A stretch of 64,000 nucleotides of DNA from Desulfobacula toluolica Tol2. Its GTDB lineage: Bacteria > Desulfobacterota > Desulfobacteria > Desulfobacterales > Desulfobacteraceae. Position 1 is the first letter of the stretch, and every line of letters starts with the position of its first letter. The stretch lies in contig NC_018645.1 of NCBI RefSeq assembly GCF_000307105.1, positions 4,040,001 to 4,104,000 on the forward strand, in the 5' to 3' direction. Shown in pieces: positions 1-64,000 of the stretch. The translations under genes were made by a program, and so were the position numbers. Below the pieces are notes generated by a model that saw nothing but the letters and a program-made list of their open reading frames with translations, searched no databases and was not told where the DNA came from.

Positions 1-813
1 AAATTCATTTTTCAATGCTATCATGGTCGGCAATAGCGTCAGTGCCGGTCGGTTGTCCGTATGGCCACCCGAGTCTGCTTCCGCAGTCAGATCCTGGGCC
101 ATAGGAATGTGTTGGGACAGCCTTGCTTCCTGTTGGGTAATCAATTTTCTTTCAAGAAGTTGATTTACAAGTTTTTCAGGCGGTGGAGAGAAAAACTGCC
201 GTGCAATTTCAATCCTGGATACTTTTGCTATGATATTATGGGGTGTAACAATGTGCCCATTGTCGTTTGTATGAATACCTTTAATTCGATAATACACAAG
301 GGCTGGGGTCATACGCATGAAAGCCGCAGCACTGATGAGATTGACCTGATGTTTTAGATACAGTTCCACCGTAGCCATTTCATGGGCAGGGTCACCCGGG
401 GAATGAATCAGGTTAAACCCAAAGGGCCTGTCTTTCAGCGTGCTTTTCAGCTCAATGATATTTTCTTTGATTTTTTCAATGGAAAGGCCACCAGCACCCA
501 AAAAACCTATCATCCCGTTTTCTGCCATGGTTTTTACAATAGCCACAGATGTGATGCCATTGGCCATGGCACCGGCAATATAGGGATATTTCAAAGCATG
601 CCGGGTCTTGAACCGCTTATCACCAAGGTTTTCAGGCCGGACAGCCGGAACAAATGCCTTGATATGATGCAATGTGTCTTCCTTAAAAGCAGCGGTGAAA
701 AAATCATTGTCATTATGTATAAAATGAATTGCGTCATTGTTCTGAATAGCAAAAATAGGTTTGTTCACCTGCATGAGCAGTTCGTTCAAGGAGTTTGAAT
801 TTTCAAAGGACAT
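1..813 (-). CDS. pfaD: PfaD-family enoyl reductase (partial, 3' end outside window)
   Basis: This gene is open to the left edge of the window, so only the first 271 codons are seen. The translation matches the PfaD family, FMN-dependent TIM-barrel proteins related to 2-nitropropane dioxygenase that act as trans enoyl reductases in polyunsaturated fatty acid or polyketide synthases. Recognisable blocks are PYIAGAMANGI, FGFNLIHSPGDPA, the run IIAKVSR and, near the edge, the hallmark TAEADSGGHTDNRP. The ATG at 813 has a weak purine-rich site (GGAAAA) five bases upstream; the frame stays open about 25 codons further up, so a non-ATG start is possible. It follows xerD on the same strand with a 136-base gap. 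The partner synthase genes, if present, lie outside the window. Family call is sure; the lipid product is unknown. Confidence 0.88.
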   Translation of the reverse strand, partial: MSFENSNSLNELLMQVNKPIFAIQNNDAIHFIHNDNDFFTAAFKEDTLHHIKAFVPAVRPENLGDKRFKTRHALKYPYIAGAMANGITSVAIVKTMAENGMIGFLGAGGLSIEKIKENIIELKSTLKDRPFGFNLIHSPGDPAHEMATVELYLKHQVNLISAAAFMRMTPALVYYRIKGIHTNDNGHIVTPHNIIAKVSRIEIARQFFSPPPEKLVNQLLERKLITQQEARLSQHIPMAQDLTAEADSGGHTDNRPALTLLPTMIALKNEF

Positions 814-949
814 TATGTTTTCCGTATAAAATATTTTGCTAAAAAGCGTTTCATTGATGTTTTCCAAAAAAATAGCAGCCCTCTCTATTACCACAAAAGG
901 AATTTAAGAATCAATATGGAAGTTTTTGATTTGAAAATCAAATGCTTAA

Positions 950-1837
950 TTAGTGTCTTGGATGATATTTTTGATGCATTTTCATCAGGTATTCCCTTGA
1001 AATGTGCGTATAAATTTGTGTTGTGGATATATCTGAATGTCCAAGCATGGTCTGAACAGACCTTAAGTCAGCACCGCCTTCCAGCAGATGAGTGGCAAAT
1101 GAATGCCTTAAAGTGTGGGGGGTGATATTCTTTGATATGCCTGCAATCAGAGCATATTTTTTTATTATTTTCCAGAAAGATTGCCGGGTCATGGGTTTGC
1201 CTGCCCTTGCAACAAAAAGATATGGGGTTGATATTTTATTTAACAGGGCAGGTCTGCCTTGGTTAATCCATTGTTGTGTAATTGATCTTGCAGGGGACCC
1301 TATAGGTATGAGTCGCTCTTTGGAACCTTTTCCCATAACTCTTACACAGTTTGCATCAAGGTTGATGTCCTGAAGTTTCAATGAAATCAGTTCAGATACC
1401 CTTAGGCCCGCTCCGTACATGATTTCCATCATGGCTGAATTTCTCATCTCCCGGGGCTTTTTGATGTCAGGTACATCAAGAAGATCTGCAACTTCCTCTA
1501 CTGTCATAATTTTGGGAAGCGCCAGGCCGCTTTTGGGGATTTCAACCTTTTTTACAGGGTTCTTTTTGATTTTTTTTTCATTCACCAGGAATTTATAAAA
1601 TCCCCGGATGGTAATCAAATGCCGGGCTCTTGATTTAGCAGACAGGCCTTGTTTTGATAGATCAATCAACCAGGCAAAAATGAATACCGTATCCACATCA
1701 GCCGGATCTTTAATTTTATTTTTTTCAAGAAAGGTGATGTATTGAGCCAGATCTGCCGAATAGGACATCAGGCTGTTATCGGACAAGCCTTTTTCAATGA
1801 TAAGGTAATCAAGATATTGTTGAGTTAAATCATCCAT
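950..1837 (-). CDS. xerD: Tyrosine recombinase XerD
   Basis: A 295-residue site-specific tyrosine recombinase, the usual XerD length. XerC/XerD act at dif to resolve chromosome dimers at division. The N-terminal SAM-like core-binding domain covers about residues 1-85 and the catalytic domain about 105-290. All catalytic residues are visible: R146 (GLRVSEL), K170 (GKGSKER), H241 and R244 (HTLRHSFATHLL), H267 (LGHSDIS) and the nucleophile Y276 (QIYTHIS). There is no phage or integron context and no adjacent tRNA, so a housekeeping Xer role is more likely than an integrase. The XerD rather than XerC label rests on overall similarity and is less certain than the family. Confidence 0.9.
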   Translation of the reverse strand: MDDLTQQYLDYLIIEKGLSDNSLMSYSADLAQYITFLEKNKIKDPADVDTVFIFAWLIDLSKQGLSAKSRARHLITIRGFYKFLVNEKKIKKNPVKKVEIPKSGLALPKIMTVEEVADLLDVPDIKKPREMRNSAMMEIMYGAGLRVSELISLKLQDINLDANCVRVMGKGSKERLIPIGSPARSITQQWINQGRPALLNKISTPYLFVARAGKPMTRQSFWKIIKKYALIAGISKNITPHTLRHSFATHLLEGGADLRSVQTMLGHSDISTTQIYTHISREYLMKMHQKYHPRH

Positions 1838-1858
1838 GTTGTTATGAAAATATTGTGA

Positions 1859-3619
1859 TTATGAAAATATTTCGGAAATACATCGAAATCCAATTGTGTT
1901 TGAGGTGAAGCCTGGTTTAAACAAAGCTCTTGAGCTGATGGTAATATCTTGTTTGGAGTTCCAGGCTGCACCCTTTGCAATATTGTATCGGATATTTTTT
2001 TTTGATTCAATTGAAGGTGTTTCCATGTCGGCGGTCCACTCCATCACATTGCCGAGCATGTCCACAATTTTAAATTCATTTGCAAACGCATCATATTCAT
2101 CCACCGCACATGTGTCAGATACCCCGCTTTGCTCGATATTCAATGCATTGGGGTTAAATTTATTGCCCCAGGGGTATTTGTATCCCAGGTCTGTTCTGGC
2201 TGCCGCTTCCCATTCCGCTTCAGTCGGCAATCTTCTTCCTATCCAGGCGGCAAATGTGACGGCATCATCCACACTGACCTGGACAACCGGATGACTTCTT
2301 TTGCCATGCAGGTTTGAATCCGGACCAAAAGGATGATACCAGCAAGCCCCTTTTATATCTTCAGAGCCTGCATGTTTGTTCCAGGTTAATCCGTTGGTAT
2401 CTTTTTTAAGGCTTGAATGATATACCCTGCCATAACCCTGATTTTCCGCTGTTGTCGTATATCCGGTCTGCTCAATAAATATTTCAAACAAAGAGTTGCA
2501 TACGGGATACATGCCGATATAAACTTTTGGCATATCAAAGAGTTGTAATTCCATACTGGATTTAAGACTTTTTTTCGTACCGATGGTATATTTCCCTTCA
2601 GGAACGGTTACATATTTATTTATTTTTTTTTCTCTTTGCCCCAATGTGTCATCAAAATGCTCTGCAAGTTCTTTTTTTTCTCTGAATTCTTCTAAAGCTT
2701 TGAGTTCGTCTTCATCCAGCTCATCCACTTCTTCGAGTTCTTCATCTTCATCCAGCTCGATTTCTTCGACATCTTCATCCAGTTCTTCTATCTCTTCAAG
2801 TTCCTCATCTTCGTCCAGTTCTATTTCTTCAATATCCTCTTCAGCCTCGATTTCTTCAAGGTCTTCATCCAGCTCATCCACTTCTTCGAGTTCTTCATCT
2901 TCATCCAACTCGATTTCTTCGACATCTTCATCCAGTTCTTCTATCTCTTCAAGTTCCTCATCTTCGTCCAGTTCTATTTCTTCAACATCCTCTTCAACCT
3001 CAATTTCTTCAGGATCTTCATCCAGCTCATCCACTTCTTCAAGTTCTTCATCTTCATCCAGCTCAATTTCTTCGACATCTTCATCCAGTTCTTCTATCTC
3101 TTCAAATTCTTCACCTTCGTCCAGTTCTATTTCTTCAATATCTTCTTCAGAGTTGTCCGCATCTGTTGTTTGGTAATCTTTCAGAAAATTCTTTACAGCT
3201 TTTAAAAGATCCTTTGCCTGATCCAAATTAATATCACCGGTTTTAAATGCATCTGCAAAAGAGTTGAACAGGTTATTTTTTGCTTCCTGACTCATATCAA
3301 ACACATTGGAATCGGCAATAATAATATTCTCACGATTTTGTCCTTTTTGGGACAGCTTTTCCAAATCCGCATTAATCGAAGATTTAATACTTGAGAAATT
3401 TCTTCGTTTTGCCTTGAGTTTTGAAAGATGGTCACCAACATCCCAAACAGATTGGATCAGGATATCCGTGTCAAGTGAAGACAATTGTTTTAAGGACTCA
3501 TTTGAAGTATAAAAAGCCCTTATTGCCAGGATTGCTCTTTGTTTTATCGAACCTGGCCGATAATTGAGACTGTCAATCGCCTGATCTATTCCTTCAAGTG
3601 ATATGGATATGTTTGTCAA
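1859..3619 (-). CDS. SUMF1/FGE-fold protein with long acidic repeat
   Basis: A 586-residue protein in three parts. Residues 1-150 form an unrecognised, probably helical N-terminal region. Residues about 160-305 are almost only Glu, Asp, Leu, Ile and Val, built from about three copies of a 51-residue unit. Residues about 335-586 are a formylglycine-generating-enzyme (SUMF1) fold, shown by GRRLPTEAEWEAAAR, YPWGN, DMLGNVMEWTAD and the ending IGFRC. The pair of active-site cysteines of true sulfatase-activating FGE is not seen: the matching segment reads SSRALFKPGF. So a C-type-lectin-like or otherwise non-FGE role is likely. The start appears to be TTG at 3619, with a GGAG about a dozen bases upstream; no ATG fits. 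It is divergent from the parA-like gene. Confidence 0.8.
   Translation of the reverse strand: MTNISISLEGIDQAIDSLNYRPGSIKQRAILAIRAFYTSNESLKQLSSLDTDILIQSVWDVGDHLSKLKAKRRNFSSIKSSINADLEKLSQKGQNRENIIIADSNVFDMSQEAKNNLFNSFADAFKTGDINLDQAKDLLKAVKNFLKDYQTTDADNSEEDIEEIELDEGEEFEEIEELDEDVEEIELDEDEELEEVDELDEDPEEIEVEEDVEEIELDEDEELEEIEELDEDVEEIELDEDEELEEVDELDEDLEEIEAEEDIEEIELDEDEELEEIEELDEDVEEIELDEDEELEEVDELDEDELKALEEFREKKELAEHFDDTLGQREKKINKYVTVPEGKYTIGTKKSLKSSMELQLFDMPKVYIGMYPVCNSLFEIFIEQTGYTTTAENQGYGRVYHSSLKKDTNGLTWNKHAGSEDIKGACWYHPFGPDSNLHGKRSHPVVQVSVDDAVTFAAWIGRRLPTEAEWEAAARTDLGYKYPWGNKFNPNALNIEQSGVSDTCAVDEYDAFANEFKIVDMLGNVMEWTADMETPSIESKKNIRYNIAKGAAWNSKQDITISSRALFKPGFTSNTIGFRCISEIFS
2705..3136 (-). repeat. 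Tandem 153-bp coding repeat (about 2.8 copies)
   Basis: Within the acidic protein, a 51-residue unit (core LDEDEELEEIEELDED, then LDEDEELEEVDELDED, then EEIExEED) recurs nearly unchanged at the DNA level. Each unit is itself made of two related halves. The repeat is a multiple of three, so copy-number change would lengthen or shorten the acidic arm without breaking the frame. Confidence 0.85.
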
Positions 3620-3807
3620 AGGGGGCTTTGTCTCCAGTTTACAGTTTGATATTGCCCCGCATTATGATATATTCACACAAATATTTCAACTTTCTCTGAA
3701 TATTTCATTATAATTATTTTAATTGAAAAATAGAGAAATTTTGGCATCACCATTTATTTGAACTATATGATTGAATTTTTTGATAATTATGTTAAAGGTA
3801 TATGGTT

Positions 3808-4587
3808 ATGAGTAAAGTAATTACTATAGCAGGCCAGAAAGGGGGAACAGGTAAAAGCGTTACAGCTGTAAATCTTGCAACATCATTTGCTTTAATTGAA
3901 AAAAAGACGCTTTTAATTGATTGTGACCCCCAGGGATGTTCCACGAAATGGTGCGGTGTTAAAAAATTTGATTATAATTGTGATATTTCTTTGGTTTTAT
4001 CCGGCAGGGCAAAGTTCACAGATGCTGTTGTAAAAACGGAATTCCAATATCTGGATATCATGCCGGCAGAATTTAATTTATTTCAAGTCGCCTTGAAATT
4101 GGGTAAGTATCCTGGAAATGAAAAAATATTACGCCTCCTTTTAAAGAATGTTGAAGATAAATATGAGTATATTATTATTGATTCGCCTTCTTCATATAGT
4201 TTTTTAAGCATTACGGCTATGACAGCCGCAGATTGGCTGCTTGTCTGCATGTCTGTTCATCACAGTTCAGTCGAAGATTTCCATTGCCTGCTCAGACTGG
4301 TGAAATATATTCGAACAACTCACGATGTTCCCTTGAAAATAGCCGGTCTTCTTTTTAACAGGTGTGAAACAAAACAAGACATCCTGTCTTTTATAGAGAA
4401 CCAGAGCCTTTCGGATATAAAACCAATGGTTTATAATACATTTATTCCCCTTGATGAGAGTATTAATAGGTCAATTGATTTGAAAATTCCTGCTGCATTG
4501 CATGAAATAAAGAGTCCGGCTGCTACAGCCTATTTGGAGTTTGCAGGGGAAATAGATGTTTTCTTCAATCAGAGAGGTGTTTCATGA
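3808..4587 (+). CDS. ParA/MinD-family ATPase (orphan)
   Basis: A 259-residue P-loop ATPase of the ParA/Soj type. The deviant Walker A motif KGGTGKS with its signature lysine is at the N-terminus (ITIAGQKGGTGKS), Walker A' is LLIDCDPQG and Walker B is YIIIDSPSS. Such ATPases move or space plasmids, chromosomes or protein cargo on the nucleoid. I place the start at ATG 3808 because AAAGG at 3794-3798 is then nine bases upstream; the ATG at 3802 leaves only three. There is no ParB-like neighbour or visible parS cluster, so this is not an obvious chromosome-partition locus. Its stop overlaps the next gene by four bases (ATGA), starting a chain of overlapping genes that runs through to mqnA. Cargo unknown. 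Confidence 0.88.
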   Translation: MSKVITIAGQKGGTGKSVTAVNLATSFALIEKKTLLIDCDPQGCSTKWCGVKKFDYNCDISLVLSGRAKFTDAVVKTEFQYLDIMPAEFNLFQVALKLGKYPGNEKILRLLLKNVEDKYEYIIIDSPSSYSFLSITAMTAADWLLVCMSVHHSSVEDFHCLLRLVKYIRTTHDVPLKIAGLLFNRCETKQDILSFIENQSLSDIKPMVYNTFIPLDESINRSIDLKIPAALHEIKSPAATAYLEFAGEIDVFFNQRGVS

Positions 4588-4991
4588 AACTGACAAATCC
4601 GGAAATCATTCAGGAAAGCGAAAAAGAATTTATTGACACAATAAATGCGGAATTAGACTGGGAAGCCATTGAAAAATTGCTTCTTGAAAAACACGGTTTC
4701 ACACTCCAAGATGAAATAGACTACAAAGACGGTGATCTTGTGGTTTATAATAATAAAATAGCCTATAAATTCGATTTTGAAATCAAGGTTCCCTTATCTG
4801 TAATTTTTAACAGGCAGGGCGAATGCTTGAAGATGTCAACCCTGCGGGATGATTTTGAAGATGAAAATGATCTGTCTCAAAAAAAAAACTCTTTAAAACC
4901 CATAAACCCTGAACAACAAAACGACACAGTGGCTCAGATGGCCTCAAATATAGCGAGTATGATTTCTGAAATAAATCATGGAGATGACTAA
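4584..4991 (+). CDS. Unrecognised acidic 135-residue protein
   Basis: I do not recognise this protein. It is acidic, rich in Glu, Asp, Lys and Ile, with no signal peptide or membrane segment. Residues 1-85 look folded; residues about 95-135 look disordered (short runs of K, N, P, Q). Its start ATGA overlaps the stop of the ParA-like ATPase, and its TAA overlaps the ATG of the next gene (TAATG), so translation is probably coupled on both sides. Small, partly disordered proteins next to orphan ParA ATPases are sometimes their adaptors, which is a guess here and not shown by any motif. Confidence 0.75.
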   Translation: MKLTNPEIIQESEKEFIDTINAELDWEAIEKLLLEKHGFTLQDEIDYKDGDLVVYNNKIAYKFDFEIKVPLSVIFNRQGECLKMSTLRDDFEDENDLSQKKNSLKPINPEQQNDTVAQMASNIASMISEINHGDD

Positions 4992-6466
4992 TGGATGCAG
5001 ATGCTAAACCCGGTGAAAAATTAACCCCCGCATTTGTAAGAGACAAGCTGGATGAAATTCTTACACAGGAAATTACGGCATTGCTTGATGTTGATCCAGA
5101 CTTTGCAATGCTTTCTTTTAATTTGACCAGTATCTCCTGTATAACCCTTATTGTCGAGAAAGAAAGAGAAATCAAGCAATATTCGGATTTTCCACCGGAA
5201 AGATATACAAAAGAATCATTTCTCAACGAATTGATGGAGATCGGGCTTGAAAAAGATGAAACCCTTGAAAAAACAATTGATTCAGTCTTAAACAAGGGGT
5301 ATGTAGGTATTGATTCAAATGGGGAATTAAAATCTGAAATGCCGGCCTTTATGATGGTTGGTTTTCTTGACAGCATGTTTCCGGGTATGCAGGGTATGAA
5401 TCTGGTTGCCTTTGTTCTTCAGATGAATGATGAAGTGAATTCAGGAAGAAAAAGTCTTGAGCTGGCAACTCAGAGTTTTAAAGCTGCCCTGAAAAGTCGC
5501 GGAGTATCTGTTTCAAAAGACCGGGCTGAAAAAAAAGCATCCGAGATAGTTTCAGGACGTGTTTCAATCCCAAGGAAATCCAGAGAAGTTGCCCGGAAAC
5601 TTAAAAAAAAAAATATGGATCGCCTGTCAAAATTTATCAAAAAACGAAAAAAACGATCTGTTGATTCGTCCGGTCAATTAAATATAAAGGATGTTTTTGA
5701 TAAAGAGTCTTCAAAAGAAGCACTGACTGCTCAGAAAGATGAAATTAGAAAAGCTGATGACCAAGCAGAAAAAGCATTGGAAAAAGCCGCAGAACTTACC
5801 AGGGAACTGGCTCGAAAGGAAAAGAAAATAAGGGAGGCGGAAGCAGCGTCAAAAGAAGCTGAAAAGCAATTAAAAGAACTTGAGCTGAGGGAAAAACAGC
5901 TTCTGGTAGCCCGGGATGAAGCAAGGAAGGCTGCTGAAAAGACAGCGGAAATAGAAGCCCGGATGGCCGAAAAAGAGTTACTATTAAAGACTTTGGAAGA
6001 AAGGCTGAAACAAGAAGAAGAACAAAAATTGCTGCAGGAAGAAGAAGCCAAGCAAAAAAAGACCCAGGAAGCGCAAATCAAAGAAGTTTCCCGGGCGGAT
6101 GAAGATATCGCCTCTCAGATTGCTGCATTTGAAAGCGAATTAACCATGCCCTGCCCCCTTTGCAAAGATGGGGAGATTATTCCGAAGACAACCGAAAAAG
6201 GAAAGGATTTTTTCACCTGCAGCAAATCTGACTGTAGATTTGTTTCCTGGGATAAGCCCTATCATTTTGAATGCCCGCTGTGTAAAAATCTGTTTTTAAC
6301 GGAAATGACAACACCCAGTGGTGAAAAAGGACTAAAATGCCCCAGGGCATCATGTTCATACACCCAGAACAACCTGCTTGATCCAAAGCAGAACATGGTC
6401 CTGGCAGCAGCTGAATCAGCACCGAAAAAAAAGAAAAAAATCGTTAGAAGAAGAAAGAGATATTAA
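4991..6466 (+). CDS. Coiled-coil protein with two C-terminal C4 zinc ribbons
   Basis: A 491-residue protein of unknown function. Residues about 1-230 form a mixed N-terminal region with a basic stretch (KKKNMDRLSKFIKKRKK) near 210-225. Residues about 245-380 are a long Glu/Lys/Ala coiled coil. Two zinc ribbons follow: CPLCKDG...CSKSDC around 388-416 and CPLCKNL...CPRASC around 427-453, resembling the C-terminal zinc ribbons of topoisomerase I. The end is strongly basic (KKKKKIVRRRKRY). Zinc ribbons plus a basic tail suggest nucleic-acid binding, and the coiled coil suggests oligomerisation; both are inferences. Its ATG overlaps the previous stop, and its TAA overlaps the mqnE ATG. Confidence 0.78.
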   Translation: MDADAKPGEKLTPAFVRDKLDEILTQEITALLDVDPDFAMLSFNLTSISCITLIVEKEREIKQYSDFPPERYTKESFLNELMEIGLEKDETLEKTIDSVLNKGYVGIDSNGELKSEMPAFMMVGFLDSMFPGMQGMNLVAFVLQMNDEVNSGRKSLELATQSFKAALKSRGVSVSKDRAEKKASEIVSGRVSIPRKSREVARKLKKKNMDRLSKFIKKRKKRSVDSSGQLNIKDVFDKESSKEALTAQKDEIRKADDQAEKALEKAAELTRELARKEKKIREAEAASKEAEKQLKELELREKQLLVARDEARKAAEKTAEIEARMAEKELLLKTLEERLKQEEEQKLLQEEEAKQKKTQEAQIKEVSRADEDIASQIAAFESELTMPCPLCKDGEIIPKTTEKGKDFFTCSKSDCRFVSWDKPYHFECPLCKNLFLTEMTTPSGEKGLKCPRASCSYTQNNLLDPKQNMVLAAAESAPKKKKKIVRRRKRY

Positions 6467-7578
6467 TGGACATATCCTTTATAGATAAAAGACTTGAAAA
6501 TATTTATTCAAAAGTCTTAAATGGTTCCCGTCTTTCCCGAAAAGACGGGATTTGTATTTATGAAACTCATGATTTGATTGGTTTGGGGCAGATTGCCAAC
6601 CATGTCAGACGATCTTTGCATGGGAACAAAGCGTTTTATATTTATAATCAGCATTTAAATTATACTAATGTGTGTAAAAACAGATGTCGCTTTTGTGCAT
6701 ATGCCAGGGATGACAATGAAAACGGTGCCTATGCCTGGTCGATCGAAGAGATCGAACAAAGGCTTTTGGAGCGTATTGATGAGCCTGTCAATGAATTGCA
6801 CATTGTCGGGGGGTTGAATGAAAATTTAAGTTTTAATTATTTTATTGACCTTTTAAAGACCGTCAAAAAAGTAAGACCCAATGCCACCATTAAAGCATTT
6901 ACCTGTGTGGAAATTGATTATCTGTCAAATCTTGCCGGACTTAGTGTGGCGGATACCATTCAGCAGTTAAAGGATGCCGGGCTTGAAATGATGCCGGGCG
7001 GTGGTGCCGAAGTACTAAACTCAAGGATACACGAAGAATTGTTTCCCAAAAAAATAGGCCATGAACGCTGGCTTGAGATTGTAAGGGCTGTTCATAAGGC
7101 TGGGATCAAAACCAATGCCACCATGCTGTATGGTCATATTGAAACAATTGAAGAGCGGGTGGATCATCTCATCGCGTTAAGAGAATTGCAGGACGAAACA
7201 GGAGGGTTTTCCGCCTTTATTCCATTGGCGTTTCATTCTGAAAACACCCAGTTATCCCATCTTCCGCCCACCACCGCCATGGATGATTTAAAAAATGTGG
7301 CAGCCGCTCGCTTGCTGCTGGATAACTTCGGCCATATTAAAGCATACTGGGTGATGATAGGGGAAAAACTGGCCCAGGTGGCCTTGAGTTTCGGAGCCGA
7401 CGACCTGGACGGGACGATTATAGAAGAGAGAATTACCCATATGGCCGGTGCGACATCAGCAAAAGGTCTTACAAAAGAGCAAATGGAGGATATGGTTGTT
7501 TCAGCAGGGTTTGAACCTGTTGAACGGGATTCTTTTTATCATCCGGTCAACTTATCATCTGATCAACGAATGGCGTGA
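6466..7578 (+). CDS. mqnE: Aminodeoxyfutalosine synthase MqnE
   Basis: Radical SAM enzyme of the futalosine route to menaquinone; it joins 3-[(1-carboxyvinyl)oxy]benzoate (the MqnA product) to the S-adenosylmethionine adenosyl moiety, giving 6-amino-6-deoxyfutalosine. The 370-residue length is normal. The iron-sulfur ligands are C70, C74 and C77 in CKNRCRFCAYARD. MPGGGAEVL and YGHIETIEERVDHL are typical of the MqnE/MqnC/CofH group. Order relative to mqnC and the close match to MqnE-like sequence after the cluster (AYARD rather than AFFV) decide the assignment. The ATG overlaps the preceding stop by one base and the 3' end overlaps mqnC. Confidence 0.92.
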   Translation: MDISFIDKRLENIYSKVLNGSRLSRKDGICIYETHDLIGLGQIANHVRRSLHGNKAFYIYNQHLNYTNVCKNRCRFCAYARDDNENGAYAWSIEEIEQRLLERIDEPVNELHIVGGLNENLSFNYFIDLLKTVKKVRPNATIKAFTCVEIDYLSNLAGLSVADTIQQLKDAGLEMMPGGGAEVLNSRIHEELFPKKIGHERWLEIVRAVHKAGIKTNATMLYGHIETIEERVDHLIALRELQDETGGFSAFIPLAFHSENTQLSHLPPTTAMDDLKNVAAARLLLDNFGHIKAYWVMIGEKLAQVALSFGADDLDGTIIEERITHMAGATSAKGLTKEQMEDMVVSAGFEPVERDSFYHPVNLSSDQRMA

Positions 7579-8642
7579 ATATAATGGACAATTTAAATAA
7601 TATTATTGAGAAGGTTAAAGAAAATCAAAGAATCGATATTAATGAAGGTCTGCTTCTTTTCAGGCAGGCTGATTTTCTAACCCTGGCAAATCTTGCAAAC
7701 CATAAACGGTTTTATTATCATCCTGATAAAATTGTCACATATGTGGTGGACAGAAATATTAATTATACCAATATCTGTGTATCAGGCTGCAGGTTTTGTG
7801 CTTTTTTTGTGCCCCCGAATCAGGACAGGGGATATATTATTTCAAAGCAGGAATTGTTTGATAAAATTGATGAAACACTGGATCTTGGGGGAACCCAGAT
7901 CCTGTTACAGGGTGGCATGCATCCGGATCTTGAAATCAACTATTATATTGACCTGCTAACCGATATTAAAAAAAAATTTAATATTCATGTTCACGGATTT
8001 TCCCCCCCTGAAATAGATTTTATTGCGAAAAAATCAAACTTTTCCATCGCACAAACAATATCGATTTTAAAAAAGGCAGGTCTTTCTTCCATTCCCGGGG
8101 GAGGAGCGGAAATTTTATGTGATGATATCCGGCAGCAGGTTTCTCCGAACAAATGCAGTTCCGACGAATGGCTTGAAGTGATGCGCCAGGCACATCTGCA
8201 AAAAATGAAATCCAGTGCCACAATGATGTTCGGGCATCTTGAACAAGATGTTCATATTTTTGAGCATATGAATAAAATACGGTGCCTGCAGGATGAAACC
8301 AACGGATTTACCGCATTTATTCCCTGGACATTTCAACCGGACAATACCCAAATTGCCGTTAAAAAAAAAACCAGTGTGGAATACTTAAAGGTTCTGGCAA
8401 TGAGCCGGCTGTTTCTTGATAATATTGATAATATCCAGGCATCCTGGGTAACCCAGGGAGATAAAATCGCCCAGGCCGCACTTTTTTTCGGGGCAAATGA
8501 CATGGGTAGCACAATGATCGAAGAAAATGTTGTTGCGTCGGCAGGTGTTGATTTTATGCTTTCCAAAGAAGAGTTGACGCGGTTAATTACCACGGCAGGG
8601 TTTGAACCCAGGCAACGGGATTGTTATTATAACCTGCTATGA
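7575..8642 (+). CDS. mqnC: Dehypoxanthine futalosine cyclase MqnC
   Basis: Radical SAM enzyme that cyclises dehypoxanthine futalosine to the spiro compound used later in menaquinone synthesis. The protein has 355 residues; its cluster ligands are C68, C72 and C75 in CVSGCRFCAFF. IPGGGAEIL, FGHLEQDVH and GSTMIEENV are family signatures. The start is taken as GTG 7575 because it gives a four-base GTGA overlap with the mqnE stop, like the other junctions of this operon; ATG 7584 is the alternative. Neither has a strong ribosome site, which fits translational coupling. Sequence similarity to mqnE is visible along the length, as expected for this paralogous pair. Confidence 0.92.
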   Translation: MNIMDNLNNIIEKVKENQRIDINEGLLLFRQADFLTLANLANHKRFYYHPDKIVTYVVDRNINYTNICVSGCRFCAFFVPPNQDRGYIISKQELFDKIDETLDLGGTQILLQGGMHPDLEINYYIDLLTDIKKKFNIHVHGFSPPEIDFIAKKSNFSIAQTISILKKAGLSSIPGGGAEILCDDIRQQVSPNKCSSDEWLEVMRQAHLQKMKSSATMMFGHLEQDVHIFEHMNKIRCLQDETNGFTAFIPWTFQPDNTQIAVKKKTSVEYLKVLAMSRLFLDNIDNIQASWVTQGDKIAQAALFFGANDMGSTMIEENVVASAGVDFMLSKEELTRLITTAGFEPRQRDCYYNLL

Positions 8643-9817
8643 CCACAAATGCGAAAAATCTTGTCTGTGTTGAAAGCAGCCATAAAAGAGAACTTCATCG
8701 CGCCGGATGGATTGTTGTTGATGCTTCAACCATTATCGAGAACGCATACCTTGAAACTGAAAAAGGTTTGATTACAGGCGTTCATAAAGGAAGGCCGAAA
8801 GAAAAGTTTATTGATCACGGCCCTGGAGTATTGATGCCGCCACTTGTTAATACTCATCTGCATCTGGAATTATCTGCCTTAAAGAACCAGTTGCATTTTG
8901 ATAAGGGCTTTGAATCCTGGGTTAAAGCGCTTTTGGAAACAAGAGATGCCCTGGGACAAGAAAAGTTAATTGAACAAGCCCAAAAGGCTGTCGGGGAGTT
9001 GATAAAGTCCGGCACTCTTTATGTGGGTGATATATCAACTCTTGGGATTATAAAGCCGATGATTGAAAATTCCAGATTGAATGGCGTTTGTTTCCATGAG
9101 TTTCTGGGATCAAATATTCCATCGCTTTTTACCTGTAAAAATGATTCTGTCTCATCTTCCGTTGCAGGGCATGCACCGCATACCTCTTCGCCTCAATTGC
9201 TCAAGGCACTAAAGGAACGGTCGAAATCAGCAGGCTTGCCTTTTTCCATTCATGTGGCGGAATCTGATGTTGAATCAGAATTTATCCATGATAAAAAAGG
9301 GCAATGGGCCGATTTTTTAATTGATCGTGGAATAGACTGGTCTTCCTGGAATATTGGATCAAAAACACCTGTATCATATCTGAATGACCTGGGACTGCTT
9401 GATCCTTTAACAATTGCCGTTCATGTGTTGAATGTGACAAAAAAGGACATGGAAATACTTGCCCGGTCAAAGGTCAAGGTGTGTGTCTGCCCCAGAAGTA
9501 ATCAAAATCTGCACGGAAAACTTCCTGAAATTGATCGGATGATCCAAAAGGGGATTGAACCTGCCCTTGGGACAGACAGCCTGGCAAGCTGTGATTCTCT
9601 TAATATGTTTGATGAAATGGCCTTTGTGAAGAACCATTACCCGAGACTGGACCCTGAAATTATTTTTTCAATGGGGACCATTAATGGTGCAGTGGCCCTG
9701 GGGCTTGACCGTTGGACAGGTACGCTTTCAAAGGGTAAAAGAGCGCGGTTTTTATATCGATCAGTGAATGTAACAAATAAAAAGGATCTTTTTCAAAGAA
9801 TAACGTCCAATGAATAA
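8639..9817 (+). CDS. Amidohydrolase, probable aminodeoxyfutalosine deaminase
   Basis: A 392-residue metal-dependent hydrolase of the amidohydrolase/adenosine-deaminase-like superfamily. Expected metal ligands and catalytic residues are visible: H73 and H75 (NTHLHLELSAL), a histidine near 205 (SIHVAESDVES), H262 (AVHVLN) and an aspartate near 312 (LGTDSLAS). Its position between mqnC and mqnA points to deamination of 6-amino-6-deoxyfutalosine to futalosine, the extra step used by organisms that do not hydrolyse aminofutalosine directly. That substrate is inferred from context; the fold is certain. Start ATG overlaps the mqnC stop by four bases, and its own stop overlaps the mqnA start by eight. 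Confidence 0.85.
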   Translation: MTTNAKNLVCVESSHKRELHRAGWIVVDASTIIENAYLETEKGLITGVHKGRPKEKFIDHGPGVLMPPLVNTHLHLELSALKNQLHFDKGFESWVKALLETRDALGQEKLIEQAQKAVGELIKSGTLYVGDISTLGIIKPMIENSRLNGVCFHEFLGSNIPSLFTCKNDSVSSSVAGHAPHTSSPQLLKALKERSKSAGLPFSIHVAESDVESEFIHDKKGQWADFLIDRGIDWSSWNIGSKTPVSYLNDLGLLDPLTIAVHVLNVTKKDMEILARSKVKVCVCPRSNQNLHGKLPEIDRMIQKGIEPALGTDSLASCDSLNMFDEMAFVKNHYPRLDPEIIFSMGTINGAVALGLDRWTGTLSKGKRARFLYRSVNVTNKKDLFQRITSNE

Positions 9818-10643
9818 TAAACATGTTTATATGGGGAAAATAAGTTATATCAATGCTTCCCCGGTATATTACGGCCTTGATCACGGTCTTTTGCCCCATT
9901 GGCTGGCAATGATTTCTGACGTTCCGTCCGTTCTTAACCGGAAAATCATAACCGGTCAGATAGAAGTGAGCCCGATATCAGCTGCATTTTATGCCATGCA
10001 TCACCGGGAGCTGTTACTGCTTCCCGATCTTTCCATATCCTGTCACGGCAGGGTGTTAAGTGTTATCCTGGCAAGTAATTATGCCATTGATGATCTTGAA
10101 GGCAAAAAAGTTATGTTCACCCGGGAATCCGCTTCGGCAGCCTCGTTTATGAAAATGATATTTAATCAGAGAAAGGTTTCTCCGGTCTATGAAATTGGGT
10201 CTGTAAACAATTGCCGGATGGTTTCGGAATCTGTTGATGCCGCCCTGGTGATCGGTGATGCAGCGCTGAGGCAACCCTGGGATCAGGTTTTTGAATATAC
10301 CATTGACCTGGGACAGCTTTGGTTTGAAATGACGCAACTGCCGTTTGTCTTTGCAGTCTGGGTTGTCAGGCGATCTTTTGCTCAAAAATATCCTTTTCTT
10401 GTAAAAGACATTCATCAATTGCTGTTGGAGTCAAAAAAACAGGGATATCAACATATGGATGAGGTTGTTGAAGCAGGTAAAACCAAATTAAACCTTGAAA
10501 GATCTATTATTAAAGAATATTTTGATCTGCTGTATTGTGACCTTGACGATAAAAAGATAAAGGCCATGCAGATGTTTTTCAATTCCCTTCTGGATCAGGG
10601 GATTTTAAAAGAAAAAACCGACATCAGATTTTTTAAAGCCTGA
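9810..10643 (+). CDS. mqnA: Chorismate dehydratase MqnA
   Basis: MqnA catalyses the first committed step of the futalosine pathway, dehydrating chorismate to 3-[(1-carboxyvinyl)oxy]benzoate. The 277-residue length and the opening GKISYINASPVYYGLD are typical, as are EVSPISAAFYA and the periplasmic-binding-protein-like fold implied by TRESASAASFMKM. It is the last gene of the overlapping operon, and two hairpins lie just downstream. mqnB and mqnD, which are also needed, are not in the window. Confidence 0.92.
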   Translation: MNNKHVYMGKISYINASPVYYGLDHGLLPHWLAMISDVPSVLNRKIITGQIEVSPISAAFYAMHHRELLLLPDLSISCHGRVLSVILASNYAIDDLEGKKVMFTRESASAASFMKMIFNQRKVSPVYEIGSVNNCRMVSESVDAALVIGDAALRQPWDQVFEYTIDLGQLWFEMTQLPFVFAVWVVRRSFAQKYPFLVKDIHQLLLESKKQGYQHMDEVVEAGKTKLNLERSIIKEYFDLLYCDLDDKKIKAMQMFFNSLLDQGILKEKTDIRFFKA

Positions 10644-10644
10644 C

Positions 10645-10675
10645 CTTTTCGCACTCCTGCGAAAAGTATGTTTTT
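10645..10675 (+). terminator. Rho-independent terminator after mqnA
   Basis: A nine-base-pair stem CTTTTCGCA / TGCGAAAAG (10645-10653 and 10658-10666) with loop CTCC begins two bases after the mqnA stop. A T run follows four bases later (10671-10675). It probably ends the parA-mqnA transcript. Confidence 0.7.
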
Positions 10676-10749
10676 AGGGCTATGATTATATCGGATAAGG
10701 TGTGGCGATTTTTTCAATACTGCCCGAATTTTCATAGTTGTTATGACAG

Positions 10750-10806
10750 GCCTTTTCCAGTATCCCCGGAAAAGTGTCCCGGGGATACTGGAAAAGGCAT
10801 TTTTTC
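10750..10806 (+). terminator. Perfect 20-bp hairpin followed by T run
   Basis: The arms 10750-10769 and 10779-10798 are perfectly complementary over 20 bases, with a nine-base loop, and are followed by six T residues after CA. This looks like a strong second terminator, though the length and perfection of the stem would also fit the end of a small mobile element or a folded RNA. Confidence 0.6.
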
Positions 10807-11167
10807 GACATAATCATTCAGCTGTTTGAAAAAATGCCCGGTATCGGCTGTTAATCTTTCATCAAAGAATGCATCTGATTGGCGTTTAAGGTTATTCCAT
10901 AATCAAGAATTATAACGAAATATTAAGAGCCTAATCATAAAAAAAATTTTATGATCCAGTGAAAATCCTGGATTTTTTGATAAAGAATCAGTAATTATTC
11001 GTAAACCGGGATGAAATATCGCGCTCATTCATAGTATTAATTATTTAGACGATAATATTGTCAGAAATAACGGAAGTCAATTCTTTTTTTAAAATAATGT
11101 TGTCGATTTTATTTTTTTTATAGCTGAGTTATCTGATTTTAAGATCTCAGAAACTACCACGACAGGC

Positions 11168-11257
11168 TGTTACACTTGGAAAGTTTTTGAAACCGTTGAC
11201 GATAAAATTGCCAATCGCTGGTGGCTATGGGTCAGCCGTTCGGTTGTTTATTTGTAG
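11168..11257 (+). pseudogene. IS66-type transposase fragment
   Basis: A 29-codon stretch translates as a piece of the DDE domain of IS66-family transposases, with WKVFE and RWWLWVSRSVVYL as the recognisable blocks, then meets a stop. No complete transposase, terminal repeats or target duplication are visible around it. It is decayed mobile-element debris in the 1,058-base space between mqnA and the HD-GYP gene. Confidence 0.55.
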
Positions 11258-11555
11258 ATTACACAGGGCAGTGGATTCAAGCAAAAAACCTTGCATCAAA
11301 AATTTTTTCTTTAATGGCTCGTTATCTCCCGGATGATTGGGAAAATAGATATAAGATCCGGCCGATATTGTTAGAATCTTTTGTGCAAAAAAAATAAATT
11401 TGCAGGCACTTGTTATAAAGCTGCAAAGTGGAAAAATATTGGAAAAACTAAAGGGCGTGGAAAACTTGGACAGCCTAAAAAAAATTAGTGTTCCCATCAA
11501 AGATATCTGGATATATCCCTTAATAACAAATTTTAGAGTTTTGCTGAAAAATTAA
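11257..11555 (+). pseudogene. DUF4338 (DruA-like) gene remnant with frameshifts
   Basis: Three reading frames in succession encode pieces of a DUF4338 domain, the domain found in the Druantia defence protein DruA and in some transposon-borne proteins. Frame one reads LPDDWENRYKIRPILLESFV and stops at about 11395. A shifted frame continues FAGTCYKAAKW and GKTKGRGK, stopping at 11488. A third frame ends PIKDIWIYPL before a TAA at 11555. The order and spacing match an originally single gene broken by at least two frameshifts. No intact defence genes are nearby. The rest of the intergenic space, about 10810-11165, shows nothing I can identify. Confidence 0.65.
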
Positions 11556-11701
11556 CTCATGAATTACTAAGGCAAATATTTACATTATCGTTTTGACAAT
11601 TTTAAACATTATGCTTGATTAGCCTCCTTTACCTTGTTACAGACAATAGAGAATAAGAAATAAAAATGTTGATAATCATTGGATAATCTAAAGGTATTAA
11701 A

Positions 11702-13339
11702 GTGGTTATGAGAAATACTATAAAAAAACAGATATTTGATAAAAATTTAAACAATAATAGTCATATTGACAAATTAATTAAAATTGGTATGGCTCTTTCT
11801 TCGGAAAAAGATATCAATAAGCTGCTTGAAATAATGTTAGATAATGTTATGGAGATCTCTAATGCCGATGCAGGCTCTTTATATGTACTCGACAAAAAAA
11901 AAAAACAACTGAATTTTAAAATCGTGAGAAACTATTCCATGAATATACGGATAGGTGAAAACGATGGAAATGAATGCGTTTTACCACCGGTCCCTTTAGA
12001 AATTAATAATGAACAAAATTTGAAAAATGTTTCTTCTTATGTTGCTATCATGGGCAAAAGTGTGAATATCAATGATGTATATGATGTAAAGGGTATTTTT
12101 GATTTATCCGGTCCTAAAAAATATGATGCCATCACAGGATATCGCACTAAGTCAATGCTCGTTATTCCGTTGAAAAATCATAAAAATAACATTATTGGTG
12201 TTCTGCAACTGATCAATTCTCAGGATATTGAAACAAATGAAATTATTAATTTTTCTTCGTACGATGAATATTTAATAACATCCATTGCATCTTTGGCTGC
12301 CGTTGCTCTTACGAATGCACAATTGATTCAAAATCTTAAAGAGCTGATTTCAGCTTTTATTACAAGCATGGCTGCTGCTATTGATGAAAAATCTCCTTAT
12401 ACTGGTGGACATATCAGACGTGTGGTTGATTTAAGTATGCTGATAGCAAAAGAAATCAACAAAAGTGATAATGAAAAATTTATCGATATTGTTTTTAATG
12501 CAGATGAACTTGAGGAGCTGAGAATAGCAGCATGGATGCATGATGTGGGGAAAATCACTGTCCCGGAATATCTTATTGACAAGGCCACTAAGCTTGAAAA
12601 AATCATAGACAGAATTGATCTTGTTGAAACAAGATTCCAGTTAATTGAAACACTGATTCAAAAAGATCATCTTAATGAAAAAATTGAATTGTTAAATAAA
12701 GAAGGTCATATTGAATCACATATCAAGCAACTGGAAAAAAAATTTCAACTTACAGTTGATTCATTGAGGCAAGATTTAAATTTTATCAAATCCTGTAATA
12801 ATACCGGTGATTTTATGCCGGAAGAAAACATAGCCCGAATAAAAAAAATCGGGAACAAAAGATATGTTTTTAATAATAAATCTTTCCCGTTTTTGAATGA
12901 TGATGAGGTCGAAAACCTTTGTATTCAAAAAGGAACTCTAACTGATAAGGAACGTTTAATTATTGAAAATCATGCTAAGGTTACACAAAAGATTACAGGA
13001 GAGTTACCATTCCCTGATGAACTTTCCCGAGTATCGGAATTCGCATCAAATCATCATGAAAGACCTGATGGAAAAGGGTATCCAAATGGCTTTTCAGGTG
13101 AACAATTGGCTATTCAATCACGAATTATTGCAATTGCAGACATCTTTGAAGCTTTAACTGCAAAGGACAGGCCTTATCGGGAACCCATGAACCTGTCCAA
13201 GGCAATAAAGATTCTGGAGTTTATGCAAAAAGACAATCAGATTGACAGGGATATTTATGAACTGTTTATGAATGCCGGCATTTATAAACAGTATGCTAAA
13301 AGGGAAATTGATCCTAAGCAGATAGATATGGAGATTTAA
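11702..13339 (+). CDS. GAF and HD-GYP domain protein (putative cyclic-di-GMP phosphodiesterase)
   Basis: A 545-residue cytoplasmic signalling protein. Residues about 25-200 are a GAF sensor domain (EISNADAGSLYVLD, GVLQLIN). The HD-GYP output domain begins near 215 (GGHIRRVVDLS), has the metal-binding HD near 280 (WMHDVGK) and the GYP block near 455 (HHERPDGKGYP, then IADIFEALTAKDRPYR). HD-GYP domains hydrolyse cyclic-di-GMP. A helical, Lys/Glu-rich segment of about 130 residues (about 295-420) separates the HD and GYP halves and is longer than usual. The start is taken as GTG 11702, with AAGG seven bases upstream; ATG 11708 is possible. It is a single gene facing the ribosomal cluster. Confidence 0.88.
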   Translation: MVMRNTIKKQIFDKNLNNNSHIDKLIKIGMALSSEKDINKLLEIMLDNVMEISNADAGSLYVLDKKKKQLNFKIVRNYSMNIRIGENDGNECVLPPVPLEINNEQNLKNVSSYVAIMGKSVNINDVYDVKGIFDLSGPKKYDAITGYRTKSMLVIPLKNHKNNIIGVLQLINSQDIETNEIINFSSYDEYLITSIASLAAVALTNAQLIQNLKELISAFITSMAAAIDEKSPYTGGHIRRVVDLSMLIAKEINKSDNEKFIDIVFNADELEELRIAAWMHDVGKITVPEYLIDKATKLEKIIDRIDLVETRFQLIETLIQKDHLNEKIELLNKEGHIESHIKQLEKKFQLTVDSLRQDLNFIKSCNNTGDFMPEENIARIKKIGNKRYVFNNKSFPFLNDDEVENLCIQKGTLTDKERLIIENHAKVTQKITGELPFPDELSRVSEFASNHHERPDGKGYPNGFSGEQLAIQSRIIAIADIFEALTAKDRPYREPMNLSKAIKILEFMQKDNQIDRDIYELFMNAGIYKQYAKREIDPKQIDMEI

Positions 13340-13374
13340 ATATATGTCAAAGGATAGATATAAAGGAAAAAAAA

Positions 13375-13403
13375 CCCTGGCAAGATTTACCAGCCAGGGA
13401 TTT
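13375..13403. terminator. Bidirectional terminator between HD-GYP gene and rplQ
   Basis: The seven-base-pair GC-rich stem CCCTGGC / GCCAGGG (13375-13381 and 13393-13399) has an 11-base loop. It is flanked by eight A residues on the left and a T-rich tract on the right, so it can end transcription of the plus-strand gene and of the long minus-strand ribosomal operon that ends with rplQ. Confidence 0.8.
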
Positions 13404-13436
13404 TATTTCTCTTTAAAATTTACAACAATAGCTCTA

Positions 13437-13793
13437 TCAGTCAAAAATCAATTCAATCTGTACCATTGGAGCAACATCCCCTTTTCTGGGGCCTAATTTG
13501 ATAATTCTTGTATAACCACCCTGTCTTGAATTAAACTTCTCTGCTACTTCATTAAATAATGTATGAACAACATCTTTTTCCCGAATAACTGCAAGCGCTT
13601 GTCTTCTGGCATGTAAATCCCCTCTTTTTGCAAGAGTGACCATTTTGTCTGCAATTGATCTTAAGCCTTTTGCCTTTGCTTCGGTTGTTTTAATTTTATC
13701 GTGTTTGAACAGAGAAGTTACCATGTTTCTGAACATAGCCTTTCTATGACTTGAGGTCCTGTTCAATTTTAATACTGATTTTCTATGTTTCAT
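13437..13793 (-). CDS. rplQ: 50S ribosomal protein L17
   Basis: L17, 118 residues, lies near the peptide exit tunnel of the large subunit. [12 protein letters not shown] at the start and the closing [12 protein letters not shown] are typical. It is the last gene of the large minus-strand expression cluster, six bases after rpoA, and is followed by the bidirectional hairpin. Confidence 0.97.
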
Positions 13794-13799
13794 GGAATA

Positions 13800-14831
13800 T
13801 TATTCTCCTTCCTGATTGTTCTCATCTGAATCTTCTGGTGGTGGTTCAAAACCTTCAAGGTCCATACCCAGTGAAAGTTCCATGGTAGTAAGAACTTCCT
13901 TTATTTCATTTAAGGATTTTCTACCAAAATTTTTGGTTTTCAGCATTTCACCGTCCGTTTTTTGAACCAATTGATAAATAGTATCGATTTTAGCGTTTTT
14001 CAAACAATTGGAACTTCTGACAGATAATTCAAGCTCATCCACAGATCTGTAAATATTCTCGTTAATGCCGATATCCTTGTCTTCTGAACTTTCTTCAACA
14101 TGATCAGGTTCCATGTCTTCATCAAAATTGATAAATGGATTCATCTGCTCTTTGAGAATTTTGGCAGCATATGCAACCGAATCATCAGGTGTTACGGAAC
14201 CATCCGTCCAAACTTCAAGGGTAAGCTTATCATAGTCGGTTTTCTGTCCGATCCTGGAAGTTCCCACAACATATTTAACACGCTTAATGGGGGAAAACAC
14301 ACTGTCAATTGGGATAGTTCCGATTGGGGCATCCTCATCTTTATTGGCCGAAGAAAGAGCATATCCTTTTCCAGTTTTTACAACCATGGTCATGTTTAGC
14401 ACACCATTTCTAGAAATAGTGGCAATATGCTGTTCAGAATTAAGAATTTCAACCTTGCCGTCCGGGCTTACAATATCTGCACCCGTGACCTCTCTCTCAC
14501 CTTTTAGATTCAGTGTTAATATTTTATCTTCAGTGTCGTCAACCTTGAGCTTCAGCTCTTTAAGGTTTAAAATTATTTCGGAAACATCTTCTCTAACATC
14601 GGATATCACACTATATTCATGAAGAGCATCATCAAATTTAACGGATACAATGGCCGCGCCATATATGGATGAAAGAATAATACGCCGCAGAGAGTTCCCG
14701 ATAGTAATACCGTACCCCCTTTCAAGGGGTTCACATACAAATTTACCATATGTTGAAGTTGTGGTAACGTCAAGCTTCTCCGGCTTGATCATCTCTCGCC
14801 AGTTCACATATGCAAGTTTTTCAGATGACAT
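13800..14831 (-). CDS. rpoA: RNA polymerase subunit alpha
   Basis: Alpha subunit of RNA polymerase, 343 residues. The N-terminal assembly domain (about 1-235) carries [17 protein letters not shown], which contacts beta. The C-terminal domain (about 260-320) has [13 protein letters not shown], with the Arg and Asn that touch promoter UP elements and activators, and [12 protein letters not shown]. The tail is acidic. It sits between rpsD and rplQ in the standard alpha-operon order, with ATG start. Confidence 0.98.
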
Positions 14832-14878
14832 TCATATCTCCTGATATAAATATTTGACAAACCATGTCAAAGGTCTGC

Positions 14879-15505
14879 TTACTTTGAATAAAGCTCTACA
14901 ATCAATTGTTCCTGAATAGGAAGCGTGATATCTTCTCGTGCAGGAACGCCTACAACTTCGCCTTTGAAATTTTCTTTATTGATTTCAAGCCATTGAGGGA
15001 TCCCGCGTCGAACAATAGCATCCAGGGAATCTGAAATAGCCTGAATTTTTTTACTTTTCTCTCGAAGTTCGATCACATCACCTTTTTTAACCTGATAAGA
15101 CGGTATATTTACTTTTTTACCATTTACCACAAAATGATTATGCTTTACAAAATGTCGACCCTGATTTCTAGAATTAACAAATCCCATTCTAAAAACAGTA
15201 TTATCCAAACGTGTTTCCAAAAGACTCAACAGGTTTGTCCCTGTAATTCCTTTTCGTTTGTCCGCTTTTCTAAAAGAAATTCTAAACTGTTTTTCTGAAA
15301 TTCCGTAAAGCCTTCTGACTTTTTGTTTTTCTCTGAGCTGAATCCCGTAATCTGACAATTTACTTCTTCTTTGCCCATGCTGTCCGGGGGGATAGCCTCT
15401 TCTATCAAAACTGCATTTATCTGAAAAGCATCTGTCGCCTTTCAAAAAAAGTTTCATATTTTCGCGTCTGCATTGTCGGCAAACAGAACCTCTATAACGT
15501 GACAA
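14879..15505 (-). CDS. rpsD: 30S ribosomal protein S4 (zinc-binding form)
   Basis: S4, 208 residues, a primary 16S rRNA binder that nucleates small-subunit assembly. Four N-terminal cysteines (CRQC and CFSDKC) mark the zinc-binding form. The S4 RNA-binding fold follows at about 95-160 (LDNTVFRMGF, NHFVVNGKKVNIPSY). In other bacteria S4 represses the alpha operon that contains it; no specific site was recognised here. Confidence 0.97.
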   Translation of the reverse strand: MSRYRGSVCRQCRRENMKLFLKGDRCFSDKCSFDRRGYPPGQHGQRRSKLSDYGIQLREKQKVRRLYGISEKQFRISFRKADKRKGITGTNLLSLLETRLDNTVFRMGFVNSRNQGRHFVKHNHFVVNGKKVNIPSYQVKKGDVIELREKSKKIQAISDSLDAIVRRGIPQWLEINKENFKGEVVGVPAREDITLPIQEQLIVELYSK

Positions 15506-15535
15506 TGTTTTTTCTCCTTTATCAAACGAGTATTC

Positions 15536-15931
15536 TTATACCCTTCTTCTTTTTGGCGGACGGCATCCATTATGAGGAACCGGGGTAACATCTTTGATCA
15601 TGGATATATTGAATCCAAGCGCATGCAAGGCTCTTAAAGCAGATTCCCTACCAGGCCCCGGGCCTTTAACAAATACACCGATATTTTTCATACCGTGTTC
15701 CATTGCTTTGGCACCTGCATCTTCTGCAACCAGTTTTGCGGCAAATGGAGTGCTTTTTCTTGAGCCTTTAAATCCCTGCATACCAGCACTTGACCATGAA
15801 ATAGTGTTTCCGTTTTCATCGGCAATGGTAACGATTGTATTATTAAAAGTGGATTGAATATGAACAATGCCGGTAGAAATGTTCTTTCTAACCCGTTTTT
15901 TGGACACAACTTTTTTAGACTTTTTTGCCAT
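15536..15931 (-). CDS. rpsK: 30S ribosomal protein S11
   Basis: S11, 131 residues, platform protein of the small subunit. [16 protein letters not shown] near the N-terminus and the closing [16 protein letters not shown] are diagnostic. Thirty bases separate it from rpsD and 26 from rpsM. Confidence 0.97.
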
Positions 15932-15957
15932 AATTAATAGTACCTTTTTAGATTATC

Positions 15958-16326
15958 CTACTTTTTCTTTTTAACCGCAGTCCTTTTTGGACCTTTTCGT
16001 GTTCTGGCGTTTGTACTGGTTCGCTGACCATGACAGGGAAGGCCTTTACGATGACGTAACCCTCTGTAACAACCTAAATCCATAAGCCTTTTAATATTCA
16101 TGGACACTTCACTTCTAAGTTCACCTTCAACCTTATACTCAGCATCAATGACTTTTCTTATCTCATTAACCTGTTCTTCTGTAAGGTCATTTGCCTTTGT
16201 AGTAGGATCAATACCTGTTTTTGCAAGTATTAGCTTTGATCTGCTTGCACCTATTCCATAGATATAGGTTAAAGCTATCCAAGCATGCTTATCTCTTGGT
16301 AAATCTACTCCTGCGATACGTGCCAA
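15958..16326 (-). CDS. rpsM: 30S ribosomal protein S13
   Basis: S13, 122 residues, in the head of the small subunit where it touches P-site tRNA and the bridge to L5. [13 protein letters not shown], the helix-two-turn-helix with YIYGIG, and [15 protein letters not shown] are family signatures. It is the first gene after the tiny rpmJ. Confidence 0.97.
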
Positions 16327-16338
16327 ATTTCTTCCCCC

Positions 16339-16452
16339 CTATCCCTGCCGCTGTTTATGGCGTTTATTAATACAAATCACTCTTATGACACCACGTCTTT
16401 TTATAACTTTACAATCTCTGCAGATTTTTTTTACAGATGCTCTGACTTTCAT
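16339..16452 (-). CDS. rpmJ: 50S ribosomal protein L36
   Basis: A 37-codon gene on the minus strand encoding L36: [20 protein letters not shown], then [13 protein letters not shown]. The CxxC, Cys and His zinc ligands of the C+ form are all present. AGGAGT lies about eight bases before the ATG. Its place between infA and rpsM is standard. Confidence 0.96.
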
Positions 16453-16501
16453 CCATTTACTCCTAATCTAATATTTTTATATCTTAAATAAAATATAATA
16501 T

Positions 16502-16720
16502 TTATTTATATCTATATGTAATCCTTCCCCGACTTAAATCATAAGGTGAAATTTCAACCGTCACCCTGTCTCCTGGTAAGATCTTAATAAAATGCATTCT
16601 CATTTTGCCTGAAATATGAGCAAGCAGTACATGCTTGTTTTCCAGCTCAACTCTGAACATGGCATTTGGTAATGTTTCAAGTACTTTCCCGTCAACTTTG
16701 ATGGGTTCTTCTTTTGCCAT
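16502..16720 (-). CDS. infA: Translation initiation factor IF-1
   Basis: IF-1, 72 residues, an OB-fold protein that occupies the A site during initiation. [20 protein letters not shown] and RGRITYRYK are typical. It directly follows secY; adk and map, which often separate the two in other bacteria, are absent. Confidence 0.97.
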
Positions 16721-16755
16721 AATCTTATTAATCTCCTTTAGTTTTAGTGTTCAAA

Positions 16756-18075
16756 TCAGGATCTGCCTTTTATTCTCTTGGCACCGGATCTTCCCAGAAA
16801 TCCGTCATAATTACCTGTAATCAAATGGGACTCTATCTGGGAAATGGTATCAATTGACACCCCCACAACAATCAAAAGGGCCGTACCCCCAAAATAAAAC
16901 GGAATATTAAACTTGCTCATTAAAAAGGTTGGCAGAACGCACACGGCAGACACATAAATTGCTCCACCTACAGTAATGCGGGTCAACACTTTATCAATGT
17001 ATTCGGATGTTCTTTTCCCCGGCCTGATACCCGGAATATAACCACCATTTTTTTTCATATTTTCAGCAACATCTTCAGGATTAAACTGTACAGCGGTGTA
17101 AAAAAAACAAAAGAAAATAATAAATCCTATATAAAGAAGATAGTACCAAATTGTTCCAGGGCTGAACATTGCCGCTACGGTTTTCATAATCGGCAAATTG
17201 ATAAATTGTGCCAAAGTCGTAGGAAACATAATAATGGAAGAAGCAAAAATAGGCGGGATTACACCGGCTGTATTTATTTTAAGCGGAAGATGAGAAGTTT
17301 GTCCTCCATACATTTTCCGCCCCACAACACGTTTTGCATAATGCACGGGTATGCGCCGCTGCGCCTGTTCCATATATATAATTGCAGCAATAACAATCAC
17401 CATGAGAACAATAAGAATAATTATCGCAAAAATCCCCATTTCACCAGTTGTCATAAGTCGTATTGTATTACCCATCGCTATCGGCATCCTTGCAACAATA
17501 CCTGCAAAAATAATCAGGGAAATTCCATTTCCTATTCCTCTTTCGGTAATCTGCTCTCCCAACCACATGATAAATGAAGTCCCGGCTGTCAGTGTTATAA
17601 TGGTAACAAGCCTGAATCCCCATCCCGGGTATGGAACAATTGCAATACCTGCAGGTGAGGTCATGGATTCAAGACCAACACTGATGCCCAAGCCCTGGAT
17701 AATACTCAGAACCACTGTTCCATATCTTGTATACTGAGTTTTCTTTTTTCGGCCCGCATCGCCCTCTTTTTTAAGTTGTTCAAGGTGTGGTACAACAACT
17801 GTCATCAGCTCTAAAATAATCGAAGCACTGATATAAGGCATAATCCCTAATGCAAATATGGAAAGCCTTTCCAATGCACCCCCTGAAAACATATTAAACA
17901 TGGAAAACAAGGTGCCCTCGGCAGAAGCAAAGAAAGAAGCCAGTGCAGCTCCGTTAACCCCGGGTGTTGGGACATGGATACCGATACGGTAAACAAAAAG
18001 CAATGCGAGTGTAATAAAAATCTTTCTTTTAAGCTCAGGAAGTTTAAAAAGATTCTGGTAACTATTCTCGATCAT
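16756..18075 (-). CDS. secY: Protein translocase subunit SecY
   Basis: The main channel subunit of the Sec translocon, 439 residues, with about ten hydrophobic membrane segments. The opening LFKLPELKRKIFITLALLF, the plug region (GVNGAALASFF), RIPVHYAKRVVGRKMYGGQ in the cytoplasmic loop, and GGYIPGIRPGKRTSEYI are conserved. It follows rplO as usual; its partner secE is at 40992-41360. Confidence 0.97.
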   Translation of the reverse strand: MIENSYQNLFKLPELKRKIFITLALLFVYRIGIHVPTPGVNGAALASFFASAEGTLFSMFNMFSGGALERLSIFALGIMPYISASIILELMTVVVPHLEQLKKEGDAGRKKKTQYTRYGTVVLSIIQGLGISVGLESMTSPAGIAIVPYPGWGFRLVTIITLTAGTSFIMWLGEQITERGIGNGISLIIFAGIVARMPIAMGNTIRLMTTGEMGIFAIIILIVLMVIVIAAIIYMEQAQRRIPVHYAKRVVGRKMYGGQTSHLPLKINTAGVIPPIFASSIIMFPTTLAQFINLPIMKTVAAMFSPGTIWYYLLYIGFIIFFCFFYTAVQFNPEDVAENMKKNGGYIPGIRPGKRTSEYIDKVLTRITVGGAIYVSAVCVLPTFLMSKFNIPFYFGGTALLIVVGVSIDTISQIESHLITGNYDGFLGRSGAKRIKGRS

Positions 18076-18106
18076 TTATTGGTTCCTTACATCACTTCTG
18101 ATAAGG

Positions 18107-18541
18107 TTATTCTATTGTTCCACCGACAGATTCAATTTTTTCTTTGGCAGTTTTGGAAACCAGAATATTTTTCAAGAAAAATTTCTTTGTTGTTTCACCA
18201 TTACCAAGAAGTTTAACACCGTCAACACGACCTTTTACCATTCCGGCTTCTCTGAGGGCATCCATATCAATAATTGCACCGTCCTCAAATCTATCCAAAT
18301 CTGTTACATTTAAGACTGCATTGTTTGTTTTAAATATATTGAAGAATCCCCTTTTGGGAAGTCTTCTGTAAATCGGCATCTGGCCGCCTTCAAATCCCGG
18401 CCTGACACTGCCGCCGGATCTTGCTTTAAGGCCTTTATGGCCGCGGGTACTTGTTTTGCCCATTCCCGAACCAGGACCTCTTCCGACTTTTTTCCTGTTT
18501 TTTCTGGAACCTGGTGCAGGTGCTAAATCATGAAGTTGCAT
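18107..18541 (-). CDS. rplO: 50S ribosomal protein L15
   Basis: L15, 144 residues, a late-assembly large-subunit protein. MQLHDLAPAPGSRKNRKKVG and the Gly/Arg-rich GRGPGSGMGKTSTRGHKG are diagnostic. It starts one base after the rpmD stop and is followed by secY. Confidence 0.97.
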   Translation of the reverse strand: MQLHDLAPAPGSRKNRKKVGRGPGSGMGKTSTRGHKGLKARSGGSVRPGFEGGQMPIYRRLPKRGFFNIFKTNNAVLNVTDLDRFEDGAIIDMDALREAGMVKGRVDGVKLLGNGETTKKFFLKNILVSKTAKEKIESVGGTIE

Positions 18542-18542
18542 A

Positions 18543-18725
18543 TTACACCTCCTCTACTTTCACAAGGTGAGACACTTTTTTAACCTGTCCCAGGATAACC
18601 GGATCAGCATTATGTTCAACCGTATAATTCATTTTTTTTATACCCAGAGAACGAATAATCCGACCGTGTTTTGCCGGTCTTCCTATTGTGCTTCTGATTT
18701 GCGTAATTCTAATTTTACCAGCCAT
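18543..18725 (-). CDS. rpmD: 50S ribosomal protein L30
   Basis: L30, 60 residues, with IRITQIRSTIGRPAKHGRII and LGIKKMNYTVEHNADP. Short bacterial form. It lies between rpsE and rplO in the spc-operon order. Confidence 0.96.
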   Translation of the reverse strand: MAGKIRITQIRSTIGRPAKHGRIIRSLGIKKMNYTVEHNADPVILGQVKKVSHLVKVEEV

Positions 18726-18739
18726 TTTTCACAACCTCA

Positions 18740-19234
18740 TTATATATCTTCAGGTCTAAGTCCACGACGCTTTGCGACTTCTTGCTTTGTACATAAAGAT
18801 TGAAGCCCTGCCATTGTAGCTCTAACAATATTCTGGGTGTTATGTGTTCCGATACATTTTGTCAGGATATCGGTTACACCGACGGCCTCAAGGACGGCAC
18901 GAATTCCACCGCCAGCAATCAAACCTGTACCAGGAGAAGCCGGTTTAAGCAATACTCGGCCTGCACCTGCTTTACCAATAACTTCAAAAGGAACAGTACC
19001 GTCAAGTAATGAAATTTTGACCATATTTCTTTTTGCTTTTTCCAGGCCTTTTTTGATAGCTTCCGGTACTTCCGTTGCTTTTCCCAGACCATACCCGACA
19101 CTGCCTTCTCCGTCACCAACCACAACAAGTGCGCTGAAGCTGAAATTTCTACCACCTTTTACAACTTTTGCAACACGATTGATTCTGACGACTTTATCTA
19201 TTAATCCACTATCTTCCATCTGCTGTCTTGCCAA
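18740..19234 (-). CDS. rpsE: 30S ribosomal protein S5
   Basis: S5, 164 residues. The double-stranded RNA-binding-like domain begins with [19 protein letters not shown], and the ribosomal S5 fold with [18 protein letters not shown] follows. The loop [12 protein letters not shown] is the region linked to spectinomycin response and fidelity in other bacteria. Confidence 0.97.
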
Positions 19235-19250
19235 GGGTATTCCTCCTTAA

Positions 19251-19619
19251 TTAGAAAATCAATCCGGCTTCGCGAGCTCCGTCTGAAAGCGCTTTGATGC
19301 GGCCATGATATAAAAATCCATTTCTATCCAGAACTACTTTTGTAATTCCTTTATCAAGAGCTCTCTTGCCGATAAGGATTCCGATTGCCTTTGCAATCTC
19401 AGCCTTTTTACCCTCTGCCTTATTTTCATTAAATTCTTTATCAAGTGTAGATGCAGATACAAGTGTAATCCGATCAGTATCATCAATGATCTGAGCATAA
19501 ATATGTTTTGAACTTCTGAATACACTCAATCTTGGTCGATCCTGGTTACCAAGAATATTTTTCCTGATTCTTTTTTTTCTTTTAAGCCTTGATATAAGCC
19601 TTGGTGATGTATTTCCCAT
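19251..19619 (-). CDS. rplR: 50S ribosomal protein L18
   Basis: L18, 122 residues, binds 5S rRNA together with L5. [18 protein letters not shown] and the closing [17 protein letters not shown] are standard. It lies between rplF and rpsE. Confidence 0.97.
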
Positions 19620-19639
19620 AATCTTTATACTCCCGCCTT

Positions 19640-20182
19640 TTAATCTTTACCAGCAGTCTTACCGGCTTTTCTAATGATTCTTTCGTCCGAATACATTATG
19701 CCTTTACCTTTGTAAGGCTCAGGAGGTCTAAGATCTCTTATATTTGCCGCCACCTGGCCAAGAAGCTCCTTATCTATACCTGTCAAAATAATTTGCGTAT
19801 TCTTTTCAACAGTCGCCTGGATTCCATCAGGAATTTTAAAATCGACCGGATTGGAATAGCCTACATTGAGTATAAGACTGTTGCCTTTTGTTTCTGCACG
19901 ATAACCAATACCGGAAAGGAGAAGTTGCTTTTCATAACCGGCAGTAACACCGGTTACCATATTGGATATAAGGGACCTGAACAACCCTTGCAAAGCCACT
20001 TTTTTCTTATCACTTGTATCTGTAGTTACCATTACAAAACCATCATTCATTTCAAGTTCAATGGCCGGATGCAATTGTCGCTCAAGATTACCTTTGGGTC
20101 CTTTAACAGAAATCATATCACCCTTCAGGGCGAACTGGACCTTATCTGGAAGCTGAACCGGCTGTTTTCCTATTCTAGACAT
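19640..20182 (-). CDS. rplF: 50S ribosomal protein L6
   Basis: L6, 180 residues, near the factor-binding centre of the large subunit. I place the start at ATG 20182 ([17 protein letters not shown]), with an AGGAGT eight bases upstream; a longer frame overlaps the end of rpsH and does not match the family. The end [17 protein letters not shown] is diagnostic. Confidence 0.96.
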
Positions 20183-20198
20183 ATATATTACTCCTGTA

Positions 20199-20597
20199 CT
20201 ACCATACGTTACAAAGAATTTCACCGCCGACGTTCGCTTCAATGGCCTGCTTATCCGTCATCAACCCTTTTGAGGTTGAAACAATTGATATGCCCAGCCC
20301 ATTTAAAACCGGCTTAATTTGTTTTGATTTACTGTAAACCCTGCAGGACGGTTTACTCACTCTTTTTATTCCAAAAATTGTGGGCTGTCCTTCAGACACA
20401 TATTTTAAATAAACACGAAGAACTCCTTGCGTTTCATTTTCAAGGAATTTAAAATCCTTTATATATCCTTGTTCTTTCAGCACCCGCACCATTTTCAATT
20501 TAATTTTTGATCCGGGGATATCCACTTTAGCAAACCCTGCTTTACCACCATTTCTTATGATTGTCAGCATGTCTGCAATTGGATCACTAGTTGCCAT
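20199..20597 (-). CDS. rpsH: 30S ribosomal protein S8
   Basis: S8, 132 residues, binds the central domain of 16S rRNA and in other bacteria represses the spc operon. MATSDPIADMLTIIRNGGKA and the ending STSKGLMTDKQAIEANVGGE are typical. rplF begins 16 bases downstream. Confidence 0.97.
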   Translation of the reverse strand: MATSDPIADMLTIIRNGGKAGFAKVDIPGSKIKLKMVRVLKEQGYIKDFKFLENETQGVLRVYLKYVSEGQPTIFGIKRVSKPSCRVYSKSKQIKPVLNGLGISIVSTSKGLMTDKQAIEANVGGEILCNVW

Positions 20598-20651
20598 TTG
20601 AAATCTCCTTAAAATCCGCTGATATAATTTTTTTGTGTTAAAATTTGCTGG

Positions 20652-20837
20652 TTACCAACTTGATTTGGTAACTCCGGGAAGTTTACCTTCTGACGCAAGT
20701 CCCCTGAAACAAATTCTGCAAATACCAGCTTTTCTAATAAACCCTCTTGGTCTACCGCATAAGGGGCATCTGTTGTATGAACGTACTGAAAACTTTGGTT
20801 TTCTCTGCGCCTTTACGATTAAAGCTTTTTTAGCCAA
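20652..20837 (-). CDS. rpsN: 30S ribosomal protein S14, type Z
   Basis: S14 of the short zinc-binding type, 61 residues. The start is TTG at 20837, directly preceded by a strong GGAGGAAAGC; this gives the exact family length ([14 protein letters not shown]) and no overlap with rplE, whereas a longer ATG frame would overlap rplE. Zinc ligands are in CPLCGRP and CRICF. TTG as the start of a highly expressed gene is uncommon. Confidence 0.94.
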
Positions 20838-20856
20838 GCTTTCCTCCTTAAGATCC

Positions 20857-21396
20857 TTAGTTTTTGAAAGGCATCCCAAAAAATTTCAGGAGCGCCTTGC
20901 CTTCCTCATCGGTTTTAGCTGTCGTCACAACTGTAATATTAAGACCCTTGATACTGTCGGTCTTATCATAGTCAATTTCAGGGAATATAATATGCTCGGT
21001 AATACCAAGAGTATAATTACCCCTGCCATCAAAAGCCTTTCCGGATATCCCTCTAAAGTCCCTGACACGTGGTAAAGCGATATTTACAAGCCGATCAAAA
21101 AAATCGTACATTTTTTGACGGCGCAGGGTAACCTTGCACCCAATAGGCAAATCAGCACGAAGCTTAAAATTTGCAATCGGTTTTTTTGCTCTTGTAATTA
21201 CCGGTTTCTGACCGGCGATCAACGCCAGTTCGGCGGCTGCAGGATCAACGATCTTTGGATTTCTGACCGCTTCGCCAAGCCCCATGTTTAAAACGATTTT
21301 TTCCAGCTTAGGTACCTGTAATTCATTTTTATAATTAAAAGTTTCCTTGAGCTTGGGCACAACCTCGTTATGATACTTTTCCTTAAGAGTTGCCAT
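20857..21396 (-). CDS. rplE: 50S ribosomal protein L5
   Basis: L5, 179 residues, 5S rRNA binder in the central protuberance. [18 protein letters not shown] and [20 protein letters not shown] are signatures; the closing [12 protein letters not shown] is normal. It is 19 bases ahead of the TTG start of rpsN. Confidence 0.97.
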
Positions 21397-21417
21397 CTAT
21401 TCTCTCCGCCTTTGGTC

Positions 21418-21747
21418 TTATGAATCTATCTGCTGACTGCATTTCTTGCAGATTCTGACCCGTTTTCCATCTTCCAATAATTTCATTCCAATTCTTGTCG
21501 GCTTTACACATGAGTTGCACATAATCATGAGATTGGAAATATGAATCGGCATGGTTTTTTCAACAATACCACCTTGTGGATTTGCCTGCGTTGGCCTTTG
21601 ATGAACCTTAACGACATTAATATTTTCAACAACGACCCGATTTGTCTTTTTAACGACCTTCAGTACTTTACCGATCTTTCCCTTATCTTTACCGGTCAGC
21701 ACTTTAACCTTATCATCTTTTTTCAGTCTAATTTTTATTGCTTCCAT
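21418..21747 (-). CDS. rplX: 50S ribosomal protein L24
   Basis: L24, 109 residues, an assembly initiator. The KOW motif is at the start ([20 protein letters not shown]). The C-terminal part carries two CxxC pairs ([12 protein letters not shown] and RICKKCSQQ), suggesting a bound zinc; this is a common but not universal form of L24. Confidence 0.96.
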
Positions 21748-21774
21748 AAGATTTTTTCTCCAATAACCTGATTG

Positions 21775-22143
21775 TTAAAGCACATCAGGAGCCAGAGAGA
21801 CGATTTTCATAAATCTTTTTGCCCTTAACTCTCTTGCCACCGGACCAAAAATACGTGTACCAACCGGTTCGTTTGATTTAGATAAAATTACAGCTGAATT
21901 ATCATCAAATCTGATCATTGAGCCATCAGGCCGGGATATTTCTTTTTTGGTTCTGACAATAACGGCCTGAACAATATCCCCTTTGCTGACTTTTGCATTG
22001 GGTATTGCTTCTTTAACAGAGCAGGTGATAATATCGCCAATGCTGGCATATCGTCTTTTGGATCCGCCAAGTACCTTTATGCAGTACAGTTCCTTTGCAC
22101 CGGAGTTGTCTGCTACAGTTAATCTAGTTTCACTCTGAATCAT
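21775..22143 (-). CDS. rplN: 50S ribosomal protein L14
   Basis: L14, 122 residues, at the subunit interface. [19 protein letters not shown] and the ending [13 protein letters not shown] match the family. It lies between rpsQ and rplX. Confidence 0.97.
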
Positions 22144-22159
22144 TTCTCAACTCCCTTAA

Positions 22160-22420
22160 TCAAACAGCTCTTTTAACGACTTCACTTATCCTGAAACGTT
22201 TCAGCTTGCTCAAAGGCCTGGTTTCGATGATTTTAACCGTATCACCGATTCTGCATTCATTTGTCTCATCATGAGCATGGTATTTTTTATATCGTTTCAT
22301 ATATTTTTTATAAATCTTGTGTTGAACAAATCTTTCGACCTGAACAACCACTGATTTATCCATTTTATCCGATACAATAAGACCAATCAGCTCTCTTTTA
22401 TTTTTTTGAATATTTTCCAT
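22160..22420 (-). CDS. rpsQ: 30S ribosomal protein S17
   Basis: S17, 86 residues, an OB-fold 16S rRNA binder. [20 protein letters not shown] and [20 protein letters not shown] are diagnostic. It follows rpmC by 17 bases. Confidence 0.97.
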
Positions 22421-22437
22421 AGTAATATCTTCGCAAA

Positions 22438-22635
22438 TTAGCTAATGTTTACATTCATTTCATTGGATATCGTGTAAAGCCTTGCAATATCCTTTTTGAC
22501 ATTGGAAAGTGTTGCTGTATTCTCAAGCTGCCCGACATCATTCTGAAAGCGAAGATTAAAAAGCTCTTTTTTTAATTCACCAAGCTTTTCTTTAATCTGA
22601 TCTGCTCCCATCTCTCTGATTTCACTAACTTTCAT
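22438..22635 (-). CDS. rpmC: 50S ribosomal protein L29
   Basis: L29, 65 residues, a small helical protein at the tunnel exit. The start ATG 22635 ([18 protein letters not shown]) has GGAGTAAATAAA directly upstream; a longer frame reaches into rplP and is not supported. [11 protein letters not shown] is the family core. Confidence 0.95.
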
Positions 22636-22636
22636 T

Positions 22637-23047
22637 TTATTTACTCCTTTCCACAAAACGAGTTTTCACGGAAAGTTTTCTGGCAGCGAGCTTCATGGCT
22701 TCTTTGGCAACTTCTCTTGGTATACCTTCCATTTCATAAAGAATTTTGCCGGGTTTCACCCTGGCTACCCAGGCATCCGTAGCACCTTTACCTTTACCCA
22801 TCCTGACTTCTGCCGGTTTTTTTGTAACCGGATGATCAGGAAAAAATCGAATCCAGCTTTTTCCTGCTCTTTTAGCGTGACGGGTCAATGCAACCCTGGC
22901 TGCTTCAATCTGTCTTGCATTAACATAACCGCATTCAATTGCCTGTAGACCGAAGTCACCAAAGCTTAAGGTATTTCCCCTGTCTGGTGAACCCTTTGTC
23001 CTGCCGCGAAACTGTTTACGGAATTTTACATTTTTTGGACTAAGCAT
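22637..23047 (-). CDS. rplP: 50S ribosomal protein L16
   Basis: L16, 136 residues, close to the A-site tRNA elbow. [19 protein letters not shown] and the region [16 protein letters not shown] are typical. It ends one base before the rpmC start. Confidence 0.97.
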
Positions 23048-23069
23048 TTTTTATTTCTCCTAATCACCT

Positions 23070-23720
23070 CTATTTAACCAACGCTTGTTCACCGGGACTT
23101 AATACTTCGCCTTTAAATACAAAAGTTTTAATTCCAATGGCTCCGTATGTGGTTCTTGCTTCGGTAAAACCGTAATCAACATCAGCCCTTAAGGTGTGAA
23201 GAGGAATACGGCCTTCTTTGTACCATTCCGTCCGAGCCATTTCAGCACCACCAAGACGACCGGCACAAATAATTTTTATTCCTTTTGCACCAAACCGCAT
23301 GGCCGAAGACACACTTCGTTTCATGGCTCTTCGAAATGCAATTCTTCTCTCAAGTTGAAGTGCAATATTCTCCGCTACCAACTGAGCATCAATTTCAGGG
23401 CGCCGGACTTCTTTGATATCAATCAACACCGCAGGTTCAAGCATTTTCTCAAGTTCCTGCTTAAGAAGGGCAATCTCCGACCCTTTCTTGCCGATTATTA
23501 TACCTGGTCTTGCCGCAAAAACCCTGAGTCGAATCTGTTTGGAAAAACGTTCGATTTCTATTTTTGAAATACCTGCATGAAAGAGTTTCTTTTTTAAAAA
23601 TTTTCTGACTTTAAAATCTTCTTCAACAAAAGAGGCATAATCTTTGTCTGCATACCATCTGGAATCCCAAGTCCTGATAATGCCTAACCTTAAACTGGTA
23701 GGATGTACTTTCTGGCCCAA
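23070..23720 (-). CDS. rpsC: 30S ribosomal protein S3
   Basis: S3, 216 residues, part of the mRNA entry site. [14 protein letters not shown] opens the protein, the KH domain has [13 protein letters not shown], and the C-terminal domain has [18 protein letters not shown]. Placed between rplV and rplP. Confidence 0.97.
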
Positions 23721-23732
23721 GCTTATTTCCTC

Positions 23733-24071
23733 CTATTTGTCAGTTTCTTCAACAATAACTGTTAAATGACTGCTTCGTTTCAAAATTCTGGCTGCTCTAC
23801 CCCTGGCTCTCGGCCTGAACCGTTTCATGGTCGGCCCGTGATCAACAAAAATATTCTTGACAACCAGTTTATCCACATCCAGTTCATTGTTATGCTCGGC
23901 ATTTGCAACAGCTGATTGCAAGGTTTTATAAATAATACCTGCAGCTTTGAGCGGCATGAATTTTAACAATGTCAGCGCTTGTCCGGCATTTTTACCTTTT
24001 ACTTCAGCAATGGGCAACCTAAGCTTAAATGGTGAAATTCTTGTATGTCTTGTAGTTGCTTTAACTTCCAT
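23733..24071 (-). CDS. rplV: 50S ribosomal protein L22
   Basis: L22, 112 residues, with the long beta hairpin that lines the exit tunnel. [20 protein letters not shown] and [17 protein letters not shown] belong to the hairpin and its base. Start ATG 24071. Confidence 0.97.
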
Positions 24072-24098
24072 ATCAATATCCTTTAATCAAACAAGAGC

Positions 24099-24374
24099 TT
24101 ATCTCTTGGATTTTTTATCTCCTGCATGCCCCCAGAAAGTTCTTGTAGGTGAAAATTCACCAAGCTTATGTCCGACCATATTTTCAGAAACAAAAACCGG
24201 TATGAATTTTTTACCGTTATGCACAGCAAATGTGACACCGACCATTTCAGGGAATATAGTGGATCTGCGTGACCAGGTCTTGATAACTTTGTTACGTGTG
24301 GATTTACTTGCTTCCAGCACTTTTTTTAAAAGCTGAGGTGCAATGTAGGGACCTTTTTTTAATGATCTTGGCAT
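24099..24374 (-). CDS. rpsS: 30S ribosomal protein S19
   Basis: S19, 91 residues, in the head of the small subunit. [33 protein letters not shown] and [19 protein letters not shown] are diagnostic. It lies between rplB and rplV. Confidence 0.97.
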
Positions 24375-24388
24375 AATTTACCACCTAT

Positions 24389-25222
24389 TTATTTTCTCTT
24401 AGCTCTTCTTTTAACAATGTACTGATCTGTTCTTGCACTCTTCCTGGTTCGCTTACCTTTTGTTGGAATACCCCAAGGCGTACAGGGCTGTCTACCACCG
24501 GAGGATCTTCCTTCACCACCGCCCATGGGATGATCAACCGGGTTCATGGCAACTCCTCGAACAGACGGTCTTCTTCCCATCCATCTGCTTCGACCGGCTT
24601 TACCGATCTTAACATCACCATGCTTTTCATTACCCACTCTGCCAATCGTAGCCTTGCATTTCAGGTGAACCATTCTTACTTCACCAGAGGGAAGAAGAAC
24701 CTGCGCATAACTGCCTTCTTTTGCCATAAGCCGTGCATATGCACCTGCGCTTCTGACAATCTGTCCACCTTTATTTTGTTTCAATTCGATATTATGTATT
24801 CTTGTACCCGTTGGAATATCCTCAAGCGGCATGCAATTACCAGGTTTTATATCAGCGCCGGATCCTGTTTCAAGAATATCGCCGACCGCCACATCCAGAG
24901 GAGCCAGGATATACCTTTTTTCACCATCTGCATAAACCAGAAGAGCAATTCTTGCACTCCTGTTCGGATCATATTCAATGGCAGATACCTTTGCAGGGAT
25001 ACCATCTTTATCTCTTTTAAAATCAATGATACGATATTTCTTTTTTGCTCCGCCACCTCTGTGCTTAGCCGTAATTCTTCCGTAAGAATTTCGGCCGGCA
25101 CGTTTGTTTATGTTCTTTGTCAGTCGTCTTTCAGGCTTGGTTTTGGTAATTTCTTCAAAAGAAAGGTATTCCTGAGAGCGTCGTCCTGGAGATGTCGGTT
25201 TTGTCTTTATTATTGTTGACAT
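24389..25222 (-). CDS. rplB: 50S ribosomal protein L2
   Basis: L2, 277 residues, essential for subunit association and peptidyl transferase structure. [20 protein letters not shown] near the N-terminus and the C-terminal [20 protein letters not shown] with the conserved histidine identify it. The tail is basic. Confidence 0.97.
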
Positions 25223-25234
25223 ATATATACCTCT

Positions 25235-25522
25235 TTAAACACCTTCAAAAAAATCAATTCGTTGTCCTGGCATCAGTGTAACTATGGCTTTTTTCCAGTC
25301 TTTTCGTTTGCCGATAATTTTACCGCGCTGTTTAACTTTTCCTTTTACCTTGATAGTTCTGACCTGCTTAACCTTGGTGTTAAAACTTTTCTCGACAGCG
25401 TCTTTGATTTGTACCCGGTTGGCTCTTTTATCAACTTTAAGCGTCACCTGGTTGTTTAATTCTTTTTGAAGGGTTGTTTTTTCAGTTACTACAGGGCCTC
25501 TGACAATTTCATAGTGTTCCAT
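25235..25522 (-). CDS. rplW: 50S ribosomal protein L23
   Basis: L23, 95 residues, the tunnel-exit docking site for trigger factor and [23 protein letters not shown] and [18 protein letters not shown] are typical. Two bases separate it from the end of rplD. Confidence 0.96.
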
Positions 25523-25524
25523 AA

Positions 25525-26145
25525 TCAGCTCAACCTCCCCTCGATATTTTTAATTGATGACTCTACCAAAAGAAGATTCTTAAACTTTAAAATATCATAT
25601 ACATTAAGACCCTCGGTCTTTATAACCTTGATATCCGGAATATTTCTAGCGGAAAGCAAAAGATTTGTATCCTCAGAATCAGACACAATCAACAAATTTG
25701 AAAGCGATAAGGTTTTGAGTACATTGGCCAGATCTTTGGTTTTAATAGTTTCAAGATTAAAATCATCAATCACAGTAATGGTATTTTCTTCCACCTTGGA
25801 ACTTAATGCCATTTTCAATGCCAGCTTTCTAACTTTTTTGGGCACTTTTATCGCAAAAGATCTTTGGGACGGCCCAAAAATAACACCACCACCTTTTCTT
25901 AAAGGGGATTTAATACTGCCGGCACGTGCATTACCGGTTCCTTTCTGTCTAAACAGCTTTCTTGTACTACCCTTTACCATACCCCTGGTCTTAGACGCAG
26001 CAGTCCCTTCCCGTTTTGCAACGAGCTGGGATCGCACGACCTGGTGAAGAACGCTTGTTTTAACGGAAGTCTTGAAAATCTCATCAGGAAGCTGAGTTTC
26101 AGACACCTTTTCACCTGCACTGTTTAATACATCTACAGTAGCCAT
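25525..26145 (-). CDS. rplD: 50S ribosomal protein L4
   Basis: L4, 206 residues, with the extended loop into the exit tunnel ([20 protein letters not shown]). In other bacteria it also regulates the S10 operon. I start it at ATG 26145 ([13 protein letters not shown]), which has AGGAAG five bases upstream; a start 12 bases earlier is less likely. Confidence 0.95.
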
Positions 26146-26246
26146 ATTCTTCCTCATAAATTTTGATCAGCTATGCATCACTGCGATAAACTTTGCAATA
26201 CCCATAGCCGCATTTTTGTCTTATACGTAACTGATTGTTTTTTTAA

Positions 26247-26870
26247 TTATTTATCAGTTTTTCGAACTTCCAATATTCCTGTTTTAAAACCCGGTACAGG
26301 GCCTTTTACCAACAGAAGGTTATCGTCATGCTTGATATCTACGATTGTAAGATTCTTTACAGTTTCTCGATTAACACCCATATGACCTGGAAGTTTCTTA
26401 CCCTTAAAAACTTTTCCCGGCCAGGCGCTGTTACCAATAGACCCTGGTTTTCTATGATTTCTGCTACCATGAGTTTCAGGCCCGCGTTGGAAACCGTGTC
26501 GTTTAATCGTTCCCTGAAAACCGCGTCCTTTTGAAATACCTGATATGTTCACCTTATCACCAACAGTAAATATATCAATTCCGATAGTAGCGCCTGCTTC
26601 AACGCTTTCAACATCATCGGTTCTAAACTCTTTTAAAACACGGAATCCTTTATCACTTGCTTTCTTCAAATGTCCGGCCATGGGCTTATTCAATTTCTCA
26701 ACCGGTTTTTCATCAAATCCAAGTTGAAGAGCATTGTATCCATCAGATTCTATTGTTTTAATCTGTGTAACAACACATGGTCCGACCTGCACAACGGTAA
26801 CAGGAACAAGCTTTCCGTCCGAGGAAAACACATTGGTCATTCCGATTTTTTTTCCAAGTAATGCGCTCAT
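26247..26870 (-). CDS. rplC: 50S ribosomal protein L3
   Basis: L3, 207 residues, an early assembly protein reaching the peptidyl transferase centre. [13 protein letters not shown] opens it; [20 protein letters not shown] and [20 protein letters not shown] are the conserved central loop. About 100 bases separate it from rplD. Confidence 0.97.
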
Positions 26871-26890
26871 AATTGGTTCCTGTTATTGAA

Positions 26891-27199
26891 CTATAATTTA
26901 ATTTCCACATCCACACCCGGTGAAAGATCAAGCTTCATTAACGCGTCAACTGTCTGTTGGGTGGGTTCCAGAATATCCATCATTCTTTTATGCGTTCTGA
27001 TCTCAAACTGTTCCCTTGATTTTTTGTTTACATGGGGAGAACGCAGTACGGTAAACTTGTTTATCCTGGTAGGAAGAGGTACCGGCCCTACGATTTTGGC
27101 TCCACTCTTCCTTGCAGTATCAACAATATCTACCGAAGACTGATCAAGAAGTTTATGATCATATGCCTTAAGCCTGATCCTAATTTTTGTTTTCAACAT
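26891..27199 (-). CDS. rpsJ: 30S ribosomal protein S10
   Basis: S10, 102 residues, also NusE in antitermination. [16 protein letters not shown] and the loop [20 protein letters not shown] are diagnostic. It follows tuf by 20 bases, so the S10 operon here appears continuous with the str operon. Confidence 0.97.
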
Positions 27200-27219
27200 G
27201 ATAGATCGTTCGTCCTAAC

Positions 27220-28413
27220 TTATTCTACAATTTCACCGATAACACCGGCACCAACAGTACGTCCACCTTCTCTGATTGCAAAGCGGAGTTCTTTTTCCAT
27301 TGCAATGGGATTAATCAATTCCACGTTAATGGTTGCATTATCCCCTGGCATGATCATTTCCACGCCTTCGTCAAGAGTCAAAACACCCGTAATATCTGTT
27401 GTTCTGAAAAAGAACTGGGGTCTGTAACCACTGAAAAACGGAGTATGACGACCACCTTCTTCTTTGCTCAATGCATACATTTCTGCTTTGAATTTCGTAT
27501 GAGGAGTAATGGTTCCGGGTTTGGCCACAACCTGTCCTCTTTCAACCTGGTCACGTTTTGTTCCGCGAAGCAGAAGCCCGACATTATCGCCTGCCTGCCC
27601 CTCATCCAGAAGTTTTCTGAACATTTCAACACCGGTACACACTGTTTTGGCAGTATCCCTGATACCGACAATTTCAACCTCTTCACCGGTTTTAATAATA
27701 CCACGTTCAATTCTTCCGGTAACAACAGTTCCACGACCCGAAATACTGAATACATCCTCAATGGGCATCAGAAATGGTTTTGCGGTATCTCTTTCAGGCT
27801 CTGCAACATAAGAGTCAAGAACATCAAGAAGCTCAAAAATCGGTTTGGCAGCTTCATCATCCGCACTTTCCACTTCAAGCGCCTTAAGCGCACTGCCTCT
27901 GATAATCGGTGTTGTGTCGCCGGGAAATTCATAGGTATCAAGAAGCTCCTGAAGCTCCATTTCAACCAGCTCAATCAATTCTTCGTCATCCACCATGTCG
28001 CATTTGTTCAAAAACACAACAATCGAGGGAACACCTACCTGCCGGGCAAGAAGGATATGCTCTCTTGTCTGCGGCATTGGACCGTCATCAGCACTTACCA
28101 CAAGAACCGCACCGTCCATCTGGGCTGCCCCTGTGATCATGTTCTTAATATAGTCAGCATGGCCGGGACAGTCCACATGTGCGTAGTGACGATTGGCTGT
28201 CTCGTATTCCACATGAGCTGTTGCTATTGTAATACCACGCTCTCTTTCCTCGGGCGCCTTGTCAATCTCATCAAACGGGACATATGTACCATGACCACCC
28301 ATTGCTGCAAGTTTGGTGATCGCTGCTGTAAGCGTAGTCTTTCCATGGTCAATATGACCGATTGTTCCTATGTTCACATGCGGCTTGGTCCGCTCAAATT
28401 TCTCCTTAGCCAT
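27220..28413 (-). CDS. tuf: Elongation factor Tu (copy A, str operon)
   Basis: EF-Tu, 397 residues, the GTPase that brings aminoacyl-tRNA to the ribosome. G1 is [11 protein letters not shown]2 includes [14 protein letters not shown]3 is DCPGHADY and G4 is NKCDM. Domains 2 and 3 follow, ending in [11 protein letters not shown]. The protein is the same, as far as I can compare by eye, as that of the second copy at 41691-42884. fusA, which normally lies just upstream, is missing: rpsG precedes tuf directly. Confidence 0.98.
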
Positions 28414-28474
28414 CCTCTTTACTCCTCTTGGTTAATTCCTCCTGCGGAATGTTATCAGGATATCAAAATATTAG

Positions 28475-28942
28475 TTACCACCGAAAATGTGCAAATGCCT
28501 TGTTGGCTTCTGCCATCTTGTGTGTATCTTCCTTTTTCTTCATTGCCCCGCCACGCTGGTTATAAGCATCCAGGACTTCTGAAGCCAGTTTGTTTGCATA
28601 GCCTTTTTCAGAACGATTCCGGCTGAAGTTAATCAACCAGCGAAAAGCAAGCGCTGTCTGCCTGGAAGGTTTTATATCAGTCGGCACCTGATAGGTTGAT
28701 CCGCCGATTCTTCTGGATTTCACTTCAACCGCAGGCCTAATATTATCAATTGCTTTTTTTAATATATCCAAAGCAGGCTCGCCGATCTTTTCTTCTGCAA
28801 TCAACAAAGCATTTTTAACAACTTTACGCGCTGCGTTCTTTTTCCCGTCTTTCATGACACAGTTAACAAACTTAGCGGCAAGCTTTTCTTCCTGCGTGGC
28901 ATCTTTTGTTACATTATCAAGCATGATCTCTTTAACTGCCAT
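28475..28942 (-). CDS. rpsG: 30S ribosomal protein S7
   Basis: S7, 155 residues, head assembly protein at the E site. AAKFVNCVMKDGKKNAARKV, VEVKSRRIGGSTYQVP and AFAHFRW at the C-terminus are standard. It lies between rpsL and tuf with no fusA. Confidence 0.97.
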   Translation of the reverse strand: MAVKEIMLDNVTKDATQEEKLAAKFVNCVMKDGKKNAARKVVKNALLIAEEKIGEPALDILKKAIDNIRPAVEVKSRRIGGSTYQVPTDIKPSRQTALAFRWLINFSRNRSEKGYANKLASEVLDAYNQRGGAMKKKEDTHKMAEANKAFAHFRW

Positions 28943-29000
28943 TATTCACATCCACCATTGCTTATATATAAGGAACAGACTAAAATCTGCTCCAAGTTGC

Positions 29001-29372
29001 TTATTTAGGTCTCTTTGCTCCGTATTTTGACCTGCCCTGCCGCCTGTCATCAACACCCAAAGTATCAAGAGCGCCCCTGACAATATGATAGCGAACACCT
29101 GGAAGATCCTTTACTCTGCCACCCCTGACAAGAACCACAGAATGCTCCTGAAGGTTATGCCCCATGCCGGGTATGTATGCAGCAACTTCCATTCCAGTAG
29201 TCAAACGAACCCTGGCTACTTTTCTCAAAGCAGAGTTAGGTTTCTTTGGAGTTGACGTGTACACCCTGGTACAAACACCACGTTTCTGAGGACCACCCTT
29301 TAAAGCAGGGGTACTAACCTTTTTTTCTGCTTTTTTTCTACCTTTTCGAACCAATTGATTAATGGTCGGCAT
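29001..29372 (-). CDS. rpsL: 30S ribosomal protein S12
   Basis: S12, 123 residues, in the decoding centre. [13 protein letters not shown] opens it; [17 protein letters not shown] holds the streptomycin-response lysine, and [14 protein letters not shown] holds the Asp that is often methylthiolated. The residues are those of the sensitive type. A good promoter lies 60-90 bases upstream. Confidence 0.98.
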
Positions 29373-29431
29373 AACTTTCCTTTACGCTCCTTATCAAATT
29401 TAAACCATTGTCATACACGACAAAATGTTTA

Positions 29432-29460
29432 ATTTTACTTTCACTTATTAAAATTGTCAA
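29432..29460 (-). promoter_or_regulatory. Sigma70-type promoter of rpsL
   Basis: Read on the minus strand, a perfect TTGACA (29455-29460) is followed after 17 bases by TAAAAT (29432-29437). It begins 14 bases beyond the rpoC stop and points at rpsL, so the str/S10/spc genes can be transcribed apart from rpoBC. Confidence 0.75.
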
Positions 29461-29473
29461 GTTTTTTTATTAA

Positions 29474-32400
29474 TCAAACTTGCGCTACGTCACCCAAAGC
29501 AACTTCTACGTCGCTGTATCCCGGGAAACCCGTCCCTGCAGGTATAATACGACCCATCACAACATTTTCTTTCAATCCTTTAAGGCCGTCATACTTACCC
29601 TCTATAGCAGCAAGAGTCAGCACTTTTGTTGTTTCCTGGAATGATGCGGCTGAAAGAAAACTATCAGTAGATAATGATGCTTTTGTAATACCAAGAATTA
29701 ACGGCTCCCCTTTTGCGGTTTCACCACCCATACCGGCTACTTCCCGATTGACTTCTGCAAAATGAATCCTGTCGACCTGTTCATCCGGAATAAAGTTGGT
29801 ATCACCTGTCTCAATGACCTTTACCCGTCTCATCATCTGACGGATAACCACCTCAATATGTTTGTCATTAATCCTTACACCCTGAAGCCTGTAAACCTCC
29901 TGCACCTCGTCCACCAGATATTTTGCCAAAGCAACTTCTCCCTTGATGTTCATAATATCCTGGGGATTTGCACTTCCGGCAATCAGCGGATCACCCGCCT
30001 TTACATAATCACCATCATAGACCGTAACATGTTGACCTTTTGGAATGGCGTATTCTTTCTTTCCTCCAACATCCGTCGGGGTGATCGTGACTTTCTGCCT
30101 TCCCTTTGTACCTTTGGACACCAAGACATATCCGTCAATCTCAGTCAGCATACCCGGATCTTTTGGTTTTCTGACTTCAAACAATTCGGCAACTCTTGGA
30201 AGCCCACCGGTAATGTCCTTTGTTTTTGTGGTCGCCCTGGGCAATTTTGCAATTACATCCCCCGCCATAATCTGTTCGTCTTCTTCAACCGTAAGAATGG
30301 CATTCACAGGCAAATAATATCTGGCAGAAGTCTTGGACTTGGGAAGCTTAACCGCTTTTCCCTCTTTGTCCTTAATGGTAATTCTGGGACGAATCTCACT
30401 ATCTTTCCCTTCTGTGATTGTACGGGAAACTTTTCCGGTTACAGGGTCGATTTGTTCTTGAACCGTGTTTCCGACCTCTATGTCGGCAAATCTAACACGA
30501 CCGGATACTTCCGTGATAATCGGCGTGGTAAACGGATCCCATGTGGCGATCACATCCCCTGGTTGGACTTGCTGACCATCTTTAAGATGAAGGGTTGCAC
30601 CATAAATAACCGTCTCTTTAGCTCTTTCACGCCCTTCTTCTCCAACAATGTTAATACCGGCACCTTTCCGGTTCATTACTATTACTTCATTTTCAGCAGA
30701 AATTACCGTCTGGATATCTTCATTGTATTTCAGTATACCTCCAACCCTGGCCTTGATTTCCGCAACCTCTACCTTTCTTGAAGCAGTACCACCAATATGG
30801 AAGGTTCTCATGGTCAACTGAGTTCCAGGTTCACCAATGGACTGAGCCGCAACAATACCAATGGCTTGACCGATTTCAACAGTTACACCATGGGCAAGAT
30901 CCCTTCCGTAGCACCTGGAACAAACACCATTTTTTGAATTACACGTCAGAACGGAACGAATTTTAACTTTCTGAACTCCGGCTTCTTCTATTCTTTTGAC
31001 ATGGCTTTCCTCAAGTTCGGTGTCCACGCCAACAATAAATTCATCCGAGTAAGGATCCCGGATATCTTCCTGAGTCACCCTTCCAAGGATTCTCTCGCCA
31101 AGGGTTTGAATAATTTCCCCCCCCTCGTACAATGCTTCAACCTCAATACCATTAATAGTACCGCAATCAATTTCAACAATGGTACAGTCCTGACCCACAT
31201 CAGCCAGACGTCTTGTAAGATATCCAGAGTTTGCGGTCTTCAAGGCCGTATCAGCCAATCCCTTGCGCGCACCATGTGTTGAAATAAAATACTGCAGTAC
31301 GGACAGGCCTTCCCGGAAACAGGCGGTAATCGGATTTTCAATAATCTCACCGGACGGTTTGGCCATCAAACCCCTCATCCCTGCCAGCTGACGCATCTGA
31401 TCCTTACTGCCTCGAGCCCCGGAGTCAGCCATGACATACACTGCATTATAATCTTCAGGTGACCCGTCAATCTTTCCGCGTGTCGGATTTTTCATGACTT
31501 CCATCATGGCATTGGCAATATCATCCGTTGCCTGAGCCCAGATATCGACCACCTTATTATACTTTTCACCCTGAGTAATCAATCCTTCGGAATACTGATT
31601 TTTTATATCTTCAATATTTTTTTCTGATTTGGCAATAATTTCCCATTTTTCATCCGGGATAATCATATCGTCTATACAAATTGACAAACCTCCCAGAGTC
31701 GAATATTTATACCCTATATCCTTGAGCCGATCAGAAAGAATAACGGTTTCCTTTAACCCGATATTACGGTATGCATAGTCGATCAGTTTAACAATAGAAG
31801 ACTTGTCCATAAGCTTGTTAACAAGATTGAAGGGCAAAGTGGTCTCTCGTTCATCCACTTTAAATATGGTATAATAATTCCCCACTTTTCTGACATCCGT
31901 AAACTGACCCTCTTTGAGACCATAGAATTGTTCAACAACAATCTCCGACACCTGAAATATATTTTTAAATTCCTTTCTGGTAAGAAGACCTGTTTTTCCT
32001 TTGGTCTTTTTAATCTCATCGTCAGAATATTTTTTTAAAACCTTATCAAAATCATTGCCGGCTTTTAATTCTTCCATTGCGGCTTCAGCATCTTCCAGGG
32101 TTTGGGTTCTGATCCTGCTCAATGACAAAAGCGTATCACCTGGAATGGATTCCCAAAGAAGAATTCGACCCGTTGTGGTATCATACATTTCACCATCAAT
32201 TCGAACTTTAATTTTGGCATGAAGCGAAAGTTCCCCTGAATCAAACGCATATCTTACTTCTTCAATACTTGAAAAACTAACCCCAGAACCTTTTTGATTC
32301 TGCACGGCTCGAGTCATATAATAAATACCCAGCACAATATCCTGGGTCGGTACTATAATCGGCTGACCATTTGCAGGAGAAAGAATATTGTTTGTAGACA

Positions 32401-33853
32401 GCATCATAATCCTTGCCTCAAGCTGAGACTCAAGGGAAAGTGGCACATGAACCGCCATCTGATCACCATCAAAGTCTGCATTAAATGCAGGACAAACCAA
32501 TGGATGAAGCTGAATGGCTTTCCCTTCGATCAGCACAGGCTCAAATGCCTGAAACCCGAGACGATGGAGTGTGGGTGCGCGGTTGAGCATCACCGGATAT
32601 TCTTTTACAACAGATTCAAGTGCATCCCAAACCTCGGTCTCCTCACGTTCAACCATTTTTTTAGCACTTTTAACCGTTGAAACAAGGCCTTTTTGTTCAA
32701 GATAATTATAAATAAAAGGCTTAAACAGCTCCAGAGCCATCTTTTTAGGGATACCGCATTGATGAAGCCGCAGTTCAGAACCAACTGTAATAACGGTACG
32801 ACCGGAGTAATCCACACGCTTGCCAAGCAGATTCTGTCTGAACCTGCCCTGTTTTCCTTTTAATGTGTCACTTAAAGACTTTAACGGCCGCTTATTGGTC
32901 CCGGTCACCACCCTTCCGTGACGACCATTATCAAACAGCACATCTACGGCTTCCTGAAGCATCCTTTTTTCATTTCTGACAATGATATCAGGTGCATTAA
33001 GGTCTACCAATCTTTTCAGACGGTTGTTTCTGTTTAATACCCTGCGATACAAGTCATTTAAATCAGATGTCGCAAACCGCCCACCTTCAAGAGGCACAAG
33101 CGGCCTTAAATCCGGCGGCAAAATGGGACAGGCCGTCAAAATCATCCGTGTGGGCTCAATCCCCGAGGTCAAAAATGCATCAATAACTTTAAGGCGCTTG
33201 GCCATTTTTTGTTTCTTGGCAACGGATTTGGTCAGGCTGATCTCTTCTTTAAGTTCATCATGAACCTCTTGAAGGTTAATATCTTCGAGCAACTTTAAAA
33301 TGGCTTCTGCACCAATACCAGCCTCGAAGTCATCACCAAAAGTTTCCACAGCCTCATAATATTGATCATCTGACAGAAGTTGAAGTTTTTTCAAACCCGT
33401 ATCTTTGGGATCAATCACAAGATAGGAGTCAAAATAAAGAACTTTTTCAAGATTTTTTAATGTCAAATCAAGAACATTGCCTATTTTGCTGGGAAGACTT
33501 TTCAAAAACCAGATGTGAGACACCGGAGAAGCAAGTTCGATATGTGCCATCCTCTCTCGCCGCACTTTGGACTGAATTACTTCAACACCGCATTTTTCAC
33601 ACACAACCCCGCGATGTTTCATACGTTTGTATTTACCGCAATTGCACTCGTAATCCTTGGTAGGACCGAATACCTTTGCACAAAAAAGTCCGTCTCTTTC
33701 CGGCTTGAATGTCCGGTAATTTATGGTTTCCGGTTTTTTGATTTCACCATGAGACCACTCTCTAATCTGGTCTGAAGATGCAAGGGTTATTTGAACGCCC
33801 TTATAAATCTTAGGATCTTTTGGTTTTGCGAAGAAATCGTATATATTATCCAA
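29474..33853 (-). CDS. rpoC: RNA polymerase subunit beta' with inserted parvulin-like domain
   Basis: Beta' subunit, 1,459 residues. The N-terminal zinc site is CNCGKYK with VCEKCGV, the catalytic metal loop is [16 protein letters not shown], the bridge-helix and trigger-loop region contains [20 protein letters not shown], and the second zinc site lies in [17 protein letters not shown]. Between P571 (LLWESIP) and L673 (LPFNLVN), where the usual protein has about two residues, about 100 residues are inserted; they look like a PpiC/parvulin domain (separate entry). The rest aligns with ordinary beta'. The gene starts ten bases after rpoB, with ATG 33853. Confidence 0.97.
31838..32140 (-). other. 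Parvulin (PpiC)-like domain inserted in RpoC, residues 572-672
   Basis: This in-frame segment reads like a rotamase domain of the SurA/PrsA kind: [20 protein letters not shown] and KKYSDDE match the family pattern of an amphipathic helix, a Gly and YSxD; then [27 protein letters not shown] and [12 protein letters not shown] match the remaining strands. The two histidines of active parvulins are changed: the first strand has LSRIRTQT instead of the xSHIL pattern, and the last has NYY instead of GYH. A scaffold or binding role is therefore more likely than catalysis. The homology is judged by eye. Confidence 0.75.
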
Positions 33854-33863
33854 TGTCTTCTCC

Positions 33864-36800
33864 TTATTTTTTTCCTTCTATAAGATTCATATCCAAACCC
33901 AGACTATTCAGCTCTTTGCAAAGAACCCTGAAAGATTCAGGCATCCCGGGCTCAAGAACGTTCTGGCCTTTAACTATTTTTTCATACATCCGAGTTCTTC
34001 CTGTCATATCATCGGACTTGACAGTCAAAAATTCCTGTAATGCATGGGCAGCGCCATAGGCTTCCATTGCCCAGACTTCCATTTCACCCAGCCTCTGTCC
34101 GCCAAACTGAGCTTTACCTCCGAGTGGCTGCTGGGTAACCAGGGAATACGGACCAATGGATCGAGCATGAAGTTTATCATCAACCAGATGGTGGAGTTTA
34201 AGCATATACATGGTGCCGACGGTTACCGGTCTGTCAAAAGGCTCGCCGGTTCTGCCGTCGTATAGTACGGATTGACCGGACTTGTCAAATCCGGCGGCAT
34301 CAATCAGATATTTTATCTCATCTTCACTTGCCCCGTCAAAAACCGGAGTGGCCATGTGTACACCGTTTCTGTAAAAGCATGCAAAATCAATAAGTTCCTT
34401 ATCAGAAAAATTTTTAATTTTTTCCGCCAGTGCATCCTCTTTAAAATTTACTTTCTGGGCTTCGGTCATTGAAAAAATTTCAATTACTTTTTCCCTTAAT
34501 TTATCGAGTTTCATTTGGTTAAGCATTTCATCAATGCGCTGCCCCAACCCAAAAGCAGCATGTCCCAAATGAATTTCCAATATCTGGCCCACATTCATAC
34601 GGGATGGAACCCCCAAGGGATTGAGAACCATATCAACCGGCCTGCCATCCTCAAAGTAAGGTAAATCTTCCATCCTTAAAATTCTAGAAACAACCCCTTT
34701 GTTCCCATGTCGACCAGCCATTTTATCGCCAACGGAAAGAACCCTTTCCATGGCAACGCTTATTTTGATCATTTTCAGTACGCCGGGCGGAAGATCGTCC
34801 CCTTTTTCAAAACGGGATACCTGACGGTTAAAATGGTCCCTGGCTTTTTTAATTTGCCTTTGGGCACTCTCTAATATAACCTGGGCCTTTTCCGTAATCA
34901 CTGCATCTTTAACGGCAACATGAACCAGCACAGACATGGGAATATCAGCAAAAAGCCCTAATTTTACAGTGGTGCCGGATTTAACCAGTACCCTTCCCGA
35001 CTTTTCAAGATCAGAAATAATATCATGGCCCTCAAGAATGGATTCAACTTTTTCCTGAGCCACACTTGAAATGATTTTAATTTCATCATCCCTGTCTTTT
35101 TCAAGTTTTTCTATTTCATTGTCTTCAATGAGCCGTGTACGGTCATCTTTTGAAAGCCCCCTTCGTGAGAAAACCCTTGCATCAATGACTTTACCTTTTA
35201 CTCCGGGTGGTACGCAAAGAGAAGTGTCTTTAACATCTCCTGCTTTTTCACCAAAAATGGCCCGAAGCAATTTTTCTTCCGGAGAAAGTTGAGTTTCACC
35301 TTTTGGTGTAATTTTACCCACAAGGATATCACCGGATACAACTTCGGCACCCAGGCGAATAATACCGCTCTCATCAAGATTTTTTAAGGCATCTTCTCCT
35401 ACATTGGGAATATCACGGGTGATTTCCTCTTTACCTAATTTTGTATCGCGGGCAAGAACCTCAAACTCTTCAACATGGACAGATGTATAAACAGCATCTT
35501 TCACAAGACGTTCACTGACAAGGATAGAGTCCTCATAGTTGTATCCGTCCCAGGGCATAAATGCGACCGTGACATTTTTCCCAAGGGCCAGTTCCCCCAT
35601 TTCTGTGGACGGGCCATCTGCAATCACCTGACCTTTTTTGACGGTTTCACCTTTTTCAACAATCGGCCTGTGATTAAAACAGGTATTCTGGTTAGAACGG
35701 ACAAACTTCGTACAATTATAAATAGATACGACTTTCTCAAAATTGTCTGCCTGGATATCCGGGTCATCATTTCGGACAACAATCCGTTTTGAATCCACCT
35801 CAACTACGACACCGTCATAATCCGCTACAATGGTAACGCCGGAATCACGAGCAACAACACTTTCCATTCCAGTACCGACCAGAGGTGCTTCACTTTTAAT
35901 CAACGGCACTGCCTGACGCTGCATATTAGACCCCATCAACGCCCTGTTGGCATCATCATTCTCCAGAAACGGGATCAGGGCCGCAGACACGGATACCAGC
36001 TGGTTTGGTGAGACATCCATGAATTTGACATCCTGATTTTCAATCATTTCAAATTCACCGTCAACCCGTGAAGAAACCAGAGGATTTAAAAAATTACCAT
36101 CAATGTCAAGGGGTGCATTTGCCTGTCCAATGGGGTGATCCTTTTCTTCAAAGGCTGTTAAATGCTTAATTTCCCTGGATGCATTTCCGTCACTGGCAAT
36201 CCTGTAAGGCGTTTCAATAAAACCAAAATCATTGACCCTTGCATAGGTACACAAAGAAACGATCAATCCGATATTCGGTCCTTCCGGCGTTTCAATCGGA
36301 CAAATTCTTCCATAATGAGACGGATGAACGTCTCGTACTTCAAAACCAGCTCTTTCTCGTGTCAAACCACCTGGTCCAAGCGCGGACAATCGTCTTTTAT
36401 GAGTTGTTTCAGACAGCGGATTTGTCTGATCCATGAATTGGGATAGCTGGGAAGTACCAAAAAATTCCCTGACAACGGCTGAAACAGGTTTTGGATTAAT
36501 CAAATCATGGGGCATCATGGCATCCACTTCCTGCATGCTCATTTTTTCCTTGATGGCTCTTTCCATCCTGACAAGCCCGATTCGATAATGATTTTCAAGA
36601 AGCTCGCCCACGGCGCGAACACGCCTGTTGCCCAGATGGTCAATATCATCGACCTGGCCCTGGGTGTCTTTGAGTTCAACCAAAGTTGCTGCTGTTAGCA
36701 GCACATCTTCTTTTCGCAATGTTTTCACATCAATCTTGGTATCAACACCTAGACGATGGTTCATTTTCAAACGTCCTACTTTTGACAGGTCGTAATACGC

Positions 36801-37997
36801 CTGCCTGAAAAAAAGATGATCGACAAAATCCTGTGCAACTTCAATGGTTGCAGGATTTCCGGGTCGAAGCCGCCGGTAGATATCCATTAAGGCTTCTTCT
36901 TTTTTCTCCATTTTGTCTAAAACAAGGGTTTTCCTTATGGAATCAGAACTTCTGGGATCAACATAAAGAATATTAAAGTCATTGATCTGTTTTTCCAGCA
37001 TATATTCAAAGCTGTCTTCGCCAATCAGATCGCCAGCCTTTAAAATTATCTCCTGGGTTTCATCGTCAACAATATTCTCTGCAAAAGCTTTTCCAATCAA
37101 TTCACTTTCCGAGATGGGAATATAATCAAGCCCATCGTCAGCCAGCTGTCGTAACGCTCGTTTTGTAAAGATTCTTCCTTTTTTGACGATAATCTCTCCT
37201 GTCTTTGGAGATTTGATATCAAAACTGGCTCTTTGGCGCTTGAGATTTTCCTGGGAAAACTCTTTAAAAAACGATCCATCCTTTTTAATAATATGTTCTT
37301 GGTTATAGAAGAAATCCAAAATATCTTCACTGGTATAGCCAAAGGCCTTAAAAAGGATAGACACTGGAAATTTTCGCCGCCTGTCTATTCTTATATAAAC
37401 AATATCCTTGGCATCAATTTCCATATCAATCCAGGATCCTCTGACAGGAATAATTCGGGCATTATAAATAATTTTTCCCGTAGAATAATTTTTCCCTTTA
37501 TCATGATCGAAAAATACACCTGAGGAACGATGTAACTGGCTTACGACAGCTCTTTCAGTTCCATTAACAATAAAGGTTCCCTGCCGGGTCATCAAGGGGA
37601 TGGTACCAAAATAAATCTCTTGTTCCTTAATATCTCGAATCGTTGAAATCCCCGTGTCCTTGTCATTGTCATAAACAACAAGCCGGACCTTGATATTCAC
37701 CGGAATATCATAGGTCATTCCTCTTGAAGTACATTCTTTCATGGAATGCTTTGATTCACCAAAGGAATACGAAACATATTCCAATGATGATGTATCTGTA
37801 AAATCCTTAATAGGAAAAACAGATTTAAAAACAGCATGGAGTCCTTTTACTTCCCTTTCTTCAGGCAAAACATCTTTTTGAAGGAAACTCTCATAAGAAT
37901 TTCGTTGCATGCCTATCAAATCAGGAATATCAATTATTTTTCTTCTGCTGCCAAACTCTTTTCTAATACGCTTATTTGTCAAAAGACTACCGGTCAT
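33864..37997 (-). CDS. rpoB: RNA polymerase subunit beta
   Basis: Beta subunit, about 1,377 residues. The start is taken as ATG 37997 ([16 protein letters not shown]), which has GGGAG five bases upstream; an ATG 69 bases earlier has no ribosome site. The rifampicin region reads [18 protein letters not shown] then [13 protein letters not shown], the sensitive type. Active-site segments include [11 protein letters not shown] and [12 protein letters not shown], and the C-terminal switch region has [18 protein letters not shown]. It lies between rplL and rpoC, with 116 bases before its start. Confidence 0.97.
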
Positions 37998-38113
37998 GAT
38001 ATCTCCCAGTGTGAGTTTTTCCAACCGTAAAAGCGGAGACATGGCACTATTGCCTTGCCCCCGCATAAATTTTATGCAGCTTAAATCTTTGTAAGCTAAC
38101 TTATTTCATAAAA

Positions 38114-38503
38114 CTATTTTACAGAAACCTGAGCCCCGGCTCCTTCTAATTGTTCTTTAATTTTATCAGCTTCTTCTTTTGGAATTCCTTCTTTAATTGC
38201 TTTAGGCGCTTCTTCCACTAAAGCTTTGGCTTCTTTAAGACCAAGCCCTGTAATCGCTCTTACTTCTTTGATAACGTTAATTTTTTTATCGCCAAAGGTC
38301 TCAAGGATAACGTCAAATTCGGTCTGTTCTTCTGCCGCAGCACCTGCATCGCCAACAGCAGGCATTGCACCGCCTGCAAATGCCATGGGGGCGGCAGCAG
38401 TTACACCAAATTTATCTTCAAGCTCTGTCACAAGCTCGGAAAGTTCAAGAACACTCATGCTGGATATGAATTCAATTACATCTTCTTTTGTAGTATCGGC
38501 CAT
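38114..38503 (-). CDS. rplL: 50S ribosomal protein L7/L12
   Basis: Stalk protein L7/L12, 129 residues, which recruits the GTPase factors. The N-terminal dimerisation domain ([18 protein letters not shown]), an Ala/Gly-rich hinge (about 40-58) and the C-terminal domain ([17 protein letters not shown]) are all visible. Confidence 0.97.
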
Positions 38504-38564
38504 TTTTTTTCTCCTAAATAAAACTGTATGGAATGTCTTTTTCTAAAATTTTATATATGCTTGC

Positions 38565-39089
38565 TTATGCAGCTTCTTTTTGATCTTTAATAGCATTGAG
38601 AACATTAACAAAAGATCGTGGAACAGCGGAAAGAACATTGACGATTGAGGTTGGAACCGCATTAAGCGTATAAACCAGCTTACCGAGAAGCTCTTCTCTG
38701 GATGGCATTTTCGCCAGTTGTTTTATCTCTTCAGAATTGAGAAGCTTTCCTGCTAATGCACCTGCTTTAATTTCAAGCTTATCGTTATCTTTGGCAAAAT
38801 CAACCAGAATCCTTGCCGGAGCAACCGGATCATCTTGTGATAAAACAATGGCATTGGGACCTTTGTAAAAATCTTTCATCAAGGCTGCATCCGTACCTTC
38901 AGATGCCCTTTTCAACAAAGTATTTTTTACAACTTCAATTCGAACACCCTCATTTCTGAGACGCAAACGAAGATCCGTCATTTTCAATACATCCAAACCT
39001 TTATAGTCCACCAGTATTGAAATCTCAGATTCAGAAAATTCCTGGGATAGCCTTTTAACCTGTTCTTTTTTTTGGGAAATATTCAGCAT
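38565..39089 (-). CDS. rplJ: 50S ribosomal protein L10
   Basis: L10, 174 residues, anchors the L7/L12 stalk and regulates its own mRNA. The start is ATG 39089 (MLNISQKKEQVKRLSQEF), with GGAGGTG about eight bases upstream; a longer frame into the leader is not supported. GLDVLKMTDLRLRLR and the C-terminal LNAVPTSIVNVLSAV helices fit the family. Confidence 0.95.
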   Translation of the reverse strand: MLNISQKKEQVKRLSQEFSESEISILVDYKGLDVLKMTDLRLRLRNEGVRIEVVKNTLLKRASEGTDAALMKDFYKGPNAIVLSQDDPVAPARILVDFAKDNDKLEIKAGALAGKLLNSEEIKQLAKMPSREELLGKLVYTLNAVPTSIVNVLSAVPRSFVNVLNAIKDQKEAA

Positions 39090-39149
39090 TTTTATTACAC
39101 CTCCTTCCATTAATAATATTTTTGACGAAGGTGCCAACTAAACCAAAAC

Positions 39150-39240
39150 AAAATTTTATTATCTTCTGTCTCGGCAGGCCGGCAAATCCGATTATGCACT
39201 TTCAAAATACAAGCGCACCTACTGTCTATGACAGGGTTAA
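39150..39240 (-). promoter_or_regulatory. Ribosomal protein L10 leader RNA
   Basis: The 168 bases before rplJ contain, on the minus strand, AGACAGTAGGTGCGCTTG and further on CCGGCCTGCCGAGACAG. These are the conserved arms of the L10 leader, which binds the L10(L12)4 complex for feedback control of rplJL. A long A/T region and the ribosome site of rplJ follow. Recognised from sequence pattern only. Confidence 0.75.
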
Positions 39241-39257
39241 AAATCTATTTAAACAAT

Positions 39258-39950
39258 CTATTTTACCAATAGGGGATCCACTTTTATACCAGGACCCATT
39301 GTCGAAGACACGCTGATTGTTTTCAAGTAAGTCCCTTTGCTGGCTGCAGGTTTCAGTGCTACCAACTTATCTATAAAGGCTTTGACGTTTTCAAGTAATT
39401 TTTGTGCCCCAAAAGAAACCTTTCCGACTGGTACATGAACGATACCGGCTTTTTCTACTCGAAATTCAATTTTACCTGCTTTTAACTCATTTATCGCTTT
39501 TTCAAGTTCAAAGGTAACCGTTCCTGTTTTAGCATTTGGCATCAGTCCGCGAGGCCCGAGTATACGACCTAACTTCCCAACAGCACCCATCATATCAGGA
39601 GTCGCAATGGCTTTATCAAAACCAAACCATCCGTCTTGAATCTTTTTTATGGTCTCATCATCCGCAATAAAATCAGCTCCTGCATCCAGTGCTTCTTTTT
39701 CCTTTTCACCTTTTGCAAAAACCAATACTTTTACTTCTTTACCAAGCCCGTTGGGCAATATGACAGTACCGCGAACCATTTGATCGGCATGCCGCGGATC
39801 AACGCCTAATCTTACGGCAACATCAACTGTTTCATCAAACTTTACATAGCTTGAAGAAACTGCCAGTTCCAAGGCATTTATTGGATCGTACTGGACCAGT
39901 CTATCGACCTTTTTAAGTGCTTCTGTATGTTTTTTACTCCGCTTTGGCAT
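39258..39950 (-). CDS. rplA: 50S ribosomal protein L1
   Basis: L1, 230 residues, the mobile E-site stalk protein and translational repressor of rplKA in other bacteria. [20 protein letters not shown] and [15 protein letters not shown] are diagnostic, as is the closing [10 protein letters not shown]. Confidence 0.97.
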
Positions 39951-39974
39951 TTTTCATCACTCTTTTACTTAAAG

Positions 39975-40397
39975 TTAAACTACTTCTATCCCCATGCTTC
40001 TAGCTGTACCTGCAATAATTTTAACAGCTGCGTCAATGTCTGAGGCGTTTAAGTCTTCTTTTTTGGTTTCGGCAATTGCAATAAGCTGATCTTTGGTCAC
40101 TTTTCCGACCTTATCCCGATTGGGTTCTCCCGATCCTTTTGCAATTTTTGCGGCAGCCAGCAACAATCTTGATGCTGGTGGCGTTTTGGTAATAAAGCTG
40201 AAAGACCTGTCCTGGTAAACCGTTATGACAACAGGAATAATAGATCCCGCATCATTGGCGGTTTTTGCATTAAAAGCTTTGCAAAAATCCATAATATTTA
40301 CGCCATGCTGACCCAAGGCAGGACCGATGGGGGGAGATGGATTGGCTTTTCCTGCTTCAACCTGAAGCTTTATTTGTGTCATTACTTTTTTTGCCAT
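39975..40397 (-). CDS. rplK: 50S ribosomal protein L11
   Basis: L11, 140 residues, at the GTPase-associated centre. [19 protein letters not shown] is the proline-rich N-terminal domain (thiostrepton region), and the C-terminal domain carries [13 protein letters not shown]. Confidence 0.97.
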
Positions 40398-40445
40398 TAT
40401 TTTTAACTCCTGAAACTAACTATTTAACCATATTATATCTTGGTA

Positions 40446-40976
40446 TTATATTTTGGTAACCTGTATAAAATTAAGTTCCACAGGGGTTGCACGTCCAAAA
40501 ATACTGACCAGAACTTTAATTTTTTCCTTGTCAGGAGACACATCTTCCACAGTACCATTAAAATTTGAAAACGGTCCGTCAATAACCCTGACATCATCTC
40601 CAGGTTCAAAAAAGTATTTTGGTTGAGGCTTATTCTTACCTTGCTGCATCTTATCAACAATGCTTTGAGCCTCTTTGTCACTTATGGGTGCCGGCTTGTT
40701 TTTTCCACCCAGAAAACCAGTAACTTTTGCAGTGGAAGTTACAATATGCCATGTCTCATTATCCAGATGCATCCTGACCAAAATATACCCAGGATAAAAT
40801 TTTCTCGAAGATTCTTTTTTCTTTCCATCTACAAGCTCAACAATATTTTCCGTCGGAATAAGAATCTCAGCAAATTTCTCAGGATGTTTGGAAGTTTCTA
40901 TTTTTTCTTCCAAAGTAAGTTTTACTTTTTGCTCATGACCTGAATATACATGCACGACATACCATTTTAGAGACAT
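40446..40976 (-). CDS. nusG: Transcription termination/antitermination factor NusG
   Basis: NusG, 176 residues, binds RNA polymerase and couples it to Rho or the ribosome. The NGN domain (about 1-110) has [15 protein letters not shown] and [10 protein letters not shown]; the KOW domain (about 125-176) has [19 protein letters not shown]. It follows secE by 15 bases. Confidence 0.97.
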
Positions 40977-40991
40977 GTTACTTCCCTTATT

Positions 40992-41360
40992 TTATGTCAG
41001 GACAACCTGAACGAGCTTAGAAAGGCCGAGATCAAAAAGCCCGAGAAACGCTGCAACAACAAAAACAAAAACAATCACAACAACGGTTGTACCGGTTGTC
41101 TGTTTTTTTGTCGGCCAAGTTACCTTTTTCAACTCAACCTTGACCTCCCTGAAAAATTCCATTGCCTTTTGGATAAAATTTGGCTCACCGACTTTAGCAT
41201 CAGCCAAGTTTTTTTCCCGCTTTGCTTTCAAAGGGCTTGTCACAGTTGACGATTTTGAACTTGAAAATTTTGAAGACCCGGCAGATAAATCTGTCTGATT
41301 TTCCGTCACAGGCTTCTTCTTCTTTTCACTTAAAGCTTTCTTTTTCTGTAACCGTGACAT
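40992..41360 (-). CDS. secE: Preprotein translocase subunit SecE
   Basis: SecE, 122 residues. The family core is at the C-terminus: FFREVKVELKKVTWPTKKQ followed by one membrane helix (about 92-115). About 60 Lys/Ser-rich residues precede it; such an extension is variable and probably disordered. The standard secE-nusG order supports the call. Confidence 0.94.
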   Translation of the reverse strand: MSRLQKKKALSEKKKKPVTENQTDLSAGSSKFSSSKSSTVTSPLKAKREKNLADAKVGEPNFIQKAMEFFREVKVELKKVTWPTKKQTTGTTVVVIVFVFVVAAFLGLFDLGLSKLVQVVLT

Positions 41361-41426
41361 AAAACTCCTAAGTCAACTTTGCCACCCGAGTCCTTTTAAC
41401 CAAACATAGGGGCATAATTTAAAATA

Positions 41427-41503
41427 TGGCAGGTCAGGAGGGGGTCGAACCCCCAACATCCAGATTTGGAGTCTGGCGCTCTACCAATTAGAGCTACTGA
41501 CCT
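41427..41503 (-). tRNA. tRNA-Trp (CCA)
   Basis: The minus strand folds into a complete cloverleaf: acceptor AGGTCAG with CTGACCT, anticodon loop CTCCAAA giving CCA, T arm GGGGGTTCGACC, discriminator G and an encoded CCA end. It sits between rpmG and secE, a usual place for tRNA-Trp. Confidence 0.95.
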
Positions 41504-41514
41504 GCAAACTATTA

Positions 41515-41673
41515 TTATTTAACCTTTGTCTCTTTATGCATCACATGCTTATTACAGAATTTACAGTATTTTTTAAACTCTATTTTATCAGGAGTTTTCC
41601 GCTTATTCTTAGTCGTTGTATAATTTCTTCTCTTGCACTCTGTACAAGCAAGAGCAATGATCACTCTGTCCAT
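41515..41673 (-). CDS. rpmG: 50S ribosomal protein L33
   Basis: A 52-codon gene encoding L33: [20 protein letters not shown], then [15 protein letters not shown]. Two CxxC pairs mark the zinc-binding form. It lies between tuf and tRNA-Trp and was found by reading the minus strand of the gap. Confidence 0.95.
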
Positions 41674-41690
41674 ATCAACTCCTTAGGACT

Positions 41691-42884
41691 CTACTCTACA
41701 ATTTCACCGATAACACCGGCGCCAACGGTACGTCCACCCTCTCTGATTGCAAAGCGGAGTTCTTTTTCCATTGCAATGGGATTAATCAATTCCACGTTAA
41801 TAGTTGCATTATCCCCTGGCATGATCATTTCCACGCCTTCGTCAAGAGTCAAAACACCCGTAATATCTGTTGTTCTGAAAAAGAACTGGGGTCTGTAACC
41901 ACTGAAAAACGGAGTATGACGACCACCTTCTTCTTTGCTCAATGCATACATTTCTGCTTTGAATTTCGTATGAGGAGTAATTGTTCCGGGTTTGGCCACA
42001 ACCTGTCCTCTTTCGACCTGGTCACGTTTGGTTCCGCGAAGCAGAAGCCCGACATTATCGCCTGCCTGACCCTCATCCAGAAGTTTTCTGAACATTTCAA
42101 CACCGGTACACACTGTTTTGGCAGTATCCCTGATACCGACAATTTCAACCTCTTCACCGGTTTTAATAATACCACGTTCAATTCTTCCGGTAACAACAGT
42201 TCCACGACCCGAAATACTGAATACATCCTCAATGGGCATCAGAAATGGTTTTGCGGTATCTCTTTCAGGCTCTGCAACATAAGAGTCAAGAACATCAAGA
42301 AGCTCAAAAATCGGTTTGGCAGCTTCATCATCCGCACTTTCCACTTCAAGCGCTTTAAGCGCACTGCCTCTGATAATCGGTGTTGTGTCGCCGGGAAATT
42401 CATAGGTATCAAGAAGCTCCTGAAGCTCCATTTCAACCAGCTCAATCAATTCTTCGTCATCCACCATGTCGCATTTGTTCAAAAACACAACAATCGAGGG
42501 AACACCTACCTGCCGGGCAAGAAGAATATGCTCTCTTGTCTGCGGCATTGGACCGTCATCAGCACTTACCACAAGAACCGCACCGTCCATCTGGGCTGCC
42601 CCTGTGATCATGTTCTTGATATAGTCAGCATGGCCGGGACAGTCCACATGTGCGTAGTGACGATTGGCTGTCTCGTATTCCACATGAGCTGTTGCTATTG
42701 TAATACCACGCTCTCTTTCCTCGGGCGCCTTGTCAATCTCATCAAACGGCACATATGTACCATGACCACCCATTGCTGCAAGTTTGGTGATCGCTGCTGT
42801 AAGCGTAGTCTTTCCATGGTCAATATGACCGATTGTTCCTATGTTCACATGCGGCTTGGTCCGCTCAAATTTTTCTTTAGCCAT
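41691..42884 (-). CDS. tuf: Elongation factor Tu (copy B, tRNA operon)
   Basis: Second EF-Tu gene, 397 residues, in the tRNA-Thr/Tyr/Gly/Thr-tuf-rpmG-tRNA-Trp-secE arrangement that is common for tuf[19 protein letters not shown] and NKCDM are present. The protein appears the same as copy A, and the DNA differs at only scattered bases, which suggests gene conversion between the two. Confidence 0.98.
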
Positions 42885-42912
42885 CCTAAATTAGCTCCTT
42901 CTGCCGTTGTTT

Positions 42913-42989
42913 TGGAGCCCATGACCAGAATCGAACTGGTGAACCTCTTCCTTACCAAGGAAGCGCTCTACCGACTGAGCTACATGGGC
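42913..42989 (-). tRNA. tRNA-Thr (GGT)
   Basis: Cloverleaf on the minus strand with acceptor GCCCATG, D arm AGCTCAGTCGGTAGAGC, anticodon loop TTGGTAA (GGT) and T arm CCAGTTCGATTCTGG; CCA is encoded. It is 28 bases upstream of tuf copy B. Confidence 0.95.
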
Positions 42990-43055
42990 CCGAAAAGGCG
43001 ATTCAAATTAATTAAATTTTAACTCAAACCATTATTCAAGTGAAGATCGAAAGAA

Positions 43056-43132
<77 letters not shown>

Positions 43133-43222
43133 AAATAATGAACTAAAATAGCTAACCGTTATAATTAGCCATGTAGTAACGATCCACCAAAACAACGCTT
43201 TAAGATCTCCTACACAACATAC

Positions 43223-43307
43223 TGGTGGTGGGGGGAGGATTTGAACCTCCGAAGGCTGAGCCGTCAGATTTACAGTCTGATCCCTTTGACCACTCGGGAA
43301 CCCCACC
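43223..43307 (-). tRNA. tRNA-Tyr (GTA)
   Basis: An 85-base class II tRNA on the minus strand: acceptor GGTGGGG, anticodon GTA in CTGTAAA, a long variable arm (ACGGCTCAGCCTTC) and T arm GGAGGTTCAAATCCTCC; CCA encoded. Confidence 0.95.
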
Positions 43308-43315
43308 ATTTTTTT

Positions 43316-43391
43316 TGGAGCCGATACCCCGAATCGAACGGAGGACATTCTCATTACAAGTGAGATGCTCTACCAACTGAGCTATATCGGC
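43316..43391 (-). tRNA. tRNA-Thr (TGT)
   Basis: Minus-strand cloverleaf with acceptor GCCGATA, anticodon loop CTTGTAA (TGT) and encoded CCA. It is the first gene of the tRNA-tuf transcript. Confidence 0.95.
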
Positions 43392-43436
43392 TTACCTTAA
43401 ATTTGCAACATTTTGTCACATCAAAAAGACCGGGAG

Positions 43437-43465
43437 ATAATAGCAGAGCAACTCATGATAATCAA
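43437..43465 (-). promoter_or_regulatory. Sigma70-type promoter of the tRNA-tuf operon
   Basis: On the minus strand TTGATT (43460-43465) and TATTAT (43437-43442) are 17 bases apart. The bases after the -10 (CTCCCGG) are GC-rich, as in promoters under stringent control. It lies about 45 bases upstream of tRNA-Thr. The remaining 43466-43657 of this gap shows no gene. Confidence 0.65.
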
Positions 43466-43657
43466 CTCTTGATTTACAGAATTTTACGGGTATATTAGCC
43501 TAAAAAACGGCCTTAATATCAAATTAAATCCTTTTTGCTTCTAATTTCTAAGCATACCTTCTGATTTGATAAAATCATCTATTTGTTAACCCTACTGAGT
43601 AAAAAAAACTGTTTAAAATACAGGGATACACCCATTGGATAAATAATTCATATATCC

Positions 43658-43684
43658 TTGACATCCTCTTATTAATTTTATAAT
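43658..43684 (+). promoter_or_regulatory. Candidate promoter of the lytic transglycosylase gene
   Basis: TTGACA (43658-43663) and TATAAT (43679-43684) both match consensus exactly, but the spacer is only 15 bases. The pair lies 40 bases before the ATG, and GAGGAG precedes that ATG. Confidence 0.55.
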
Positions 43685-43724
43685 TAGGGCAAATTAAAAA
43701 TCATTGTAAAAATCGAGGAGACAA

Positions 43725-45599
43725 ATGGCTCAGCAGACAAAACTTGCTCTAATATTGATTATTCTTTGGATCACGGCAGGTTGTCAATATACGCACAATA
43801 AAAATAGCTCCTCAGATATTCTAAAAAGAATCAATGAGCCTGAAAAATCAATTGTAAACAATACTACTTTAAACGACACTAAATTGATTAAACACTCCCT
43901 TGAAAAATCAAGTGAATCCAAATTAAACTGCACCACCTCGAATTCTTGTTTACAAAATCAGGCTAAAACCAAAACTGATCCAAATGAATCAGATCTTGAA
44001 AAAGAATCCGATCTCTCAGCCCAGGAAAAAATTGACCAGGCGCTGGATCTTTGTAATTATGCCCAGCAGATGTGGGAAAAAGGCAAATTGGAAGAAGCAC
44101 TGACCAACCTTGATTCGGCTTATTATTCCATACTTGAAATTGATCCGGACATTTATCCCGAATTCAATCAGCAAAAAGAAGATATCAGATTCCTTATATC
44201 CAAAAGGATTCTTGAAATTTACGCATCCCGCCAAATTGTAGTTAACGGTCAACACGATGAGATACCCATCACCCTGAATACGCATGTAAAAAAAGAGATA
44301 AAAAGGCTGACAGGGCCTGAAAAAAAATTCTTTATCCAGTCGCTTGAACGGGCACAACGGTATAGGCCGTTTATTGTTTCCGAATTAAAAAAAGCAGGAT
44401 TACCAGAAGATCTTTCCTGGCTCCCTTTAATTGAAAGCGGCTTTAAGATCAGGGCATTATCCCCTGCAAGAGCCCTTGGTTTATGGCAATTCATCCCTTC
44501 GACCGGATACAAATTCGGATTAAACCGCAATTATTATATTGACGAACGCTTAGACCCTGAAAAAGCAACCAGAGCAGCCATTGCTTATTTAAGAGAGCTT
44601 CATAATCTTTTTGGGGACTGGACAACCGCACTTGCTGCATATAATTGCGGAGAATCAAGGGTCTTAAGAATCATTAGAAAACAAAGTATAAATTACCTTG
44701 ATAATTTCTGGGATCTTTACCAGAATCTGCCAAGGGAAACATCACGATATGTTCCTAGATTTTTAGCCACACTTCACATTGTTAATAATCTTGACAAATA
44801 CAATATCAAAATTGACACCCCCTCAAAGCCTTTTGATTTTCAAGTATGTGAGATCAAAAAACAGGTCAGACTTAAAGATATTGCCAAAAAAATAGGAATG
44901 GATACGGCAACTTTAAAAGAGCTTAATCCTGAACTTAGATACGCACTGTTGCCTCCAGAACCTTATATGTTAAAAATACCGAAAGAAAAAGCCCAATTAT
45001 TTCTTTCAACAATTGATGAATTAAAAACAACGGGTACCCCTCCTCCAATGTATGTATTTCACCGCGTTAGAAGGGGTGAAACATTATCAGGCATTGCTAA
45101 CAAATATAAAACATCAGTCCGTGCCATATCGATTGCCAACAACATCCATAAAACTCACAAAATATTTGCCGGCAAGGTACTAAAAATACCCGGCAGTACC
45201 AATAGTTCAATTGCCAGTATTGCTACAGCTACTCAGTTGAAACCCGGACAAACGATTACATACACGGTCCGGCGCGGAGACAATCTTTGGAATATTGCCA
45301 GGAAATTCGGTACGACCACAAAAAATATAATGACGACAAATCGGTTATCCTGCACTAACTTGAACATTGGTCAAACCCTTTATATTACTTCCAAAAAACA
45401 ATTAATTCTTGCGAAATCAGATAGTTCAAAAAAAAGCAGCTCTCAACACAACAAGACTTTTGCATACCGGGTAAAATCAGGTGACAGCCCTTTCTCAATT
45501 GCAAAAAAATATAAAATGGATTTAAATCGACTTCTGGCCTTGAATCATTTGAATAAAAGAAGTAAGATCTTTCCCGGTCAAAAATTAATTATCGAATAA
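43725..45599 (+). CDS. mltD: MltD-like lytic transglycosylase lipoprotein with LysM repeats
   Basis: A 624-residue exported peptidoglycan-cleaving protein. The N-terminus is a lipoprotein signal with lipobox TAGC (Cys about residue 20). A Ser/Asn/Lys-rich linker and a helical region lead to an SLT domain at about 220-350, with LPLIESGFKIRALSPARALG (catalytic Glu in LIES), GLWQFIP and AAYNCGE. A degenerate LysM near 380 and three clear LysM domains (VRRGETLSGIANKY, VRRGDNLWNIARKF, VKSGDSPFSIAKKY) occupy the C-terminal part and bind glycan. It stands alone, with its own promoter, and is followed by tRNA-Arg. Confidence 0.9.
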   Translation: MAQQTKLALILIILWITAGCQYTHNKNSSSDILKRINEPEKSIVNNTTLNDTKLIKHSLEKSSESKLNCTTSNSCLQNQAKTKTDPNESDLEKESDLSAQEKIDQALDLCNYAQQMWEKGKLEEALTNLDSAYYSILEIDPDIYPEFNQQKEDIRFLISKRILEIYASRQIVVNGQHDEIPITLNTHVKKEIKRLTGPEKKFFIQSLERAQRYRPFIVSELKKAGLPEDLSWLPLIESGFKIRALSPARALGLWQFIPSTGYKFGLNRNYYIDERLDPEKATRAAIAYLRELHNLFGDWTTALAAYNCGESRVLRIIRKQSINYLDNFWDLYQNLPRETSRYVPRFLATLHIVNNLDKYNIKIDTPSKPFDFQVCEIKKQVRLKDIAKKIGMDTATLKELNPELRYALLPPEPYMLKIPKEKAQLFLSTIDELKTTGTPPPMYVFHRVRRGETLSGIANKYKTSVRAISIANNIHKTHKIFAGKVLKIPGSTNSSIASIATATQLKPGQTITYTVRRGDNLWNIARKFGTTTKNIMTTNRLSCTNLNIGQTLYITSKKQLILAKSDSSKKSSSQHNKTFAYRVKSGDSPFSIAKKYKMDLNRLLALNHLNKRSKIFPGQKLIIE

Positions 45600-45604
45600 T
45601 TTAT

Positions 45605-45679
45605 GCCCCCGTAGCTCAGTGGATAGAGCATAGGATTCCTAATCCTTGAGCGCAGGTTCGATTCCTGCCGGGGGCACCA
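45605..45679 (+). tRNA. tRNA-Arg (CCT)
   Basis: Plus-strand cloverleaf with acceptor GCCCCCG paired to CGGGGGC, anticodon loop TTCCTAA (CCT), T arm GCAGGTTCGATTCCTGC and encoded CCA. It begins five bases after the lytic transglycosylase stop. Confidence 0.94.
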
Positions 45680-45695
45680 CACATATGCAGCCCTT

Positions 45696-47039
45696 ATGAA
45701 AAAACACCCTTCAGAACCAGCACCCAGAACCCAGAACCCAGAACCCAGCAATCAACACCCAATTACCAACACTCAGAACCCAGAACTCTTTAAACCTGAA
45801 CTGTTGGCACCTGCAGGTAATTTTGAAAAACTGGAAATCGCCATTCACTATGGTGCCGATGCAGTATACCTGGCAGGTAAAGATTTCAGCCTGAGAAATT
45901 TCTCAGGAAACTTTACAGATACTCAACTGTTTGATGCAGTTACCCTTGCTCATCAGCACAATGTAAAAGTATACCTTGCCTGCAACATCTACTCAAGAAA
46001 TCATGAACAAAAACAGCTTGAAGCCTTTTTAAGCAAAACAGGCCGGATAGGTCCTGATGCCATTATTATATCTGATCCTGGAATCATTTATCTGGCAAAA
46101 AAAATTATTCCAAATATTGACATTCACCTAAGCACCCAGGCCAATACAACCAACCTGAATGCTGCCATGTTCTGGCAGGAAATGGGCATAAAAAGGGTTA
46201 ACCTTGCAAGGGAATTGTCCATAAATGAGATAAAACAAATCAGTTCAGATTGTAAAATAGAAACAGAAACATTTGTTCACGGTGCCATGTGTGTATCCTA
46301 TTCAGGCCGATGCCTGCTCAGTAGTTTTTTAAGCGGCAGGGATAGCAACAGGGGGCTTTGCAGTCATCCCTGCCGATGGAAATACTCGGTGGTGGAAGAA
46401 CTTCGACCCAACGAATATCATTCTCTTATGGAAGATGACAGGGGTTCATATATATTCAACTCGAAAGATCTGTGCATGATCAAGCATATTCCTGATCTTA
46501 TTGATGCCAATATAACCTCGTTAAAGATAGAAGGCCGAATGAAGGGCATCAACTATCTTGCTTCTGTTGTTAAAACATACAGGAACGCTATTGATGCCTA
46601 TTTTGATAAACCAGACACATATGAAACCAACCCGGAATGGTTAGCCGAGCTTTATCAGGTGTTTCACAGGGAATACTGTACCGGCTTTTATTTTAATAAA
46701 CCTGATGAACAATTGCCTAATTATAAAAATATTCATCAAGGCAAAATCCATAGTTTTATCGGAAAAATTATTAATTGCACAAAAAAAATGCAAAATCAGG
46801 ATCACACGAAAAACAACAGCCACATAACAAAACAAGAATACACGATTGGTATTAGAAACAAACTCAGTGTCGGTGATATGATTGAAGTACTTTCGCCAAC
46901 AGGAAGTCCAAAAAGAACAAAAATTGAAACAATCCTTGATATAAATAAAAATTGCATTGAAAGTGCCCAGCCAAATACAATCGCTATTCTTAAGCTTGAA
47001 ATGCAATGCCGACCCAATGATATTGTTCGAAAAATATAA
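45696..47039 (+). CDS. U32-family peptidase-like protein
   Basis: A 447-residue protein of the U32 peptidase group (YegQ/RlhA-like), a family that includes iron-sulfur proteins acting on rRNA or tRNA hydroxylation as well as collagenase-like proteases. Family blocks are PELLAPAGNFEKLEIAIHYG, GADAVYLAG, the U32 signature ETFVHGAMCVSYSGRCLLSS and GLCSHPCRW, which carries further cysteines. The first 30 codons are unlike the family: they are made of repeated CCCAGAA-type DNA giving Pro/Asn/Gln/Thr, and the usual N-terminus begins only at FKPELLAPAG with no ATG in front. A repeat insertion at the 5' end seems likely. Confidence 0.85.
   Translation: MKKHPSEPAPRTQNPEPSNQHPITNTQNPELFKPELLAPAGNFEKLEIAIHYGADAVYLAGKDFSLRNFSGNFTDTQLFDAVTLAHQHNVKVYLACNIYSRNHEQKQLEAFLSKTGRIGPDAIIISDPGIIYLAKKIIPNIDIHLSTQANTTNLNAAMFWQEMGIKRVNLARELSINEIKQISSDCKIETETFVHGAMCVSYSGRCLLSSFLSGRDSNRGLCSHPCRWKYSVVEELRPNEYHSLMEDDRGSYIFNSKDLCMIKHIPDLIDANITSLKIEGRMKGINYLASVVKTYRNAIDAYFDKPDTYETNPEWLAELYQVFHREYCTGFYFNKPDEQLPNYKNIHQGKIHSFIGKIINCTKKMQNQDHTKNNSHITKQEYTIGIRNKLSVGDMIEVLSPTGSPKRTKIETILDINKNCIESAQPNTIAILKLEMQCRPNDIVRKI
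45723..45749 (+). repeat. Seven-base tandem repeat CCCAGAA at the start of the U32 gene
   Basis: Three full copies and a partial copy of CCCAGAA in a row, with further degenerate copies to about 45790 (for example CTCAGAACCCAGAA). Seven is not a multiple of three, so gain or loss of one copy would shift the reading frame if translation begins at 45696. Confidence 0.75.
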
Positions 47040-47171
47040 AATAGATCCATTTTTCTTTGTCAATTATCCGCTTTTAGTCAGCAGTTACAACCATTTCCAT
47101 CATAAAATTTGTCACAGAATTTTGACAAATAAAGACCTTCATAAAGACACAAGTGGATTTTTATAAACATA

Positions 47172-49106
47172 ATGCTGAAACGAAATTCTATTTTATTATC
47201 CATTGCCCTTGTTGGAATTTTTTTTGGAATTCCTGCCGGGGTTTTTTTAAGCCTCTTTCATGATTTGCCGCAAATAAACAGCCTTAAGCAGTTTAAACCC
47301 TCCTCTGTTACAACTGTTTTTTCATCAGACAAACAAATTCTGGCCAAATTTTATATTGAAAAAAGATTTCCCGTATCCATTGATAAAATCCCAAAAAACC
47401 TCATAAATGCCATTTTGGCCATAGAAGACAGGACATTTTATAAGCATTCCGGTGTCAACTTAAAAGCCATTGCCAGAGCCATCATCCATGATTTAAAGGC
47501 CGGAAAATTCAAACAAGGTGCCAGCACCTTAACCCAGCAACTGGCAAAAACACTGTATCTTACTTCTGAAAAATCAATTGTCAGAAAAATCAAAGAGGCT
47601 ATTTTAACACTTCAGATCGAACGGCGGTATACGAAAAATGAAATACTGGAATTATATTTAAACCTGATTTACCTGGGATCAGGGGCATATGGTGTTGAGG
47701 CCGCATCACAAACCTATTTTAACAAATCCGTAAGTGACCTTACACTGGCCCAGGCAGCCTTGATTGCCGGGCTTCCCAAAGCCCCTTCCGTGTACTCACC
47801 AATCAAAAATCCTGATTTGGCCCAAAAAAGAAGAAATATTGTTCTCCGGCAAATGCTGGATACAAACATCATCACAACACAGGAATACAATTTAGCCAAA
47901 GCAACAAAAATTGAAGCCCCCCTTCCCCAAAAAAATATGAATCCGGCTGCTTATTTTATTGAATATATAAAAACAGTTTTAAAACAGCAATTTGATTTGG
48001 AAAACATCTATTCAAACGGACTCAATATATATACAACACTTAATTTAGATCTTCAATTGGCAGCAAATAATTCTGTTTCAAATCGAATGGCACAACTTGA
48101 AACCCGGGTAAAAAAACATGGGAAGCCTTACTCAAAACTCGAATGCGCACTGGTTGCAATTGATATTAAAACCGGTGCAATTTTAAGTATGGCCGGAGGA
48201 GTCAATTTTAATAAAAGTTCCTTTAACAGGGCTGTCTATGCTAAACGACAACCTGGTTCAGCTTTTAAACCATTTGTTTATGCCACTGCAATAACCCGGG
48301 GATTTTCACAAAATGACACCCTGCTTGATGCACCCTTATCATATAAATTGGAAAACAATCAAACATGGCAGGTGAATAATTTTTCAAAAACGTATTCAGG
48401 CGAAATCACCCTTCGTAAAGCACTGGCATTGTCAAAAAACACACCTGTTGTAAGGCTTATAGAGGCAATCGGTCCTGCCAAGGTGATTGAATTTGCTCAA
48501 AAAGCCGGAGTGTCATCCAAACTTCATCCCAATCTTTCTCTGGCCTTAGGAACTTCAGAGGTCAGCCTGATGGAGCTTACAACAGCGTATATTCCGTTTG
48601 CCAATATGGGATTTAAAGTGGCCCCCTTTTCCATCATTCAAATTACGGATTCAGATTTCCGGATTATGTATCAAACCTCAATACAGAAGCAATCCATCAT
48701 GTCCAGACAAAACGCAGCCATTATGTCTGACCTGTTAAAAGCTGTTATACTTGAAGGAACCGGTAAAAAGGCCATGATCATTCAAAAGGATATTGCCGGG
48801 AAATCCGGGACAACCGACAATTATAAAGATGCTCTTTTTATTGGATTCAATCCGGATATTGCCGTGGGTGTCTGGGTGGGCAATGATGATTCTACCTCTC
48901 TTGGAAAATATGAGACCGGTGCAAAAGCCGCCCTGCCCATATGGATTGATTATATGAAACACTTTCTTTCAACTAACTCTTGTCAATATTTTGATATACC
49001 GGATGGAACAAAAATGATATATATGAACCCCAATACTGGTAAAATCAGCAGAGAACAAATTTCCGGAACAGTAAAAGCATTGATTAAAATAAAGGACAAT
49101 AAATGA
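47172..49106 (+). CDS. mrcA: Penicillin-binding protein 1A
   Basis: Bifunctional peptidoglycan synthase, 644 residues. A single N-terminal membrane anchor (about 7-28) is followed by the GT51 glycosyltransferase domain, with AIEDRTFYKHSGVN and GASTLTQQLAKTLYL, and by the transpeptidase domain with the SxxK serine near 362 (PGSAFKPF), SKN near 421 and KSGTT near 543. The long OB-fold insert of E. coli PBP1a is short or missing. The start ATG is 133 bases after the U32 gene; the last four bases overlap the next gene. Confidence 0.93.
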   Translation: MLKRNSILLSIALVGIFFGIPAGVFLSLFHDLPQINSLKQFKPSSVTTVFSSDKQILAKFYIEKRFPVSIDKIPKNLINAILAIEDRTFYKHSGVNLKAIARAIIHDLKAGKFKQGASTLTQQLAKTLYLTSEKSIVRKIKEAILTLQIERRYTKNEILELYLNLIYLGSGAYGVEAASQTYFNKSVSDLTLAQAALIAGLPKAPSVYSPIKNPDLAQKRRNIVLRQMLDTNIITTQEYNLAKATKIEAPLPQKNMNPAAYFIEYIKTVLKQQFDLENIYSNGLNIYTTLNLDLQLAANNSVSNRMAQLETRVKKHGKPYSKLECALVAIDIKTGAILSMAGGVNFNKSSFNRAVYAKRQPGSAFKPFVYATAITRGFSQNDTLLDAPLSYKLENNQTWQVNNFSKTYSGEITLRKALALSKNTPVVRLIEAIGPAKVIEFAQKAGVSSKLHPNLSLALGTSEVSLMELTTAYIPFANMGFKVAPFSIIQITDSDFRIMYQTSIQKQSIMSRQNAAIMSDLLKAVILEGTGKKAMIIQKDIAGKSGTTDNYKDALFIGFNPDIAVGVWVGNDDSTSLGKYETGAKAALPIWIDYMKHFLSTNSCQYFDIPDGTKMIYMNPNTGKISREQISGTVKALIKIKDNK

Positions 49107-49558
49107 TAAGAAAAGCTGTATTAGATGATGTCAAACATATCCATGCCTTGCTTCAATTCTATCACAAAACCGGTGAACTTTTAGCAAGGCCGCTGAGCAA
49201 ACTATACGACCATTTAAGAGACTTCTGGGTATTTGAAGATCCCAGGCAAAATAAAGTGGTTGGCTGCTGTGCATTGCAATTTTGCTGGGAAAATATGGCT
49301 GAAATCCGATCTCTTGCAGTTGACCCCGATTTTACAGGTCAGGGAATCGGCACGGTTCTTACGGAAAGAACCATTCAAGAAGCCGTATATTTTAAAATAA
49401 CGGATCTTTTCACCCTGACCTATCGGCCAACCTTTTTTGAAAGGTTTGAATTTTCAATCATTGATAAAAATGAACTTCCAATTAAGGTATGGTCAGATTG
49501 TATCGGGTGTGTTAATTTTCCAAATTGTGACGAAATTGCCATGCTTAAAAAATTATAA
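49103..49558 (+). CDS. GNAT acetyltransferase, N-acetylglutamate-synthase-like
   Basis: A 151-residue GCN5-related N-acetyltransferase. The acetyl-CoA loop is seen in LAVDPDFTGQGIGTVL. The length and the blocks DFWVFED, GCCALQ and TYRPTFFERFEF resemble the short single-domain ArgA-type N-acetylglutamate synthases, so a role at the start of arginine synthesis is possible but not certain. ATG overlaps the PBP1A stop by four bases (ATGA). Its stop overlaps the convergent gene by six bases. Confidence 0.8.
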   Translation: MIRKAVLDDVKHIHALLQFYHKTGELLARPLSKLYDHLRDFWVFEDPRQNKVVGCCALQFCWENMAEIRSLAVDPDFTGQGIGTVLTERTIQEAVYFKITDLFTLTYRPTFFERFEFSIIDKNELPIKVWSDCIGCVNFPNCDEIAMLKKL

Positions 49559-50605
49559 GTACACCATTTTATAAGGAATGGGCGAATATATGAGTACGGA
49601 TGGCTTTGGCAGGATATGCTCCCGGGAGACCGTAAGCCAGTTGGTGTCTGGGTTTAATTCCCGAAGTCTTCCTCCCTCTGACGGCAATGCATGACTTGTA
49701 TAATCATATTTAACATTTAAAATACACACAAACTTTTCCCGGTGCCTTGCTACCACATAATTTTTGATAAAACAATCCTGGTTGATGCCGGCAGCTTCAG
49801 CCAGTTTTTTTGTTTCATCTTCAGGCAATTTAACCAATACAGAAGTGGATACCCCGCCTTCATCAATCCTTAAAAGAGTTCTGGATTCACTGGAAGAAAC
49901 ATAAATGGTTGTAATCCCGGGCAGCTGTTTGAAATATTGGGCAGCCACAATTGCTGCTGTTCTTCTTCCTCCGGACAGAACCGGAACCCCATAATATTCA
50001 AAAAATTTTTTTTGAAAATCTTCAGCATATTTATCCCCTTTTTCATACAGATCTTTTGAAATATACCTCAAATCCCTGGCAAGTGCTTCCGAGGCATCGG
50101 TAATGGGCCAGTCTATCCTTACATGGAAATGGGTCAGTCCATATCTTACCTTGCTTTGTTGATTTCTTTGAATCAACAAAGCATAATCAATGGGGAGCAA
50201 CGATCTTAAAAATGAAAAAAAATCACTGGTATCAAAAAATTTAAGGTTACGGTTAAAATTTTCCACATCCGGAAAATATTTATGCGTCAATAAATTGGTT
50301 TTTGTTATTTTATTGGCATCAAAATACCGAATGTATTTTTTATGTTTTTTATCAATAGTATCTTCGGAAAAAATAATCAAAAATGAATTCTGTGCATCAA
50401 ACTCAACCGATGGAATCCGGGCACGAGGCTTGAGTTCCCTTAATTCCACAAATGGATAGGGAGTCCGTAACCTGAGAAAATTATTATAAGAGCCCACAAG
50501 AGAATACCCTATAACAAATTGGTCCAATTCATCGCGCAACACCTCATAGTAAGACCTTCTGAGCCGTTCTTCCCGGCTTAAGCATTCTCTATCCTTGCAG
50601 GACAT
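49553..50605 (-). CDS. Unrecognised 350-residue soluble protein
   Basis: I do not recognise this family. The start is ATG 50605 (MSCKDRECLSREERLRR), which has a GGGGG run eight bases upstream; a longer frame would overlap pgk. It has no signal peptide or membrane segment. Blocks that may be conserved are LRTPYPFVELRELKPR, GLTHFHVRIDWPI, GVPVLSGGRRTAAIVAAQ and GGRLRELNPDTNWLTV. It follows pgk on the same strand by about 25 bases, so it is probably co-transcribed. Confidence 0.72.
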   Translation of the reverse strand: MSCKDRECLSREERLRRSYYEVLRDELDQFVIGYSLVGSYNNFLRLRTPYPFVELRELKPRARIPSVEFDAQNSFLIIFSEDTIDKKHKKYIRYFDANKITKTNLLTHKYFPDVENFNRNLKFFDTSDFFSFLRSLLPIDYALLIQRNQQSKVRYGLTHFHVRIDWPITDASEALARDLRYISKDLYEKGDKYAEDFQKKFFEYYGVPVLSGGRRTAAIVAAQYFKQLPGITTIYVSSSESRTLLRIDEGGVSTSVLVKLPEDETKKLAEAAGINQDCFIKNYVVARHREKFVCILNVKYDYTSHALPSEGGRLRELNPDTNWLTVSREHILPKPSVLIYSPIPYKMVYL

Positions 50606-50630
50606 AACCGTATCCCCCTTTTTTTGTACT

Positions 50631-51815
50631 CTATTCCTTTTTTTCCAAGGCAACCACACCGGGGAGTTTTTTGCCTTCCATTAAGTGCAAAAAAGCACCG
50701 CCACCGGTTGAAATATAACTTACCTTGTCTGCCACATTGCATTTTTTTGCAGCAAGCCCGGTATCCCCTCCGCCAACAATGGAAAAAGCATCTGATGCGG
50801 CAATAGCATCTGCTATAATCTGTGTTCCGGACATGAATTTTTCCATTTCAAAAACCCCCATAGGACCGTTCCATACAATTGTTCCTGCTTTCTTAACGGC
50901 TGTGGCATATTCTTTGGCTGTTCTGGGACCAATATCTAAGGCCATCCATTGATCCGGAATCTGATCCAGTTCACAGACTTTTACACTGGCATTTTTATCA
51001 AATTTATCCGCACAAACCAGATCTTTTGGAAGAAGAAAGTCTATCCCTTTTTCTTTTGCTTTTTGAACGATACCGGATGCAGTCTGTAAAAGGTCGTTTT
51101 CAATCACGGAAGCCCTGGTATCAATCCCCTGGCTTTTTAAAAACGTGTTGGCCATGGCACCGCCAATAATCAATGTATCAACAAATTTGAGCATATTTTC
51201 CAAAGCAGCCAGTTTGCCGGATACTTTTGCACCACCAATGACTGCCACCAAAGGTCTTTGAGGATTTTCAACTGAATCGTAATAAGATTGAACTTCTTTT
51301 TCAAGTAGAAATCCAGCTGCAGATTCTTCTGCGAATTTGACAATACCCGTAACAGATGCCTGATCCCGGTGGGAAACCGCAAAGGCATTGTTCACATATA
51401 CATCACAAAGATTGGCAAGCTTTTGTGAAAATCCGTCATTATTGTCTTTTTCCTCTTTATGGAATCTTAAATTTTCCAGCATCAGGATCTGACCGTTAGT
51501 AAGTTGGCTTACTCTTTTTTCAACTGCTTCACCAACGCAATCTTCTGCAAACAAAACCTGTTTATTTAATAATTGAGACAGCCTTTTACAAACCGGTGCC
51601 AGACTGAATTTTGGGTCCCGCTTGCCATTTGGTCTGCCCATGTGAGAGGCCAGAATGATTTTTGCATCTTGCTCCAACAAGTATGAAATAAGATCCAGGG
51701 TGGCGGTGATCCGGTTATCGTCTGTAATATTAAGATTTTCATCCATTGGCACATTATAATCAACCCTGACAAACACTCTTTTTGATGTCACATCAATATC
51801 TTTTATTAATTTCAT
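50631..51815 (-). CDS. pgk: Phosphoglycerate kinase
   Basis: Pgk, 394 residues, transfers phosphate between 1,3-bisphosphoglycerate and ADP in glycolysis and gluconeogenesis. The start ATG 51815 (MKLIKDIDVTSKRVFVRVDY) has GGAG six bases upstream. ILASHMGRPNG, ENLRFHKEE, AVIGGAKVSGK and the C-terminal GGGDTGLAAKK and STGGGAFLHLMEGK are signatures of substrate and nucleotide binding. Confidence 0.97.
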   Translation of the reverse strand: MKLIKDIDVTSKRVFVRVDYNVPMDENLNITDDNRITATLDLISYLLEQDAKIILASHMGRPNGKRDPKFSLAPVCKRLSQLLNKQVLFAEDCVGEAVEKRVSQLTNGQILMLENLRFHKEEKDNNDGFSQKLANLCDVYVNNAFAVSHRDQASVTGIVKFAEESAAGFLLEKEVQSYYDSVENPQRPLVAVIGGAKVSGKLAALENMLKFVDTLIIGGAMANTFLKSQGIDTRASVIENDLLQTASGIVQKAKEKGIDFLLPKDLVCADKFDKNASVKVCELDQIPDQWMALDIGPRTAKEYATAVKKAGTIVWNGPMGVFEMEKFMSGTQIIADAIAASDAFSIVGGGDTGLAAKKCNVADKVSYISTGGGAFLHLMEGKKLPGVVALEKKE

Positions 51816-51829
51816 CGGCTTCTCCAACA

Positions 51830-52093
51830 TTATTTTTTCTTTTTTCTGTGAACCTGTTTTTTACGGGACCAGCGTTCAAAAAAATTCATGACACCCGATT
51901 GGGTTCCCCTTTCAATAATCTCTTCTTCCACTTGAACACCAGCTTTAGTGGCCATGGCATGTTGCAGACAATTAGTTTTTAACGGACAGTGATAAAAGCA
52001 CTCATCCGGTGTCTGCCTCAATCCCTTATCGGTCATGGGAAATACTTTTTCAAGGATACCAAAACATTCAGGCGTGTCATTTTCTTTGTTCAT
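51830..52093 (-). CDS. Small cysteine-containing protein, unknown
   Basis: An 87-residue soluble protein. A Cys cluster ECFYHCPLKTNCLQHA in the middle could bind metal, and a first Cys lies near residue 10. The end is very basic (RKKQVHRKKKK). It sits between radC and pgk on the same strand, 11 bases after the radC stop, so it is probably part of the same transcript. I know no function for it. Confidence 0.6.
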   Translation of the reverse strand: MNKENDTPECFGILEKVFPMTDKGLRQTPDECFYHCPLKTNCLQHAMATKAGVQVEEEIIERGTQSGVMNFFERWSRKKQVHRKKKK

Positions 52094-52104
52094 TTGTTTC
52101 TTTA

Positions 52105-52824
52105 TTAATAATTTGTTTGTTCAAATTCCGTATTAAACTTTGATATTAAGCCTTGGGCTGCAAAACTGTATGCCCCGTTATTTCCAATAATCATATGCTC
52201 ATGCAAAACAATTCCCACATATTTGAGTGCAAATAACAATTGTCTTGTGATCCGGATATCACTTTTAGAAGGCTCAACATCCCCCGAAGGGTGATTGTGT
52301 GCAAAAATAACGGCTGCGGCATTATGTTGCAAGGCACTGATAATAACTTCCCGCGGATAAACAGAACTGGTCGTCAAAGTTCCGGTAAAAAGAATTTGAC
52401 AGGTCAATACCCTGTTTTTGGCATCAAGAAAAATTCCGGCAAACACTTCTTTTGTTTTATGTCCAATGGTCTGGTTCAAATATTCCATCAAATCCCGGGG
52501 ATTTTGAACCACATCTTTTGATATGATTTTGCTTTCAAGGTACCTGTCAGACACTTGTTTAATCAACCGGATACCCAGACTGCTTGACGGCCCTACTCCT
52601 TTAATTTCACACAGCGATTCATGACTTGCCTCCAGAACCCTCTGAAAAGTCTTAAACCTCTTTAACAGCAATTTTGCGCTCTGTTTGCAGTCTTTTCTCG
52701 GGGTATTCAAAGAAAGCAGCAACTCAATGACTTCATAATCATGAAATCCTTGAAGACCGTTTTTAAGAAATCTATCCTTAAGCCTTTTTCTGTGGCCCTC
52801 TCCCTTATGAATCAGTTGGGTCAT
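52105..52824 (-). CDS. radC: RadC-family JAMM-domain protein
   Basis: A RadC (DUF2466) protein of about 239 residues. An N-terminal helix-hairpin-helix-like region ([30 protein letters not shown]) is followed by the JAMM metalloprotease-like motif [18 protein letters not shown]. The name comes from an early and later withdrawn link to DNA repair; the true function is unclear. Start ATG 52824 is chosen by family match. It overlaps the gyrA end by 20 bases; ATG 52839 has a closer AGGAG and is possible. Confidence 0.85.
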
Positions 52825-55387
52825 CTGTCTTGTCAACATTCTCCTCATCAACAGGAAATTCTTTCAGAGTATCATCTTCCGGATCATCCTGCCCTGCCTG
52901 ATCTTCTGCCTGATCTTCTGCCTGATCTTCTGCCTGATCTTCTGCCTGATCTTCTGCCTGATCTTCGTCCTCGGGAAGCCTTGCAATACCGATAAGGGTT
53001 TCTTTGGCAGACAGGTTAATCAATTTAACCCCCTGGGTGTTCCTGCTGATAACATTAATGCCTTCAATGGATGTTCGAATCAATTTTCCTTTATCCGTAA
53101 CCATCATCAACTCGTCATTGTCATCCACCAAAAGCAATGAGACCATTTTGCCATTGCGTTTTGATGTTTTAATGGAAAAAACACCCTTGCCGCCACGGGT
53201 CTGAGTCCTGTACTCTTCAATAGAAGAGCGTTTTCCATATCCGTTTTCAGTCACGGTAAGCAAAGTATCTTCTGATTCCAGAACCTCCATGCCGACAACT
53301 TTTGTATCCGGGTCTATTCTCATTCCCCGAACCCCCATAGAACCCCTGGCCGTTGCACGAACATTTTTCTCATTAAAGCGGATAACCTTGCCCCCTTCCG
53401 ATCCAAGAAAAACATCCATATTTCCGTCGGTGATTCTTGCCGCAATCAACTCGTCTCCCTCAGCCAGCTTCACCCCGATCAAGCCGCCGGATCTTCTCCT
53501 GGAATAGGCCATCAAATCGGTTTTTTTCACCCGGCCTTTTTTAGTGGCCATGACCACATATCTATCCTCAACAAACTCATCAACGGTTAATACAGTGGCA
53601 AGCTTTTCACCCTCATCAAAATTCAACAGATTTACAATGGCCTTTCCAAGACTTGAGCGGCCTGCCATGGGCAATTCATACACCTTTGCCTGGTAAACCT
53701 TGCCCAAATTGGTGATAAATAAAAAGGTGGAGTGGGTGGATGCGACAAAAAGATGTTCCACAAAATCATCCGTCTTTGTTCCCATTGCGGTTTTGCCTTT
53801 CCCGCCCCTGTGCTGACTTGAATACAGTGTAATGGGGTTGCGCTTGATATACCCGCTTCTGCTGACAGTCACCACCATGTCTTCTTGGGCAATCAGATCT
53901 TCAATACTGATTTCAGCCGTACTCTCAACGATTTGGGTACGCCGCGGATCACCAAATTCTTCATTCAGCTCGGCCAATTCGTCCTTGATCAGCCCTCTGA
54001 CCACTTCATCACTTGAAAGGATCTCATTATACCAGGCAATATCCTTTAAAAGGGCATTATATTCACTGATGATTTTTTCTCTTTCAAGTCCTGTAAGCCT
54101 TTGCAAACGCATATCAAGTATTGCCTGGGCCTGAATGGCTGTCAAACTGAACCTGGATATCAATCCGTTTTTGGCCTCTTCAGGAGAATTTGAAGCACGA
54201 ATAAGAGCCACCACCTCATCCAGATGATCAAGAGCAATTTTCAGGCCTTCTAAAATATGTGCCCTTTCTTGCGCCTTTTTTAAATCAAATTGTGTTCTGC
54301 GGATAATAACATTTATGCGATGTTCAATAAAATGATTCAAAATTTCTTTTAAAGTCAAAAGCTGCGGGCGGTTATTGACAACGGCAAGCAAAATAATACC
54401 AAAACTTGTCTGCATATTGGTATGCTTGTACAGCTGGTTAATCACAACCTCTGCAATCTGATCCCTTTTAAGGCCGATAGCCATTCTCATTCCATCTCGG
54501 TCTGATTCATCACGGACAAAGGAAGCACCTGTAATGACTTTGTCCCGCATAAGTTCTGCTATTTTTTCAACGACCTTTGCCTTGTTTACCTGGTAGGGCA
54601 GCTCGGTCACAATAATTGTTTCCTGACCGTTCTTTTTATTTTCCTCAACCGTTACCTTTGCCCGCAGCGTAATAATACCACGCCCTGTGCTATAGGCCTC
54701 ATAGATACCCTTGGTACCATAAATATGACCAAAAGTCGGAAAATCAGGGCCTGGAATGTATTCCATTAAATCCTGAATATCCATTTCAGGATTGTCAATC
54801 AATTGGGTTAACGCACAAACCACCTCTTTGATGTTATGGGGAGGAATATTGGTTGTCATTCCAACGGCAATACCCGAGGAGCCATTTACCAGCAATGCAG
54901 GAAATTTTGTGGGTAAAACAGAAGGTTCTTCAAGGGTTTCGTCATAATTGGGAATAAAATCAACAGTTTGTTTTTCAAGATCTGCAAGCATCTGATGGGA
55001 AATCTTGCGCATACGAATCTCGGTATACCTCATTGCCGCAGCAGAATCACCATCCACAGATCCAAAGTTACCCTGACCATCCACCAACATATATCGAAGT
55101 GAAAAATCCTGGGCCATTCTAACAATGGTATCATAAACGGCAGAATCCCCATGAGGATGATACTTACCAATCACATCACCAACAATACGGGCAGATTTTT
55201 TATAGGATTTATTCCAGTCGTTTCTCAACTGCTGCATGGCATACAAAACCCGCCGGTGAACCGGCTTCAGGCCATCACGAACATCGGGCAGCGCCCTTCC
55301 GATAATGACACTCATGGCATATTCAAGATAGGATTGTTTCATCTCCTTCTCAATGCTGGTCACATTATTGTCTGTATTAATAATCAA
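52805..55387 (-). CDS. gyrA: DNA gyrase subunit A
   Basis: GyrA, 860 residues, introduces negative supercoils with GyrB. The catalytic tyrosine is Y121 ([10 protein letters not shown]), and the quinolone region reads [11 protein letters not shown], the sensitive type. The GyrA box in the C-terminal wrapping domain is QHRGGKG (also QTRGGKG), so it is gyrase and not topoisomerase IV. The tail is acidic and holds a six-fold Asp-Gln-Ala-Glu repeat at residues about 808-830. gyrB is not in the window. Confidence 0.95.
52896..52966 (-). repeat. Twelve-base tandem repeat in gyrA (five full copies plus partial)
   Basis: GCCTGATCTTCT on the plus strand is repeated without change five times from 52896 to 52955, and a sixth copy is nearly complete. 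It encodes Asp-Gln-Ala-Glu in the acidic tail of GyrA. Identity at the DNA level points to recent slippage. Confidence 0.92.
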
Positions 55388-55401
55388 CTTTACAACTCCA
55401 A

Positions 55402-56496
55402 TTATTTCTCTTTAAGAACCTTTCCGGGTTCAACCATAAACTGAAAACTTGAAAAATATATGTCTGCAAGGGTTAAAAACAGGGTTGCGATCAATGGACC
55501 GTAAATAATACCCAGAATGCCATAAGCTTTTAACCCGCCGATAATAGCAAAGAATACGATTAACGGATGCATACTGACTCTATTTCCCACTACCCTGGGT
55601 TTAAAGATATACTCAATCCCCCAGGACAGCACGGCATAAAAAACAAGGACAAAAATCCCTGAAAAAAATTTTAATTTCAGCATCAGGATCACTGCGGCAG
55701 GGACCATGACAATACCGATCCCCACAATGGGCAAAAAAGCCAGAAATCCCATGATAACACCCCATAGGAAAGGAGAATTCCACCCTAACAACCAGAAAAG
55801 TAAACCGCCTGCAATTCCCTGAATCAATCCGCCAAGGCCATTTCCGATAAGGACTGCACCTGCCATGTCCATAAATTTTTCAAAAAGTTTTTCATCATGT
55901 TCATCCGGTAAAGGAGACAGGTCATACATATATTTTATAAACTTATCCCCATCGATAAACATGTAAAATACCACGATTAACATCAGACCAAAATACAACA
56001 CCAGATTAAACACATTGGATGTAATAAAACGGGCCTGTTCAAACAATGATAATCCCACGGCCTTTCCAAGTTCTGAAATGGGGCTGACCAATTCATCCCA
56101 GGTCACCTCTTTTTCGATACCTGCCCTGACCAGCAGATCATTGAATCGTTCCAAGGCATGCGTATTTTCAAACAAGTCTTTTAATTGATTGGAAAAAACC
56201 GCATCTTTGGCCATGGTATAAAGATTAAAGGCTTCCCTGGAAAGCACCCCGATAAAAAAAACAACCGGAATAAAGACAACAAAAAAAATCAGAATACAGG
56301 TAAGAACTGAAGCAGCTTTGGGGGACAGTTTCTTTGAAAAAAACCTGAAAACCGAATTAAAAATTCCTGTGGAGACGACCCCTAAGATGATAATAGCAAA
56401 AAACGGGGCAATCAGCTTACCTGCAAGCAGAATCGAAATACAGAACAGCACAATAAAAAATACAAACACTGCTCTTTGAGAAATATTTTGCTCCAA
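55402..56496 (-). CDS. AI-2E-family (PerM-like) membrane transporter
   Basis: A 364-residue inner-membrane protein with about eight hydrophobic segments, of the AI-2 exporter/PerM superfamily. The family shows in the C-terminal half: [56 protein letters not shown] and [17 protein letters not shown]. Substrates of this family are varied and not predictable here. It is 14 bases upstream of gyrA on the same strand. Confidence 0.88.
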
Positions 56497-56551
56497 GATT
56501 TCACCAATCTATTCAGTCAAGGTACAAAGAAATGAAAAGGGTTAAAAAACC

Positions 56552-56600
56552 ATGTAAAGCCGTAATATGCAAAAAGGCTTGCACAAATACGGCTTTACAT
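56552..56600 (-). terminator. Terminator after the small membrane protein gene
   Basis: A 13-base-pair perfect stem (56552-56564 with 56588-56600, ATGTAAAGCCGTA and complement), extended by a weaker inner stem. On the minus strand it is followed by GGTTTTTT. It lies 22 bases downstream of the 51-residue gene. Confidence 0.75.
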
Positions 56601-56621
56601 AAATCCAAGAGTCTTCTTGTT

Positions 56622-56777
56622 TTAGTTTCTGATCAGTCCAAGGGCTGCCAGAACAAGAAGTATCTCAAATATAATGACTTGAAGAAAGCTTCCAAAAAAA
56701 TGGTATACAATACCGCCGCCAACAATAGCCGGCACTGCCGTAAAGATTAACATGCCTAATTTTCTAGGAATATCCAT
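56622..56777 (-). CDS. Small membrane protein, 51 residues
   Basis: A short minus-strand gene encoding MDIPRKLGMLIFTAVPAIVG, a Gly-Gly-Gly turn, and FLQVIIFEILLVLAALGLIRN after a short linker: two hydrophobic segments likely to span the inner membrane. It has an AAGGAG site about ten bases upstream and a strong terminator just downstream, so it seems a genuine single gene. Function unknown. It lies between the thiolase gene and the AI-2E-type permease gene. Confidence 0.68.
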   Translation of the reverse strand: MDIPRKLGMLIFTAVPAIVGGGIVYHFFGSFLQVIIFEILLVLAALGLIRN

Positions 56778-56877
56778 AATAAAAACACTCCTTTATGCAT
56801 TTTATTTCAAATATTTTAACCCCATTAAAAACATAGGCATTTCTACCATTTTAATGGTTCCAAGTAAAGGAAAAAAC

Positions 56878-58164
56878 TTATCTTTCGATAATCATGGCCA
56901 TGCCCATACCACCACCGATACACATGGAGATCAAACCTGTGGAGTATGATTTTCTTTTCATCTGGTTAATGGCTGTAACCATCTGTCTTGCACCTGTACA
57001 ACCAATGGGATGACCGATTGAGATGGCTGATCCCAGTTCATTGGGTTTTTCCACATCAATATTGAGTTCTCTCATGCATCCAATGGCTTGAGCGGCAAAG
57101 GCTTCGTTCAGTTCAATCATGTCAATGTCTTCAATCCCCATACCGGTCTGTTTCAGCACTTTTCTAATTGCCGGTACAGGACCTAGGCCCATGTATGCAG
57201 GATCAAGTCCGCCGGATGAAAAAGCTTTAATTTTTGCCAGTTTTTCAAGACCAAGTTCATCAGCTTTTTCTTCGGTCATCAACAGAACGGCTGCTGCTGC
57301 ATCATTGATTCCAGATGCATTTCCTGCTGTAACACTTCCGTCTTTTTTAAATGCCGGACGAAGTTTTGCCATTTTTTCCATGCTGGTTTCCATGGGGCGT
57401 TCATCTTTATCAACAATGGTATCGCCTCTGCGGGATTTGATCACAACCGGGATAATTTCTTCAGCAAAAGTACCGTCGTTTACCGCAGCAAACGCTCTAT
57501 TGTGGCTTATTAAGGACAGCTTGTCCTGTTCTTCTCTTGTAATACCGTATTTTTCTACAATATTTTCTGCCGTAAGTCCCATGTGGTATCCGTAAAAAAT
57601 TTCATATAATCCGTCAAATACCATCAAATCATGGACAGGTCCTATGCCGGTAAGTTCCATTCGATGTCCCCATCTTGCCTTGTTCAATGCCATGGGGGCA
57701 TTGCTCATGCTTTCCTGACCACCAGCAAGAACCACTTCTGCCTGACCTGCCATAATGGACTGGGCACCAAGAGCAATGGCTTTGAGTCCTGAACCGCAGA
57801 TTTTATTTACTGTAAAAGCAGTTGTCTGTCTTGAAATACCCGCAGCAATCATTGCCTGCCGGGCTGTGTTCTGTCCCTGTCCTGCCTGAAGGACATTACC
57901 CATGATAACTTCATCAATAAACACAGGATTTAATGAATCATCATAATCATATCCTTTTTTTTCAAGATCAATCACGCCCTGATCTTTTAACGTATCAGGA
58001 GAAAATTCATCCTGGGATGCATCCACAACAGGTTTCAAACCAGCTCTTTTTAAAACATCTTTCATTACATAAGAGCCAAGTTCAACTACGGGTACGCTTT
58101 TCAGGGAACCACCAAAAGACCCTACAGGAGTTCTAGAACCACTGACGATAACAACATTTTTCAT
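56878..58164 (-). CDS. Acetyl-CoA acetyltransferase (thiolase) with N-terminal insert
   Basis: A 428-residue thiolase that joins or cleaves acetyl-CoA units (acetoacetyl-CoA). The nucleophile is C123 (KICGSGLKAI); NEAFAAQAIGC, SIGHPIGCTGAR and a Cys near 415 (SMCIGGGMG) complete the active site. Ordinary members are about 392 residues; the extra length lies at about 46-82, where an acidic insert with DASQDEFSPDTLKDQG separates RAGLKPV from FIDEVIMGNV. The frame is intact. Single gene with a divergent neighbour. Confidence 0.92.
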   Translation of the reverse strand: MKNVVIVSGSRTPVGSFGGSLKSVPVVELGSYVMKDVLKRAGLKPVVDASQDEFSPDTLKDQGVIDLEKKGYDYDDSLNPVFIDEVIMGNVLQAGQGQNTARQAMIAAGISRQTTAFTVNKICGSGLKAIALGAQSIMAGQAEVVLAGGQESMSNAPMALNKARWGHRMELTGIGPVHDLMVFDGLYEIFYGYHMGLTAENIVEKYGITREEQDKLSLISHNRAFAAVNDGTFAEEIIPVVIKSRRGDTIVDKDERPMETSMEKMAKLRPAFKKDGSVTAGNASGINDAAAAVLLMTEEKADELGLEKLAKIKAFSSGGLDPAYMGLGPVPAIRKVLKQTGMGIEDIDMIELNEAFAAQAIGCMRELNIDVEKPNELGSAISIGHPIGCTGARQMVTAINQMKRKSYSTGLISMCIGGGMGMAMIIER

Positions 58165-58202
58165 TTAAAGCCTCCATCAATATTGATTTTTTCGCTATTA
58201 GC

Positions 58203-58259
58203 AGCTACATTTTAAAACTGCCATAAATTATTAATAGTTACATTTTAAATACGCCATTA
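58203..58259. promoter_or_regulatory. Imperfect direct repeat between thiolase and NRDE genes
   Basis: Two 24-base copies, AGCTACATTTTAAAACTGCCAT and AGTTACATTTTAAATACGCCAT at their cores (58203-58226 and 58236-58259), are 33 bases apart, close to three helical turns. They lie in the divergent intergenic space and could be a regulator site. No regulator is identified. Confidence 0.4.
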
Positions 58260-58301
58260 GATTCAATAACAAAGAGACAAATAAAAAACAAGGAATTATA
58301 C

Positions 58302-59081
58302 ATGTGTTTAATCCTCTTTGGATATAAAGTTTCAAACAAATATCCTTTAATTTTTGCCGCCAACCGGGATGAATTTTATCAAAGACCTACAGCCCCCATG
58401 CATTTATGGAAAAACACCCCTGCTATTCTTGCGGGAAAAGACCTTGAACAGGGCGGCACATGGTTCGGGGTCCACAAAAACGGAACCTTTGCAGCCCTTA
58501 CCAATTACCGTGATCCTTCCTCAATCCGTCCGGATGCCCCTTCAAGGGGTGAAATTATTGTTGATTTTCTCAAATCCAAGAAACCGCCTGAAACCCATTT
58601 TAATCATCTTAAAGAAAAACAAAATCCCTACAATGGATTTAATCTGTTGTTTGGCAGCAAAGATGATATATTCTGGTTCTCCAACCTTAAAAACACCATT
58701 GAAAAAATAGCCCCCGGCATTCACGGACTTTCCAACCGGTTTCTGGACACCCCATGGCCTAAAGTGGAATCCGGCAAAAAAGCATTGCAGGATATCATCT
58801 GCGGCACCATCACTTTTGAATCTCTTTTCTCCATACTGACGGACCAATCAATTCCTGATGATGATCAGCTTCCTCAAACCGGAGTGGGACTTGAATGGGA
58901 AAGAATGCTGTCTTCCTTATTTATCCATAGCGATACATATGGCACAAGATCCTCCACTGTAATGCTTATGGATCAAAACGGAACAATCGAAATCACGGAA
59001 CGAACCTATGATCCTCAAGATACGCTGACATACAACGATCGCCGGTTTGTATGGGAAGGGTCAGAGTCAGGCCTTTCTTGA
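58302..59081 (+). CDS. NRDE-family (TANGO2-like) protein
   Basis: A 259-residue NRDE protein. The family is defined by the start MCLILFGYK with Cys2, a possible N-terminal nucleophile, and the motif AANRDEFYQRPTAP; LAGKDLEQGGTWFG and FAALTNYRDP are also typical. Function in bacteria is not settled; the animal homologue TANGO2 has been linked to lipid and haem handling. A weak purine-rich site precedes the ATG. Confidence 0.9.
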   Translation: MCLILFGYKVSNKYPLIFAANRDEFYQRPTAPMHLWKNTPAILAGKDLEQGGTWFGVHKNGTFAALTNYRDPSSIRPDAPSRGEIIVDFLKSKKPPETHFNHLKEKQNPYNGFNLLFGSKDDIFWFSNLKNTIEKIAPGIHGLSNRFLDTPWPKVESGKKALQDIICGTITFESLFSILTDQSIPDDDQLPQTGVGLEWERMLSSLFIHSDTYGTRSSTVMLMDQNGTIEITERTYDPQDTLTYNDRRFVWEGSESGLS

Positions 59082-59195
59082 CTAATTCTATCAACCGACC
59101 TATTATATGGGATAAACACCTTATATTGTATATGGTAACCCAAGGGTGTCATCCATCTTCAGACAGACTTGAAAAATTGATAAAGGGTGCCGATC

Positions 59196-60071
59196 ATGAA
59201 ACAATGCAACGGATGTGGAAAAATTGTCTCCCAGACAATTACCATGTGCCCGGTCTGCGGCATAAACAATTCAGGCCCTCTGAAATTTATTGATGAATAC
59301 AAAATTCAAACCATTATTTATGAGGACCGCACTTCAATTGTCTGCAAAGCTGCAAAAAACAAAGATACCTCACCTGTAACCATCAGAATATTTACGGAAA
59401 AATCCGGTATGGATGAGCGTGTGGCCAAACGATTTAAAAACGAACTTGAAAAACTCAAAAAACTGCCGGACGAATATTTTTTACGGCATTATGCAATCAA
59501 AAAAAGCAGTGACGGACCCTGGTACAAGATCAGCGAATGGATGGATGCCTCAGATTGGAACTCTGTCTTTAGGTCCGGGATATTGGATTCCCTGCCCAGG
59601 ATGGTCACCCTTTTTCATAATATCGCGTCAATACTTGATATTTTGAATAAAAATGATCATTTTATGCCCTATCTTATTCTTTATGATCTTATGATCCCCA
59701 AAGAAAAAACAAAAAATCTCAACATAAAACTCAATTACAAACTTTCAAGATTTTTAAATGCAAGAGCTACCCATAACGGCCCCATGCTTCAAAAAACACT
59801 TGACTGCCATCCTGATATCATAAACCAGCGGGCCATTGATTTTAGAAGTGGAATATGGTCACTTGGGAAAGTATTTATTGAGCTGTTAACCGCAGACTCA
59901 AACCAAAATATCAATTCCTCAACAGTGGATGAACTGGACAGTCCAGACCCTGAACTTGCCGCCCTGCTCAATGCCATGCTGTCAGATGACCCGGATCTGA
60001 GACCCCAAACCATGGAAAGCGTTGTGTCTGAGTTATTTCATATCTTAAAGCGCCTGACCTGTTCCGAATAA
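59196..60071 (+). CDS. Zinc-ribbon pseudokinase-like protein
   Basis: A 291-residue soluble protein. Residues 1-25 are a zinc ribbon (MKQCNGCGKIV, then MCPVCG). The rest resembles a serine/threonine kinase fold without its catalytic residues: the VAIK-like strand reads VTIRIFTEK, the HRDLKPEN loop reads LILYDLMIPKEKTKN, and the DFG site reads NYKLS; yet the later parts are well kept (DFRSGIWSLGKVFIELLTA and LLNAMLSDDPDLRPQTM). Start ATG 59196 has AAAGGG eight bases upstream. A regulatory or scaffold role is inferred. Confidence 0.72.
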   Translation: MKQCNGCGKIVSQTITMCPVCGINNSGPLKFIDEYKIQTIIYEDRTSIVCKAAKNKDTSPVTIRIFTEKSGMDERVAKRFKNELEKLKKLPDEYFLRHYAIKKSSDGPWYKISEWMDASDWNSVFRSGILDSLPRMVTLFHNIASILDILNKNDHFMPYLILYDLMIPKEKTKNLNIKLNYKLSRFLNARATHNGPMLQKTLDCHPDIINQRAIDFRSGIWSLGKVFIELLTADSNQNINSSTVDELDSPDPELAALLNAMLSDDPDLRPQTMESVVSELFHILKRLTCSE

Positions 60072-60102
60072 GCTGAGCTATAATCGACAGGATTCTTTTC
60101 TT

Positions 60103-61416
60103 TTACCGCTTCAGGTTAATCCAGGCATCAAGCCGCTGTTTCACAGTTTTCTCATATCCCCGGTCAGTTGGCAGGTAAAAACGATGATCGCAAAGCGTTT
60201 CCGGCAAATAGGACTGAGGGATATAGCCGCCCTTATAGTCATGGGCATACTTGTACCCTTTGCCGTAATTCAAGTTTTTCATCAGCTTTGTCGGGGCATT
60301 CCGGATATGAAGCGGAACCGGTTCATATCCGGTTTCCTGAACCGTTTTTTTAACCTGTTTGCGGGCCATATACACAGCATTGCTCTTGGGAGCTGTGGCA
60401 AGATAAATAGCTGCCTGGAACAAAACATCGTCTCCTTCGGGACGGCCTAAAATCCGAAAGGATTCACCGGCATTCAAGGCCATGGTCAAGGCTCCAGGAT
60501 CAGCCATGCCGATATCCTCGGTGGCAAACCGGATCATTCTTCTGAGCATATAATAAGGATCATCCCCTGCCATGAGCATGCGTTCCAGCCAGTAAATCGC
60601 CGCATCAGGGTCACTGCCACGCATGCTCTTGATAAAGGCTGAAATCAGGTTAAAATGTTCTTCACCCGCCTTATCGTATAAAAGTGATTTTTTCTCTATG
60701 GCAGTTTCAACATCCTGGATAGAAATCCTGTCTTTTTGAGAAAAATGAAGCACTGCTGTTTCAAGATTGGCTAAGGCAATCCTGGCATCACCGTCGGCCA
60801 CCCTTGCAATATGTTCCAATGCCTCATGGGTCAATTGCTCTTTTTCAATCCCCATCCCATTTTTTTTATCTGTCAGCGCCCGGATCAAAATTGTTAAAAT
60901 ATTTTCTTTTTCAAGACTTTTAAGGGTAAACACCCGGCATCGGGATACCAGGGCCGGAATAACCTCAAAGGACGGATTTTGGGTGGTGGCCCCCACAAGA
61001 GTTATCAGCCCTTTTTCCACATGATGTAAAAAAGCGTCCTGCTGGGCCTTGTTAAACCTGTGAATTTCATCCACAAACAGAATGGTTCGTTTTTGATACA
61101 GGGCCTGTCTTTTTTTGGCCTGTTCAATAATCTGCCGGATCTCTTTTACCCCGGACAAAACAGCTGATATTTCTACAAATTCAGATTTTGTCTCATTGGC
61201 TATAATCCCTGCCAGGGTTGTCTTCCCACATCCGGGCGGTCCCCAGAGAAGGATGGAGAAAACCCGGTCATCTTCAATTGCTTTTTGGAGCAGACTGCCT
61301 TTAGCTGTCAGGTGTTTTTGACCCTCCAGCTCATCAAGAGATTTGGGGCGCATTCTGTCAGCCAGGGGGCGGGTCAGGGATTTGTCCCGAGAACTGTGAG
61401 ATTCAAAAAGATCCAT
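60103..61416 (-). CDS. rarA: Replication-associated recombination protein RarA
   Basis: AAA+ ATPase RarA/MgsA, 437 residues, which acts at stalled replication forks and gaps. LADRMRPKSLDELEGQKHL, Walker A GPPGCGKTTLAGI, Walker B LFVDEIHRFNKAQQD, sensor 1 GATTQNPSF and the C-terminal tetramerisation region with GLRRMIRFA-like and NYGKGYKYAHDYKGGYIPQ sequence are seen. It starts five bases after the der stop, so the two are probably co-transcribed. Confidence 0.95.
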   Translation of the reverse strand: MDLFESHSSRDKSLTRPLADRMRPKSLDELEGQKHLTAKGSLLQKAIEDDRVFSILLWGPPGCGKTTLAGIIANETKSEFVEISAVLSGVKEIRQIIEQAKKRQALYQKRTILFVDEIHRFNKAQQDAFLHHVEKGLITLVGATTQNPSFEVIPALVSRCRVFTLKSLEKENILTILIRALTDKKNGMGIEKEQLTHEALEHIARVADGDARIALANLETAVLHFSQKDRISIQDVETAIEKKSLLYDKAGEEHFNLISAFIKSMRGSDPDAAIYWLERMLMAGDDPYYMLRRMIRFATEDIGMADPGALTMALNAGESFRILGRPEGDDVLFQAAIYLATAPKSNAVYMARKQVKKTVQETGYEPVPLHIRNAPTKLMKNLNYGKGYKYAHDYKGGYIPQSYLPETLCDHRFYLPTDRGYEKTVKQRLDAWINLKR

Positions 61417-61421
61417 TGTTT

Positions 61422-62870
61422 TTAAGCGATATCCGTATCCCTTTGTCTTTTTTTCTTACTCTGTTCTTTTCTCTGTTTTTGTTTTTTGGTGATCTGTCGT
61501 TTCTTTTTCTGAAAGATCCGTTCATCTTCTCTTGATCCACCTGAAAATTTAATTTTTCCCGTTTTTTCCCTGAAATAGAGTTTGATTGGAGTTTTTGAAA
61601 GCGGAATCATCTGGCGCAACTGATTGAGCAAATATCTCTCATAAGAAAAATGAACTGCTTTGGGAAAATTAACAAAACAGACAAAACAGGGGGGTCTTGT
61701 CGCCACCTGGGTGGCATAGAAAAATTTTAGTCGTTTTCCTTTGTACAGGGATGGTTCTGTTCTGTAAACCGCATCCTCAATAATCCGGTTCAACACACCG
61801 GTATTAATCCTGTGGCAATATTCCTTATGAATTTTGACCACTTCATCCAGAATCTTATGGCACCGCTGCCCGGTCAGAGCGGATATAGTCATGGCAGGAG
61901 CATAGGACAAAAATTTTGACTTGTACCTTAAATCCTCCATGTATTTTTTTACGTTTTTACGTTCTTTATCCAGAAGATCCCATTTGTTTAACAAAAACAT
62001 GGCACCGCATCCCCGGTCCTCGGCATATCCGGCAATGGTAATATCCTGATCTGTAATGCCTTCTTCCGAATCAATCAGAATCAATGCCACATCACAGTCA
62101 TCAAGGCTCTTCAATGATTTTAAAATGGAAAATTTTTCAAGTTTCTGAGTAACCTTGCCCTTGCGACGAATACCGGCCGTATCCACAAGGACAAATTGTC
62201 TTCCTTTATACTCAACCGACAATTCGATGGCATCCCGGGTGGTGCCGGCCTTTTCATTGACCACTACACGCTGTTCGCCAAACAGCCGGTTTGCAAGAGA
62301 AGATTTTCCCACATTGGGTCGGCCCACAATGGCTATCCTTATAGGTGTCTCACCCTCGTCTTGGGCCTGATCATATTCCGGCAGGGTTTGAATAAGGTCA
62401 TCTAAAAAATCACCCACCCCGATGCCGTGTTCGGCTGAAATCTCATAAAAATGATCAATACCCAGTGAATAAAACTCAGCAAGGTCGTCATGCTGTTTGT
62501 AGTTTTCAATTTTATTGACCAAATAAAAAACCGGTTTGGACATTCGGCGTAAAAAATCCGCCAGTTCACGATCATAGGGAGACAATCCGGCCCGACCATC
62601 CAGAATAAAAACAAGAACGTCCGCCTGATCCGCCGCAGCCGTCAATTGCTCTTTAATCTGGGAGGCAAAATAATCATCATCCGAACTTAAAAATCCGCCC
62701 GTATCAATCACTGTAAAGTCAATGTCATTCCACTGTGCATCCGCATAGTGCCTGTCTCTTGTTACACCCGGAAAATCATCAACAAGCGCCTGTCTTGAAC
62801 GAATGATCCTGTTAAATAATGTGGATTTCCCCACATTGGGCCTGCCCAGAAGGGCCACAACCGGTTTCAT
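61422..62870 (-). CDS. der: Ribosome biogenesis GTPase Der
   Basis: Der (EngA), 482 residues, a 50S assembly factor with two GTPase domains. Domain 1 has GRPNVGKSTLF at residues about 8-18; domain 2 has GRPNVGKSSLANRLFGE; the KH-like C-terminal domain has VATRPPCFVCFVNFPKAVHF and RYLLNQLR. The last 40 residues are strongly basic (KKRQITKKQKQRK). Confidence 0.96.
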   Translation of the reverse strand: MKPVVALLGRPNVGKSTLFNRIIRSRQALVDDFPGVTRDRHYADAQWNDIDFTVIDTGGFLSSDDDYFASQIKEQLTAAADQADVLVFILDGRAGLSPYDRELADFLRRMSKPVFYLVNKIENYKQHDDLAEFYSLGIDHFYEISAEHGIGVGDFLDDLIQTLPEYDQAQDEGETPIRIAIVGRPNVGKSSLANRLFGEQRVVVNEKAGTTRDAIELSVEYKGRQFVLVDTAGIRRKGKVTQKLEKFSILKSLKSLDDCDVALILIDSEEGITDQDITIAGYAEDRGCGAMFLLNKWDLLDKERKNVKKYMEDLRYKSKFLSYAPAMTISALTGQRCHKILDEVVKIHKEYCHRINTGVLNRIIEDAVYRTEPSLYKGKRLKFFYATQVATRPPCFVCFVNFPKAVHFSYERYLLNQLRQMIPLSKTPIKLYFREKTGKIKFSGGSREDERIFQKKKRQITKKQKQRKEQSKKKRQRDTDIA

Positions 62871-63048
62871 GTTTTAACCTCCAAAAAATTAAACCAACTT
62901 ATTTATCAGTTTATACAATATATTGAATTATTTATAAATAGTAATGACGGTGTCTGTAAAGATTGTCTTCATTTTGTAATTTGGTCACAACATCTACCAT
63001 GAGAAGGGTCTGACTCCATTAATCTGATTAGTCCACAAATAAAAATTA

Positions 63049-63077
63049 TTGACACTTTTTTTATAAAAATTTATTCT
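63049..63077 (+). promoter_or_regulatory. Sigma70-type promoter of the small coiled-coil gene
   Basis: TTGACA (63049-63054) and TATTCT (63072-63077) are spaced by 17 bases and lie 83 bases before the ATG at 63160, leaving an untranslated leader of about 75 bases. An AACGAGGT site lies just before the ATG. Confidence 0.65.
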
Positions 63078-63159
63078 ATAAAAAATTGGGTGTAGCCCTA
63101 TAAAATCTGCCCGATTGTTAACACAACGACCTTATAAAATAAGGTTAACGAGGTAAATA

Positions 63160-63474
63160 ATGTTGACCAACACATCCGGCATACACAATTTAACTGGATA
63201 CCAGGCTCAACTTAATATATCCAATACTGCTAAACCGTCATCCCATGCAACTGGTTCTCCTGTTTCAAACCGTAAAAATATCAATGATACCGTAAATATT
63301 TCCAATAAAGCAAGAGATCTTCAACAGGTCTATCAAAGGGAAAAAACTGAGGTAGAGCAAAATCACACAAATGCAACCCAACAGCTTGAAAGAGAATACC
63401 TCCAGGAAAAAAGCAGGCTTGAAAAAGAATTCAGCCGAAAAAAACAAGACCTGGAAATAAATATTTACGCTTGA
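63160..63474 (+). CDS. Small coiled-coil protein, 104 residues
   Basis: Not recognised. Residues 1-45 are polar (Ser, Thr, Asn); residues 47-58 carry NDTVNISNKARDLQQ, a pattern often seen at the start of short bacterial helical proteins; residues 55-100 are a charged coiled coil (EVEQNHTNATQQLEREYLQE). It has no signal peptide. It has its own promoter and a strong terminator, so it is a single-gene unit with probable real expression. Confidence 0.72.
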   Translation: MLTNTSGIHNLTGYQAQLNISNTAKPSSHATGSPVSNRKNINDTVNISNKARDLQQVYQREKTEVEQNHTNATQQLEREYLQEKSRLEKEFSRKKQDLEINIYA

Positions 63475-63546
63475 CAGCCGATCATCATCAGTTTAACCGC
63501 TTGGATTTTTTTAACAATGATATAAACAACATACTTTAAAAAGCAA

Positions 63547-63576
63547 AAAGGCTTTCAGCAAACGCTGAAAGCCTTT
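63547..63576 (+). terminator. Rho-independent terminator after the small coiled-coil gene
   Basis: A 13-base-pair perfect stem (AAAGGCTTTCAGC, 63547-63559, with 63564-63576) and a four-base loop AAAC, followed by ATTTCTTTT. It lies just downstream of the two minus-strand tRNA genes as well, so it may act in both directions. Confidence 0.8.
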
Positions 63577-63588
63577 ATTTCTTTTAAT

Positions 63589-63666
63589 TGGCGTCCCCAA
63601 GGGGATTCGAACCCCTGTCGCCGGCGTGAAAGGCCGGTGTCCTGGACCGGGCTAGACGATGGGGAC
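63589..63666 (-). tRNA. tRNA-Glu (TTC)
   Basis: Minus-strand cloverleaf: acceptor GTCCCCA with TGGGGAC, anticodon loop CTTTCAC (TTC), T arm CAGGGGTTCGAATCCCCTT, discriminator G and encoded CCA. Confidence 0.95.
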
Positions 63667-63681
63667 GCAATGTTTTTTTCA

Positions 63682-63757
63682 TGGTGGGCCGTGCTGGGCT
63701 CGAACCAGCGACTCTCTGCTTAAAAGGCAGATACTCTACCGACTGAGTTAACGGCCC
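63682..63757 (-). tRNA. tRNA-Lys (TTT)
   Basis: Minus-strand cloverleaf: acceptor GGGCCGT with ACGGCCC, D arm ACTCAGTCGGTAGAGT, anticodon loop CTTTTAA (TTT), T arm CTGGTTCGAGCCCAG and encoded CCA. Sixteen bases upstream of tRNA-Glu, so both are probably one transcript. Confidence 0.95.
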
Positions 63758-63780
63758 CGGTCAATCAAAAACACGAGATA

Positions 63781-63807
63781 TCTATATTATTTGGAAAACA
63801 ATGTCAA
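63781..63807 (-). promoter_or_regulatory. Candidate promoter of tRNA-Lys/tRNA-Glu
   Basis: On the minus strand TTGACA (63802-63807) is followed by TATAGA (63781-63786) with a short 15-base spacer, 24 bases before the tRNA-Lys 5' end. Confidence 0.5.
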
Positions 63808-63834
63808 CTGTTTTTTTTAAATCATATGGATATT

Positions 63835-64000
63835 TCATTTTATTTTTTTTAAACATAGCCTTTCAAATCCCAGGGCCACCAACACAAATTTCTGCAGCCT
63901 TAGATTTCCATACCGCTGTTCAAACTCTTTGCCGCTCTTTACCTTATGCGCATACACACGGCTTTCACCCTCTCCCGTCTGTTTTTGCACTGTTTTGCAA
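63835..64000 (-). CDS. Possible 3' end of a minus-strand gene (partial)
   Basis: One minus-strand frame stays open from the window edge to a TGA at 63835. It gives a basic sequence with KTVQKQTGEGESRVYAHKV and RYGNLRLQKFVLVALGFERL. The family is not recognised and the stretch is only 54 codons, so it could be chance, but the composition looks coding and the position, just upstream of the tRNA promoter, is plausible. Confidence 0.35.
   Translation of the reverse strand, partial: CKTVQKQTGEGESRVYAHKVKSGKEFEQRYGNLRLQKFVLVALGFERLCLKKIK

Follow-up and report, generated by a model that had tools for sequence, protein, structure and literature searches.

What are the roughly 100 additional residues that interrupt the RNA polymerase beta' subunit of Desulfobacula toluolica Tol2, and what could they do in the core enzyme? 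The gene lies in a 64,000-nucleotide stretch of contig NC_018645.1, called the window in this text, where we could delimit the following features:

29474..33853, minus strand: rpoC, RNA polymerase beta' subunit, 1459 aa (NCBIfam TIGR02386, 1718.5 bits, and open reading frame)
31838..32140, minus strand: parvulin-fold insert, RpoC residues 572-672 (Pfam, AlphaFold2, Foldseek and VIA-align)

The apparent start codon of rpoC is TTG (window 33851-33853). The RpoC of the window places 101 residues between P571 and L673; most relatives lacking the insert have 2 there, so the net gain is 99. The initial annotation had spoken of about 100 extra residues against about two in ordinary beta', which is borne out with exact coordinates. 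The wider region from TTxGR to MDK comprises 126 residues in the window, compared with 27 in 27 of the 29 RpoCs examined from outside the class; the remaining two have 40 and 41. A lineage-specific beta' insert is one of more than 40 residues that occurs in one lineage and is missing from homologous beta' elsewhere; by its 99 net residues and its distribution within the phylum, the stretch is of this kind.

A query made of the insert and its flanks matched the window's own genome at a single locus, making this the sole beta' found there. At 0.37-0.39, the GC content of the insert region falls towards the lower end of the rpoC range (0.34-0.50), and the stretches flanking the insert are equally low. 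Recent foreign DNA was rejected as an explanation, since the neighbouring rpoC stretches are as poor in GC and the insert is found order-wide. A local oddity or an assembly error was rejected as well, given that the insert occurs in 17 of the 23 genus genomes searched (including the window's own; the other six had no match at E 0.001) and throughout the order.

Searched in isolation, the insert scored above cut-off with PF13145 (34.3 bits, E 4.7e-8, cut-off 27) and PF00639 (32.3 bits, E 2e-7, cut-off 21.7) and slightly below it with PF13616 (22.0 against 22.5 bits). When the whole RpoC protein was searched, PF13145 was still above its cut-off (28.9 bits), PF13616 was below (17.3 bits) and PF00639 was absent from the match list. 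The AlphaFold2 model of the insert (md74ae2d6c726) has a pLDDT of 80.9, with the final 9 residues below 50, and its predicted fold is beta-alpha3-beta-alpha-beta2, as in parvulins. Using this model, Foldseek gave 127 matches, of which the 50 listed are all parvulin-type, as are all 50 entries listed by VIA-align. The titles name PPIase, parvulin, PrsA, SurA, Pin1 and PpiD chains. Further chains (LIC12922, PEB4, Cell Binding Factor 2 and YacD) we take to be SurA-like or PPIases. No sandwich-barrel hybrid (HABAS) or BEAN fold was among the listed Foldseek and VIA-align rows, and parvulins head both lists. The parvulin identity suggested earlier from the letters alone has thus passed its check by profile and structure prediction, with two profiles above cut-off and a parvulin fold modelled, and we consider it practically certain that the insert is a parvulin domain of the PpiC/PrsA/SurA type in beta'.

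The window's genome also harbors a 97-aa stand-alone frame (G000:C1:3423595-3423747) that matches the insert profile (E 6.1e-5). Judging by this match, it is possibly a small PpiC-like parvulin.

A profile of flank and insert was run on 291 genomes of the class, all rows being from the window's own genome or the same genus, family or order. It matched 256 of them at 4.3e-49 or better, like insert-bearing RpoCs, and part of these strong matches was checked residue by residue. Three genomes (G157, G192, G283) gave partial matches running into the insert, and eight RpoCs that were read have an empty site (G027, G050, G070, G098, G142, G190, G250, G290). The remaining 24 genomes showed no match, or nothing better than 3.8e-10; in these we assume that the assembly lacks rpoC or truncates it. 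Outside the class, a flank profile was applied to 30 genomes of the same phylum and RpoC was obtained in 29. The initial annotation had asked how far the insert extends across Desulfobacterota RpoCs, and the answer is about 259 of 267 readable genomes in the order and none of the 29 RpoCs read outside the class. A phylum-wide search with a further profile (A2) covered 20 listed genomes of the order and 374 others, 26 of which were not singly listed. The insert was found in 19 of the 20. Among the matches listed for the 374 others (none weaker than 3.7e-9) there was no RpoC-sized frame; these matches outside the order are stand-alone frames of 227-682 aa. The parvulin insert in the core RNA polymerase is real and order-wide, not a quirk of the window's genome.

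Some individual records deserve mention. The nearest named records, among the best 80 of 414 matches, include several Desulfobacula MAGs. One record titled Gammaproteobacteria, JAAEMR010000215.1 (L070), contains an rpoC stretch that is 84% like that of the window and carries the insert; the title is probably wrong. Two inserts of relatives are enlarged: in L165 (genome G044) the first domain half is longer by about 27 residues, and L187 (genome G053) contains an extra Ser/Gly-rich segment. In another relative, a parvulin match lies within an open frame of 3878 aa (L241, G202:C1:1679233-1679469).

For the history of the insert, a beta' tree of 108 rows was computed with the insert columns excluded and SH-aLRT as sole support; it does not resolve 54 of its 105 inner branches. 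The order forms one side of a branch (SH-aLRT 99). Its base comprises family f47, which has the insert, and families f6 and f55, whose empty site of 27 residues is like that of the outgroups. Other insert-less rows are placed among insert bearers: G050 is nested within f18 (99 and 93), three rows of f32 group with f12, f7 and f54 at 83, and G142 (f48) lies in a fork of 85. All five have 31-33 residues at the site instead of 27, so that each of these three lineages carries a scar of 4-6 residues. G050 retains both borders of its sisters' insert, IMPRDNI followed by KRPEIPF. The tree requires at least five changes of presence, gain and loss being inseparable by the tree alone; we read f6 and f55 as never having had the insert and the other insert-less lineages as at least three losses. 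A second tree, of 55 inserts drawn from as many families and 25 stand-alone parvulin domains (23 from 12 genomes, and 2 PrsA), unites the inserts in a single clade with bootstrap/SH-aLRT values of 100/97; its columns are few and the bootstrap had not settled. From the single insert clade and the scarred insert-less lineages among bearers, we infer that the domain entered beta' once, early in the evolution of the order, and was lost at least three times afterwards. The idea that a parvulin domain was captured by the core RNA polymerase had been raised before; profile, predicted fold and the one-clade insert tree agree on it. The clean losses indicate that the domain is dispensable.

Where it is present, the insert is under purifying selection. 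Among the 17 rows of the genus, its dN/dS averaged over pairs is 0.06 (from 78 of 136 pairs), against 0.037 and 0.039 for the two flanks (120 and 116 pairs), 0.044 for RpoC residues 901-990 (66 pairs) and 0.021 for the N-terminal part, residues 61-330 (103 pairs). These values are rough, because dS is saturated at about 1.4 and those pairs for which no dS could be computed are left out.

The active site of a parvulin can be traced in the insert through the following positions:

32114..32116, minus strand: Arg580 codon, place of the first parvulin His (alignment; His in 44/55 family representatives)
32018..32020, minus strand: Asp612 codon, place of the catalytic Cys/Asp (Asp in 4/55, Ser in 30/55)
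31955..31972, minus strand: EFKNIF, residues 628-633 (HMMER alignment to 6vj4 and 6xd8)
31868..31870, minus strand: Thr662 codon, place of the second parvulin His (His in 43/55 families)

F629 and F633 in EFKNIF occupy the places of the Met and Phe of the parvulin substrate pocket. In the MAFFT alignment the pocket columns are displaced by an insertion; the HMMER alignments to 6vj4 and 6xd8 were used for these positions, and that to 1zk6 puts the gap elsewhere. What the pocket Met and Phe and the Cys/Asp do is assumed by analogy with Pin1 and PpiC.

According to the initial annotation, the two histidines were replaced by Arg and Tyr and the domain was probably inactive. The first replacement, Arg580, stands. 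The second residue is Thr662 (YTIF against YHIF), and the Tyr named earlier is the residue just before it. As to inactivity, both histidines are indeed gone in the window and in all 11 rows sampled from its family (f1), but this does not hold for the insert in general, since 41 of the 55 families sampled keep both (39 in every row, 2 mixed). Seven families have one histidine and seven have none, namely f1 and six others. This family count takes all 71 insert rows, while counts with a single row per family come from the 55 representatives. A larger collection of 147 distinct inserts has both histidines in 72; the scan of named records (best 80 of 414 matches) biases this collection towards f1. 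As they are kept in 41 families, the captured parvulin very probably had both originally, and some families would have lost them later. On the beta' tree the His-His state changes at least 14 times while the domain persists; for judging whether the losses of the two histidines go together independently, that tree offers 2 pairs, on starred branches.

Other features of the active site vary differently. The catalytic Cys-or-Asp position is occupied by Asp612 in the window, whereas across the 55 families it is Ser in 30, Ala in 9, Gly in 5 and Asp in 4, which makes Ser, Ala or Gly in 44. At the pocket Met position (F629) there is F in 44 and L in 7 families, at the pocket Phe position (F633) F in 45 and Y in 8, and the combination of Glu/Asp 628, Phe/Leu 629 and Phe/Tyr 633 is present in 48 of 55. 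Residues conserved order-wide are F602, G622, E628, F629, F633 and F664. Three residues before the second His, none of F, Y or W was found among the 54 family rows (of 55) tabulated, and D, G, E, N, K or Q stands there in 50/55; among stand-alone relatives, F or Y occupies this place in 17 of the 24 rows, one ORF entering twice, and we do not take the aromatic to be a feature of every parvulin. In E. coli PpiC, the mutation F81A at the same place (H84 minus 3) abolishes PPIase activity (available part of PMC7353009). The third catalytic position and the aromatic residue, on which the initial annotation did not comment, are thus altered in the majority of families, so that catalysis may be reduced throughout the order for a reason other than the histidines. 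The alignments suggest a domain that has kept its substrate pocket and, mostly, its histidines, with two other catalytic features eroded.

The position of the insert on the enzyme can be given relative to one conserved residue:

31802..31804, minus strand: Lys684 codon, E. coli beta' K598 (alignment; PMC7676912, available part)

RpoC residue 673 aligns with E. coli beta' 587, hence Lys684 (Lys in 108/108 rows) corresponds to K598. In E. coli, a helix begins with K598 and K599 and extends to K615, which belongs to ppGpp Site 1 at the interface with omega, and near-tip residues of DksA lie 6-10 A from K598/K599, as given in the available part of PMC7676912. The insert ends 11 residues before this helix, which links the DksA tip and ppGpp Site 1. 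It lies after the catalytic double-psi-barrel part of beta' and before conserved region E, and it is taken to be at the uD3/uD4 boundary. The best stretches of rpoC1 models end at RpoC 561 and 571, those of rpoC2 models begin at 674 and 678, and the split of the cyanobacterial beta' precedes region E (PMC10802570, available part). The insertion point is the rpoC1/rpoC2 split point. A beta' fragment model was poor overall (pLDDT 63.9, pTM 0.48), and its Foldseek matches do no more than identify it as beta'.

Two RpoCs outside the class, L203 (G438) and L221 (G322), have 13-14 additional residues at the insert site that are unlike the insert, so the site seems to tolerate additions. The residue after Lys684, at the place of E. 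coli K599, is Ser in the window (31799-31801). Within f1, 9 of 11 rows have Ser at this position and 2 have Gly, against Lys in 25 of the 29 RpoCs outside the class. Ser is found there in 10 insert rows, 9 of them f1, and each of the 10 is without at least one histidine.

How might such a domain serve the polymerase? We propose that a parvulin became tethered to the transcription machinery and that its binding pocket was retained as catalysis decayed. It would form a docking module on the polymerase surface, adjoining the start of the K598-K615 helix by which the secondary-channel factor site (DksA tip) is connected with ppGpp Site 1, and would hold stretches, proline-containing or extended, from transcription factors or from the polymerase. 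Candidate partners among the factors would be those of the NusG/Nus type, sigma and secondary-channel factors. There would be little or no catalytic isomerisation, and none at all any more in f1. We infer peptide docking, these partners and any ppGpp/DksA link from the pocket hydrophobics, kept (F/L at F629 in 51/55, F/Y at F633 in 53/55) where Cys/Asp is replaced in 44/55, from the missing aromatic before the second His, whose mutation inactivates PpiC, from the site adjoining the helix, and from the free PpiC of E. coli, which co-purifies NusG, Rho, SuhB and RpoA (PMC7353009, available part). The histidines kept in 41/55 families argue against this proposal, being unexpected if catalysis never mattered, and so do the clean losses of a dispensable domain. 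The scaffold or docking surface of the initial annotation remains plausible; of the readings considered, tethered peptide docking with little or no catalysis is the likeliest, though in our tentative estimate it still falls somewhat short of probable. A more specific form, a prolyl switch or proline-peptide reader built into the core polymerase of one order, seems quite unlikely. Such a reader would be attached along the structural route leading from the secondary channel to ppGpp Site 1, where isomerisation or binding of a proline segment would gate factor binding and the ppGpp/DksA response.

Among the competing explanations, a near-neutral decoration, in which a domain that folds well and does no harm persists at a tolerant insertion point, is somewhat unlikely. 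It would fit the cyanobacterial beta', split in two at the same site (PMC10802570, available part), the unlike additions of 13-14 residues in L203 and L221, and the at least three losses by our reading of the tree, yet the domain is kept in about 259 of 267 readable genomes, its dN/dS is near that of the rest of the subunit, and F602, G622, E628, F629, F633 and F664 are conserved order-wide. Conservation of both histidines in 41/55 families and of the pocket hydrophobics could also reflect a domain that still works as a prolyl isomerase in the majority of the order, a slow proline switch acting on a transcription factor or the polymerase, with activity lost only in some families, the window's included. 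RpoA, RpoB, RpoC and Rho aggregate in E. coli delta-6ppi (PMC7353009, available part), in keeping with this view. However, the replacement of Cys/Asp by Ser, Ala or Gly in 44/55 families, the D, G, E, N, K or Q in 50/55 at the place where F81A inactivates E. coli PpiC, and a His-His state that changes at least 14 times while the domain stays make it unlikely.

The insert could instead act by its position alone, as an allosteric or steric element that alters the access of DksA/Gre or the coupling of ppGpp Site 1 and binds no peptide. This is suggested by its end 11 residues before the K598 helix that runs from the DksA tip to ppGpp Site 1, by Ser or Gly at the K599 position in f1 where 25/29 RpoCs outside the class have Lys, and by the cyanobacterial Si3, which shields the DksA/Gre site at the rim helix (PMC10802570, available part). 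We regard it as distinctly unlikely, because the K599 change and the histidine loss of f1 fall on one part of the tree and are no independent association, and because DksA-type and omega genes are each present in 23/24 genomes, with and without the insert. The same set of 24 genomes, 8 of them insert-less, led us to reject the insert as a replacement of omega or DksA: PF01258 (DksA type) is missing only in G072 and PF01192 (omega) only in G250. Finally, the domain may be a built-in folding aid for beta' or the assembly of the core enzyme. Its relatives PrsA and SurA are titled foldase and chaperone in the PDB, and RNA polymerase subunits aggregate in E. coli delta-6ppi (PMC7353009, available part); lineages that lost the domain nevertheless keep an ordinary RpoC, and this role is very unlikely.

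A chaperone-type domain at a place outside those listed for beta' inserts in PMC11515920, found as one clade with several clean losses, offers natural pairs with and without the insert for testing its effect, such as G049 and G050 in f18. Its place beside the helix from DksA to ppGpp leads to a definite prediction on regulation. The graded loss of catalytic residues would show a folding enzyme becoming something else inside an essential machine. If the prolyl-switch reader were true, it would be a covalent, built-in counterpart of the action of Pin1/Ess1 on RNA polymerase II.

To our knowledge, the function of most inserts in the large RNA polymerase subunits is open. No published description of this insert was found in searches of an open-licence library, which does not prove that it is new. 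The available part of PMC11515920 gives seven places of lineage-specific inserts, none of them given as between uD3 and uD4, and describes mostly sandwich-barrel (HABAS) and some BEAN or sLC folds; its main text contains none of the words rotamase, PPIase, isomerase and parvulin. Like E. coli Si3/beta'i6, Thermus beta'i2 and cyanobacterial Si3, the insert is a large, folded, lineage-confined domain in a conserved beta', but it is a parvulin and sits at a place absent from that list. With the cyanobacterial rpoC1/rpoC2 split it has in common the point of interruption before region E, which is a break into two genes there and an added domain here. With the parvulin domains of PrsA, SurA and PpiC the insert has in common the profile, the beta-alpha3-beta-alpha-beta2 fold and the pocket hydrophobics and, in most of its families, the dual-His motif. 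It differs from them in being embedded in beta', in the Cys/Asp that is mostly Ser, in that no aromatic was seen three residues before the second His, in 5-6 additional residues after the pocket Phe and, in the window, in the loss of both histidines.
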